Shown here: positions 1 through 41,792 of the stretch, in pieces
How positions within the stretch are numbered: position 1 is the stretch's first letter
Layout of the letters: each line of letters opens with the position of its first letter
Source: a virus
Reading direction: 5' to 3' (one strand)
Length of the DNA stretch: 41,792 nt
IMG/VR virus record: IMGVR_UViG_3300044846_000832
Coordinates: 1-41,792 of that record
Program-made: the position numbers and the translations under genes
The notes under the pieces: model-generated
Told to the model about the DNA's origin: nothing
What the model saw: the letters and a program-made list of their open reading frames with translations, nothing else
The model's database searches: none

Positions 1-55
1 CCGAGGTGCGCAAGGCCTATGAGGCCGAGGTGCAGCGCAAGCTGGGGAAACGCTG
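1..55 (+). CDS. 3' end of the Z/gp10-like tail completion gene (duplicate of 41668-41723)
   Basis: These bases encode the last codons and the TGA stop (53-55) of the gene that is complete at 40995-41723. The fragment appears here only because the window repeats its ends; it is not a separate or broken gene. The stop codon overlaps the first CGCTGAG motif of the packaging-region repeats. Confidence 0.9.
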
Positions 56-125
56 AGATCCCTTGCAGCGCAGGCGTTCTCAACTGCGACCCATGTTGAG
101 ATCACGGCATCGTTATGTCGTCACA
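1..125. repeat. Terminal direct repeat, left copy (assembly overlap of a circular genome)
   Basis: Bases 1-125 are identical to bases 41668-41792. The copy begins inside the last gene of the window, not at a natural boundary. It is therefore best read as the overlap left when a circular or circularly permuted phage genome is assembled as a linear contig, giving a unique length of 41,667 bp. A true packaged terminal repeat is possible but less likely, because the repeat cuts a coding sequence and has a length typical of assembler word sizes. Confidence 0.9.
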
Positions 126-268
126 CACCCCCATCGCTGAGATCCCTTGCGCCGCAAGCGGTTTGGGCCGAGGGGCACGGGTCCCTCCTGCCCCAGAGAT
201 CGAGGGTATTTCGCAACCCCGCGCTTCGGCTAGCGTCAGGTCTCAGCGGTGTCTAACGGGACTCAGCG
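51..268. repeat. Four CGCTGAG motifs in two opposed pairs (candidate TerS-binding sites)
   Basis: CGCTGAG occurs at 51-57 and 135-141 on the plus strand and, as CTCAGCG, at 242-248 and 262-268. The first two copies sit in a longer direct repeat of 15 bases (52-66 and 136-150). Spacings are 84 and 20 bases. A near copy (GGCTGAG) lies at 314-320 inside the last dyad. Repeated short sites just upstream of a Nu1-type small terminase gene resemble the R-site arrangement of lambda cosB. The function is inferred from position only. Confidence 0.45.
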
Positions 269-348
269 TGAGACAAAAGGCCATAGTCTCCCCACGAGTT
301 AAGCGGTTAACTAGGCTGAGTTAACCAACGCTAGAGCCGAAAACCTTA
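56..348. other. Gene-free region upstream of terS; candidate cos/packaging site
   Basis: About 290 bp separate the preceding stop codon from the TerS start, by far the longest gap in the otherwise tightly packed rightward late block. It holds four CGCTGAG motifs (see separate entry) and several dyads: 78-84 with 95-101, 146-150 with 154-158, 172-177 with 189-194, and 305-311 with 320-326. In lambda-like phages cos, with repeated TerS-binding sites, lies immediately upstream of the small terminase gene, which is the basis for this call. The exact nick site cannot be seen. A late promoter could also lie here. A 69-codon frame at 115-324 has no ribosome site or family likeness and is not called. 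Confidence 0.5.
305..326. promoter_or_regulatory. GGTTAAC/GTTAACC inverted repeat upstream of terS
   Basis: GGTTAAC (305-311) and GTTAACC (320-326) form a 7-bp dyad with an 8-base spacer, 23 bases before the TerS start codon. It could be an operator for the late block or part of the packaging site. No promoter elements are clear around it. Confidence 0.35.
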
Positions 349-882
349 GTGCTCGTCACGTTTTCCGAGTTCGCCGCGCTGAAGGGATGCTCGAAAGCTG
401 CCGTTACTGCAGCGATTCGATCGCGCATCGGTGCGGCTGTTGTGGAGAAGGACGGCAAGCGCTGGCTGGACCGCGACCTGGCGCTGGAGCTGTGGCGGAA
501 GAACACCAAGGCGACCCACAACGCGAAGGTGAGCCAGCCGGACCCGGTGGAGCCGCGCACGCCGGTGGAGCTGCGCAAGGCGATCGACCGGCTGCCGGAT
601 GATGCGATCCCAGAGCTGAACGAAAGCCGGGCGCGCAGGGAGCACTACCAGGCGGAGCTGGCGAAGCTGCAGGTGGCGCAGCAGCGCAAGGAGCTGGTGC
701 CGGCTGATGAGGTAAAGAAGCAGGCGTTCCAGATTGGACGCAGCGTGAGAGAGGCGCTGAGCAACTTGGCCGATCGGCTCAGCCACCAGCTGGCAGGTGA
801 GACCGACCCTGCGGTGATCCACCAGCTGCTGAGCGATGAGCACCGCGATGCGCTGCTGGCGCTGGCAGACTCAGAAAGATGA
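349..882 (+). CDS. Terminase small subunit, Nu1/DUF1441-like
   Basis: This 177-residue protein is the likely DNA-recognition subunit of the packaging motor. Residues 1-30 look like a winged helix-turn-helix of the Nu1 type (TFSEFAALKGCSKAAVTAAI), followed by a tryptophan-containing wing and a helix-rich C-terminal half with a repeated charged pattern, as in Nu1/DUF1441 proteins. The start is GTG at 349; no good ribosome site precedes it. The stop overlaps the next start (ATGA at 879-882), so translation is probably coupled. It is the first gene after the presumed cos region and one gene away from TerL, which supports the call more strongly than the sequence alone. Confidence 0.75.
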   Translation: MLVTFSEFAALKGCSKAAVTAAIRSRIGAAVVEKDGKRWLDRDLALELWRKNTKATHNAKVSQPDPVEPRTPVELRKAIDRLPDDAIPELNESRARREHYQAELAKLQVAQQRKELVPADEVKKQAFQIGRSVREALSNLADRLSHQLAGETDPAVIHQLLSDEHRDALLALADSER

Positions 883-2234
883 TCGAGCTGCTGCACGGCG
901 ACTGCCTCGACCGGCTCCGCGAGCTGCCGGACTGCAGCGTGGATGCCTGCGTGACGGACCCGCCGTATGGGCTGAGCTTCATGGGCAAGGCGTGGGACTA
1001 CGACGTGCCGCAGGTGGAGGTGTGGCGCGAGGTGTTGCGGGTGCTGAAGCCCGGCGGTCACCTGCTGGCGTTTGCGGGCACCAGGACGCAGCACCGGATG
1101 GCGGTGCAGATCGAGGATGCCGGCTTTGAGATCCGCGACATGATCGCGTGGGTGTATGGGTCGGGGTTTCCCAAGTCGCTGGATGTGAGCAAGGCGATCG
1201 ACAAGTGCAACGGAGACCCCAACCGCCTGCACAAGTTCACCGCATGGATGCGCACCACCGGGCTCACGGCGCGGCAGTTGGACGAGATCACTGGCACGAA
1301 CATGGGCGGTCACTATCTGACAGCCGCCAGCCAGCCAGCAATCCCTACCGCTGCGCTGTGGAAACTGATCAGACCCCATTGCGGTGACGTGCCTGCATGG
1401 GTTGATGAGCTGGTGCAGCGAATTGAAGCCGAGCGGGAAGTGGTGGGGCAGCGCACCACTGGTATCGGCACCGGGAAAGGCTCAACGCCGATCATGGGCG
1501 ACGGCAGCCGCGACATCACCGCCCCCGCGACCCCTGCCGCGCAGCAATGGGCCGGCTGGGGCACGGCGCTGAAGCCTGCGTTGGAGCCGATCACGGTGGC
1601 GCGCAAGCCGCTGACGGGCACGGTGGCAGCGAACGTGCTGGAGCACGGCACCGGGGCGATCAACGTGGATGGGTGTCGGGTGGCGGGCGTGAAGGGCGTG
1701 CCGGCAAGTCCGAGCAACGCTGGCTCGCTGGGCTGGTCAACTGGCGGCGACATGGACCGCAAGCAGCAGCAGAACGGCCGCTGGCCGGCGAACCTGATCC
1801 ACGACGGCAGCGATGAGGTGGTGGGGTTGTTTCCGCAGACTGCAAGCGGCGGTGGTTTTAAGCAAGGCATGGTGCAACAGCCTCGAACCTCCAACGTGGC
1901 AAAAGGCGCTGAGGCTGAGAGAGTTCGCAACGCTTTTGAGCGAGATAGCGGTGGCAGCGCAGCCCGGTTCTTCTACTGCGCGAAGGCCAGCAAGGCCGAT
2001 CGCGGCGACGGCAACGGGCATCCGACCGTGAAGCCCACCGAGCTGATGCGCTACTTGTGCCGGCTGGTGACGCCACCGGGCGGCGTGGTGCTGGACCCGT
2101 TCATGGGCTCAGGGTCTACCGGCAAGGCTGCGGTGCTGGAGGGCTTCCGGTTCATCGGCATTGAGCGCGAGGAGGAGTATCTCGCGACTGCGCGCGGCCG
2201 CATTCAGCTGCTCGAGCATGGAACGCTGCGATGA
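879..2234 (+). CDS. Phage DNA methyltransferase, DPPY (beta-class order)
   Basis: A 451-residue SAM-dependent DNA methyltransferase. The catalytic motif DPPY is at residues 27-30, and the SAM-binding motif DPFMGSGST is near residues 405-414, preceded by HPTVKPTELM. Catalytic motif before SAM motif is the beta-class order, typical of N6-adenine (or N4-cytosine) enzymes. The roughly 350 residues between them are the variable target-recognition part. Residues about 110-165 look like an inserted helix-turn-helix-like block (WMRTTGLTARQLDEI). There is no matching restriction enzyme nearby, so it is an orphan enzyme, perhaps protecting phage DNA from host restriction. It overlaps both TerS and TerL by 4 bases and is thus embedded in the terminase operon. 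Confidence 0.9.
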   Translation: MIELLHGDCLDRLRELPDCSVDACVTDPPYGLSFMGKAWDYDVPQVEVWREVLRVLKPGGHLLAFAGTRTQHRMAVQIEDAGFEIRDMIAWVYGSGFPKSLDVSKAIDKCNGDPNRLHKFTAWMRTTGLTARQLDEITGTNMGGHYLTAASQPAIPTAALWKLIRPHCGDVPAWVDELVQRIEAEREVVGQRTTGIGTGKGSTPIMGDGSRDITAPATPAAQQWAGWGTALKPALEPITVARKPLTGTVAANVLEHGTGAINVDGCRVAGVKGVPASPSNAGSLGWSTGGDMDRKQQQNGRWPANLIHDGSDEVVGLFPQTASGGGFKQGMVQQPRTSNVAKGAEAERVRNAFERDSGGSAARFFYCAKASKADRGDGNGHPTVKPTELMRYLCRLVTPPGGVVLDPFMGSGSTGKAAVLEGFRFIGIEREEEYLATARGRIQLLEHGTLR

Positions 2235-4105
2235 GCATCTGGCGCACGGCGTTCATGGATGGGCTGCGCCCCGAGCCCCCGCTGACAGTGAGCGACTGGG
2301 CGGACAAGCACCGGCGGCTGAGCAGCAAGGCAAGCGCCGAGCCGGGACCGTGGCGCACCAACCGGACGCCGTACCTGCGCGAGCCGATGGACTGCCTGAG
2401 CACCACCAGCACGGTGCAGCGGGTGGTGATGATGTTCGCGGCGCAGACGGGCAAGACCGAGAGCGGGAGCAACTGGCTGGGCTACGTGATCGCGCACGCG
2501 CCGGGACCGATGCTGCTGGTGCAGCCGACCGTGGAGATGGCCAAGAGGCTGAGCAAACAGAGACTCGAGAGTCTCATCACCGAGACCCCGATCCTCGCTG
2601 AGAAGATCGCGCCGAGCAGGAGCCGGGACTCGGGCAACACGATGTTCGCGAAGGAGTTCCCCGGCGGAATGATGCTGCTGACGGGTGCGAACAGCGCGAC
2701 AGGCCTGAGATCGACACCGTGCCGCTACATCTTCATGGATGAGATCGACGCCTTCCCGGCTGATGTGGACGGCGAAGGTGATCCGGTGAGCTTGGCGGAG
2801 AAGCGTGCGACCACGTTCGCGCGGCGGAAGATCCTGCTCACCAGCACACCGACCGTGAAGGACTTCTCGCGGATCGAGGCGGAGTATGAGCGCAGCGACC
2901 AGCGGCGCTTCTTCGTGCCATGCCCGAGCTGTGGCGCGATGCAGTGGCTGAAGTGGCCGCAGCTGAAGTGGGAGAAGAACGACCCGAGCACGGCGGTCTA
3001 CGAGTGCGAGCACTGCCACGAGCGCTTCGCCGAGATCCACAAGCCGGCGATGTTGCGGCAGGGCGAATGGCGTGCGACGGCGCCGAGCGATGGCAAGACG
3101 GCTGGGTTCCAGCTGTCGGGGCTCTACAGCCCGCTGGGTTGGCTGAGCTGGGCGGACATGGTGGACGACTTCCTGCGGGCGAAGTCGGATGCACCGATGC
3201 TGAAGAGCTTCGTCAACACCCGGCTGGCGGAGACGTGGGAGGAAGACTTCGCCAGCAAGGTGAGCGCGAGCACGCTGCTGGAGCGCTGCGAAGCCTATGC
3301 GGGCGGCAGGCTGCCGGATGGCGTGCTGGCGGTAACGATCGGCGTGGACGTGCAGGGCGGTGGCGGCTCGGCGGGTGATCGCCTGGCGGTGAGCGTGTGG
3401 GGCTGGGGCCGCGGCGAGGAGGGCTGGCTGATCGACCACCAGGAGATCGCGGGCGACCCGTGCCAGGCGGAGGTGTGGAAGCAGCTTGACCTGCTGGTGC
3501 TGCACGAGTGGGAGCACGCTGGTGGCGGCAAGCTGCGGGCAGACGTGGTGGCGGTGGACTCCGGCGGCCACGCGACGGCCGAGGTGTACCAGTACGCGCG
3601 GGAGCGCGCTGGTGTCGGCGTGATCGCGATCAAGGGTCAGAGCCAGCGGGGCAAGCCGCCGATCGGCAAGCCGGGCAAGGTGGACATCAACGCCAAGGGG
3701 CAGACGCTGAAGCGCGGCGCGCAGGTGTGGCCGGTGGGTGGCGACACGATCAAGACCACGCTGTTCGGGCGGCTGAAGCACAACGAGCGCGGGCCGGGCT
3801 ACCTGCACTTCCATGCGCAGACGGGCGGTGAGTATTTCGAGCAGCTGACGGCTGAGAAGCAGGCGCTGCGGTATGTGAAGGGCTTTCCCGTGAGGGAATG
3901 GGTGAAGAAGCCAAGCGCCCGTAACGAGGCGCTGGATTGCCTGGTCTACGCCTATGCGGGGTTAAATCGGCTCTATTCGCGGTATGACCGCAGAACAATC
4001 TGGGATCAGCTGGAAGCAAGGCTGCAGAAGGCAGCTGATGGTGCGAGCAAGCCGCAGCTAAGATCGGGCAAGGGCAAGGCGCCTTCGTTCGCTACCAGCT
4101 GGTGA
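2231..4105 (+). CDS. Terminase large subunit, GpA family
   Basis: The 624-residue packaging ATPase/nuclease. A Walker A-like loop (AAQTGKTES) lies near residues 68-78, and Walker B with its glutamate (YIFMDEIDAF) near 166-175. A zinc-binding pair of CxxC motifs (CPSCG and CEHCH) lies around 230-265. The RNase H-like nuclease half begins near residue 370 (GVDVQGGG), with further acidic positions in VAVDSGG and NEALDCLVYAY. Length and order fit the lambda GpA family. It starts at an ATGA overlap with the methyltransferase. With a Nu1-like small subunit, GpA-type terminases usually cut at cos, which supports cohesive-end packaging. Confidence 0.95.
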   Translation: MSIWRTAFMDGLRPEPPLTVSDWADKHRRLSSKASAEPGPWRTNRTPYLREPMDCLSTTSTVQRVVMMFAAQTGKTESGSNWLGYVIAHAPGPMLLVQPTVEMAKRLSKQRLESLITETPILAEKIAPSRSRDSGNTMFAKEFPGGMMLLTGANSATGLRSTPCRYIFMDEIDAFPADVDGEGDPVSLAEKRATTFARRKILLTSTPTVKDFSRIEAEYERSDQRRFFVPCPSCGAMQWLKWPQLKWEKNDPSTAVYECEHCHERFAEIHKPAMLRQGEWRATAPSDGKTAGFQLSGLYSPLGWLSWADMVDDFLRAKSDAPMLKSFVNTRLAETWEEDFASKVSASTLLERCEAYAGGRLPDGVLAVTIGVDVQGGGGSAGDRLAVSVWGWGRGEEGWLIDHQEIAGDPCQAEVWKQLDLLVLHEWEHAGGGKLRADVVAVDSGGHATAEVYQYARERAGVGVIAIKGQSQRGKPPIGKPGKVDINAKGQTLKRGAQVWPVGGDTIKTTLFGRLKHNERGPGYLHFHAQTGGEYFEQLTAEKQALRYVKGFPVREWVKKPSARNEALDCLVYAYAGLNRLYSRYDRRTIWDQLEARLQKAADGASKPQLRSGKGKAPSFATSW

Positions 4106-4109
4106 GGCC

Positions 4110-4700
4110 GTGAACATCCCCGCGCAAATTAGGGCCGGTGACACGGTGACGTGGCGCGATGAGGCGTCACGCGACAACCTCGGCGCTGCGATCGATGGCA
4201 GCAACCACGGGCTGACCTACTACCTGCGCACCAACACGAACCACCAAGGTGCGACGGTGGCCGGCGTGACGGTGGCGGGCACCCCTGCGGGCAGCGGGTG
4301 GACGTTCACGATCGCCAAGACCACCACGGACGGCTTCGCCAGCGGGCAGTGGTACTGGCAGGCGGTGGCGACCGCGACGACCGGCGGCGCGGTGACGACG
4401 CTCGGGGCCGGCCAGCTGACGGTGCTGCCGGGGCTGGACTACACCGGCCAGCCGAGCGCGTTCGATGGCCGTTCGCAGGCGCAGAAGGATCTCGAGGCGG
4501 TGCAGGCGGCGATCCGCGCGATCGTCTCCGGCGGCGTGGTGCAGGAGTACAAGATCGGCACCCGCAGCCTGAAGAAGTACGAGATGGCGGACCTGATCCA
4601 GCTGGAAAGCAAGCTGAAGGCGGAGGTTAAGCGCGAACAGGCGGCCACAATGGTCGCAAATGGGCTCGGAAGCCCGCACAACCTGTTCGTGAGGTTCTGA
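4110..4700 (+). CDS. gpW-like head-tail joining protein with extra N-terminal beta domain
   Basis: A 196-residue protein in the position of lambda gpW (between TerL and portal). Only the last 80 residues look like gpW: a helix, a short beta hairpin and the stretch IGTRSLKKYEMADLIQLESK, comparable to the gpW segment ending in a tyrosine-containing helix. The first 115 residues are threonine/glycine-rich and look like a beta sandwich, which classical gpW (about 68 residues) lacks. The start is GTG at 4110, four bases after the TerL stop. The gene ends TGATG with the portal gene. The gpW role is inferred from position and the C-terminal pattern; the N-terminal domain may be exposed on the connector. 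Confidence 0.6.
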   Translation: MNIPAQIRAGDTVTWRDEASRDNLGAAIDGSNHGLTYYLRTNTNHQGATVAGVTVAGTPAGSGWTFTIAKTTTDGFASGQWYWQAVATATTGGAVTTLGAGQLTVLPGLDYTGQPSAFDGRSQAQKDLEAVQAAIRAIVSGGVVQEYKIGTRSLKKYEMADLIQLESKLKAEVKREQAATMVANGLGSPHNLFVRF

Positions 4701-6238
4701 TGGGCGTCCGCAGCGCAATTCTGGGCTGGCTGCAGCGCGGAACACCGGAACCGGTGAAGGCACCGCGTCGGCGGATGTATGAGGGCGCGAAGTTCTCGCG
4801 GCTGACGGCTGACTGGGTGACGGGCAACACCAGCGCCGACAGCGAGGTGTACGGCTCGGCGCAGAAGCTGCGCGATCGGGCACGGCAGCTGTGCCGCGAC
4901 AACGACTATGCGCGCCAGGCGCTGCGTGCCATCGAGGGCAACGTGGTGGGGCAGGGCATCCCGTTCCAGGCGCAGGTGCGGATGCTGCGCGGCGGCCGGC
5001 TGGATGGTGGCATCAACGATCAGATCGAGCAGGCATGGCGCCAGTGGATCAAGGCGCGGCATTGCCACACCGGCGGCAAGCTGACGTTCCACGACATCGA
5101 GCGGCTGGTGGTGCGCGCGTGCGCCGAGTCCGGCGAGGTGTTCGTGCGGCTGGTGAAGCAGCCGTTCGGCGGCAGCAGCGTGCCGCTGGCCATCGAGGTG
5201 CTCGAGGCTGATCAGCTGGATGACGGGCTCAACGGCCGCAGCCAGCAGGGCAACGAAATCAGGATGGGCGTTGAGGTGGACACCTGGGGCCGCCCGGTGG
5301 CCTATCACTTCCTCGCCTACCACCCCGGCGATTATCAGTTCAGCAACCAGCAGATCTCGACGCAGCGGCACAAGCGCGTGCCTGCCGAGGAGGTGATCCA
5401 CCTCTACCGCATGGAGCGGCCGGGGCAGACGCGCGGCGTGACGTGGTTCGCCAGCGCGATCCAGCGGCTGCACCACCTGCAGGGCTACGAGCAGGCCGAG
5501 GTGGTGCGTGCGCGTGCGAGCTCGGCGCTGATGGGCTTCATCACCAGCCCTGAGGGTGAGCTGCAGGGCGATGAGGTGATGAACGGCGAGCGGGTCTCGA
5601 ATTTCGAGCCCGGCGTCTTCAAGTATCTGGCGCCCGGCGAGTCGGTGAGCGTGCCGCAGCTGGATGCCCCGGATGGGCAGTTCGAGCCGTTCCTGCGGGC
5701 GATGCTGCGGGCAATGGCGGCCGGTGTCGGCTGCAGCTACGAGACGATCAGCCGCGACTTCAGCCAGACGAACTACAGCAGCTCGAGGCTGAGCCTGCTC
5801 GAGGATCGCGACCACTGGCGCATCCTGCAGAACTGGCTGATCGAGAACCTGCACCAGCGGGTGTTCGATGCCTGGCTCGACATGGCCGTGCTGAGCGGTG
5901 CGCTGCCCCTGCCGAACTACGAGCTGCAGGCCGATCGCTACAAGGCGGTGCGGTGGATGCCGCGCGGCTGGGCATGGGTGGACCCTGCCAAGGAGGTTGA
6001 GGCCTACGCACTGGCGGTGCGCAACGGCTTCAAGACCCTCAGCGAGGTGGTGGCCGAGCAGGGCGGTGACCTTGAGGAGCTGATGCGCGCACGCCGGCAG
6101 GAGCTGGACGATGCCGAGCAGCTGGACCTGAAGTTCGACACCGACCCGAGCGCCGATGTGGTGCCGGCCGGTAACGCAGCAGTGGCTGACGATAATGGGA
6201 CAGACAACCCGGACAACACCGATGGATCTATCGCGTGA
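4700..6238 (+). CDS. Portal protein, lambda gpB family
   Basis: A 512-residue portal, the dodecameric ring through which DNA enters the head. It has the typical features of the lambda-type portal family: an arginine-rich N-terminus, an early segment (YARQALRAIEGNVVGQG) with the conserved asparagine-valine-glycine pattern, a central WRQWI block, and a C-terminal segment with YETISRDFSQTNYSSSR. The length fits the family. It starts at ATG overlapping the previous stop (TGATG). Its 3' end overlaps the protease-capsid gene by 17 bases if that gene starts at 6222. Confidence 0.93.
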   Translation: MGVRSAILGWLQRGTPEPVKAPRRRMYEGAKFSRLTADWVTGNTSADSEVYGSAQKLRDRARQLCRDNDYARQALRAIEGNVVGQGIPFQAQVRMLRGGRLDGGINDQIEQAWRQWIKARHCHTGGKLTFHDIERLVVRACAESGEVFVRLVKQPFGGSSVPLAIEVLEADQLDDGLNGRSQQGNEIRMGVEVDTWGRPVAYHFLAYHPGDYQFSNQQISTQRHKRVPAEEVIHLYRMERPGQTRGVTWFASAIQRLHHLQGYEQAEVVRARASSALMGFITSPEGELQGDEVMNGERVSNFEPGVFKYLAPGESVSVPQLDAPDGQFEPFLRAMLRAMAAGVGCSYETISRDFSQTNYSSSRLSLLEDRDHWRILQNWLIENLHQRVFDAWLDMAVLSGALPLPNYELQADRYKAVRWMPRGWAWVDPAKEVEAYALAVRNGFKTLSEVVAEQGGDLEELMRARRQELDDAEQLDLKFDTDPSADVVPAGNAAVADDNGTDNPDNTDGSIA

Positions 6239-8018
6239 CCTTGAAGGGCAACTGTTGAAACGCTCTGAGGTTGCTGACTTCACGGTCAGCGAAGACGAGC
6301 GGTCGATTGAGTTCCCCTTTTCGAGCGAGTTTCCTGTCGCTCGCTACTTTGGCAATGAAGTGCTGAGCCACGATGAGCGCAGCGCTGATCTTTCGCGGCT
6401 GAATGATTCTGCGCCGCTGCTGTTCAACCACGATCCCGACAAGGTGATCGGTGTTGTCGAGCGCGCGTGGATCGATGGCAAGAAGAAACGCGGCTACGCG
6501 AAGGTGAAGTTCAGCCGCAACGCCTTCGCGCAGGAAGTGCTCGCGGATGTGCGCGACGGCGTGCTGCGTAATGTGAGCTTCGGCTACGCGATCAACGACA
6601 TGGAGCAACGCGGCAGCGGTGATTTCGTCGCTACCAGCTGGGCTCCCTACGAAGTGAGCGTGGTTAGCATACCTGCAGACCCCACTGTGGGTGTGGGTCG
6701 GTCTCTTGAGGCCGATCCTGCGGCCTCCGCCGCATCACCAACCCCCGAAACAGAACCTGAGGTTCCGATGGAAAACACCCCCGACATCTCGGCGGTGCGG
6801 GCTGAAGCGGCTCAAGAGGCTGCCAAGGCTGAGCGCGCCCGTATCTCCGGCATCACTGCTCTGACCGAAAAGCACGGCATGGCTGATCTCGGCCGCCAGC
6901 TGATCGAGGGTGGCCGCAGCCTCGACGAGGCTCGCGCTGCTGTGCTCGAGAAGATCGGCGCCAAGGTTGAGCCCGTGGCCGAGAAGGCCTCCGACGTTGG
7001 CATGACCGAGAAGGAGGTGCGCAGCTTCTCCTTCCAGCGCGCCATCAACGCACTGGCCAACCCCCAGGACCGCAAGCTGTGGGAAGCCGCTGCATTCGAG
7101 CGTGAGTGCTCCGAGGCTGCTGCCGCCAAGGCCGGCAAGACCGCGCAGGGCATCATGGTGCCCAACGAGGTGCTGCGCCGCGACCTGACCGTTGCATCCG
7201 CCGCTTCGGCTGGTGATCTGGTCGGCACCGACTTCCGCCCCGGCTCCTTCATCGAGCTGCTGCGCAACCGCTCCGCCCTTGCTGGTCTGGGCGTCACCTC
7301 GCTGACCGGCCTCTCCGGCAACGTGGCGATTCCCCGCCAGACCGGCGCTGCAACCGCCTACTGGGTGGCTGAGTCCGGTTCTCCCACCGAGAGCAACCAG
7401 ACCGTCGATCAGGTGAACCTGAGCCCCAAGACCGTGGGCGCCTTCACCGACTACAGCCGCCGTCTGATGCTGCAGTCCAGCATCGACGTGGAGCAGATGA
7501 TCCGCCAGGATCTCGCCACCGTGCTGGCACTGGAGATCGACCGCGTGGGTCTCTACGGCCTGGGCAACTCCAACCAGCCTCTGGGCATCAAGCTGACGAC
7601 CGGCATCAACACCAAGGACTTTGCCGCCAACACCCCGACCTACGCCGAGGTGGTGGACATGGAGAGCCTGATCGCTGCCGATAACGCCGACATCGGCGCA
7701 ATGTCCTACCTGATGAACGCCTCCATGCGCGGCGCTCTGAAGACCAAGGACAAGGGAACCGACACTGGCGCCTACGTGTTCGAGCCCGGCGGCACCGTCA
7801 ACGGCTACAACGCCGTGGTGTCCAACCAGGTGGCTGCCAACGACATCTTCTTTGCCGTCTGGAGCCAGCTGATCATGGCGATGTGGTCTGGTCTGGATCT
7901 CACCGTGGATCCCTACACCCACAGCACCAGCGGCACCGTGCGCGTGGTGGCTCTGCAGGATGTGGACTTCGCCGTCCGTCATCCTGAGGGCTTCTGCCGC
8001 GGCAACAACACCCTCTGA
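6222..8018 (+). CDS. Prohead protease-major capsid protein fusion (HK97-type)
   Basis: One 598-residue frame carries two proteins that are often separate. Residues 1-160 are a HK97-type (S78) prohead protease with a likely triad of His70 (LLFNHDPD), Ser119 (NVSFGY) and Glu144 (PYEVSVVSIPADP). Residues about 161-185 are a Pro/Glu/Ala linker. From about 190 an Ala/Glu/Lys-rich helical delta-like region leads into the HK97 capsid fold (MVPNEVLRRDL, FIELLRNRSAL, NVAIPRQTG, YGLGNSNQPLGI). The start is uncertain: ATG at 6222, or 6195. An internal in-frame ATG at 6768 is preceded by TGAGG at good spacing and could make a 416-residue capsid protein alone. Confidence 0.93.
   Translation: MDLSRDLEGQLLKRSEVADFTVSEDERSIEFPFSSEFPVARYFGNEVLSHDERSADLSRLNDSAPLLFNHDPDKVIGVVERAWIDGKKKRGYAKVKFSRNAFAQEVLADVRDGVLRNVSFGYAINDMEQRGSGDFVATSWAPYEVSVVSIPADPTVGVGRSLEADPAASAASPTPETEPEVPMENTPDISAVRAEAAQEAAKAERARISGITALTEKHGMADLGRQLIEGGRSLDEARAAVLEKIGAKVEPVAEKASDVGMTEKEVRSFSFQRAINALANPQDRKLWEAAAFERECSEAAAAKAGKTAQGIMVPNEVLRRDLTVASAASAGDLVGTDFRPGSFIELLRNRSALAGLGVTSLTGLSGNVAIPRQTGAATAYWVAESGSPTESNQTVDQVNLSPKTVGAFTDYSRRLMLQSSIDVEQMIRQDLATVLALEIDRVGLYGLGNSNQPLGIKLTTGINTKDFAANTPTYAEVVDMESLIAADNADIGAMSYLMNASMRGALKTKDKGTDTGAYVFEPGGTVNGYNAVVSNQVAANDIFFAVWSQLIMAMWSGLDLTVDPYTHSTSGTVRVVALQDVDFAVRHPEGFCRGNNTL
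6759..6770 (+). promoter_or_regulatory. Candidate internal ribosome site and start for capsid-only product
   Basis: TGAGG ends five bases before an in-frame ATG at 6768-6770, exactly at the linker between the protease and capsid domains. Initiation here would give a capsid protein (6768-8018, 416 residues) without the protease, supplying the excess of capsid over protease that HK97-type assembly needs. This mirrors nested starts such as lambda C/Nu3. It is inferred from sequence and spacing only. Confidence 0.45.
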
Positions 8019-8030
8019 TCTGCAGGAGGC

Positions 8031-8052
8031 GGGGCGGCCTAACGGCTGCCCC
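8031..8052 (+). terminator. Hairpin after the capsid gene (possible attenuator)
   Basis: GGGGCGGCC (8031-8039) pairs with GGCTGCCCC (8044-8052) over 9 bp (one G-T pair) around a 4-base loop, 13 bases after the capsid stop. No T-run follows, so it may be a weak attenuator or an mRNA 3' stabiliser rather than a full terminator. Confidence 0.4.
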
Positions 8053-8060
8053 TTGAACCT

Positions 8061-8279
8061 ATGAAGATCAGGATCCTGCACGACACTGTTGCTGGTGGTC
8101 AGTCGGTCAAGGCCGGCGATGTGGTGGAGGCCTCAGCGGCTGACATTCGCTACCTGGTGGCAGTGCAGAAGGCGGAGCTGGTGACTGAGCCCGAGCCCGC
8201 ACCCGAGCCTCAGGAGGCTCCCAAACGCAAACCCCGCACCAAGGTGACCACCGATGGCGATCTACCAGCAGACGATTGA
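8061..8279 (+). CDS. Small head protein, possibly FI-like
   Basis: A 72-residue protein of unknown function. Residues 1-40 look like a small beta-rich fold (KIRILHDTVAGGQSVKAGDV), followed by a Glu/Pro-rich segment and a basic, then acidic, tail. It lies directly after the capsid gene, where lambda has FI, a small acidic head-maturation protein, but there is no clear sequence match. It overlaps the next gene by 26 bases in another frame. Confidence 0.7.
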   Translation: MKIRILHDTVAGGQSVKAGDVVEASAADIRYLVAVQKAELVTEPEPAPEPQEAPKRKPRTKVTTDGDLPADD

Positions 8280-8643
8280 GAAGCTGCAGCACTTCCCGCT
8301 GCACCCCGTGGCGCAGGAAACTGCCACCTTCACCGGTGCGACCACCAACATCGCCGACCTGCTCGAGTTCGACGGCGAGATCCAGGTGATCCTCGACGCT
8401 GGCGCAGCTGGTGGCTCCGGCACCATGACCGGCAAGATCCAGCACAGCGACACCACCACCGGCGGCGACTTCTCCGATGTCACCGGCGGCGGCTTCACTG
8501 CTGTGGCACAGGCCGCCAGCAAGCAGGTGATCACGCTGAACCGCGATGAGCTGAAGCGTTACATCCGCTTCGTCGGCACCATCGCCTCCAGCGGCACCAC
8601 CACCTACTCCGTGCAGGGCTACGGCCTGAAGAAGTACGGCTGA
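8254..8643 (+). CDS. Small head protein, possible capsid decoration protein
   Basis: A 129-residue protein, mostly beta-prone and rich in Thr and Gly, with no recognised domain. Its position between the capsid and head-tail joining genes, and a pattern of alternating hydrophobic residues ending in YIRFVGTI and YSVQGYG, would suit a capsid-decorating or head-stabilising protein. The function is inferred from position. The stop overlaps the next start (TGATG at 8641-8645). Confidence 0.7.
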   Translation: MAIYQQTIEKLQHFPLHPVAQETATFTGATTNIADLLEFDGEIQVILDAGAAGGSGTMTGKIQHSDTTTGGDFSDVTGGGFTAVAQAASKQVITLNRDELKRYIRFVGTIASSGTTTYSVQGYGLKKYG

Positions 8644-8921
8644 TGGCGCTCACCGAGTATCTAAACCTGTTCCTCGACGATTTCGGCGTCAGCTGCACGG
8701 CTGGCGCCGTTTCGGCATTGGGCATCCTCGACATGCCCAGCCAGATCATCTCTGGAGACATGGTGCTGAGCACCGACTACTCGCTGACCGCACGTGCGGC
8801 GGATTTCGGCGGCCTGAAATACGGCGATGCGATCACGGTGGCTGGCGTGGCCTACACGGTGCGCGAGACGCGGCTGATCGACGATGGCGCCTTCGTTGAG
8901 ATCGGACTGCAGAAGGTATGA
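8643..8921 (+). CDS. Head-tail joining protein, FII-like
   Basis: A 92-residue protein. The C-terminal half (KYGDAITVAGVAYTVRETR, then a short acidic turn and EIGLQKV) follows the pattern of lambda gpFII and related head-tail attachment proteins. In those a short N-terminal helix precedes a beta barrel with a Gly-Asp-x-hydrophobic turn. Its place before the tail terminator gene agrees. It overlaps the next start by 4 bases (ATGA). Confidence 0.65.
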   Translation: MALTEYLNLFLDDFGVSCTAGAVSALGILDMPSQIISGDMVLSTDYSLTARAADFGGLKYGDAITVAGVAYTVRETRLIDDGAFVEIGLQKV

Positions 8922-9343
8922 CCACCAAGCGCGAGACGATCCTGGCCGCGGTCCGCACCGCACTCACGGGCACCACTGGCGTGAGCACGCGGATCTACCG
9001 CAGCCGCGTGGAGCCGGTGAGCCGTGCCGAAAGCCCGGCGCTGGTGGTGGAGCCGCTGAGCGACACAGCGGCGCAGAACACAGCGCTGCCGACGCTCGAC
9101 TGGTCGATGATCGTGCGCATCACCGTGATCGTGCGCGGCGCGGTGCCTGATCAGCTCGCTGATCCGATCATCGAAAGCCTGCACAGCAAGGTGATGGCCG
9201 ACCTGACGCTCGGCGGCTACGCAATCGATGTGCAGCCGATCGGTGTCACCTTCAACTTCACAGAAGCGGACGGCGCGGCTGGAGAAATCCAGTGCGACTA
9301 TCGTGTGATGTATCGAACCTCCGTCACAAATCTGGCGAGCTGA
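8918..9343 (+). CDS. Tail terminator protein, gpU-like
   Basis: A 141-residue protein with the outline of a tail terminator: an N-terminal helix (KRETILAAVRTAL), a loop with conserved arginine, beta strands (SPALVVEP, WSMIVRITVIVRG), and a second helix (DQLADPIIESLHSKV). Tail terminators cap the tail tube and join it to the head. The gene directly precedes the tail tube gene, as in lambda (U before V). It starts at an ATGA overlap. Confidence 0.7.
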   Translation: MTTKRETILAAVRTALTGTTGVSTRIYRSRVEPVSRAESPALVVEPLSDTAAQNTALPTLDWSMIVRITVIVRGAVPDQLADPIIESLHSKVMADLTLGGYAIDVQPIGVTFNFTEADGAAGEIQCDYRVMYRTSVTNLAS

Positions 9344-9345
9344 TC

Positions 9346-9522
9346 ATGGCTACGATGGTCGATGAATACTGGGGTCAGGGCGGGACTTACCTGCTGGACT
9401 CCAAAACCGGCAAACGGAAGCTCATCGAGCGGACAGAGCCGGCCACTTCCTCCGAACCCCCCGAAGAGGTAACGAGCAATGCCGCTCCTGAGCCGCAAAC
9501 GCCTGATCCTGGCGAAGACTGA
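9346..9522 (+). CDS. Small protein between tail terminator and tail tube genes
   Basis: A 58-residue protein, acidic and Pro/Glu-rich in its C-terminal half, with an N-terminal DEYWGQGGTYLLD segment. The likely start is ATG 9346, two bases after the previous stop; upstream in-frame codons overlap the terminator gene. It overlaps the tail tube gene by 44 bases in another frame. I do not recognise a family. It may be a tail-assembly accessory protein. Confidence 0.6.
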   Translation: MATMVDEYWGQGGTYLLDSKTGKRKLIERTEPATSSEPPEEVTSNAAPEPQTPDPGED

Positions 9523-10414
9523 AACCACCTACGGGACTGATCCCACTCCGACCGGCTCGGCGAACGCCATCCTGGTGCGGAACCTCGAGATCACCCCGCT
9601 GCAGGCTGACACCGTTACCCGCGACCTGATCCGGCCGTATCTGGGCAACAGTGACCAGCTGCTCGCTCAGACCCGCGTGGAGGTGACCTTTGAGGTTGAA
9701 CTGGCCGGTTCCGGTGCTGCCGGCACTGCGCCTGCCTACGGCCCGGTGCTGAAAGCCTGCGGTCTGTCTGAGACCGTGGTGGCCACCACCAGCGTCACCT
9801 ATGCGCCGGTGAGCGCGAGCTTCAGTTCGGTGACCATCTACTTCCACAACGACGGCATCCGCCACAAGGTGACCGGCTGCCGCGGCACCTTTGAGCTGAA
9901 CGCCGAGGTGGGGCAGATCCCCGTGATCTCCTTCACCATGACGGGCATCTACAACGCTCCCACCGACGAGAGCCTGCCCAGCCCCACCTACGCAAACCAG
10001 GCCGCTCCGCTGATCTTCAAGAACGGCAACACCTCCAACTTCTCCATCTTCAGCTACAGCGGCTGCCTGCAGTCCCTGAACTTCCAGCTGGCGAACGAGG
10101 TGATCTACCGCGAGCTGGTGGGCTGCACGAAGGAGTCGCTGATCGTGAACCGCGCACCGGCTGGTGATGTGGTGATCGAGGCGCCCAGCATCGCCACGAA
10201 GGACTTCTTCGCGATCGCCACGGGATCGAGCACTGGCTCGATCAGCTTCCAGCACGGCGGCACGGCCGGAAACATCGTGACCTTCACGACTGCCCAATCC
10301 GACATCGCCAACCCCAGCTACTCTGACCAGGACGGCATCCAGATGCTGAACCTGCCCTATGTTGCGGTGCCCACCAGCGCCGGCAACGATGAGCTGAGCC
10401 TGGCCTACACCTGA
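9479..10414 (+). CDS. Major tail (tube) protein
   Basis: A 311-residue protein with the look of a siphophage tail tube protein. The N-terminus reads KRLILAKTETTYGTDPTPT, followed by a long beta-rich body, including GCRGTFELNAEVGQIPVISFTMTG-type strands, and a C-terminal extension of about 100 residues. The opening phrase is common in tail tube proteins of Gram-negative phages. It lies directly before the G/GT chaperone pair and the tape measure, the invariant order in long-tailed phages. The C-terminal third may be an added surface domain. Confidence 0.85.
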   Translation: MPLLSRKRLILAKTETTYGTDPTPTGSANAILVRNLEITPLQADTVTRDLIRPYLGNSDQLLAQTRVEVTFEVELAGSGAAGTAPAYGPVLKACGLSETVVATTSVTYAPVSASFSSVTIYFHNDGIRHKVTGCRGTFELNAEVGQIPVISFTMTGIYNAPTDESLPSPTYANQAAPLIFKNGNTSNFSIFSYSGCLQSLNFQLANEVIYRELVGCTKESLIVNRAPAGDVVIEAPSIATKDFFAIATGSSTGSISFQHGGTAGNIVTFTTAQSDIANPSYSDQDGIQMLNLPYVAVPTSAGNDELSLAYT

Positions 10415-10430
10415 TCCACGGAGCTACTGC

Positions 10431-10775
10431 ATGGCTTTTGTTCTCGCTCAAACTGAGAGCTACAGCTGGCCGGTCACTGTCGAGTTCCCCATCGATGGTG
10501 GCCGGTTCGAGAAACAATCCTTCGATGCAGTCTTCAAGCGGCTGCCACAGCAGCGCATCCGCGAGATCTGGGACCTGATCCAGGCCGGTGATCTCAACGA
10601 TGACGAGCTGTGCGCCGAGGTGCTGACCGGTTGGAAGGGCATCCAGGACGCCAAGGGTGAGGAGGTGCGCTTCAGCGAGAAGGCCAAGGCCGACCTGCTG
10701 AACGTGCCTCTAGTCGCCGCGGCCGTGGTGACCGCATGGCTGGAGAGCCTGGCGAAGGGCAAACGAAAAAACTGA
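10431..10775 (+). CDS. Tail assembly chaperone, gpG-like
   Basis: A 114-residue protein between tail tube and tape measure, the position of lambda gpG. It has a beta-rich start and a helical body ending in a very basic tail (KGKRKN). Chaperones of this type coat the tape measure protein during tail assembly. The last sense codons contain a slippery heptamer that allows fusion to the downstream frame. ATG 10431 is used, five bases after an AGCTAC stretch, with a weak ribosome site. Confidence 0.82.
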   Translation: MAFVLAQTESYSWPVTVEFPIDGGRFEKQSFDAVFKRLPQQRIREIWDLIQAGDLNDDELCAEVLTGWKGIQDAKGEEVRFSEKAKADLLNVPLVAAAVVTAWLESLAKGKRKN

Positions 10776-10804
10776 CCGAGGCCGCCGAGCACTGGGCCGG
10801 CGGC
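10766..10804 (+). promoter_or_regulatory. Programmed -1 frameshift site A_AAA_AAC with downstream stem
   Basis: At 10766-10772 the zero-frame reading is cgA AAA AAC TGA, the canonical A_AAA_AAC slippery heptamer, immediately before the gpG stop. After an 8-base spacer, GCCGCC (10781-10786) can pair with GGCGGC (10799-10804). A -1 slip continues in the frame of the next open frame. This is the conserved G/GT arrangement of long-tailed phages; lambda itself uses G_GGA_AAG. Confidence 0.85.
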
Positions 10805-11092
10805 GGCGTCGTTGATGAGTCACAGGATGATGCTGCTGCGTTCGGACTTGATCTGCCCGAGCAGGCCTCATCCGGCGACTTTGAGGTATGGCCTGAGAAC
10901 TGGGATGCGGTGCTGATGTTCCTGCGCATTTCAACGCAGTGGCGCACATCGATGGGCGGGCCGATCGGGCTCGATTACGGCGCTCTGGAATGGCTCTTTA
11001 GACTGTACGAAGTGACGGAGCCGCGCTCCCTCCTGGAGGATCTGCAGATCATGGAAGGCGCGGCACTAACAGCGATGGCAAAGGAGGGTTGA
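10772..11092 (+). CDS. gpT-like extension of the tail chaperone (frameshift product GT; DUF1799-like)
   Basis: About 106 residues read after the -1 slip at 10772, making a GT fusion of about 220 residues with the upstream gene. The region has the pattern WPENWDAVLMFLRISTQWR, then GLDYGALEWLFRL, typical of DUF1799-type chaperone extensions. An ATG at 10736 opens this frame but lies inside gpG without a ribosome site, so independent initiation is unlikely. Making the T part only as a minor fusion is the family norm. It ends four bases before the tape measure start. Confidence 0.8.
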   Translation: MTEAAEHWAGGGVVDESQDDAAAFGLDLPEQASSGDFEVWPENWDAVLMFLRISTQWRTSMGGPIGLDYGALEWLFRLYEVTEPRSLLEDLQIMEGAALTAMAKEG

Positions 11093-11095
11093 TCC

Positions 11096-14000
11096 ATGGC
11101 GATGACCCTCGACACGGCGATCAAGTTCACCGCCAAGCTGGAAGGCTCGGGGCTGGACCAGCTAAAGCGCAGCTTGCAGGGGCTGGCGCAGCAGTCCAAG
11201 ATCACGAAGGTCGCGCTCGGCCAGGCGAACATCGACATCGAGCGGATGGCTCGCGCGGCCGGCAACACCACCGCCGGGCTGCGCACCCACATCGCCGCGC
11301 TGAAGCAGCTGCGCGACAACGTTGACATCAATAGCAAGGCCTACAGCCGGCTGGGCAAACAAATCGATGAGCTGGAGGCCAAGCAGCGCAAGCTGAACGG
11401 CGCCGGGTCGGGCCGTGGCGGCCTGTTTGGCGGCGGCCTTGCCGGCCTCGCGGCGGTTGCTGGCGGTGGGTTGGCGGTTAAGTACATCGCCGACGTGGGG
11501 CTCGAGGCCGAGAGCGCGCAGGTGCGCCTGAAGGCGCTGACCGATGAGTTCGGCGAATACAACGAGGCGCAGGCGGCCGCGGCACGGATCGCGCAGACGC
11601 TGCGCATCAGCACCACCGAGGCGCAGGGCAGCTTCGCCTCGCTCTACGCCTCGCTCCGCCCGACCGGCATCACCATTCAGGAGCTGGAGAAGGCCTTCAT
11701 CGGCTTCTCGGCGGCCGCGCGCAACAGCGGGGCGACGGCGCAGGAAACCAGCAACGCATTGATCCAGCTGAAGCAGGGTCTGGCCTCCGGCGTGCTGCAG
11801 GGTGAGGAACTGCGCTCCATCCGTGAGCAGGCACCACTGGCGGCGCAGGCGATCGCCAAGGAGCTCGGCGTTTCGATCGGTGAGCTGAAGGATCTGGCAG
11901 CCCAAGGGCAGGTCACCACCGACGTGGTGCTGCGGGCACTGGGCAAGCTGCAGGACACGCAGCTCGGCAAGCTGAACGCGCAGTTTCAGACCGGCGCGCA
12001 GGCACTGGCCGATCTGCAGAACGAGCTGCGCCGCACGGGCGAAGGCATCGCCAAGGCCTTCGGACCGGCCGCGATCGCGCTGCTGCGTGGCTTCACCAGC
12101 GCGCTGCAGCGGGTGTCTGATGCGCTGCGGCTGACGGAAGGCTCACAGGAGCGCGAGGCGGACCGGATCCGCGCCACCATCCAGGCGCAGAAGGAAGCCA
12201 GCAAGAAGTTCGGCATCGGCGGCTTCTTCCGCTACGGCTTTGAGATCGACCGCTTCCAGAACCAGCGCGCTGAGGAGCTGTTTGCGCAGTTCCAGGCTGA
12301 GCGGCGCCAGCGCGCGATGGGCTCAATGGGCGACAACCCGACAGCTGACCAGCGCGAGGCGCGTGAGGCCGCAGCAGCCGAGCGTGAGGCGGCTCGCCAG
12401 CGTGCGCGCAAAGAGGCGCTGCAGGACGAACTGAAGATCCGCAAGGACGCAGAGGAGAAGCTGGCGGATGCGGCGCAGCGCAACGCCGAGCAGATCGCCG
12501 ACTTCCAGCGCGAGACGATCAAGCGCGCGATGGAGCTCGAGCGCGATCTTGCCGATGAGCGACTGAAGATCGAGCGGCAGATCGCCGACACGCGCACCAA
12601 GCTGCAGCAGACGCTGGAGGATCGCGCGCTCGAGGCGGAGCGGCAGCGGCTGGCTGCTGCGGGGCTCTCCACCGAGGGCATCGAGACTGCCAAGGAGGTG
12701 AAGGAGATATTCCGCCGCTATGACGAGCAGCGGATCGAGAACGAGCGCGGCGCCGTCGATGCGCAGACCGATCTGCAGCGCCGGCTGGAGGAGTTCAAGA
12801 TCAGCGTGGCCGAAGGCATCGGCAAGCTGCAGGAGGGCTACGCGCGCCAGGTGAGCAACATCCTGCAGGACGCAGGCGAGAAGCTGGCGGAGAAGATGAA
12901 GCAGGGCGCCGAGGCTGCTGCTGCCACGCTCGGCGGCGCAGGTGGTGCAGGTGGTGGGCTCGGGCCGAACCGGCTGATGCCGGGCTCTGTCGGCCGCGGC
13001 CAGCTGAACGCCGGCCAGCTCAAGGCGCTGGCGCTGGCGGCCGGCTTCAACGACCGCGATGCCTCGATCATGGCGGCGATCGCCATGGCCGAGTCTGGCG
13101 GCCGCAGCAACGCGCACAACAACAACGCAGCCACCGGCGACAACAGCTACGGCCTCTGGCAGGTCAACATGCTCGGCCGCATGGGACCGGAGCGGCGGCG
13201 ATCGTTCGGCATCGGCAGCAATGAGGCGCTGTTCGATCCGGCGGTTAACGCCAGCGCCGCGCGCAAGGTGTTCGAGAGCCAAGGCTTCGGCGCGTGGTCG
13301 GTGTTCAAGTCCGGCGCCTACAAGCAGTTCCTGCCGCAGGCCATGCGTGTCAGCGCTGCGCCGATGGCGCCTGCGCTGCCCCCGGCAACCGCTCCGGCCA
13401 TGGCTGGCGTGACGCAGGCGGGTGCCAACCTCAGCGCCGCGCAGGGTGCGCTCGCCAGTCAGCAGCAGCGGCTGAACGAGCTGCAGACCATCACCGCGCT
13501 GGAGCAGAAATACGGCGCGATCACCGATGCGCTCAGCAGCCAGCAGGAGGCGGCCGGCAACAAGCTGCGCGATGAGGTGCGCTATTTCGAGCTGCTGAAG
13601 CAGGGCATCAGTCCCGAGATCGCCAAGCAGCGTGTGGAGCTGGAGGCAACGGCCGCGATCGAGCAGGAGAAGCTGCTGGCGATGGAGGCCGAGCTGCAGG
13701 CGAAGATCGCCACGCTGCCGGTGGAGAGCAGCCTGCGCCAAGAGCTCGAGAAGCAGGTGCAGGCGATCGAGGACCGGCTGAATCTGCAGGGGCAGCTGGT
13801 GAACAAGACCCTCGAGCTGGCCGATGCTGAGCGCAAGGCACGCGAGGAGCGCGAGAGAACGGAGCAGCGCGCCGCTGAGATCAAGGAGCTCTACGGCAAC
13901 ATCAAGAGCACGATCGCGGACGGCATCATCGGCGGCATCGAGGCCACCATCGAAGCAGCGATGACCGGCGCGGACAATCTCGGCGACACGCTGAAGGGCA

Positions 14001-14491
14001 TCGCGTCTGGCGTGCTTAAAGACATTGGCTCCATGTTGCTGCGTTTCGGCATGAAGTCGATCTTTGCCGGCTTCGGCTTCGCCAACGGCGGCGTGATGAC
14101 CTCCAGCGGGCCGGCACCGCTCAAGAAGTATTCCCAGGGCGGCATTGCCAACCGGCCGCAGCTGGCGCTCTACGGCGAGGGCAGCAAGCCCGAGGCCTAC
14201 GTGCCGCTGCCCGATGGTCGCCGCATCCCTGTGGCGCTGCAGGGGCAGGACAAGATGCGCGAGGCCATGGGTGCCGGGCCGACGCAAGGCATGGGTGCCC
14301 CGGTGCTCAATATGAGCTTCCAGAGCACCAACATCGGCGGCGTCGAATACGTCAGCCGCGATCAGCTGGAGGCCGCCATGGCCGAAACCCGGCGCGCTGC
14401 ATCCCGCGACGGTGCGAAGCGTGGAATGACCATGACGCTCGATAAACTGCAGCAGAGCCCGTCCACCCGTACCCGTGTGGGGCTGCGCTGA
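11096..14491 (+). CDS. Tail tape measure protein with lysozyme-like (transglycosylase) domain
   Basis: A 1131-residue protein that sets tail length and probably helps DNA delivery. Residues about 120-290 match the tape-measure N-terminal family pattern (RIAQTLRISTTEAQGSF, LKQGLASGVLQGEELRSI). A long charged coiled coil runs through about 420-610. Residues about 640-750 form a goose-lysozyme/SLT-like domain with the candidate catalytic Glu666 (MAESGG) and SYGLWQVNM, likely a peptidoglycan-cutting module used at entry. More coiled coil follows, then hydrophobic stretches near 930-990. ATG 11096 has a strong AAGGAGG site at 11081-11087. The gene ends overlapping the next start (TGATG). Confidence 0.95.
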   Translation: MAMTLDTAIKFTAKLEGSGLDQLKRSLQGLAQQSKITKVALGQANIDIERMARAAGNTTAGLRTHIAALKQLRDNVDINSKAYSRLGKQIDELEAKQRKLNGAGSGRGGLFGGGLAGLAAVAGGGLAVKYIADVGLEAESAQVRLKALTDEFGEYNEAQAAAARIAQTLRISTTEAQGSFASLYASLRPTGITIQELEKAFIGFSAAARNSGATAQETSNALIQLKQGLASGVLQGEELRSIREQAPLAAQAIAKELGVSIGELKDLAAQGQVTTDVVLRALGKLQDTQLGKLNAQFQTGAQALADLQNELRRTGEGIAKAFGPAAIALLRGFTSALQRVSDALRLTEGSQEREADRIRATIQAQKEASKKFGIGGFFRYGFEIDRFQNQRAEELFAQFQAERRQRAMGSMGDNPTADQREAREAAAAEREAARQRARKEALQDELKIRKDAEEKLADAAQRNAEQIADFQRETIKRAMELERDLADERLKIERQIADTRTKLQQTLEDRALEAERQRLAAAGLSTEGIETAKEVKEIFRRYDEQRIENERGAVDAQTDLQRRLEEFKISVAEGIGKLQEGYARQVSNILQDAGEKLAEKMKQGAEAAAATLGGAGGAGGGLGPNRLMPGSVGRGQLNAGQLKALALAAGFNDRDASIMAAIAMAESGGRSNAHNNNAATGDNSYGLWQVNMLGRMGPERRRSFGIGSNEALFDPAVNASAARKVFESQGFGAWSVFKSGAYKQFLPQAMRVSAAPMAPALPPATAPAMAGVTQAGANLSAAQGALASQQQRLNELQTITALEQKYGAITDALSSQQEAAGNKLRDEVRYFELLKQGISPEIAKQRVELEATAAIEQEKLLAMEAELQAKIATLPVESSLRQELEKQVQAIEDRLNLQGQLVNKTLELADAERKAREERERTEQRAAEIKELYGNIKSTIADGIIGGIEATIEAAMTGADNLGDTLKGIASGVLKDIGSMLLRFGMKSIFAGFGFANGGVMTSSGPAPLKKYSQGGIANRPQLALYGEGSKPEAYVPLPDGRRIPVALQGQDKMREAMGAGPTQGMGAPVLNMSFQSTNIGGVEYVSRDQLEAAMAETRRAASRDGAKRGMTMTLDKLQQSPSTRTRVGLR

Positions 14492-14880
14492 TGGCTGAGC
14501 AGTTTCCCCGGATCAAACCGACCACCCGAGCCTTCAAGCTCGGCACCTTCCCGGTGAAGACCTACCGGGCGCTGTCGGGTGCGACCGTGAAACGCGCCTT
14601 CGGCAGCCGTCCCAGCGGATTTGAGTTGCAGCTCGGATTCGACAACATCCCGGACGCCACCACCGAGCAGCTGCTGGCGCACTACAACGGCTCGAGCGGT
14701 GGCTTCGATCGCTTCACCCTGCCCGCTGACTTGTTCGCCGGCATGACCACCACGCTGCGCGGCTACATCCAGGCACCGACCAGCATCCGCTGGGAATATG
14801 CCGGGCCGCCTGAGGTGCAGTCGGTCTACACCGGCCGCAGCCGCGTCTCAATCACCCTCATCGGCGAGCTCGACTTCTGA
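14491..14880 (+). CDS. Minor tail protein, gpM-like
   Basis: A 129-residue beta-rich protein just after the tape measure, where lambda has gpM, the first tail-tip component. Segments KRAFGSRPSGFELQLGF and IRWEYAGPPEVQSVY are typical of short tail-tip proteins that report a conserved tryptophan-containing strand near the C-terminus. It is coupled on both sides by TGATG overlaps. The specific assignment rests on gene order. Confidence 0.68.
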   Translation: MAEQFPRIKPTTRAFKLGTFPVKTYRALSGATVKRAFGSRPSGFELQLGFDNIPDATTEQLLAHYNGSSGGFDRFTLPADLFAGMTTTLRGYIQAPTSIRWEYAGPPEVQSVYTGRSRVSITLIGELDF

Positions 14881-15344
14881 TGACCGAGATCCGCATCTGC
14901 CAGTTCTTTAAGCTGCAGACGACCGATGGGGTCACGCACCGCTACCAGAACTACTTCGTGGGGCAGAACGCCAGCCTGCAGAGCGAAAGCTACGCCTTCG
15001 CGCCATTTCGCGCCGAGGGTGCGCTGGCCACGCTGAACGGCGAGAACGCGCAGCTGCAGGTGCTGTTCCCGCATGTGGACTTCGCGCTGGTGCTGGTGGA
15101 GCGCGGCAACGGCAACCGCCTCAGCGAGCTGACGCTCACCACCGCCTGGCTGAACGCTGCCGGCGCGATCACCAACACCGCCACCGACTATTACATCGGC
15201 CTTGGCGCCAGCTTCAGCGAGACCACCATCGAGCTGCGCTTCCGCTCGGCGATCGACAGCGTGGGCTCCAGCTTTCCCGGCCGCAGCTTCACCCGCGACA
15301 TGGTGGGACCGCTGCCGCTCAACTCGGAGCTCTACCTGCGATGA
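14880..15344 (+). CDS. Minor tail protein, gpL-like (DUF1833/DUF2163-type)
   Basis: A 154-residue protein in the lambda gpL position of the tail tip block. It starts with strand-rich sequence (ICQFFKLQTTDGVTHRY) and ends with FPGRSFTRDMVGPLP, a pattern resembling tip proteins of the DUF1833/DUF2163 type. In lambda gpL binds an iron-sulfur cluster through cysteines; here only one cysteine (Cys8) is visible, so such a cluster is not expected. It overlaps the next gene by 4 bases. Confidence 0.65.
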   Translation: MTEIRICQFFKLQTTDGVTHRYQNYFVGQNASLQSESYAFAPFRAEGALATLNGENAQLQVLFPHVDFALVLVERGNGNRLSELTLTTAWLNAAGAITNTATDYYIGLGASFSETTIELRFRSAIDSVGSSFPGRSFTRDMVGPLPLNSELYLR

Positions 15345-15718
15345 ACGACCTGGTGGGTCTCGGCTACGGCTGGGGACACCGGCCGGGCGATGGCAGCGGG
15401 CTCACCGACTGCTTCCAGCTGGCGTGCGAGGTGCGCGACCGGCTGGGGCTCACCAGCTACCGCGACCGCTTCCAGTGGGTCTACAGCGATTGGAACGAGG
15501 AGACGTTCCCGCGCTCGATGATCGTGCGCTGGGTGCTCGAGCACGGCAGTCCGCTGAAGCGCCCGCAACGTGGCGCGGTGGCACTGCTGCCGGCCGGTGG
15601 TGGCACAGCGCTTGGCACCTACCTCGGCCGGGCGCTGCTGTTCATCGGGCCGGGGCAGAATGTGGTTCAGGCGCCGCTGCCTGATGGCGTGGCGCGCTAC
15701 TTCTGGATGGATCGATGA
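15341..15718 (+). CDS. NlpC/P60-like tail tip protein (gpK position), probably catalytically altered
   Basis: A 125-residue protein with the outline of a C40 (NlpC/P60) peptidase. The Cys box is GLTDCFQLACEV (Cys about residue 27), followed by a RGAVALLPAG segment equivalent to the usual pGDlvff strand. In the family the next strand carries the catalytic His (HvgiYlG); here it reads TALGTYLGRALLF, with no His. The domain may therefore be a structural relic, or use another residue. In lambda the gpK C-terminal half is such a domain and sits in the tail tip. Coupled by ATGA overlaps on both sides. Confidence 0.75.
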   Translation: MNDLVGLGYGWGHRPGDGSGLTDCFQLACEVRDRLGLTSYRDRFQWVYSDWNEETFPRSMIVRWVLEHGSPLKRPQRGAVALLPAGGGTALGTYLGRALLFIGPGQNVVQAPLPDGVARYFWMDR

Positions 15719-18700
15719 CGCGCAAGCTGCTGCCCTACGAGCACGAGCTCATCCAGATCTTGAAGGTCTCAGAGGACGAATACCTCGAGTTTCTGGCGGT
15801 GCAGCACGACTTCACGCGATCGCGTGAGGAGAAGCTGCAGGAACTGCGCGCTGAACCGATCTCGATCATCCTCGCGGTGGTCGGCATCATCCTGCAAGCC
15901 GTCAGCTACCTGCTCGCTCCAAAGCCGGAAATGGAGCAGAAGAACCAGCGGCAGCGTCGTGATCAGGTCTTCGCGCCGCGGTTTGGCTTCAACTCACAGC
16001 AGGAGCTGGCGAAGTACGGCGACCCGGTGAACCTGGTCTACTGCAACGTGGACGACAACCCGACCGGCGGCGTGCGCGTGGCGAGCTCGCTGGTGTGGTC
16101 CGCTGTCCACAGCGAGGGCTCAAGCCAGTTCATGCAGATGCTGGTGGTGATCGGCGCGTCTGAGATCCAGCGCATCGGCCCCGGCCGGATTGCGTTCGGC
16201 CAGACCCCGATCCGCCAGCTGGCAGCCGGCAAGACCTGGGCGTATTTCGGTGCCAACCGGCCGCTGCAATTTTCCGATCTGATCCGCGGTGATCAGAGCG
16301 ACCCGACGCGCATCGGCGAGGCGGCCAGCAGCATCGCCTACCGGCCGACGCTGATCGGCGACAACCATCAGGACGGCTTCAGCCAGGCCTTCTCGCCAAG
16401 CACCATGACGCGGTTCGGTGTCTACGCGCCGATCCCGATCAACGTGGTCTACATCGACCGCGATGAGGACGGCGAGGAGAAGGATGCCCCGCTTGGCGTG
16501 GAGATCGCCGGGCTGGAGAGCTACTGGCCGCTGAACGTGCTCAACGATGCGCGTCCCACGGTCCCGGTCGGGCAGCGCATGACGCTGATCTTCCGCCAGA
16601 TCAACTCAGGCGGCAGCGACACCGCCCGCGCGGCTAGGGAGCTGCGCCGCACGCTCTCGAGCTACGTCGACGCGGCCAGCACCTACAAGCTCGGCAGCGC
16701 GAAGTTCCGCGTGGCGGCACCGATCAAGAACGTGGAGCTGGAAGATGGCGCCATGCGTGTCTCGATGGAGTGCATCGAGGCTGGCATCTGCCCGATCGAG
16801 GACTACAACACCACAGACTTCAAGAAGAACGGCCGCGAAGCACAGCGCGAGATCATCCTGCTGCAGGGTGAAGTTGAAACGCTGAATAATCAGCTGCAAC
16901 GCAATCAACCGATCCTCAAGTCCGGCGTTGGGAATGGCATCATCTCAAAGCTGAGCGAGATCGATTCGATGATCTCTCAAATCGAAAACCTTCGGGATCA
17001 TCGATGGACAGCAGGTGAGCTTGACAGCATCGTTAACGACGATGGCGACATCTTCGACGATCGCATCAATCCGTTTGCACAAAGGGTTCTCAACACTCGC
17101 CAAAGCCGAGACAACGAAAGAAACCAGATCGAAGAATGGCAAGAAGAAATCAGCGCAGAGCGCAAGAAGAACGACACCAGCCAGGCGTTCATTGACAGAA
17201 GAAGGCAGTGGATCAGGGAGGCCAGAGTCCGAATTGCGACGCTGAGTAAGCGCCTGAGGAATCAGCAGTCAAAGCTCGATTGGGCGATTCGAGAGTATGG
17301 CTTTAACACGCCCAAGGGCGGCACCCTGCGTGAAGACCGCAAGGTTCTGCTCAGGCGGCAAAGCCGTTTGCAGAAGGAGATGGCTGAGCTTTACGCAGAC
17401 GCCAACAGCCTCGATCTGAATGCAATGGCGGCGCGTGACGCCAACCTGCGCAGCCAGATCGCAACCAAAAACGACAGAATTAGCTTTTTACAGCGCTACC
17501 TCGAGAACCCCAACAGCTGGAACGACTTCTTCAACACCAAGTGCCTGGTGAAGATGGAGGAGGCCGGCTACGAAACCATCACCGAGTGCCGCGTGGTGGA
17601 TTTCGCGGTGAAGGCCAAGGTGTTCAAGCGCATCCAAGGCCGTGCGCCGAAATATGGCAAGGAGAAGGTTGAGCGGTTTCGCGACAGCGACAACGGCACC
17701 AAGGTGCGCGCGGCCTTCTTCTGGCTGCGCTACCGCCGCACCGGCGCAGAGTGGAGCCGGCTGCCCTACATCTTCGCCGTGCGCCGCGGCGCCGACGTGG
17801 ACAACTTCATGTCACTAAAGTTCGTGGCCGGCGACAACATCGGCAACTGGCAGTTCCGCTTCGATCCGATCGCTGAGCCAGCCGCCGAAATGCAGTTTCA
17901 CGGCTTTGCTGATTTCGCCTACATCGAGAACAGCGGCGACGTGCAGATCATCCCCGGACCGGCTGGCGGCCAGTTCACCTTCCTCGGGAGCGTGCGCGCG
18001 CGGCAAGGCCTGAAGCCACCGATCAACGTCAACCCCTACGAGGTGGACGAGTGGGGGCTGTTCTCCATGCGCTCCGACACCCAGACCAGCTTCAGCTTTG
18101 AAGGTGGTCCCGAGTTCTCGATCAGCGCCGTGACGGAGCAGCGCATCGAGACCTTCAACAACTACCCCAACCTTTACAGCGGCCTGACGCTGCTCGGCTT
18201 CAACGCCTACAGCGGCCAAGGCATCCAGGACCTGCGCTCGCTGTCGGTGTTCACGCTGGAGGGCAAGAAGCTGCGGCGCCTGCGGGATGACGGCACCTAC
18301 CCCTCACAGCCGGATAGCTCCAGCAGCTACGCACCCGACATCTTCCTCGACACGATCCTCGACGGCGAGAACGGCATCGGCCGCTTTGCCAAGATCGGCG
18401 GCGTCGATCTGCAGGCGCTGGCACTGGCCAAGCGCTTCTGCCGTCAGAACCAGCTGTTCATGGATGGCGTGATCGCCGAGCAGGTGCCGTGGCGGCAGTT
18501 CTGGGCGGACGTGGCGCCGTTCTCGCTGCTCGAGCTCGGCCGTGTCGGTGGACGCGAAACGCTGGTGCCGGCGGTGCCCTGCGATGACGCCGGCAACATC
18601 ACCCGGCAGGTCACCATCTCGGCGCTGTTCAACCAGGGCAACATCCTCGAGGACAGCTACCGCGAGGAGTTCCTCGATTTCGGCAGCAGCGTGCAGGACC

Positions 18701-19341
18701 TGATCGCCTCGGTGATCTACCGCGACACTGAGATCGATGGCGTCTTCCCGCGCAATCGCAGCGTGGAGGTGAGCCGCGCCGATGCGCTTGAGGCCAACAG
18801 CGTGCGGCAGACCTTCGATCTCTCGCAGTACGTCACCAACCGCAGCCAAGCGATCCTGTTCGGCAAGCTGCTCTGCAACCAGCGGCGCCACATCCGCCGC
18901 GCGATCGAGTTCTCCACCTTCCCGACCGACAGCGTGCTGGAGCCCGGCAGCTACATCTACGTGGCGATCGGCGAGAACCAATGGGATCAGGTCAGCACCG
19001 GCGTGGTGGAGCCCGGCGGTGTACTGAACACGCCGATCGGGCAGGTGCCGAACGGCAGCGGCCTGAAGGCGCTGGTCTACCAGTCCGGCAGCGCGGTGGT
19101 GAGCGTGGACAGCGTGACCGTCACCAACGGCACCGCCACAGCGCTGGCGCCCTATGTCGGCCGCCTGTTTGTGCTCGGCACCTCGATCACTCGCAAGCGG
19201 GTGTTCCGAGTGACTGAGGTGCAAATGGATGAAGACGGGCAGGTTTCGGTGAAAGCCATCGAACATCCGTGCGTGCAATCGGGTGCAGAGACCTTGAGCC
19301 TGATCGCATCCTTCGCGGATAGTGGCTTCACCATTCGCTAG
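15715..19341 (+). CDS. Tail tip attachment protein, I/J-like, with long coiled-coil insertion
   Basis: A 1208-residue protein at the tail tip, expected to carry or bind the receptor-binding fibre. A hydrophobic segment at about residues 49-67 ends in LLAPKP, the pattern seen at the C-terminus of lambda gpI-type proteins. It is followed at once by the J-type start (YGDPVNLVYCN, then GGVRVASS). This suggests an I-J fusion. Residues about 370-600 (bases about 16820-17520) are a Lys/Arg/Glu/Gln-rich coiled coil that interrupts the J-like body; its DNA is visibly less GC-rich than the flanks. The C-terminal third resembles the J beta-domain series. ATGA overlap with the previous gene. Confidence 0.88.
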   Translation: MTRKLLPYEHELIQILKVSEDEYLEFLAVQHDFTRSREEKLQELRAEPISIILAVVGIILQAVSYLLAPKPEMEQKNQRQRRDQVFAPRFGFNSQQELAKYGDPVNLVYCNVDDNPTGGVRVASSLVWSAVHSEGSSQFMQMLVVIGASEIQRIGPGRIAFGQTPIRQLAAGKTWAYFGANRPLQFSDLIRGDQSDPTRIGEAASSIAYRPTLIGDNHQDGFSQAFSPSTMTRFGVYAPIPINVVYIDRDEDGEEKDAPLGVEIAGLESYWPLNVLNDARPTVPVGQRMTLIFRQINSGGSDTARAARELRRTLSSYVDAASTYKLGSAKFRVAAPIKNVELEDGAMRVSMECIEAGICPIEDYNTTDFKKNGREAQREIILLQGEVETLNNQLQRNQPILKSGVGNGIISKLSEIDSMISQIENLRDHRWTAGELDSIVNDDGDIFDDRINPFAQRVLNTRQSRDNERNQIEEWQEEISAERKKNDTSQAFIDRRRQWIREARVRIATLSKRLRNQQSKLDWAIREYGFNTPKGGTLREDRKVLLRRQSRLQKEMAELYADANSLDLNAMAARDANLRSQIATKNDRISFLQRYLENPNSWNDFFNTKCLVKMEEAGYETITECRVVDFAVKAKVFKRIQGRAPKYGKEKVERFRDSDNGTKVRAAFFWLRYRRTGAEWSRLPYIFAVRRGADVDNFMSLKFVAGDNIGNWQFRFDPIAEPAAEMQFHGFADFAYIENSGDVQIIPGPAGGQFTFLGSVRARQGLKPPINVNPYEVDEWGLFSMRSDTQTSFSFEGGPEFSISAVTEQRIETFNNYPNLYSGLTLLGFNAYSGQGIQDLRSLSVFTLEGKKLRRLRDDGTYPSQPDSSSSYAPDIFLDTILDGENGIGRFAKIGGVDLQALALAKRFCRQNQLFMDGVIAEQVPWRQFWADVAPFSLLELGRVGGRETLVPAVPCDDAGNITRQVTISALFNQGNILEDSYREEFLDFGSSVQDLIASVIYRDTEIDGVFPRNRSVEVSRADALEANSVRQTFDLSQYVTNRSQAILFGKLLCNQRRHIRRAIEFSTFPTDSVLEPGSYIYVAIGENQWDQVSTGVVEPGGVLNTPIGQVPNGSGLKALVYQSGSAVVSVDSVTVTNGTATALAPYVGRLFVLGTSITRKRVFRVTEVQMDEDGQVSVKAIEHPCVQSGAETLSLIASFADSGFTIR

Positions 19342-19367
19342 CCTGATTTCAGACTGGGCCGCCGTTC

Positions 19368-19817
19368 ATGGGCTTCTACACAGGCCGCACGGGCAAGCTG
19401 GAGTTCTGGGACGGCGCGGCCTACAAACCCGTGGCGAAGATCCGTGACTGGTCGGTGGAGACCAGCGTGGAGCTGCTGAGCACCACCGCGATCGACAGCA
19501 CCGCCGCAACCTTTACGCCTGGCCTGAAGTCCGCCAGCGGGTCGGCCACGCTGCTCTACTACCGCCTCGAGGCTGGCGAGTCGGCCACGCTGGCGCAGTT
19601 CACCGCACTGCTCGGCAAGGTGCAGAAGGTGGGTGCCGTCACCGAGACCGATCGCGTGAAGCTTCGCCTGCGCGTCAGCGATGACGCAGCCGACGATCTG
19701 GAGTTCTTCGCCTACATCACCTCGGCGCAGGTTGGCGTCAGCACCGGTGAGCTGGTGACCGTGCCGATCCAGTTCTCGGTCGATGGCGACTTCCTCGCTG
19801 GCGGCGTGATCGCATGA
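19368..19817 (+). CDS. Tail-tube-fold protein (first of a tandem pair)
   Basis: A 149-residue protein with the pattern of a small major-tail-protein fold: start GRTGKLEFWDG, then KIRDWSVETSVELLSTTAID, an ASGSATLLYYRLEAG strand pair, and a closing FAYITSAQVGVSTGELV hairpin. Tail tube genes normally sit before the chaperones, yet this one follows the tip gene. The same pattern recurs in the second half of the next protein. It might form an additional ring at the tip or a collar for the fibre. It starts 26 bases after the J-like gene and overlaps the next gene by 4 bases. Confidence 0.72.
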   Translation: MGFYTGRTGKLEFWDGAAYKPVAKIRDWSVETSVELLSTTAIDSTAATFTPGLKSASGSATLLYYRLEAGESATLAQFTALLGKVQKVGAVTETDRVKLRLRVSDDAADDLEFFAYITSAQVGVSTGELVTVPIQFSVDGDFLAGGVIA

Positions 19818-20689
19818 CCTTCTTCCTCGGCACCAAGGGGAACGTCAGGCTGAGGCGTGCCACCTCGGTGCTGATTAGCGCGCTGCAGGATCAGATCGAT
19901 CCTGCCGACGTGAACACCAGCCTCGCCCGGCTGAGCTTCGACAGTGCCGGCGACAACCTGCTGACCGGTGATCGCGTGGACATCAACACCACCGACGCCC
20001 GCGGGCTGGTCTGTTTCACCGGCGCGGCATGGAGCAGCGGCACGGTGGAAGCCGGCATCTCGGCCTACGTGAACGTGAACGCAGCCGGTGGCCTGCGCTT
20101 CTTCCGCACCTTCCAGGATGCGGTCAACAACACGCGCGCGAACGAGCTGGCGCTGTACGCCTTCACCGGTGAACCGATCCCGATCGAGTGCCGCGTGCGT
20201 GACGTGTCCTACAGCGTGCTCGGCAACGTCATCGACTACACGCTGGCCACCGATCGCGAGGCGATCGACACCACCAGCCTGAACGACCGTTTCCGGCAGC
20301 TCTACAGCGCTGGCCTGCTATCGGGCAGTGGCTCGATCACCTGCGCCTTCGACTACACGACGGCCGGCACCACAGAGGCGCCGCTGCTGATGCTGCAGCT
20401 GATCCAGCGCCTTGAGCTTGGCAGCAGCTTCGACTGCGCGCTCTACCTCACCGATAAATCAGTCGATGCAGGCGTCAACAACGTCTTCTACCAATTCGAT
20501 GCGATGGTGACAAAGGCCGGCGTGGAAGTACGCGCAGGCGACATCATCAACTGCACGATCGATTTCGTGACGACAGGAGAGATCAGGCTTCTGATCGGCT
20601 CCATTGATGAGTTCATCCTCAAGGAAGACGACGACCGCATCAACCTTGAGCAGTCGCTCGACTTCTTGCTGAAGGAAACTGAGGACTAA
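19814..20689 (+). CDS. Tail protein with C-terminal tail-tube-like domain (second of tandem pair)
   Basis: A 291-residue protein. The first 110 residues are a separate beta-rich domain. From about residue 120 the order of motifs parallels the preceding 149-residue protein: RDVSYSVLGNVIDYTL, a SGSGSITCAFDY strand pair, and a closing hairpin ending VRAGDIINCTIDFVTTGEI. The C-terminus has an added helical tail rich in Asp/Glu. It lies between the tip protein and the fibre, so a role in attaching the fibre is plausible, but this is inference. Confidence 0.7.
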   Translation: MTFFLGTKGNVRLRRATSVLISALQDQIDPADVNTSLARLSFDSAGDNLLTGDRVDINTTDARGLVCFTGAAWSSGTVEAGISAYVNVNAAGGLRFFRTFQDAVNNTRANELALYAFTGEPIPIECRVRDVSYSVLGNVIDYTLATDREAIDTTSLNDRFRQLYSAGLLSGSGSITCAFDYTTAGTTEAPLLMLQLIQRLELGSSFDCALYLTDKSVDAGVNNVFYQFDAMVTKAGVEVRAGDIINCTIDFVTTGEIRLLIGSIDEFILKEDDDRINLEQSLDFLLKETED

Positions 20690-20690
20690 C

Positions 20691-20735
20691 ATGGGCTTTA
20701 GCAGTGGTGCCCTTGGAGGCTTGAGCCTTGGCTGA
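20691..20735 (+). CDS. 14-codon open frame overlapping the fibre start
   Basis: ATG 20691 opens a 14-residue Gly/Ser/Leu peptide ending at TGA 20733-20735, overlapping the TTG start of the fibre gene (20728). A GGAGG site for the fibre lies inside it. It could be a translational coupler that feeds ribosomes to the TTG start, or chance. Confidence 0.3.
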   Translation: MGFSSGALGGLSLG

Positions 20736-23700
20736 CCAGCGGATTACTCAACTCACATCCCTGCCGAAGGCCTCGGTGGCAGCCACCGACGTGCTGCCCA
20801 TTGCCGATATTTCGGCATCGCAGACGAAGAAGGTCACCGCCAAGGATCTGGTGGATGCCGGCCTTGATCTGGTTGATGCCGCCTCGATCGACCTTGACAA
20901 GCTGGATCAGGCCAGCAGCACCAAGCTCGGCACCGCAGCGCTGGCGAATGATGCCGTCACCGCAGCGAAGCTCGCCGACAGCAGCTCGGTAGCGATCAGC
21001 GCCTCGGCGCCCGGTTCCGACAATTTCGACGGCCGCGGCTGGGTCAACAGCAGCACCGGCGAGCTGCAGGTCTACCGCTCCGGCGCCTACAGCGCGATCA
21101 CTCCGGTGCTGGCGGATGGCTCGGTTAGCACCGCCAAGCTGGCGGATGGTGCCGTCACCACCGCCAAGGCCAGCGACCTCGGCACCGCAGCGCTGGCGGA
21201 TGGCGCCGTCACCTACGCCAAGCTGCAGGACGTTTCCACCACCGATCGCCTGCTCGGCCGCAGCACCGCCGGCTCCGGTGATGTTGAGGAAATCGCCTGC
21301 ACCGCAGCAGGCCGCGCACTGCTCGATGACGCCGACGCCGCAGCACAGCGCGCCACTCTTGGCCTTGGCACGCTCGCCACGCAGTCCGGCACCTTCTCCG
21401 GCACCCACAGCGGCACCACGTCCGGCACCAACACCGGCGATCAGACGATCACCCTCACCGGTGATGTAACAGGCTCCGGCCCCGGATCCTTCGCGGCAAC
21501 GATCGCTAGCGGCGCTGTCGTTGAAGCCAAGCTCGGCACCGGCGCCGTCACCACCGGCAAGGTGGCCGATGACGCGATCACGGCCGCCAAGCTGGCGGAT
21601 CAGTCCGCTGCCGTGGTGGCCGCCTCCACACCGTCCGGCTCTGGCGCCTTCATCGGCCAGCAGTGGCTGAACACCAACACCGGCATCGAATACACCTGGG
21701 ACGGCACCAGCTGGGTGCGCCAAGCATCGCTCGGCACGATCAGCTTCAGCGACAGCACGCCGCTGTCGTTCTCGGTTGCCTACCCCGACAACTACAGCGC
21801 CACGATCACCACCACGCTCGACACGCAGAGCGCAGCACGGGTGTTCGCTGGTCCGACCACAGGATCTGACGCAGCGCCGACATTCCGCGCGCTGGTGCCC
21901 GGCGATCTGCCGGACGCTACCGCCAGCGCCAAAGGCATCATCCAGCCCGGCACCGGCCTGTCGGTCAGCAGCGGCACGCTGAACCACAGCAACAGCGCCA
22001 CCGCTGGCACCTACCCCAAGGTGACGGTGGACGCTGAAGGGCACGTCACGGCTGGTGCCGCGCTGGCTGATACCGACATCCCTGCGCTGCCGGCCAGCAA
22101 GATCACCAGCGGCACCTTCGCGACAGCGCTGATCGCCGACGACGCGGTGACCGGTGCCAAGCTCGCCAACTACTCCACCGCGAAGTTTGGCGAGGCGCTG
22201 CCCACCGCCGACTTCATCGGCCAGATCTTCTTCAATCCGCTCGACGAGGCTTTCTTCCTGTGGGACGGCAACGTCTGGCAGCCGCTTGGTATCTCGGCCG
22301 GTTCGGTGATCTTCGCCGGCACCTATGACGCCACACTGAACCAGATCGCCACCGTCACCACCGAGGGCTCAGCCATCGGCCTGACGGTTGGTAACGCGCT
22401 CCCATCCGCTAGCTCAAGCAATAACGGCTATTACGTCGTGGTGTCTGTCGGCGGCACCGGGACAGCGCCGGCACCGACCGTTGCACTGGCACCGCCTGAC
22501 CTGATCCTGTCCAACGGAACGATCTGGACCGAGATCGATGTGTCGTCCACCTTCGTGGCGCAAACGGCCAACAACGTCAGCTTCTCGCCAGCCGCCAACC
22601 TCGGCAGCACCAACGTGCAGGCGGCGATTGAGGAGGTGTCCAACGAGTGCCGCAACGCCGACAACATCACCAGCGGCACGCTGCTGACCACTCGCGGTGG
22701 CACCGGCACCGGCAGCTATACCAAGGGCGATCTGTTGGCAGCCTCCAGCGGCACAGCGCTCAGCAAGCTGGGTGTGGGCACCAACGGCCAAGTGCTGCGC
22801 GCGAACAGCGGCACCACCACCGGCCTTGAGTGGGGCGCTGACTATGTTGGCACCGTCACCAGCGTGACGGGCTCCGGCGCGATCTCGGTCAGCAACGGCA
22901 CCACCACGCCTGCGGTCAGCGTGGCAACGGCAAGCACCAGCGTCGCCGGCGTTGTGCAGCTGAGCGACAGCACGGGCACCACTAGCTCGGTGCTGGCTGC
23001 CACACCCACAGCGGTGAAGGCGGCCTACGACCTGGCGGCTGCGGCAGTGCCTGCAGCTGGCGGCACCTTCACGGGTGACGTGGCGCTCGGCGCCAACGTG
23101 GGGCTGGTGTTCGAAGGCAGCACCGACGACGCGAACGAAACCAAGCTGCTGGCTGCTGATCCGACCGCAGACCGGCTCATCTACCTGCCGAACGCAGACG
23201 GCACGCTGGTGCTCTCCGGCGCCATCGTGAACGCAGACGTAAACGCATCGGCCTCCATTGCTGGCACCAAGATCAGCCCCGACTTCGGCAGCCAGAACGT
23301 CACCACCACCGGCACCAGCAACGCCGCCAGCTTCATCCCCACCAGCAGCACCGCACCGTCAAACGGCCTGTACCTCAGCGGTACGAATGCTGTGGCGTTG
23401 GCAACGGCTTCCACGGGGCGGTTGTTCGTGGATGCGAGTGGGAGTATCGGGGTTGGCTCCACTCCAGCTTTTGCAGTTGGTAGTGGTGTTGAGATTGAAA
23501 GAGACTCTGCAACTGCAACACTCCGGCTTCAACGTGTTAATACAGGAGGCTCGATTCTTGAGTTCAGAGCAGACAACTCATGTGCGGTCATTGACTCTCG
23601 CGTTACGAGCACAGACCTTCTTTTTCAGACAAACGCTGCCGAGCGGATGCGCCTCACCAGCGATGGCTACGTGCGCCTCTCCTCCAGCAGCTCCGGCATC

Positions 23701-24129
23701 CAGTTCGGTGGTGACACCGCAGCAGCCAATGCGCTGGATGACTACGAGGAGGGCACCTTCACGCCGACCGTGACGGGGAGCTCTACCGCGGGTACCGGCA
23801 CCTACAACAGCAACGGACAGGTGGGCCGCTACACCAAGATCGGCAATCGCGTCAGCTTCACGATCTACGTGGACTGGAGCGCTCACACCGGCACCGGCAG
23901 CCTGCGCGTCAGTGGCCTGCCGTTCACTTCAAACTCCGCCACTAACGCATTCAACGCCGTTGCGCTGTACGCAGGCGCGCTCACGTACACAGGGCCAATG
24001 CTGCAGGCCTACTTCGGCGCCGGATCGACCACGATCATCATCGGCCAGATGACGGCGGCGGGTGTTGCTAGCGGCGTTCCTATGGATACTGCGGCAAACC
24101 TCACCCTCACCGGCCATTACGAGGTCTAA
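20728..24129 (+). CDS. Tail fibre protein, modular
   Basis: A 1133-residue fibre, very rich in Ala, Thr, Gly and Ser, that probably binds the host surface. The N-terminal half repeats short blocks of the form DGAVTTAKLAD. Around residues 86-130, 291-335 and 480-520 it carries three copies of a module with the core GQxWxNxxTG...WDGxxW. The middle has VTGSGAISVSNGTT-type strands found in many phage fibres. The C-terminal 130 residues hold NALDDYEEGTFTP and VGRYTKIGNRVSFTIYVDWS, a tip module common in marine phage fibres. The start is TTG 20728, supported by GGAGG at 20715-20719. Bases about 23400-23640 are less GC-rich, suggesting module exchange. Confidence 0.88.
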   Translation: MADQRITQLTSLPKASVAATDVLPIADISASQTKKVTAKDLVDAGLDLVDAASIDLDKLDQASSTKLGTAALANDAVTAAKLADSSSVAISASAPGSDNFDGRGWVNSSTGELQVYRSGAYSAITPVLADGSVSTAKLADGAVTTAKASDLGTAALADGAVTYAKLQDVSTTDRLLGRSTAGSGDVEEIACTAAGRALLDDADAAAQRATLGLGTLATQSGTFSGTHSGTTSGTNTGDQTITLTGDVTGSGPGSFAATIASGAVVEAKLGTGAVTTGKVADDAITAAKLADQSAAVVAASTPSGSGAFIGQQWLNTNTGIEYTWDGTSWVRQASLGTISFSDSTPLSFSVAYPDNYSATITTTLDTQSAARVFAGPTTGSDAAPTFRALVPGDLPDATASAKGIIQPGTGLSVSSGTLNHSNSATAGTYPKVTVDAEGHVTAGAALADTDIPALPASKITSGTFATALIADDAVTGAKLANYSTAKFGEALPTADFIGQIFFNPLDEAFFLWDGNVWQPLGISAGSVIFAGTYDATLNQIATVTTEGSAIGLTVGNALPSASSSNNGYYVVVSVGGTGTAPAPTVALAPPDLILSNGTIWTEIDVSSTFVAQTANNVSFSPAANLGSTNVQAAIEEVSNECRNADNITSGTLLTTRGGTGTGSYTKGDLLAASSGTALSKLGVGTNGQVLRANSGTTTGLEWGADYVGTVTSVTGSGAISVSNGTTTPAVSVATASTSVAGVVQLSDSTGTTSSVLAATPTAVKAAYDLAAAAVPAAGGTFTGDVALGANVGLVFEGSTDDANETKLLAADPTADRLIYLPNADGTLVLSGAIVNADVNASASIAGTKISPDFGSQNVTTTGTSNAASFIPTSSTAPSNGLYLSGTNAVALATASTGRLFVDASGSIGVGSTPAFAVGSGVEIERDSATATLRLQRVNTGGSILEFRADNSCAVIDSRVTSTDLLFQTNAAERMRLTSDGYVRLSSSSSGIQFGGDTAAANALDDYEEGTFTPTVTGSSTAGTGTYNSNGQVGRYTKIGNRVSFTIYVDWSAHTGTGSLRVSGLPFTSNSATNAFNAVALYAGALTYTGPMLQAYFGAGSTTIIIGQMTAAGVASGVPMDTAANLTLTGHYEV

Positions 24130-24167
24130 CCTACGTTCACCCCTAATCAGACCGGAGGCCTGATCAG

Positions 24168-24428
24168 ATGGCACTGACGAAACAATCCATCGTGGACAAG
24201 ATCGAGGTGGTTGGCCCCTACAGCCACCTGCAGGTCCGCGTCTGCGAGCGCGTGCTCGAGGACGGCGAGGTGATCGCCGAGAAGTTCCACCGGCACGTGA
24301 TCACCCCCGGCGCCGACACCAGCGGCGAAGATCCGCGCGTGCAGGCCATCGCCGGCATTCTCCACACGCCTGAGGTAATCTCCGCCTATCAGGCCTCCGT
24401 CATCCCCTTCGAGGCTCCCGCAGAATGA
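24168..24428 (+). CDS. Small fibre-adjacent protein
   Basis: An 86-residue protein of unknown function with a beta-rich core (VVGPYSHLQVRVCERVLEDG) and a short C-terminal extension. It resembles small proteins found after fibre genes in cyanophages, from memory. Its GGAGG site (24154-24158) sits in the 9-base loop of a small stem, ATCAG (24146-24150) with CTGAT (24160-24164), keeping it exposed. It overlaps the next start by 4 bases. Confidence 0.72.
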   Translation: MALTKQSIVDKIEVVGPYSHLQVRVCERVLEDGEVIAEKFHRHVITPGADTSGEDPRVQAIAGILHTPEVISAYQASVIPFEAPAE

Positions 24429-24742
24429 CCACCACCACTTTCACCTGGGCCATCGCCAACATGGACCGCCAGCTGGCGGACGGCGCTGTCACCACCCTGC
24501 ACTGGACCCTCTCGGCGCATGACGGCACCTACAGCGCCGGCGCCTATGGGTCGATCGGGCTGCCCGAGCCCGACCCCGACGCCATGATCCCCTTCGCTGA
24601 TCTCAGCGAGGAGACCTGCATCGGCTGGGTCAAGGCCCAGTTCGGAGAGGAGAAGGTCGCCGAGATCGAGGCGGCACTGCAGGGCCAGTTGGACCAGCAG
24701 CGCCAGCCCGTTACCGGCCAAGGCCTCCCCTGGGCTAGCTGA
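24425..24742 (+). CDS. Conserved-looking cyanophage-type hypothetical protein
   Basis: A 105-residue acidic protein with the central phrase VTTLHWTLSAHDGTYSAGAYG and a C-terminal helix (CIGWVKAQFGEEKVAEIEAAL). Proteins of this pattern occur beside fibre genes in cyanophages; the role is unknown, perhaps a fibre chaperone or tip component. The start overlaps the previous stop (ATGA) and the stop overlaps the next start. Confidence 0.75.
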   Translation: MTTTTFTWAIANMDRQLADGAVTTLHWTLSAHDGTYSAGAYGSIGLPEPDPDAMIPFADLSEETCIGWVKAQFGEEKVAEIEAALQGQLDQQRQPVTGQGLPWAS

Positions 24743-24879
24743 TGGCCGTCAAATCCAAAACCGGCACCGCGCGCCTCGATCACCAACCGGGGCCCCCGAA
24801 AACTTCGCGCCAAGGGTTCGGCCAGCACAGCCGGCCCCGGCGCCGCGGTAAGAAGCCCCTCCGCGGGCAGGGCCGGTAA
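24742..24879 (+). CDS. 45-residue very basic protein
   Basis: MAVKSKTGTARLDHQPGPPK followed by an Arg/Lys/Gly-rich tail, 45 residues in all, with 14 Arg/Lys and almost no acidic residues. ATG 24742 shares a base with the previous stop and the TAA stop overlaps the next ATG (TAATG), so it sits in a tight translational chain. I recall near-identical openings in cyanophage minigenes. Its function is unknown; nucleic acid or membrane binding would suit the charge. Confidence 0.72.
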   Translation: MAVKSKTGTARLDHQPGPPKTSRQGFGQHSRPRRRGKKPLRGQGR

Positions 24880-25052
24880 TGGATCGCGACACGCTCGAAA
24901 ACTGGCGCAAGATCCGCGACCACCTAGAGCGTGTCGGACAAACCGAGAACCACTACTACCGGCGCGCCCTTGCCATCCTCGCCGGGAGGCCTGATCCATT
25001 CGATCGCTACGATGGAACCAAGCCAGGATCAGCCGGTGGCGGACGAACCTAA
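24879..25052 (+). CDS. 57-residue hypothetical protein
   Basis: MDRDTLENWRKIRDHLERVG then a helix with tyrosine pair and DPFDRYDG. The first 40 residues look like two short helices; the end is Gly-rich. Start ATG 24879 shares its A with the TAA of the preceding gene. It resembles cyanophage minigenes of the same neighbourhood, from memory. The role is unknown. Its 3' end overlaps the next gene in another frame. Confidence 0.68.
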   Translation: MDRDTLENWRKIRDHLERVGQTENHYYRRALAILAGRPDPFDRYDGTKPGSAGGGRT

Positions 25053-25269
25053 AACGGTCGGCGGCGTGCTCGCTGCTTCCCTCCCGGCAGCACTCTCGGC
25101 CGGCATGTTCGCCATCGGCGCCCTGCTCATTTCGTTGCAGGTGCAGTTCGCCCGCGTCGAGGCCACCATCCAGCAGATGGCCAGCACCATCGGCGAGCTG
25201 AAGAACGACAGCAAGGCCGAGCTCACGCAGCTGGACCAGCGTGTGCGCGCCCTTGAAATGCAGAACTAA
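25012..25269 (+). CDS. Membrane protein with cytoplasmic/periplasmic coiled coil; lysis candidate
   Basis: An 85-residue protein. A single hydrophobic segment at about residues 19-42 (GVLAASLPAALSAGMFAIGA) is followed by a heptad-patterned helix (ATIQQMASTIGELKNDS). This topology suits a pinholin/holin accessory, a spanin-like or an antiholin-type protein. Its position just before a second membrane minigene and the lysin supports a lysis role. The start ATG 25012 overlaps the previous gene by 41 bases; GTG 25036 is an alternative. Confidence 0.65.
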   Translation: MEPSQDQPVADEPKTVGGVLAASLPAALSAGMFAIGALLISLQVQFARVEATIQQMASTIGELKNDSKAELTQLDQRVRALEMQN

Positions 25270-25284
25270 CCTGAGGGCATCGAC

Positions 25285-25437
25285 GTGGACGCCATGAGCC
25301 CCGAGACCGCCGCGATCATCGCCATCGTCATCGCTGCAGGCAGCGAGATCATCGCGATCAGCCCCCTGAAGTCCAACAGCTGGATTCAGCTGATCCTTGC
25401 CGCGGCGCGCATGGCCTTCCCAAAGCGCAAGGGCTGA
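25285..25437 (+). CDS. 50-residue membrane protein, holin candidate
   Basis: A short protein with two hydrophobic stretches, IIAIVIAAGSEIIAI and WIQLILAAARMAF, and a basic tail (PKRKG). GTG 25285 is favoured because GAGGG at 25273-25277 is 7 bases upstream; ATG 25294 is possible (47 residues). It lies three bases before the lysin gene. Similar small proteins with the phrase SPLKSNSWIQL occur in cyanophages as I remember. A holin role is inferred from size, topology and position. Confidence 0.65.
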   Translation: MDAMSPETAAIIAIVIAAGSEIIAISPLKSNSWIQLILAAARMAFPKRKG

Positions 25438-25440
25438 ATC

Positions 25441-26523
25441 ATGGCAAACGCCGCGCCGATCACGATCGAGCAGCTGTTCCGCTTCTACCGGAACCTGCCG
25501 CATCAGGCGGCCGCGATTCAGCAGCTCGAGCAGGATCTCGCCGTGAACGGGTACGCGGCAGCGATGCGTCGCGATCGGGCATGGTTCAACACATGGAGCC
25601 AGGACGGCAAGCAGAGCGACCTGGCGCCAGCACTGAAGCTGATCAAGGAGTTCGAGGGCTGCCACCTCAGGGCTTACCCGGACCCGCTGAGCGGCGGCGC
25701 ACCTTGGACGATCGGCTACGGGACAACCCGCTACAGCGACGGGCGCGCCGTCAGCAAAGGCGACGAGATCAACGCGATCGAGGCTGATCTGCTGCTGCGG
25801 CAGGAGGTGGATCGCATCGCCGAGAAGCTGCGCCTCACGGTGCCCTTCTGGGTGGAGATGACCGACGCGCAGAAGTGCGCGCTGATCTCCTTCGCCTACA
25901 ACCTCGGCTCAGCGTTCTACGGCGCCAAGGGTTTTGAGACCATCAGCCGCCGGCTGCGCGAGAAGGACTGGCCGGGTGTGCCCGATGCCCTGCTGCTCTA
26001 CCGCAACCCCGGCACCAACGTGGAGGCCGGCCTGAAGCGGCGCCGCATCGCAGAGGGTGACCTGTGGGGCCGTGAGCGGCAGACCACCGGACCGATCTCC
26101 GCGATGTTCACGCCGGAGAGCCCGTTCAGCCAGAAGATCACGCCGCACATCACCGCGGGTGAGTTTGCGCTCGGCCAGGAGGCACGGCGCTTCGATCATC
26201 AGCACCAGTGCGACACGGCGCTGAAGCTGGCGCAGTTCCTCGAGAAGGTGCGCGCGCAGTTCAGCGGCCGGCCGCTGGTGATCACCTCCGGCTACCGGCC
26301 CGCAGCGATCAACAAGCTGGTGGGCGGCGCCTCGAGCTCGGAGCACCTCTATTCAGGGATCGGCGTCGGTGCGGTGGACTTCGTGATTGACGGAGCCGAC
26401 ATGATGGCCGTGCAGCGGTGGTGCGATCAGAACTGGCCGCACTCGCTCGGGTACGCGGCGCCTCAGTTCATCCATCTCGGCATCCGCAAGGGTGGGCCGC
26501 GCGTGCGGTGGGATTACAACTAA
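25441..26523 (+). CDS. Two-domain endolysin: GH24 lysozyme plus M15-type peptidase domain
   Basis: A 360-residue lysin. After an N-terminal helical region of about 60 residues, residues 62-220 form a T4-type (GH24) muramidase with candidate catalytic Glu72 (EFEGC), an Asp near 81 and IGYGTT. A C-terminal domain (about 245-360) has the M15A/M15_3 zinc peptidase pattern: SGYRPAAINKLVGGASSSEH, then AVDF and FIHLG, giving His, Asp, His ligands. It would cut both glycan and peptide bonds of peptidoglycan. No signal peptide is visible, so release through a holin is expected, consistent with the membrane minigenes upstream. Confidence 0.9.
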   Translation: MANAAPITIEQLFRFYRNLPHQAAAIQQLEQDLAVNGYAAAMRRDRAWFNTWSQDGKQSDLAPALKLIKEFEGCHLRAYPDPLSGGAPWTIGYGTTRYSDGRAVSKGDEINAIEADLLLRQEVDRIAEKLRLTVPFWVEMTDAQKCALISFAYNLGSAFYGAKGFETISRRLREKDWPGVPDALLLYRNPGTNVEAGLKRRRIAEGDLWGRERQTTGPISAMFTPESPFSQKITPHITAGEFALGQEARRFDHQHQCDTALKLAQFLEKVRAQFSGRPLVITSGYRPAAINKLVGGASSSEHLYSGIGVGAVDFVIDGADMMAVQRWCDQNWPHSLGYAAPQFIHLGIRKGGPRVRWDYN

Positions 26524-26539
26524 GCTGCGGCCGCCCTTG

Positions 26540-27070
26540 ATGCCTCGCATGATCCTTCCCGACCACCAGATCCGCTGGTTCTGCCAGAAGCACGCCATGG
26601 TCGTGCCCTTCTCAGAAGATCAGCTCAACCCGGCCAGCTATGACGTGCTGCTCGGCGATCGCTTGATGATCGAAGTGCCCGAGCATCGCGACATGCAAAT
26701 CCACGGCATTGCCGGCCACACCGCCGATGATCCCTACTGGCTGCAGCCTGGAGAGTTTGTGCTCGCTCAGACGCAGGAGATCTTCAACATCCCCGACAGC
26801 GTGGCTGCGCAGTTCGTGCTGAAGTCCAGCCGCGCACGCGAAGGGCTCGAGCATCTGCTGGCTGGCTTTGCAGACCCTGGCTTCCACGGGTCGGTTCTGA
26901 CGTTGGAGCTGCAAAACGCGCGCAGGCTGCATCCTGTTGCTCTGTGGCCCGGTATGAAGATTGGGCAGCTCGTCTTCTTCCAGATGGCTGGGCTGCCTGA
27001 CGTGAGCTACGCGGTCAAAGGGCATTACAACCGCGACGAAGCCGTGACCGCCAGCAAGGGGCATCTGTAA
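26540..27070 (+). CDS. dCTP deaminase-like protein
   Basis: A 176-residue protein of the dCTP deaminase/dUTPase superfamily. LNPASYDVLLGD near the N-terminus and KSSRAREG, AGFADPGFHG and LTLELQN carry the Ser, Arg and Glu positions used by dCTP deaminases. It would turn dCTP to dUTP (or dUMP), feeding dTMP synthesis during replication. ATG 26540 begins 16 bases after the lysin stop; ATG 26549 is an alternative. No thymidylate synthase is encoded here, so it would act with host enzymes. Lying between lysis and integration genes, it is probably a mobile accessory gene. Confidence 0.85.
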   Translation: MPRMILPDHQIRWFCQKHAMVVPFSEDQLNPASYDVLLGDRLMIEVPEHRDMQIHGIAGHTADDPYWLQPGEFVLAQTQEIFNIPDSVAAQFVLKSSRAREGLEHLLAGFADPGFHGSVLTLELQNARRLHPVALWPGMKIGQLVFFQMAGLPDVSYAVKGHYNRDEAVTASKGHL

Positions 27071-27076
27071 AATGAC

Positions 27077-27105
27077 AGGGCTGCGGCGCGTCAACGCCCA
27101 GCCCT
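27077..27105 (+). terminator. Strong hairpin after the dCTP deaminase gene
   Basis: AGGGCTG (27077-27083) plus GGCG (27085-27088) pair with CGCC (27095-27098) plus CAGCCCT (27099-27105), with one bulged C and a 6-base loop. No T-run follows, so it may be an mRNA end stabiliser, a weak terminator, or the target/footprint region of the adjacent HNH gene. Confidence 0.4.
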
Positions 27106-27125
27106 TGACCACTGCTCTACCAGTG

Positions 27126-27584
27126 ATGGCTGAATCTTACGGCGCTGAGCGCTGGCTGCCCGTTGTCGGGTTTGAAGGTCTCTACGAGGTTTCTGATTAC
27201 GGCCGCGTGCAAAGCGTGGATCGAGTGGTGGCACTGAATAACCACCCGACGCTGAAGCAGCGGACCATGAGGGGACGCCTGCTTTTTCAGAAGACAAACC
27301 TGCCGGCTGGCCGAGGTTACAAACGCAAGCAGGTTGCTTTGTGGAAAGAAAACCGCGAGCACACAATGAACGTTGCACGCCTTGTGGCCGAAGCGTTTCT
27401 GCCTAACCCAGAGATGCTTCCATATGTGCTGCATCTTGACGACGACGCTACAAACAATCGGCTTTCAAACCTGCAGTGGGGAGATGCCGCTGAGAACGTA
27501 AGGCAAGCGGTAGAGCGGCGGCGTTTTCCTGCAGGATCTCACCACCACAACTATCGGCACGGCAGATACGCCAGCAAGGGTTAG
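27126..27584 (+). CDS. NUMOD4-HNH homing-type endonuclease
   Basis: A 152-residue protein. The first 40 residues are a NUMOD4 DNA-binding motif (WLPVVGFEGLYEVSDYGRVQ). An HNH nuclease core follows: VARLVAEAFLPNP, VLHLDDDATNNRLSNLQW and a final EN. Such freestanding endonucleases cut DNA lacking the gene and spread themselves. Its sequence is less GC-rich than its neighbours, consistent with a recent arrival. Its stop overlaps the integrase stop (convergent genes). ATG 27126 gives the standard NUMOD4 beginning. Confidence 0.88.
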   Translation: MAESYGAERWLPVVGFEGLYEVSDYGRVQSVDRVVALNNHPTLKQRTMRGRLLFQKTNLPAGRGYKRKQVALWKENREHTMNVARLVAEAFLPNPEMLPYVLHLDDDATNNRLSNLQWGDAAENVRQAVERRRFPAGSHHHNYRHGRYASKG

Positions 27585-28696
27585 CGGATCAGCGCCGCCA
27601 CCTTCGCGGCCATGCCGGCAGCTGCCTCATCCATCAGGTGCGCGTAGCGCTGCGTGGTCTGCGGGCTGGCGTGGCCGAGGATTGCGCCAACCTGGGGCAG
27701 CGTCAGGTTCGCCTGCGTGATCGCGTAGCTCGCCCAGCTGTGGCGCAGATCGTGGACGCGGAGGTTCTGGATCTTGGCGTCTTCCAGCAGGTCTGCCCAC
27801 ATGTGCCAGTAACCGACCAGATGGCCATCGCCATCGCCGGCGATGATCCACTCGCTGTTCGATCGGGCGCGCAGCTCCTCGAGCACCAGCAGCGCCTGCG
27901 GTGGCAGGTGGATGCGGCGCTCATCACCATTGCCGCCGGTCTTGTGCGCCTCAGGCGGCAGCGTGAGCACGGCGGTGTTCAGGTCCAGCCACTCCCATGG
28001 CGCCGACATGATCTCGTTGATCCGGCAGCCGGTGAGCAGCAGCAGGCGGATCAGCTGCGCGAAGCGCCAGCGGATGCCAGCTTCAGCGAAGTTATCCAGC
28101 GCAGCCAGCAGCCGCTTCAGCTCGGCGCTGGTGAGGTAGCGCTTGCGCTTGCGTTCACGGTTGGACTCGATGCCCTTGCACGGGTTGGTGCCCTGCGGGC
28201 GCAGCTCCCACAGCTCCGCCAAGTTCATCGCCTTGCTGAGCACCTCAAGGCAGCGGTTGGCGCGCACCGGACGAATGTCGCTCTGCTCGTGGAACCACGC
28301 CACCACCTGCCGACGCTCCAGATCGACGATCTTGGTGGTGCCGAAAACAGGCAGCAAGTGCAGCCGCCAGACCAGCTCGTTGTTGGCACGGGTGCCAGCC
28401 CGCAGCTTCGGCCAGTGCCGCTTCTCCACGCGATCGCGCAGCTCCTGCATGGTTGGCGCGTTGCGGTGCTCCTTGCGCGCAGTGGTCGGCGCCAGCCCGC
28501 GGGCGGCATCGGCGAGCAGCTTGCGGGCTTCCTCGCGGGCGGTGGTGACGTTGATCACCTCAGCCCGTCCGATCTTGTGCGTCTGCTGCTTGCCACCCGG
28601 TTCGCGATAGCGGAGATACCAGGTGCGCACCCCCGACTCGAGCACCATGAGCCCGAGGCCGGGCACCTTCCGATCAGCCTGCCATTCCTTCTTCAT
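27581..28696 (-). CDS. int: Tyrosine-type integrase
   Basis: A 371-residue site-specific recombinase for integration and excision. Candidate catalytic residues: Arg about 225 (LTGCRINEI), HDLRHSW about 315-321, LGHASPQTTQRYAHL with the tyrosine about 350. An N-terminal arm-binding domain (VPGLGLMVLESGVRTWYLRY) and a SAM-like core-binding domain precede them. The start at 28696 (MKKEWQ) is preferred because GGAGAGG lies 6 bases upstream; 28708 and 28771 are further in-frame starts. Starting here leaves the ATTCGCGCA arm repeats directly upstream of the gene, where integrase binding could repress its own promoter. Confidence 0.95.
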   Translation of the reverse strand: MKKEWQADRKVPGLGLMVLESGVRTWYLRYREPGGKQQTHKIGRAEVINVTTAREEARKLLADAARGLAPTTARKEHRNAPTMQELRDRVEKRHWPKLRAGTRANNELVWRLHLLPVFGTTKIVDLERRQVVAWFHEQSDIRPVRANRCLEVLSKAMNLAELWELRPQGTNPCKGIESNRERKRKRYLTSAELKRLLAALDNFAEAGIRWRFAQLIRLLLLTGCRINEIMSAPWEWLDLNTAVLTLPPEAHKTGGNGDERRIHLPPQALLVLEELRARSNSEWIIAGDGDGHLVGYWHMWADLLEDAKIQNLRVHDLRHSWASYAITQANLTLPQVGAILGHASPQTTQRYAHLMDEAAAGMAAKVAALIR

Positions 28697-28704
28697 GCCC
28701 CTCT

Positions 28705-28758
28705 CCATTCGCGCACTATTCGCGCAAACTTGCGCGAACCGGGCGGATCTTGCGCGAA
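28705..28758. repeat. P-arm repeats: four TTCGCGCA/TGCGCGAA sites
   Basis: TTCGCGCA at 28708-28715 and 28719-28726 (11-base spacing) and its inverse TGCGCGAA at 28731-28738 and 28751-28758. The first pair lies in a 22-base sequence (28705-28726) repeated exactly at 28955-28976 on the other side of the attP core. These are probably integrase arm-type binding sites, and they cover the integrase promoter region. Confidence 0.7.
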
Positions 28759-28760
28759 CG

Positions 28761-28830
28761 GCCGTGAACACGTCAACCGGAAAAGCAGCGCTGAATCAGA
28801 CGTTTAGTGAACTGCCGTGAACCGCCGTGA
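28761..28830. repeat. Three GCCGTGA repeats between P arm and core
   Basis: GCCGTGA occurs at 28761-28767, 28814-28820 and 28824-28830. The last two are one helical turn apart and end 15 bases before the tRNA-identical core. They differ from the arm repeat and may bind an excisionase or the integrase core-binding domain. Confidence 0.45.
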
Positions 28831-28845
28831 GGGCTCCGGTGCAGC

Positions 28846-28890
28846 CTCATAACCTGAAGGTCGTCAGTTCAAATCTGGCCCCCGCAACCA
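28846..28890 (+). other. attP core: 3' half of an initiator tRNA-fMet gene
   Basis: The bases read as anticodon loop CTCATAA (CAT at 28848-28850), the 3' anticodon stem, variable loop, a T arm with TTCAAAT between GTCAG and CTGGC, the 3' acceptor strand CCCCGCA, A and CCA (28888-28890). The strand CCCCGCA leaves the C1-A72 mismatch typical of bacterial initiator tRNA, so the target is tRNA-fMet rather than elongator Met. The 5' half of a tRNA is absent. This is the classic attP design that restores the host tRNA after insertion. Confidence 0.85.
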
Positions 28891-28895
28891 GAAAG

Positions 28896-28932
28896 GCCCG
28901 CTAGGTCAATGACTTAGCGGGCTTCTTCTTTT
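28896..28932 (+). terminator. Intrinsic terminator next to the attP core
   Basis: A 12-bp stem (28896-28907 with 28911-28922; arms GCCCGCTAGGTC and GACTTAGCGGGC, one G-T pair) with a 3-base loop is followed by TTCTTCTTTT. It lies 5 bases after the CCA of the tRNA fragment. After integration it would end the transcript of the restored host tRNA gene, and it also shields the integrase region. Confidence 0.8.
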
Positions 28933-28954
28933 CTGGATCAGCTGTGCCTCGAGC

Positions 28955-28976
28955 CCATTCGCGCACTATTCGCGCA
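28955..28976. repeat. P'-arm repeat: exact copy of 28705-28726
   Basis: A 22-base direct repeat, 250 bases from its partner, containing TTCGCGCA at 28958-28965 and 28969-28976. With the copies on the other side it brackets the attP core, the expected layout of integrase arm-type sites. Confidence 0.7.
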
Positions 28977-29157
28977 GCATGGGATGCCGCAGCGGCGCCA
29001 TGCGCTGGCGGTGGATGCGACTAGGTGCCTCAGCCGGATCGTCCAGCGGTATCAGGGTGTAGTCGTCGCAGCCGTGGCTCTCGGCAAAGTGCTGCGCGCC
29101 GAGGTGGGTGGCGAACGGCCCGACGTGCCACGGGCCGATGCGGAGGATGTATTGCAT
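28966..29157 (-). CDS. 63-residue hypothetical protein
   Basis: A small protein with the phrase RIGPWHVGPFATHLGAQHFAE and YTLIPLDDPAE, which reads like a genuine conserved minigene (alternating strand and helix) rather than a shadow. Its last codons and stop lie inside the P'-arm repeat. No good ribosome site was seen before the ATG at 29157. The function is unknown. Bases 29158-29275 upstream hold no gene and may carry divergent promoters. Confidence 0.6.
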   Translation of the reverse strand: MQYILRIGPWHVGPFATHLGAQHFAESHGCDDYTLIPLDDPAEAPSRIHRQRMAPLRHPMLRE

Positions 29158-29275
29158 GGGTGAAGGCTACACCGCAGGCCGCGCATCCTGCCGATCAGGT
29201 GCAGGCCGTTCACAATGCTTCACACTCCCCTGATCCTGTTCGCGTCGCTACCGTGGCACCAGCGGCGGCCAGCCC

Positions 29276-29461
29276 ATGCGGGCGTTCTACCTCGAGATCA
29301 CCGCCAAGCTGATCATCCGATCCAACGCCGACCCCGACGACCTGCCAGCTGAGATCTACTCACGCATGGCCGAGTTCATCCCGTCCGATGACGACATCAT
29401 CGACATCGAGGTGAACGCTGTCCCCCTGCCGCCAGATCTCTGTGGATCGACACCGCATTGA
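29276..29461 (+). CDS. 61-residue hypothetical protein
   Basis: A small acidic protein: MRAFYLEITAKLIIRSNADP, then a helix and DDDIIDIEVNAVPLP. The alternating pattern suggests a small alpha/beta fold. It overlaps the next gene by 20 bases in another frame. I do not recognise a family. Confidence 0.62.
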   Translation: MRAFYLEITAKLIIRSNADPDDLPAEIYSRMAEFIPSDDDIIDIEVNAVPLPPDLCGSTPH

Positions 29462-29759
29462 GGAGACACGCCTGATCACCCGGCGATCAGCGCGTGATCA
29501 GATCCTCCTCGCCTGGAACTACCGCTGCGCCTACTGCGCCGCTGATCTCGGCCGCAGTCCAACGCTCGATCACGTCATCCCCAAGGCGCATGGCGGGCTC
29601 ACGGTGCCCAGCAACATGGTCGCCTGTTGCATGGGTTGCAACTGCTCGAAAGGCCACAAGCCATGGGTGGACTGGTACCGCCAGCAGCCGTTTTGGTCAG
29701 CACTCGGCGAGTGGGCGATCGTGCAGTGGCTCACCAGCGGCGCTAATCTTGCGGCCTAG
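29442..29759 (+). CDS. HNH endonuclease, McrA-like small type
   Basis: A 105-residue protein with a compact HNH nuclease: CAYCAADLG, TLDHVIPKAHGG, SNMVACCMGCNCSKG. This gives two zinc-binding CxxC-type pairs and the DH of the active site; KPWVDWYRQQPFW follows. The start is GTG 29442. Small HNH proteins of this sort either act as homing or restriction nucleases or assist terminase in packaging; this one is far from the terminase genes. Followed by about 130 bases without a clear gene before the leftward block ends at 29890. Confidence 0.85.
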   Translation: MDRHRIEETRLITRRSARDQILLAWNYRCAYCAADLGRSPTLDHVIPKAHGGLTVPSNMVACCMGCNCSKGHKPWVDWYRQQPFWSALGEWAIVQWLTSGANLAA

Positions 29760-29889
29760 ACCTTTCCTGAGGATCTAGGCGATCCCGTAGCGGCCGGCTG
29801 CGGGCACTAGGCTGGCACCGCGTGAGGACCAGCCACCGGCCAACACATTGCACAGCCCGATGCCGAAGCAGAGCGGGAACCTGCTGAGG

Positions 29890-29976
29890 CTACGGCAGGA
29901 TCCTGCTGCACACCCACAGCGCGATCAGGCACGTCGCCCAATACTCGAGCATCAGGATCAGCACGTCGCGGAGCAT
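29890..29976 (-). CDS. 28-residue membrane peptide
   Basis: MLRDVLILMLEYWATCLIAL and a short tail; almost the whole peptide is one hydrophobic helix. The ATG overlaps the stop of the preceding gene (TGATG). It is the last frame of the leftward block. The family is unknown; it may be real only through the strict stop-start coupling. Confidence 0.45.
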   Translation of the reverse strand: MLRDVLILMLEYWATCLIALWVCSRILP

Positions 29977-30146
29977 CAGCGGCCGAGCAGGTGGTCGAGA
30001 TAGAGCTCGGCCTGCCACAGGTCGCTGGAGTAGCGGCAGGTGCCGCCCACGCAGCTGCGGTAGTAGACCTCACCCTTCACGGGCATGATCGTTTCGATGC
30101 TGCCGCCATCGCGATCGGTGCGGCTGATCACCTCAGGACCGAACAT
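29976..30146 (-). CDS. 56-residue hypothetical protein
   Basis: Starts MFGPEVISRTDRDGGSIETI, then VYYRSCVGGTCRYSSD with two cysteines and a C-terminal amphipathic helix (LWQAELYLDHLL). It overlaps the upstream gene by 14 bases and shares TGATG with the downstream peptide. The regular coupling and balanced composition argue for a real gene. The function is unknown. Confidence 0.6.
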   Translation of the reverse strand: MFGPEVISRTDRDGGSIETIMPVKGEVYYRSCVGGTCRYSSDLWQAELYLDHLLGR

Positions 30147-30456
30147 ACAGGTCACACCTGGCCGCGAAACGGCCGCCGCTTCTCTTCGATTCTGGCAACT
30201 CGTAGCCGCAGCACTGCTGCCGCATCTCCCAGTATTTGCAGTCCCAACACATTGGCGGGCTACTGGCCGGCCGCAGGTTGGTGACCGCTGCGCGGTAGAT
30301 CGACTGCGCTCGCAGCAAGGCCTCCTGCAGCTGCACCGTGCCGGTGTCGGCCTCGATCTGCAGCTCGGGCTTTGGACCCAGCACGATGCGCGCGTGCCAG
30401 TTCCGGTCGGAGCGGCTGCACACCAGCAGCAGACGGCCGGCGTGCAGGCTGATCAC
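30133..30456 (-). CDS. Cysteine-rich hypothetical protein
   Basis: A 107-residue protein. The C-terminal part has four or more regularly placed cysteines (MCWDCKYW, QQCCGYE, FAARCDLY), which suggests a metal-binding knuckle. The N-terminal part is beta-strand then helix (LQEALLRAQSIYRAAV). It lies late in the leftward early block with ATGA coupling to the gene before it. The function is unknown. Confidence 0.7.
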   Translation of the reverse strand: MISLHAGRLLLVCSRSDRNWHARIVLGPKPELQIEADTGTVQLQEALLRAQSIYRAAVTNLRPASSPPMCWDCKYWEMRQQCCGYELPESKRSGGRFAARCDLYVRS

Positions 30457-30683
30457 TCCTCTTCTCCGTGACTCGGTAGGTGGTAGAGACGCTCGAGCGT
30501 CATGCTGGCTGGCTCGGGCTCACCGCAGGTGACGTGTGCCGCCACCGGATCGGCTGGGTTGGCCGCCGCAAACACGGTCGGCCAGTGCAATTCCTTCACC
30601 ACCACCAGGCTGGTGCGGGGACTGCGCACCAGCACCCACAGCGCAGCGCGCTCGAGCAGGTTCAGGCCGGGCAGGTGCATCAT
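30453..30683 (-). CDS. 76-residue hypothetical protein
   Basis: Starts MMHLPGLNLLERAALWVLVR, followed by strand SLVVVKELHW and a C-terminal acidic end. ATG 30683 overlaps the stop of the DUF3310 gene (GATGATG). A longer frame upstream to 30719 exists but would overlap more. The function is unknown. Confidence 0.65.
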   Translation of the reverse strand: MMHLPGLNLLERAALWVLVRSPRTSLVVVKELHWPTVFAAANPADPVAAHVTCGEPEPASMTLERLYHLPSHGEEE

Positions 30684-30892
30684 CCCTCCAGTTTGCCGAG
30701 CAGGCGGCGGAGATACCACTGCGCTTTAGCCAGCGACACCGCCTCACCCTTGTGGCGCTCGCGCCAGGTGTACTTGATCACGTTGCCCTTGCAGTAGCCG
30801 CGGAACTCCTCCGGCGTCAGGGCAGCCTCGATCGCATCGATGCACTCAATGCCACCTTGCCGGTAGTGATCCGGGTTGATCTGGTCAGTCAT
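30680..30892 (-). CDS. DUF3310 family protein
   Basis: A 70-residue protein with the DUF3310 pattern: INPDHYRQGGIECIDAIEA, GYCKGNVIKYTWRERHKGE, and a final helix AKAQWYLRRLL. These small proteins are widespread in phage early regions and are sometimes labelled nucleotide-kinase-like, though their activity is unproven. ATG 30892 (MTDQ) matches the family start; an upstream extension to 30949 overlaps the preceding gene. Confidence 0.88.
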   Translation of the reverse strand: MTDQINPDHYRQGGIECIDAIEAALTPEEFRGYCKGNVIKYTWRERHKGEAVSLAKAQWYLRRLLGKLEG

Positions 30893-31079
30893 CGAGCCAT
30901 CCCCATGCGATGCGTTTGCAGATGCGCCATGCGTGTTTCTCGTCCACATCGAACTCAGCCGCCAGCTGGCGGTAGCTCCACCCCTCGGTGCGGAGCCAGC
31001 GCAGCTTGCGCACCAGCTCCGGCGTGAGGATTGCGGCGATGTTCTCCTCGCCAGCCTTGAATGGCCGGCTCATCGCCAC
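30885..31079 (-). CDS. Small helix-turn-helix protein
   Basis: A 64-residue protein whose second half is a helix-turn-helix: TPELVRKLRWLRTEGWSYRQ, then LAAEFDVDEKHAWRICKR. It resembles the DNA-binding part of sigma-4-like or resolvase-type regulators. It could regulate this block. Start 31079 (MAMS) or 31073 (MSRP). Couplings overlap on both sides. Confidence 0.75.
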   Translation of the reverse strand: MAMSRPFKAGEENIAAILTPELVRKLRWLRTEGWSYRQLAAEFDVDEKHAWRICKRIAWGWLDD

Positions 31080-31336
31080 TTGTCTCCCAGCAGCTGCTGG
31101 CGGCAGATCTCGATCGCCTGCTGCGCCTGCTTCTGGCTGAACACCGACTCGGTGGCATCCATGGCGCGCACCACGCGGGCAAGCAGCTCGGGGTAGTCCG
31201 TGTCGCGGAAGTTAGCGGCGATGTCGCCGCAGAACTCCTGCCACAGACCGGTGTAGGTGCAGCAGGTGCGGCCGCTGCGTTCATAGAGCGCGTCCATCAT
31301 GTCGGCGCGCTGCTGGTCGAGCTGGATGGTGTTCAT
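31070..31336 (-). CDS. 88-residue hypothetical protein
   Basis: Mostly helical, with a cysteine pair (RTCCTYTGLWQEFC) and a C-terminal helix VFSQKQAQQAIEICRQQLLG. No family recognised. Start codon overlaps the previous stop (ATGA at 31333-31336). Part of the chain of coupled leftward genes. Confidence 0.68.
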   Translation of the reverse strand: MNTIQLDQQRADMMDALYERSGRTCCTYTGLWQEFCGDIAANFRDTDYPELLARVVRAMDATESVFSQKQAQQAIEICRQQLLGDKWR

Positions 31337-31530
31337 GGTTCGAGGTGTTGTCGGATGCGGAGCAGCTCAGCGCAGAGCTGCTGGCGGTTGCGGAGCCCAA
31401 CGGTGCCGCACAGCTGGTCGATGCGGATGTCGATCAGCTGGCGGATGCGCTGGCGCTCCTCAGTCTGACCAGCTGTGAAGGCGCTGGTGTCGCTGAGCAG
31501 CTGCTCGATGCGGTGGCGGATGTCGCTCAT
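31333..31530 (-). CDS. 65-residue helical hypothetical protein
   Basis: Predicted all-helical and highly charged (EERQRIRQLIDIRIDQL, NRQQLCAELLRIRQHL). It could form a helical hairpin or coiled coil. Coupled to both neighbours by 4-base overlaps. Function unknown. Confidence 0.65.
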   Translation of the reverse strand: MSDIRHRIEQLLSDTSAFTAGQTEERQRIRQLIDIRIDQLCGTVGLRNRQQLCAELLRIRQHLEP

Positions 31531-31850
31531 GGATGGTCGATGGTGACGGTCGCGATGCCATCCAGCGGCACACCAAGGCGATGAGCAGCACCGGCGCTAA
31601 GGTCCAGGCTCGAGCAGTCACAGCGGTCAGTGACGCGCACCGTGAGCACGCGGCCGCGGTGGCTGACGCGCACCGGCGTGCCGCAGGGCAACCATGGATG
31701 TGCCGCCGACACATCCCAGTGGCGGTAGGTGCTGCCGCACGCGGTCTGCCGGCCGTGGTACCAGCCGTCATAGACCGTGGCCGTCACCGAGCGCGCGTGC
31801 GCTGGCATGGCAGCCAGCAGCAGCGCGGCAGTCAGCAGGTGGCGCACCAT
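31527..31850 (-). CDS. Exported RlpA-like double-psi beta-barrel protein
   Basis: A 107-residue protein with an N-terminal signal peptide (MVRHLLTAALLLAAMPAHA, cleavage likely after AHA). A small RlpA-type barrel follows: TATVYDGWYHGRQTACGS, SAAHPWLPCGTPVRV, VRVTDRCDCSSLDLS, AAHRLGVPLDG. In RlpA lytic transglycosylases a His in the HPxLP motif and the Asp of the VNDRGP motif are important; both positions are kept here. Four cysteines could form disulfides after export. The SPOR domain of host RlpA is missing. A secreted wall-acting protein in an early recombination block is unusual; it may alter the envelope of the infected cell or lysogen. Confidence 0.82.
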   Translation of the reverse strand: MVRHLLTAALLLAAMPAHARSVTATVYDGWYHGRQTACGSTYRHWDVSAAHPWLPCGTPVRVSHRGRVLTVRVTDRCDCSSLDLSAGAAHRLGVPLDGIATVTIDHP

Positions 31851-32086
31851 CAGGCCACCTCCACGGTGGCGCCCGGCCAGCGGGCTTCGGCGTAGCGGAT
31901 TGCGTGGCGCTTCGTCTCGGCGCGCGTGATCCACGTCATGGGCTGGGCGCCCTGCGGGTAGACGATCAGCCGGAACTCGCGGGTGCGCGCCTTCGGCCGC
32001 GGACGGCTGATGCCGTCACCGTGCTGGCTGGTCTGTGGTCCGTCTGCCCATTGCCAAGGCAGCATTGCTCCAGTTGTTTCAGGCAT
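31850..32086 (-). CDS. 78-residue hypothetical protein
   Basis: A basic N-terminal half followed by FRLIVYPQGAQPMTWITRAE and a helix with KRHAIRYAEARWPGATVEV, looking like a small alpha/beta domain. Stop overlaps the RlpA-like start (TGATG). Start ATG 32086 overlaps the previous gene by 8 bases. Function unknown. Confidence 0.65.
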   Translation of the reverse strand: MPETTGAMLPWQWADGPQTSQHGDGISRPRPKARTREFRLIVYPQGAQPMTWITRAETKRHAIRYAEARWPGATVEVA

Positions 32087-32237
32087 TGGTTTCTTCGGTG
32101 TTGAGCCATTCGATCTGCGACCACCACTCGAGCCATGTGTCGGCGGCGATCAGCTTTGCCTCAGTGAGGCTGGAGGCCTCCACGCACTCGAGCACGTTGG
32201 CGGCCTTGATCTGGAAGTAGAAGCGGCGGTCAGTCAT
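32079..32237 (-). CDS. 52-residue hypothetical protein
   Basis: MTDRRFYFQIKAANVLECVE, then ASSLTEAKLIAADTW and a tryptophan-rich helix WLEWWSQIEWL. Strand-strand-helix pattern; resembles small cyanophage proteins as I recall them. It overlaps the upstream membrane minigene by 8 bases. Function unknown. Confidence 0.7.
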   Translation of the reverse strand: MTDRRFYFQIKAANVLECVEASSLTEAKLIAADTWLEWWSQIEWLNTEETNA

Positions 32238-32361
32238 GCCGCACCACCTGCTGCGTGCCGGAGTGGGTGGGCTGGTGGTGGGCACCGGACTCGATGCCGA
32301 TCATGGCGAACACGCTTGCGGCGATCAGGCAGCAGATGGCGTTGTTGATGTGGTTGATCAT
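32230..32361 (-). CDS. 43-residue membrane peptide
   Basis: MINHINNAICCLIAASVFAM and a His-rich soluble tail (GAHHQPTHSGT). One membrane helix. ATG overlaps the previous stop (ATGA at 32358-32361). Unknown role. Confidence 0.55.
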   Translation of the reverse strand: MINHINNAICCLIAASVFAMIGIESGAHHQPTHSGTQQVVRHD

Positions 32362-32552
32362 GATGCGAGCGCCACACGGACGCGGTAGCGGGTGATGTTG
32401 AGGCGGTCGGCGATCTGACGCTGGCTCAGACCGGTGCGGTGCAGGACGCGGACGCGGCGATCGTCGCTGGCGGTAAGCCAGTCGATCACTGCGACCACAA
32501 GCAGCAGCGGCAGGAACAGCTTCCAGATCACCAGGAGAGTGGCGGTGAGCAT
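32358..32552 (-). CDS. Membrane-anchored helix-turn-helix protein
   Basis: A 64-residue protein made of one hydrophobic helix (LVIWKLFLPLLLVVAVIDWL, residues 7-26) followed by a compact helix-turn-helix (GLSQRQIADRLNITRYRVRV). Linking DNA binding to the membrane in so small a protein suggests a membrane-tethered regulator or a factor anchoring DNA near the membrane. It starts the run of minigenes after a gap of 175 bases, so it may be the first gene of its transcript. Function not established. Confidence 0.72.
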   Translation of the reverse strand: MLTATLLVIWKLFLPLLLVVAVIDWLTASDDRRVRVLHRTGLSQRQIADRLNITRYRVRVALAS

Positions 32553-32727
32553 GGCTGGAGTGGATAGGTGTGCCGGACCAACCGGCGGTGTGGGCTTACT
32601 TAGGCCGTGTTGGGCTCGTGGTGGCGCGTCGTGTACCCGGTTCCGCGGGGGAGATTGTTTAGCGAGGGATCCCCGCCCCTCGTGTCACCACTATACACCG
32701 TAGGCCGCGCACCGTGCACCGCTGCTG
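32553..32727 (-). promoter_or_regulatory. Probable leftward promoter/leader of the minigene block
   Basis: A gene-free gap. On the minus strand TATAGT (32695-32690) is a fair -10 box; no clear -35 box was found. It would give a leader of about 140 bases containing a GC-rich inverted repeat (GCGGGG with CCCCGC, around 32645-32675). The leader could regulate the minigenes, but this is tentative. Confidence 0.35.
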
Positions 32728-33000
32728 TCACACTTCGTTACGTCCCCACCGGTCGCGCTCCTCCACCGCCTCCACGCGCATCTTGGTGTGCCCAGCGCTC
32801 AGCTCCAGCGGCACGCGCAGCACCGGCTTGTGCCCGTGCGCCACGCTCCAGCCGACCGCGTAGTCCGGCACCGTCATCTCCACCGTGAACCACTTGTGGC
32901 CGCACTCCGCGCACTGCCGCCGGCGCACCACCTGATCCGGCAGTCGGTTGTTGGTGAACGGCACCCGGATGGTCTCGCTACTGCATTTGGGGCATTGCAT
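32728..33000 (-). CDS. Zinc-ribbon protein, NrdR-like N-terminus
   Basis: A 90-residue protein. MQCPKCSSETIRVPFTNNR and RRRQCAECGHKWFTVEM form a four-cysteine zinc ribbon like that at the start of NrdR and similar regulators; the ATP-cone of NrdR is absent. The second half is a short beta-rich tail. Start at 33000 or 33009 (MLPM). Divergent from the plus-strand gene at 33032, sharing a 31-base gap that contains a small hairpin. Likely nucleic-acid binding; the target is unknown. Confidence 0.75.
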   Translation of the reverse strand: MQCPKCSSETIRVPFTNNRLPDQVVRRRQCAECGHKWFTVEMTVPDYAVGWSVAHGHKPVLRVPLELSAGHTKMRVEAVEERDRWGRNEV

Positions 33001-33010
33001 CGGCAACATG

Positions 33011-33025
33011 GGGGCAGTTCGCCCC
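33011..33025. promoter_or_regulatory. Small dyad between divergent genes
   Basis: GGGGC (33011-33015) and GCCCC (33021-33025) form a 5-bp dyad in the 31-base gap between the leftward zinc-ribbon gene and the rightward 67-residue gene. It could be an operator acting on both; no promoter boxes are clear. Confidence 0.25.
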
Positions 33026-33031
33026 AGAACA

Positions 33032-33235
33032 ATGAAATTCGGTGAGTGGATGGTGGCGCAGATACCACCGGAAAAACAGTTTTTGATCGAAAAGCAATGC
33101 CGCGACATCGAACGCCACCCGCAGGTGGGGCCGCTCGCGGCAAAGCTCCTCAAGCAGTGCTACCACCAGCAGGAAATGCTCCAGGCCGCGGTCAATGAGA
33201 TCGCGCGCCTAGAGCTCCTGCTGATGAAGGCCTAG
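33032..33235 (+). CDS. 67-residue helical protein, the only rightward gene in the leftward block
   Basis: MKFGEWMVAQIPPEKQFLIE followed by helices with KQCRDIERHPQVGPLAAKLL and a final leucine-rich helix EIARLELLLMKA. Balanced composition and resemblance to cyanophage minigenes as I recall support a real gene. It faces the recE-recT transcript head-on; stops overlap (33232-33235). The opposite orientation hints at separate control, for example expression at a different stage. Confidence 0.72.
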   Translation: MKFGEWMVAQIPPEKQFLIEKQCRDIERHPQVGPLAAKLLKQCYHQQEMLQAAVNEIARLELLLMKA

Positions 33236-33558
33236 AACAGATCGGCCTCGGTGATCTCGGTCACCACGCCGTCAGTTGCCTGCGCCAGGCTGGCGGCCGC
33301 GCTCTGGGCAGTCACGGGCGGCACCCAGTCACGGGGAGGCTGCGCCACAGCACTCACATACGCAGTCCCGCTGCTGCTGGTCTTCTTCCAGCCGCTCACC
33401 GGCACCTGCACGCTGCCGTACTGGTCCACCGGCTGGCTCAGCACGAACGCGCACAACGCATCGAGCTCCTCCGGCTTGATGTTCATCCGGCCGCTGAAGT
33501 CCACCTTGCTGTCGGGCTTGGTGGACTTGAAGATCGCCAGGTTCAGCTTGAAGGTCAT
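33232..33558 (-). CDS. Possible ssDNA-binding protein with SSB-like acidic C-terminus
   Basis: A 108-residue protein: strand-rich N-terminus (TFKLNLAIFKSTKPDSKVDF), a helix, a second beta pair (VQVPVSGWKKTSSSGTAYVS), an unstructured Ala/Pro linker and the acidic end EITEADLF. The layout (small beta domain, flexible linker, acidic tail ending in Phe) is that of SSB proteins, and it is coupled to the RecE/RecT genes. There is no direct sequence match to an OB fold that I can claim. The role is inferred from layout and position. Confidence 0.65.
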   Translation of the reverse strand: MTFKLNLAIFKSTKPDSKVDFSGRMNIKPEELDALCAFVLSQPVDQYGSVQVPVSGWKKTSSSGTAYVSAVAQPPRDWVPPVTAQSAAASLAQATDGVVTEITEADLF

Positions 33559-33785
33559 GGTCTCGGTTGGGTAGGTGGGTTGTTGGGCATCCCGCGCAGG
33601 TTTCGAGCCTCGTAGGCCTCCACCTCAGCGACGGGATACAGGACACGGCCTCCGATCTTCACGAACCTCGGGCCGCGGTTCTGGCTGCGCCAGTTGTCGA
33701 GCGTGCTCAGCGTGACGACGCCTCGCCACCTGGCTGCCAGCTCGCGTGGCTGCAGGTATCCGGGCTCAGAAGATTTCATCTGCAT
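33555..33785 (-). CDS. Small MerR/AlpA-like helix-turn-helix protein; excisionase candidate
   Basis: A 76-residue protein with the HTH_17-type pattern: YLQPRELAARWRGVVTLSTL, DNWRSQNRGP and RFVKIGGRVLYPVAEVEAY, that is a helix-turn-helix and the wing that reads as a single-domain AlpA/excisionase. Such proteins act as phage excisionases or activators. It sits in the recombination operon rather than beside the integrase. Start 33785 or 33779; it overlaps the RecT gene end by about 20 bases and the next gene by 4. Confidence 0.8.
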   Translation of the reverse strand: MQMKSSEPGYLQPRELAARWRGVVTLSTLDNWRSQNRGPRFVKIGGRVLYPVAEVEAYEARNLRGMPNNPPTQPRP

Positions 33786-34449
33786 CGCTTGCCTCCACCA
33801 CCTCAACCGGCTCCGCCGCCGGCTGCTTGATCTTCGCGTTCAGCTGCTCCACCGCTGACTTCGGGGCAGGCTCGGCCAGGCGCACCGTCACGGGCTCCAC
33901 GTCCACCACCTCCTCCTCGGTCTGGATGCCGACCAGCAGCTCGGGGATGTACAGCCGACCCCAGAAGGCCGCGGCGCGGTAGCGGATCATCAGCTCCGGC
34001 ATGGTCAGCCACTTGCTGCCGCTCTTGGTCGCCCAGCCTTCCTTCTTGGCCATCGCCATGCTCACGGCCGGACCCTTCAGGTCATTGCCGCTGGCGTGCT
34101 CCGTCGCCACGCAGTAGCAGCTGAGGCTGTCGCCGCTGCCCGTCATCTCGTAGCGCAGCGGGCTGAACCGGCCGCAGCCGTTGATCAGGCCGATGATGAA
34201 CTGGCTGCTCCAGCTCGGGCGGCCGTGGATGATGTGCAGGTTCTGCATCACCTGAAACGGGCTCATCCGCATCCGGTTGGCGATCTCCAGCGCCACCAGG
34301 CAGTTCGCAAACCCCTGCTGCCCCTGGAACTGCGGCGGGATCAGCGTCGAGCTGGCCAGCGCCTTGGCGATCCGCTGCGCATCCTCGAATGCCTGGATGC
34401 CGGAGAACACGCTGCCTCCGGTCGTGGTCAGTGCTGTGGACTCGCTCAT
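33766..34449 (-). CDS. recT: RecT-family ssDNA annealing protein
   Basis: A 227-residue single-strand annealing protein. The conserved blocks are FANCLVALEIANRMRMSPFQ, VMQNLHIIHGRPSWSSQFII, a WATKSGSKWLTMPELMIRYR block and AAAFWGRLYIPELL. It pairs with the RecE-type exonuclease two genes upstream to carry out end-recombination during replication. The last residues, EASDADEIF, resemble the acidic hydrophobic-ended tail of SSB, unusual for a RecT protein. Start ATG 34449 (MSEST) is chosen; the frame extends further upstream only across the neighbouring gene. Confidence 0.88.
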   Translation of the reverse strand: MSESTALTTTGGSVFSGIQAFEDAQRIAKALASSTLIPPQFQGQQGFANCLVALEIANRMRMSPFQVMQNLHIIHGRPSWSSQFIIGLINGCGRFSPLRYEMTGSGDSLSCYCVATEHASGNDLKGPAVSMAMAKKEGWATKSGSKWLTMPELMIRYRAAAFWGRLYIPELLVGIQTEEEVVDVEPVTVRLAEPAPKSAVEQLNAKIKQPAAEPVEVVEASDADEIF

Positions 34450-34589
34450 GGTTGAAGTCTCAAGGTCAGATAGATGAACAGGCAGCCGGCCACCGCCGGC
34501 CAGTAGGTGATCGGCCACAGCTCGGTGAGGAACCAGCCGCCGGCCAGCGCCGCTGCAGGTGCGCGGATGGCTGCGTAGGTGATCCGCAT
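34446..34589 (-). CDS. 47-residue membrane protein between recE and recT
   Basis: MRITYAAIRAPAAALAGGWF and a second hydrophobic stretch (WPAVAGCLFIYLTL) make two membrane helices. The ATG shares TGATG with the RecE stop and its own stop overlaps the RecT start (ATGA), so it is translated between them. A two-helix peptide inside a recombination pair is unexpected. It could tether the machinery to the membrane. Function unknown. Confidence 0.65.
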   Translation of the reverse strand: MRITYAAIRAPAAALAGGWFLTELWPITYWPAVAGCLFIYLTLRLQP

Positions 34590-35488
34590 CAGTAGAGCTC
34601 GATTTCGGCTGGCGCACCGGCCGGCAGCGATCCGTCCGGCCGCGGCCGCATCCATGCCGGCAGGCTGATCGGCTCGATCTCCTCGCTGTAGCCCGGCCAC
34701 CGGCAAGCAGCGTGGCACTCGGCCAGCCGCTGCAGATCGCGCATGGCAGTGTCTAACCCCAGCGCCCACATCTCAGGATCGGCCACGTAGACCGCGACGG
34801 CGTGCGGTGGCTTCTTCTCCACGCAGATGAAGATGAACCCCTCAGGCCGGCGCACGGTCGCCTGCTCGAGGCCGTGCAGATACCAAGCTGCCTGCACGTG
34901 ATACCGGAAGTTGGCGATCGACTTCCTGAACCCAGCCGGGCTCGCATCCTCCGTGGTCTTCAGGTCCACGATCAGGCTGCCGTCATCGGTTAGCCAGTCC
35001 GGCCGGCACTTGCACTCGAGGCCTGTCGCCTCATCGGTCCACAGGAAGCTCTGCTCGGCCTTGCCCTTCAGCTTCAGCAGCGCACCGGCAGCAGGGTGGG
35101 TCCAGACCGCCTCGGCCATGCGGCTGATGGTGGCGCGATCGTCGGCGCTGATCAGCTCGCGGCCAGCGGCCTCAGCCTCGAACGCAGCCCACTCCTCCTT
35201 GCCGGCCTTGGTGCGGCGATCGACGTTCGGCGCCACCACGTAGCGCTCGGCGAAGGTGTCCTGCTCCAGCGTCAGCGTGTGAACCGCAGTGCCAAGCCGC
35301 ATCGCTGGTGTCGGTTCAGGCTCCACCCGGTTCGGGTCCAGATACCGCGCCCAGTAGTGCAGCGGGCTGCGGGCGATCTGATCGAGGTGTGATTTCGAGA
35401 CCGCCGTGAGGCGGTGATAGGCGGCGTTGTCCAAAGGCAGCGCGTCCCGAAGGCTCACGCAACTTACCACTGTTCCCTTGCTTGTCAT
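34589..35488 (-). CDS. recE: RecE-type PD-(D/E)XK exonuclease
   Basis: A 299-residue exonuclease of the RecE C-terminal/Cas4-like class. Candidate catalytic residues: His70 (GTAVHTL), Asp164 (CRPDWL), Asp175 and Lys177 (IVDLKTTEDA), Gln199 and Tyr203 (QAAWYLHG). It would resect double-stranded ends to 3' tails for RecT. It is the first gene of the leftward early block; its ATG follows a GGGGGAAG ribosome site. It is divergent from the helicase gene across 95 bases. Confidence 0.9.
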   Translation of the reverse strand: MTSKGTVVSCVSLRDALPLDNAAYHRLTAVSKSHLDQIARSPLHYWARYLDPNRVEPEPTPAMRLGTAVHTLTLEQDTFAERYVVAPNVDRRTKAGKEEWAAFEAEAAGRELISADDRATISRMAEAVWTHPAAGALLKLKGKAEQSFLWTDEATGLECKCRPDWLTDDGSLIVDLKTTEDASPAGFRKSIANFRYHVQAAWYLHGLEQATVRRPEGFIFICVEKKPPHAVAVYVADPEMWALGLDTAMRDLQRLAECHAACRWPGYSEEIEPISLPAWMRPRPDGSLPAGAPAEIELY

Positions 35489-35543
35489 CGCTTCCCCCAG
35501 TAGTTCTCAGTAATTCCCTCTCTGCCGTCTAGTATCCGGCCGC

Positions 35544-35577
35544 TGACCTTGGTATTCCTTCCCGCTATCCAAGGTCA
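35544..35577. promoter_or_regulatory. 9-bp inverted repeat in the early divergent control region
   Basis: TGACCTTGG (35544-35552) and CCAAGGTCA (35569-35577) are perfect inverted copies 16 bases apart, ending 6 bases before the helicase start codon. It could be an operator for a dimeric repressor controlling the rightward early transcript, or an RNA hairpin that hides the helicase ribosome site. TAGTAT at 35530-35535 is a possible -10 box upstream. It is the only gene-free gap between the two early operons, so control of both is plausible. Confidence 0.5.
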
Positions 35578-35583
35578 AGTCTC

Positions 35584-36957
35584 ATGAGTCTCACGCTTCG
35601 CGACTACCAGTCACGCGCAATACACGATCTCCGCTGCGCCTACCGCCAAGGCGCGCGCGCTCCTCTGCTTGTCTGCCCCACCGGTGCAGGCAAGACCGTG
35701 ATGTTCTCAGCGATCACCGCTGGCGCCGCAGACCGCGGCCGCCGCGTGCTGATCCTCGTCCACAGGCGTGAGCTGATCCTGCAGGCCAGCGCGAAGCTCA
35801 GCCTGGCCGGCGTGCCCCATGGTGTGATCGCGGCTGGTCACCCGGAGGCCGATCACCCAGTGCAGGTCGCATCCGTGCAGACGCTTGCGCGGCGCCTACA
35901 TCGTCAGCACTGGCAGCCAGATCTCATCGTCATTGATGAGGCACACCACGCGGTTGCTGGCACCTGGTCCTCAGTGCTCAGCCACTGGCCACAAGCCTTC
36001 CGCCTCGGCGTTACGGCGACCCCCATCAGGCAGGACGGCCGTGGCCTCAGTGCGGTATTTGATCATCTGGTGATTGGACCATCAGTGGCAACCCTTACAT
36101 CGCAGCGGCACTTATCGCCTGCGCGTGTATTTGCGCCACCAATCATTGCCGACCTATCCAGAATCGCAATTCGCGCTGGTGATTATTCGCCAGAGCAAGC
36201 AGCCGACCGCATGGATCGCCCCACCGTCACAGGTGACGCGATTGCACATTATTTGCGCATCTGTCCCGGCAAACGAGCAATCGCCTTCTGCTGTTCTACC
36301 AAGCACGCAGACTCCGTGGCCGCGGCCTTCACCGAATCAGGGATCACGGCCGCCACGCTGCTCGGCACAACATCAACGCAGCATCGTGACGCACTTCTGC
36401 GACATTTCGTCGCAGGCACCTTGCAGCTGCTGGTGACCGTCGATGTGGTCTCCGAGGGCTTCGATTGCCCCGATGCCGAAGCCGCCATCCTGCTGCGCCC
36501 CACCGCCAGCCTCGGCCTCTACCTGCAGCAGGTCGGCCGCGTGCTGCGCCCCGCACCCGGCAAGGAGCACGCCGTCATCCTCGATCACGTCGGCAACGTC
36601 CATCGGCATGGTTTCCCCGATGATCACCGCGACTGGTCGCTGGATGATCGCCTGAAGCGCAGCCGCGGCGCTGGTGCTGCAGCGCCCACCGTGCGCACCT
36701 GCCAGGTCTGCTTCGCCGCCTTCCCACCACAGCCGGCCTGCCCCTGCTGCGGCACACCGGTGCCGATCCAGCCCGCGCGTCAGCTGCGCCAGGTGGCCGG
36801 TGAGCTGAAGGAGCTCCACCGCGAGGCCGTGCGGCAGCGCACGCAGGAACGCCGCCGTGCTCGCACGCTCCCCGAGCTCATGGCCATCGCACGCCAGCGC
36901 GGCTACAGCCCCGCATGGGCGTGGAAGGTCCACGCGGCCAGAGCAAGAACGCAATAA
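35584..36957 (+). CDS. DEAD/DEAH-type superfamily 2 helicase
   Basis: A 457-residue helicase. Motifs: Q-like LRDYQ (6-10), Walker A PTGAGKT (32-38), DEAH at about 117-120, TATP about 145, and QQVGRVLRP about 315-323. A C-terminal four-cysteine zinc knuckle follows (TCQVC, then CPCCG, about 373-400), and then a basic tail. It resembles phage repair/replication helicases of the UvsW/RadD type. First gene of the rightward early operon. A patch at about 36050-36310 is less GC-rich than the rest, suggesting exchange of the middle portion. Confidence 0.92.
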   Translation: MSLTLRDYQSRAIHDLRCAYRQGARAPLLVCPTGAGKTVMFSAITAGAADRGRRVLILVHRRELILQASAKLSLAGVPHGVIAAGHPEADHPVQVASVQTLARRLHRQHWQPDLIVIDEAHHAVAGTWSSVLSHWPQAFRLGVTATPIRQDGRGLSAVFDHLVIGPSVATLTSQRHLSPARVFAPPIIADLSRIAIRAGDYSPEQAADRMDRPTVTGDAIAHYLRICPGKRAIAFCCSTKHADSVAAAFTESGITAATLLGTTSTQHRDALLRHFVAGTLQLLVTVDVVSEGFDCPDAEAAILLRPTASLGLYLQQVGRVLRPAPGKEHAVILDHVGNVHRHGFPDDHRDWSLDDRLKRSRGAGAAAPTVRTCQVCFAAFPPQPACPCCGTPVPIQPARQLRQVAGELKELHREAVRQRTQERRRARTLPELMAIARQRGYSPAWAWKVHAARARTQ

Positions 36958-36958
36958 G

Positions 36959-37573
36959 ATGGGAACAGCTACCCCATCTTGCTCCGTGCCAAATCCCATA
37001 CCTGTTGAGCTGCTCGGCCAGCGCTTCGGGCTTCTGACTGTCTTGGCCGACGCTTCGGCTGGCCGCCGCTACCAAATGGTTCGCTGCCAGTGCGACTGCG
37101 GCAACGTGACCGTGATCAGGAAAAGCCGCCTCTACGAACGCACCGGCAAGCAGCTGGCATGTGGATGTCTCCGTGGTCGCCACACAAAGCACTCGGACTC
37201 CAACAGCAAGCTCTACCGGGTCTGGGATTCAATGGTTCGGCGGTGCCACAACCCAAACCATCGAGCGTTTGCAAGCTATGGAGCTAGAGGTATTCAGGTA
37301 TGCGCCGAGTGGCGCGACTACCGCAACTTCAAGGCATGGGCAGATACCAGCGGATACGCAGAAGGCCTGACGATCGACCGCATCGATAACGACAACGGCT
37401 ACGCACCAAGCAACTGCCGTTGGGCGACTAGGAAGGAGCAGCAGAACAATCGCCGCTGCTGCGTCTACATCGAGCACGACGGCAAGCGTCTGACCGTCAC
37501 AGAGTGGAGCGAGCTGCTCGGCGTGCCGCGCCACACTGTGCGCAAGCACCTCGAGGCAATAAATGGCGGCTAG
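36959..37573 (+). CDS. Phage HNH-type endonuclease with N-terminal zinc ribbon
   Basis: A 204-residue protein. An N-terminal region with CQCDCGN and CGCLRG forms a zinc ribbon. The central block contains LYRVWDSMVRRCHNP, YGARGIQVCAEWRDY, LTIDRIDNDNGYAPSNCRW and QQNNRR, the well-known pattern of phage-borne HNH/AP2-associated endonucleases. A C-terminal helix-turn-helix (TEWSELLGVPRHTVRKHL) adds DNA binding. ATG 36959 overlaps the helicase stop, and its end overlaps the VRR-NUC gene by 11 bases. It is probably a homing endonuclease inserted in the replication operon. Confidence 0.85.
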   Translation: MGTATPSCSVPNPIPVELLGQRFGLLTVLADASAGRRYQMVRCQCDCGNVTVIRKSRLYERTGKQLACGCLRGRHTKHSDSNSKLYRVWDSMVRRCHNPNHRAFASYGARGIQVCAEWRDYRNFKAWADTSGYAEGLTIDRIDNDNGYAPSNCRWATRKEQQNNRRCCVYIEHDGKRLTVTEWSELLGVPRHTVRKHLEAINGG

Positions 37574-37922
37574 TGAGACGCACCTCCAACAGGAAATCCG
37601 ACTGGCTCTGGGCACCAAGCCAGACCTGAGGCTCTACAGGAACAACTGCGGCAGCCTGCCCGATCCCCGCACCGGCCGGCTCGTCACCTTCGGCCTGGCA
37701 CGCGGCTCCGCTGACCTGATCGGCTGGCGCACGCTGGTCGTCACCCCTGAGATGGTCGGCCAGCGCATCGCCGTGTTCACGTCGCTGGAGATCAAGACCG
37801 CCACAGGCCGCCTGTCGCCTGCCCAGACCCACTGGCTCCATGCCGTCCGATCAGCCGGTGGCATCGCTGGCGTGGCGCGGTCTGTTGCAGATGCCGTCGT
37901 CATCGTGCAGGGCAGCCCATAA
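37563..37922 (+). CDS. VRR-NUC domain nuclease
   Basis: A 119-residue PD-(D/E)XK nuclease of the VRR-NUC type. The pattern is E6 with Q9-Q10 at the start, YRNNCGS, GLARGSADLIGW (catalytic Asp), LEIKTATGRLSPAQ (catalytic Glu and Lys) and GVARSVADAV. Standalone phage VRR-NUC proteins act on branched DNA. It would resolve replication or recombination intermediates before packaging. The start overlaps the previous gene (ATG within AAATGGCGGC). Confidence 0.92.
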   Translation: MAASETHLQQEIRLALGTKPDLRLYRNNCGSLPDPRTGRLVTFGLARGSADLIGWRTLVVTPEMVGQRIAVFTSLEIKTATGRLSPAQTHWLHAVRSAGGIAGVARSVADAVVIVQGSP

Positions 37923-37930
37923 TGCACCTG

Positions 37931-37969
37931 CCAAAAAAAGCGGCCGGTGGTGCTCCATACACCCCGGCC
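37931..37969 (-). terminator. Intrinsic terminator reading leftward, upstream of the primase-helicase gene
   Basis: On the minus strand a GC-rich stem (37969-37960 with 37952-37942; one bulge, 7-base loop) is followed by GC and seven Ts (A7 at 37933-37939 on the plus strand). It is a good intrinsic terminator for leftward transcription, although the genes on both sides run rightward. In the rightward direction no T-run follows, so it would be read through. Confidence 0.6.
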
Positions 37970-37995
37970 ACAGTCCACAGCCACTACCTGCAGAC

Positions 37996-40449
37996 ATGAC
38001 AACGTTACAGAAGACGCCTGATTTCAGCGCGATCCGCACCTTCTTCAAGGTGATCGGAAAACCAACCGGCACCGCGCGTCTTCGGGGTTTCTTCCCCAAT
38101 GGTCACCCCGCCAAAGGTGACGATCGCGGCCGCAAGGCGCCACCATCCCGCAAGGCTGTCGAGGAGTGGCAGGCCGAAGGCCGCGGCGTCTATGTCGTCA
38201 TCAACGATGGCGGTGACACCGATGCCGACATCACCGGCTGCCGTGCCTTCTTCTGCGAGTGGGACGATCGCCCGAAGGACTGGCAGCTCAACGCATGGCA
38301 GGAGCTCGGCCTGCCAGAACCCACCATCCAGGTGGACACCGGCGGGAAGTCGATCCACTGCTACTGGGTGCTGAACGACCCCATCAGCCCGCAGCACTGG
38401 CGCATCCTCCAAAAGCGCCTGCTTGATCACGCTGATGCCGATCGCGCGCTCAAGAACCCCTCGCGCGTCATGCGCCTTCCGGGCACCTTCCACGTCAAGG
38501 CCGATGGCACGCTCGGTGAGCTCGCATCGATCGTCACCTGCTCTGAGCGCACCTACAACGTCGAAGACATCGAGGCCTGCCTCCCCGAACCCGAGCAGCC
38601 CGCAACGGCCATCACGGTGTCATCCGTACAACTGCCGGACACCATCAACCTCGAGGAGCTGCTGCCCAAGGAGCTCAGCCAGCTCGCAACGTCAGGTACC
38701 TCCGAAGGCGGCCGCAACAACGACTGCTTCCGCCTTGCAGCTGTCGCATTCGCCATCGATGACGCAGCACGCGCTGCAGGCCTTCTCGTCAGCGGCACAC
38801 CCGAGCAGGTGGTGCTTTCCTTTGCCGCACGCTGCTCGCCACCGCTGCCCGAACGCGAAGCACTCACCTGCCTGCGCAGTGCCGCAGAACAGCCCCGCAC
38901 CGCAGACAAGGGCTGGCCGGATCGCCTGCGCTATCACCTCAACCGCCAGGCACGCCAGCACCGCCAGCAGCAGATCACACCAGCACCATCACCCGATGCG
39001 CCGCTCGCTGAAGTCACAGAGGCGATCAACTTCAACCTGCGCAGCAAGAACTCCGACTGGCTGCCGATGGTCAAGCAAGGCGTCTTCGACAAGATCAACA
39101 GTCGCTGGATCTGCCATGACGACATCCTTCACTTCTGGAGTGGCTGCCACTACCAACCCATCACAGACGATGAGCTCTCACCCCTGATCGCTGCCTTCCT
39201 CGAGCAGCTCCACACCACCGAAGGCAAGGAAGGCGAGTGCATCCACCCATGGGCGCGACCTCGCTACGTGACCGAAGCCCTGGCATGGATGCGCACCAAG
39301 CTCGGCGCATCAGGCGTCAACCCACCGAACGCCATCAACTGCCGCAATGGCGTCGTCAGCTGGACGTGGCAAAACAGCCGCTTCACCCTTCATTTCACGC
39401 CGCACAACCCCGCGGTGCCCTTCACCTACATCACCGACTACGACTACGACCCGCAGGCCAACCCCGAGCACATGTTCCGCCTGCTCGAGGCCGTGGAACC
39501 CACCGATCAGGACACCCTGCAGCGCATCCTCGGCTCTTCGCTTGATCTGACGAAATACCGCGCCACACGCGGCCGCCCCAGAGCCCTGCTCATGATCGGC
39601 TCCGGTTCCAACGGCAAGGACACCATCCGCACCGCACTGCGTGACACGCTCGGCGCTCGCAACTTCTCCTCCTGCACCCTCGCCGACTTCCGCCAGTACG
39701 ACCAGGGCCGCAAGTTCCCCATCGCGCCGCTCCGTGATGCCTCCATCAACTGGAGCTCAGAGAACAGCCAGTTCGTCCACATCGACAGCCTCCAAGCCCT
39801 GAAGGGCGCCATCTCCGGCGAGGAGCTCGCATGGGAGGTGAAAGGAGTCCAAGAGACCACCTTCATTCCGAACTGCCTGTTCGTCTTCAACCTCAACAAG
39901 GAGCCATCGCTCACCGGCGAGCAGGCCGCCATCGAGACCCGCTTCCACGTCTTCCAGTTCCGCCGCACCTACATGGCGGTGCCCACCAGGCCAGAGCACC
40001 TCAAGGCTGACCCGCGCCTCAAGGATGATCCTGAGTTCATCCATCGCCACATCTGCCCCGCCTTCCTCAACTGGCTACTCGAAGGCCTGCAGCTTTCCGT
40101 TGAGCACGGCATCGACTACGAGACCGGACGTGAAGCCATGCGCGCCGTCCGCCGCAAGGGCAGCCACCTCTGGGACTTCTGCGATGAGATCGGCCTCTCA
40201 TGGGATGAGGAGGCAGAGACCCCACTCCTCACCGTCTGGGCGCACCTGTGCCGCTGGTATCAGGAGGAGGGCTTCAAGGATGGCAACGGCCGCTGGGTGA
40301 TCGATCCACCCAACGATCCGACCGTGAAGGCCTCCCGTTTGCTGCTCCAGCGCCTGCTGGTGGTGTTCCCAGAGGTGAAGGCAAAAAAGGATCCGAAGGC
40401 AAGAACCACCACGCTGGTCGGCGTTCGCCTTCCTGCCGCCATCGGCTGA
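37996..40449 (+). CDS. Primase-helicase, RepB-like primase plus P4/D5-type SF3 helicase
   Basis: An 817-residue replication protein. Residues about 1-210 resemble a RepB-type archaeo-eukaryotic primase domain: VYVVINDGGDTDAD, AFFCEWDD, VDTGGKSIHCYWVL, NPSRVMRLPG. A linker with a D5_N-like region follows, and then the SF3 ATPase with Walker A GSGSNGKDT (about 535-543), SINWSSENSQF and an arginine finger region ETRFHVFQF. P4 alpha-type proteins both unwind and prime from their own iteron origin, and a repeat cluster overlaps the end of this gene. The longer frame starting at 37840 would overlap VRR-NUC, so ATG 37996 is chosen. Confidence 0.93.
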   Translation: MTTLQKTPDFSAIRTFFKVIGKPTGTARLRGFFPNGHPAKGDDRGRKAPPSRKAVEEWQAEGRGVYVVINDGGDTDADITGCRAFFCEWDDRPKDWQLNAWQELGLPEPTIQVDTGGKSIHCYWVLNDPISPQHWRILQKRLLDHADADRALKNPSRVMRLPGTFHVKADGTLGELASIVTCSERTYNVEDIEACLPEPEQPATAITVSSVQLPDTINLEELLPKELSQLATSGTSEGGRNNDCFRLAAVAFAIDDAARAAGLLVSGTPEQVVLSFAARCSPPLPEREALTCLRSAAEQPRTADKGWPDRLRYHLNRQARQHRQQQITPAPSPDAPLAEVTEAINFNLRSKNSDWLPMVKQGVFDKINSRWICHDDILHFWSGCHYQPITDDELSPLIAAFLEQLHTTEGKEGECIHPWARPRYVTEALAWMRTKLGASGVNPPNAINCRNGVVSWTWQNSRFTLHFTPHNPAVPFTYITDYDYDPQANPEHMFRLLEAVEPTDQDTLQRILGSSLDLTKYRATRGRPRALLMIGSGSNGKDTIRTALRDTLGARNFSSCTLADFRQYDQGRKFPIAPLRDASINWSSENSQFVHIDSLQALKGAISGEELAWEVKGVQETTFIPNCLFVFNLNKEPSLTGEQAAIETRFHVFQFRRTYMAVPTRPEHLKADPRLKDDPEFIHRHICPAFLNWLLEGLQLSVEHGIDYETGREAMRAVRRKGSHLWDFCDEIGLSWDEEAETPLLTVWAHLCRWYQEEGFKDGNGRWVIDPPNDPTVKASRLLLQRLLVVFPEVKAKKDPKARTTTLVGVRLPAAIG

Positions 40450-40680
40450 CCCCAAAAATCGAAGGCAACTTGCCTTCGATCGAGGGCAGAAGCGAAGGCA
40501 AATCGAAGGCCAAACCCCTTGCAATACCTGCCTGAACCCTAATCCCCCCAGATCACATCACATCACAGGGGTAAGGGGTCACAGATAGGGGAAACGCTAC
40601 GTGTGTAGGGAATGGAGGAAAAATGGGGGGTTTTGCCTTCACCCCCGCCACGACTGGGTTTTTGCCTTCTACTTGCCTTC
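40377..40680. repeat. Cluster of GAAGGCAA iterons; candidate replication origin
   Basis: Eight exact copies of GAAGGCAA occur in about 300 bases. Four are direct (40377-40384, 40395-40402, 40461-40468, 40494-40501) and four inverted as TTGCCTTC (40470-40477, 40633-40640, 40662-40669, 40673-40680). Near copies lie at 40482 and 40505. Two lie inside the primase-helicase gene and the rest in the 273-base gap after it. The direct and inverted groups bracket an unrelated stretch (40514-40630) with ATCAC repeats and G-rich runs. P4-type primase-helicases recognise repeated sites at their origin, so this is the best origin candidate in the genome. Confidence 0.65.
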
Positions 40681-40722
40681 ACCCCCTAGATTTGCTTTCG
40701 TCCGCCACTACCGGATCGACTC

Positions 40723-40944
40723 ATGGCTCAATCCTTCGGCTCATGGCTCAAGGCGCAGCGGGATCGCAACGACCCCGTGGGTGACCTGGCGCAGGACTTC
40801 CTCGCCGCCTGCAAATGGCGCGACGAAGATCCCGATCTGAAAGACCTGCATCACGTCCGATTCCAGATGGACTGCCTCAGCGCCAGCAGCGAGGCTCATG
40901 CGGCACTGGATGCGGCGGCTGCGGAGTGGCAGGCTTCCCGCTAG
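40723..40944 (+). CDS. YozE/SAM-like small protein
   Basis: A 73-residue protein: FGSWLKAQRDRNDPVGDLAQ, then DFLAACKWRDED and a helical end with AAAAEWQASR. The WL..Q..R.DPVGDLA pattern is that of the YozE SAM-like family, small helical proteins of unknown role that occur in phages and bacteria. ATG 40723 follows the iteron region, so the gene may be the first of the late rightward transcript. Confidence 0.75.
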   Translation: MAQSFGSWLKAQRDRNDPVGDLAQDFLAACKWRDEDPDLKDLHHVRFQMDCLSASSEAHAALDAAAAEWQASR

Positions 40945-40964
40945 CTCACCGCTTCTCGCTGGAT

Positions 40965-40982
40965 GGGGCGGGCTGCCGCCCC
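40965..40982 (+). terminator. Short GC-rich hairpin before the tail completion gene
   Basis: GGGGCGG (40965-40971) pairs with CCGCCCC (40976-40982) around GCTG, in the 50-base gap between two rightward genes. There is no T-run, so it may act as a weak attenuator or mRNA stabiliser. Confidence 0.35.
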
Positions 40983-40994
40983 TACCCTTGGCAG

Positions 40995-41723
40995 ATGACC
41001 ACCGTCCGCATCGACCTCCAGAGCGACCTGCAACGGCTCTCGAGCCGCGTGGTGCTGCTCACGGACCAGAACCTGCGCTTCGCCACCTCCAAGGCGCTCA
41101 CAGCCACCGCTCGCGCTGCACAGGCTGAGCTCAAGCAGCAGACCCCTCGCTACATCAACCAGCCCACCCGCTGGACGCTCAACGGCACTTACGTGCGCTT
41201 CGCACGGCCGGACACCCTCGAGACCGAGGTGGGCTTCCGCTCCGACCCCCAAGGCCGCGGCAATGCGGCAGGCCGCTACCTGCAGCCGATCGTGAAGGGC
41301 ACCACGCCGAAGCTGAAGGGCGCCGACCTCGCGGCCAGCAAGATTGCCCGTGAAGCGCCCGGCGCTGTGCTGGTGCCAGCCAAGGGCTCAGGCCTCACCA
41401 ACGCAGCAGGCAACGTGTCGCTGAGCAAGTACGCCACGATCCTTGGCCAGGCACGTCAAGGCGGTGGCCAGTACTTCGTCGGGCCGGTCAAGCCGGGCAG
41501 CTCGATCAAGGCCGTGTTCGAGCGCAAGGAGGCCTTCATCAGCCGCAGCTCCACGCTGGAGCGCAGCACCCGGCGGGTGTTCACCATCGACCCCAACCCC
41601 AAGCAGCGGCGGCCGCAGTTCCCCGTGCGCGAGATCCTCACCAAGGCATTCGGGCAGGCATGGCCGGCCGAGGTGCGCAAGGCCTATGAGGCCGAGGTGC
41701 AGCGCAAGCTGGGGAAACGCTGA
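40995..41723 (+). CDS. Tail completion/minor tail protein, gpZ- or HK97 gp10-like
   Basis: A 242-residue basic protein. VRIDLQSDLQRLSSRVVLLT and a helix with LTATARAAQAELKQQ open it; a loop-rich middle follows; the end is FPVREILTKAFGQAW and a helix to KLGKR. The arrangement (amphipathic N-terminal helices, basic loop, C-terminal helix) suits the gpZ/gp10 tail completion family, in which helices surround a basic core. ATG 40995 is used; the frame to 40815 overlaps the preceding gene. In lambda, Z lies between FII and U; here it precedes the terminase genes. The family match is moderate. Confidence 0.55.
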   Translation: MTTVRIDLQSDLQRLSSRVVLLTDQNLRFATSKALTATARAAQAELKQQTPRYINQPTRWTLNGTYVRFARPDTLETEVGFRSDPQGRGNAAGRYLQPIVKGTTPKLKGADLAASKIAREAPGAVLVPAKGSGLTNAAGNVSLSKYATILGQARQGGGQYFVGPVKPGSSIKAVFERKEAFISRSSTLERSTRRVFTIDPNPKQRRPQFPVREILTKAFGQAWPAEVRKAYEAEVQRKLGKR

Positions 41724-41792
41724 GATCCCTTGCAGCGCAGGCGTTCTCAACTGCGACCCATGTTGAGATCACGGCATCGTTATGTCGTCACA
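41668..41792. repeat. Terminal direct repeat, right copy
   Basis: Identical to bases 1-125. Joining the two copies closes the map into a circle. The last gene then runs into the gene-free packaging region and terS, making one continuous rightward late block. Confidence 0.9.

Follow-up and report, generated by a model that had tools for sequence, protein, structure and literature searches.

The DNA analysed here, called the window, comes from a virus of cyanobacteria and is an IMG/VR virus record of 41,792 bases with an exact 125-base terminal repeat (1-125 and 41668-41792), and the record is therefore probably complete, with a circular map of 41,667 bases. Capsid, portal, terminase and tail genes are present in it. 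Towards its right end lies a gene for a primase-helicase, and over the 3' end of that gene an array of short repeats (Table 1).

The start of the primase-helicase gene is uncertain between the ATG codons at 37840 and 37996, the closest relatives aligning from residue 1 or 7 and the distant ones from about residue 42 to 66. The N-terminal half of the protein matches the AEP domain of the cyanophage S-2L PrimPol (6zp9, E 8e-40), and no P4-type primase domain was found in the protein by Pfam at E 0.001, so that the label 'P4-type', which the first-pass annotation had given to the whole enzyme, does not hold for this half. The helicase half scored above the Pfam cut-offs for PF08706 (D5_N) and PF19263 (DUF5906) and weakly matched 7ola, which was deposited as 'DNA primase' (E 0.0034). 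The tail was modelled by AF2 as a winged helix. Foldseek alone found nothing for the tail model in the PDB at E 0.001 or better (best E 0.15), with RFX5 first in its order and African swine fever virus PrimPol second. When the Foldseek candidates were realigned (VIA), RFX5 was the best match (Z 9.4, rmsd 2.3, 75 aligned), DNA-bound RFX1 (RFX1-DBD) gave a Z of 9.0 (rmsd 2.2, 74 aligned), and the African swine fever virus PrimPol tail followed with a Z of 6.6. The P4 origin-binding domain is absent from these VIA matches, an absence that is no evidence of a different fold; the profile comparison with P4 alpha was empty for the tail and gave nothing usable for the helicase half, and a sequence search of the PDB with the tail profile returned three weak matches, all unrelated. 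A model of the whole protein was set aside (mean pLDDT 63, pTM 0.31, helicase region mostly below pLDDT 50). Taken together, the profiles and the tail model suggest that the helicase and the RFX-like winged-helix tail are P4-like in kind, and the succession of AEP, SF3 helicase and C-terminal winged helix is the plan of the pRN1 and BIP-1 proteins.

Exact counting placed eight copies of the octamer GAAGGCAA at 40377-40680, four on each strand, as the first-pass annotation had reported, and also confirmed its observation that two of them lie inside the coding sequence and encode Lys-Ala-Lys and Lys-Ala-Arg. Its four inverted copies are indeed on the minus strand, but the right block holds only three of them, since the copy at 40470 sits in the left block, where it forms with the copy at 40461 a palindromic pair, GAAGGCAA-C-TTGCCTTC. 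A count over the whole window, which had been proposed there as a check, showed that the octamer is not equally frequent elsewhere: the sole copy outside the array is at 39220, within the primase-helicase gene, and there is no second cluster of the same octamer of the kind that P4 has at its distant ori. Dinucleotide shuffles of the window contained a mean of 1.04 copies per 41.8 kb and reached at least 9 copies in 0 of 100 cases, and chance was rejected as an explanation of the array.

Table 1. Positions of the primase-helicase gene and of the repeats at its 3' end in the window
Feature	Position	Strand	Remark
Primase-helicase gene	37840..40449	+	PrimPol AEP, D5_N/SF3 (DUF5906) helicase, winged-helix tail
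C-terminal winged-helix domain, proposed iteron reader	40156..40446	+	AF2 model, mean pLDDT 82
Iteron 1	40377..40384	+	inside gene, wing codons Lys-Ala-Lys
Iteron 2	40395..40402	+	inside gene, wing codons Lys-Ala-Arg
Iteron 3	40461..40468	+	palindromic pair, left arm
Iteron 4	40470..40477	-	palindromic pair, right arm
Iteron 5	40494..40501	+	
Degenerate iteron GAAGGCCA	40505..40512	+	
Middle segment, proposed unwinding region	40514..40632	no strand	least stable 60-mer starts at 40535
Iteron 6, right block	40633..40640	-	
Iteron 7, right block	40662..40669	-	
Iteron 8, right block	40673..40680	-	
Degenerate iteron TTGCTTTC	40692..40699	-	exact TTGCCTTC at the corresponding place in the relative L006

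Elsewhere in the window, six TGCGCGAA repeats (28708-28976) flank a tRNA 3'-end-like segment next to a tyrosine integrase gene (27581-28771, minus strand). Of the 399 genomes sampled from the Prochlorococcus order, 350 have a match to a 70-base tRNA-like query from this place, and the best hits cover the segment at 28846-28890. The region is probably an attP with arm sites, and with such a site beside an integrase the phage is probably temperate. The GAAGGCAA array was itself considered as a set of att arm sites and rejected, the arm sites being another repeat, TGCGCGAA, beside the integrase.

Conservation and layout of the array among relatives

Relatives were gathered by protein from viral contigs, as 45 loci and then as the best 80 of 136, and many contigs are common to both sets. 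The 70 loci (window included) gave 56 distinct proteins, of which 35 were kept at less than 97% identity. Two loci, L063 and L064, each with 9 copies of GGACGCAA, were lost to the motif filter; five others (L007, L104, L106, L110 and L113) were left out of the counts because their sequence stops at the gene end or before it; and in three with broken frames (L019, L021 and L030) arrays were nonetheless seen. In 30 of the 35 dereplicated loci, the window included, an unsupervised search placed the densest octamer cluster of the locus at the stop codon of the primase-helicase gene, and the cluster is thus kept beside homologous primase-helicase genes, a conservation that the first-pass annotation had wished to see checked. 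The clusters at the stop codon have 5 to 12 copies, and Markov shuffles (20 per locus) never gave more than 4. In the five exceptions (L008, L013, L014, L015 and L033) the array found at this position is degenerate or mixed and ranks below another cluster of the locus. In one of these, L013, two clusters with seven copies of GATTCTCA / GAGAATGA-type octamers were observed at +2684 and +6337 from the stop codon, and they are unrelated to the iterons.

The general layout consists of a left block of copies mostly pointing right, a middle, and a right block pointing left, with a palindromic pair often directly past the stop codon. In rows with at least five copies, 79 to 157 bases separate the two blocks, measured between the exact copies closest to each other, and the commonest spacings between successive copies on the same strand are 11, 30, 21 and 41. 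These lie near whole helical turns, as in iteron origins: at 10.5 bp the mean phase is -0.08 bp with an R of 0.71 over 167 spacings. These come from 31 of the 35 rows, which share ancestry, so the spacings are not independent and a nominal probability would overstate the effect. The 60-mer of the middle is among the least stable of its locus, within the lowest 1% in 29 of the 35 loci and within 5% in all 35, and the very least stable 60-mer of the locus lies in the middle in 14 of the 35. In the window, the least stable 60-mer of the middle starts at 40535, with 0.43% of window positions as unstable, and the least stable 60-mer of the entire window, at 16933, is outside the array. It was also observed that G runs like those at 40570-40632 of the window recur in the middle of the arrays of several relatives (GGGGTAAGGGG, ATAGGGG, TATAGGGG).

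Turnover of the octamer and the protein half that it follows

The iteron word is specific to lineages, being GAAGGCAA, GGACGCAA or GGAGGCAA, with mixed arrays in between. When a tree is built from the protein minus its tail, GGACGCAA corresponds to one clade (15 rows) and GAAGGCAA occurs on both sides of the tree. The word of the L031 array is GGAGGCAA, the array of L032 is mixed, with five GAAGGCAA and four GGAGGCAA, and those of L008 and L033 are mixed as well. Between lineages the word changes in all copies of an array together, in concert, which the single genome available to the first-pass annotation could not reveal.

The columns that separate the GAAGGCAA and GGACGCAA classes number 13 of 115 in the tail in comparison to 14 of 697 elsewhere (odds 6.2). 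Among them R/K786 is replaced by A in 15 of 15 GGACGCAA rows. Two control splits likewise enrich the tail, with odds of 1.7 and 4.0 in comparison to 6.2, and for this reason the class-separating tail columns are no more than suggestive as specificity residues, the candidates being 786, 793 and 805. Also suggestive is the clade of L086, which in helix 3 and the wing has an identity of 0.46 to the GAAGGCAA side in comparison to 0.36 and so seems to resemble that side there, while elsewhere it is the sister of the GGACGCAA clade.

Where iterons overlap the gene, the codons carry a trace of them. In the GGACGCAA class a reverse-orientation iteron overlaps the wing codons for L/I/V-A-S, and all 15 loci use NTT-GCG-TCC, with A795 encoded solely by GCG and S796 solely by TCC. 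Among the 208 invariant residues that could use four or more codons, only 3 have a fully fixed codon, A795 and S796 being two of them, and the mean share of the top codon over the 208 comparable residues is 0.56. This comparison points to selection at the DNA level on the in-gene iteron copy of the GGACGCAA class. The same stretch has two forward copies in the window clade (over Lys-Ala-Lys and Lys-Ala-Arg), both of which are found in three rows only, too few for a codon test, and the clades of L009 and L086 have no exact iteron copy inside the gene.

A protein-profile search of 399 sampled genomes of the Prochlorococcus order found relatives in 63, most of them of the N-terminal half only, and six of the 12 returned genome loci (L172-L177) were taken in length. 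Four of the six (L172-L175) match the helicase half, and three of these (L172, L173 and L174) have arrays at the stop codon: five GAAGCCAT, three GAAGGCAT and three GGAGGCAT in L172, eleven GGAGGCAT in L173, and eight GGAGGCAA with one GAAGGCAA in L174. The primase module is a different one in L172 and L173 (PF09250 with PriCT_2), and no primase domain was found in L174 by Pfam. The two loci with N-terminal matches, L176 and L177, have four copies each of other octamers past the stop codon. S-2L-type PrimPol modules are accompanied by the words GTAGGAAC/GTGGGAAC where the helicase is VapE-like (L116) and by AGCCCACA where the partner is DUF3987 (L045). Among the 16 viral or Prochlorococcus relatives that match in the N-terminal part only and include the gene end, the array is evident in eight (L037, L045, L046 and L114-L118) and weak or lacking in eight. 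Since the core GRAGGCA is kept beside the helicase-tail half when the primase is another or missing, and other words stand beside PrimPol modules on other helicases, the comparison argues that the word goes with the helicase/winged-helix half and not with the primase half.

Two further observations were made in these genome loci. No array follows the stop codon of L175, one of the relatives in the helicase half, and eight GGGTCACC are found within its ORF, 473 to 214 bases before the stop (reverse strand of the locus); these could possibly be an origin array that has become wholly coding. A second tight cluster occurs in L172 some 3.6 kb past the stop codon of the primase-helicase gene (on the reverse strand of the locus), where seven AGAACCCA fall within 175 bases.

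Several lineages have iteron copies within the codons for the wing that is predicted to read the DNA, and the reader and its site would therefore be partly the same DNA there. We tentatively propose, while holding it to be rather doubtful, that picocyanobacterial phages and genome-borne elements share a modular specificity cassette, in which the helicase/winged-helix half and the array travel jointly among primase modules and in which, reader and site being partly the same DNA, turnover of the word would alter the reader simultaneously.

A putative replication origin and the alternatives to it

Based on this comparison, the segment 40377-40699 is very probably the replication origin of the phage, recognised by its own initiator through the winged-helix tail. 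This supports the proposal of the first-pass annotation that an iteron origin overlaps the end of a primase-helicase gene and that its bracketed middle is the probable site of melting. Some findings speak against it: in five of the 35 loci another cluster is the densest, GC skew gives little support outside the window, the structure and profile comparisons did not reach the P4 protein, eight of the N-terminal-only relatives have a weak array or none, and L175 lacks one past its stop codon. The tail of the primase-helicase encoded upstream would bind the GAAGGCAA iterons, which form two inward-facing blocks and for the most part share the same face of the helix; the primase-helicase would assemble SF3 helicase rings at the array and melt the segment between the blocks; and its PrimPol half would prime the first strands, to be extended by the primase-helicase or by a host polymerase. 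The conservation, position, phasing and weak middle of the array, the DNA-level selection on the in-gene copy of the GGACGCAA class, and the association of the word with the helicase/winged-helix half, emerge from comparison of relatives, and we infer the protein binding, the melting of the middle, the start of replication at this place and every step after binding.

As for GC skew, whose turning near the array had been another proposed check, its support for the origin is weak in the window and does not hold generally. The detrended curve of the window has its minimum 1.1 kb from the array and its maximum at a distance of 18.8 kb, and 3.8% of possible origins reach this contrast, in comparison to 4.6% for a near-identical phage. 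The outcome is negative or unclear for the other circular genomes, with 10.9% for G022 (doubtful), 37.7% for G014 and 89% for G016. Non-circular records, those lacking end repeats, were left out of account, and among those G002 and G003 agree with an origin at the array and G020 does not.

Four other functions were weighed. The array could be an element like P4 crr, bound by the initiator and needed for replication, with synthesis starting elsewhere in a P4-like division of labour, which we consider unlikely. The crr of P4 is equally placed, its ten annotated octamers lying 45 bases 3' of the alpha stop codon and the P4 ori about 4.5 kb off. Against this, the array of the window has its own weak middle between inward-facing blocks, as the origins of PICIs have (PMC6092414). 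Moreover, P4 ori shares the octamers of crr, whereas here one octamer lies outside the array, and the nine related records that were read through contain no second cluster of the iteron word, with 0 to 5 scattered copies outside the array; because of these nine relatives, our already small probability for this alternative was lowered slightly.

Smaller still, and likewise lowered slightly, is the chance that the array is an operator, serving downstream transcription or autoregulation of the initiator, without origin function. The array does lie between two genes, and dual use is common among iteron initiators. Nevertheless, in 21 of 28 relatives (each with at least 1.2 kb available) the downstream proteins of the window are unmatched in the next 2.6 kb, which argues for an array independent of its downstream neighbours, and the inward blocks, weak middle and helical phasing better fit an initiator complex.

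We judge equally improbable a stem-loop origin like that of pRN1, with the inverted iterons serving as arms of a hairpin and not as binding sites. Against it, most copies of a block repeat in the same direction, spaced by helical turns, and even deeply diverged relatives keep the word. The array folds better than its shuffles (z -3.5), to which the iterons in opposite orientation contribute. According to PMC4234260, pRN1 and phage BIP-1 do have a stem-loop 3' of an AEP-SF3-winged-helix gene, but the pRN1 origin described there is without iterons.

Least likely of all is a packaging (cos/pac) site bound by terminase, since, although the TerL start is about 3.4 kb downstream on the circular map, a TerL of the window type occurs in 5 of 24 related records (some of them fragments) and yet at least five copies of one octamer stand at the primase-helicase end in 21 of these 24, TerL follows the stop codon at 2.3, 3.1 and 7.3 kb in three relatives, and arrays adjoin three elements in bacterial genomes.

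Relation to known systems

The likeness of the putative origin and its initiator to P4 crr and gp-alpha lies in a primase-helicase initiator, octamers in both orientations and an array directly 3' of the gene. The differences are that P4 has crr and a distant ori whereas the window has one array, that the octamer is mostly TGTTCACC in P4 and GAAGGCAA in the window, and that the window enzyme has an AEP PrimPol whereas P4 has its own primase type, of the Zn-ribbon/toprim kind. In PMC10516667, the African swine fever virus PrimPol tail is likened to both the P4 origin-binding domain and Rfx1, which groups that domain with Rfx1, and RFX is the best match of the window tail.

PICI origins are immediately 3' of rep and have two iteron sets flanking an AT-rich region (PMC6092414), and the C-terminal domain of SaPI Rep is the iteron reader (PMC7581432). 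The anatomy of the window is the same, with an array directly 3' of the putative initiator and two iteron sets flanking a segment of predicted weakness, and the C-terminal domain is likewise the proposed reader. The window phage differs in that it has its own capsid, portal and terminase and is not a satellite lacking virion genes, as SaPIs and PICIs are, and in that its initiator has a fused PrimPol. The window system would be of the same working kind as P4 crr/alpha and SaPI/PICI rep-ori, yet it is not a P4 alpha, because its primase is an S-2L-type PrimPol.

With pRN1 ORF904 and BIP-1 the window shares AEP, SF3 helicase, C-terminal winged helix and a proposed origin directly downstream; for this protein class, recognition of a stem-loop has been proposed in PMC4234260, which says that pRN1 lacks iterons, whereas the window array is plainly iteron-like. 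The window case joins the protein plan of pRN1 and BIP-1 with the origin plan of P4 and PICIs.

The likeness to cyanophage S-2L comprises the N-terminal AEP domain (6zp9), similar neighbouring replication genes (annealing protein, PD-(D/E)XK nuclease and SF2 helicase) and, behind the PrimPol gene, a gap of some 360 bp rich in repeats. The C-terminal half of the S-2L PrimPol is different, being VirE-like (PMC8065100), and the repeats of S-2L are other and weaker ones (GTGCCA/GGCAC). In S-2L itself (L121), the gap after PrimPol, at 8263-8621, was observed to be rich in GGCAC/GTGCC repeats around a purine-rich centre, and it is perhaps an unrecognised origin of this 2-aminoadenine phage.

In the literature search, no paper was found on direct repeats downstream of a phage primase, and a cyanophage iteron origin was not found either, the sole match concerning another subject. 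In streptococcal Sfi21-type phages the origin adjoins the primase gene.

With the origin reading, AEP-SF3-winged-helix initiators, earlier proposed to use stem-loops (PMC4234260), would gain an iteron origin, and the PICI-type origin layout would be extended to phages with their own virion genes. The problem that this material addresses is how an initiator and about ten binding sites may change their specificity jointly, and it offers several word lineages, mixed arrays (L008, L032 and L033), one reader half on different primases, and candidate reading residues. If the helicase/winged-helix half and its array do travel as a specificity cassette, the lineages together with the intermediates that have mixed arrays would be a natural record of the switching of specificity between initiator and origin.
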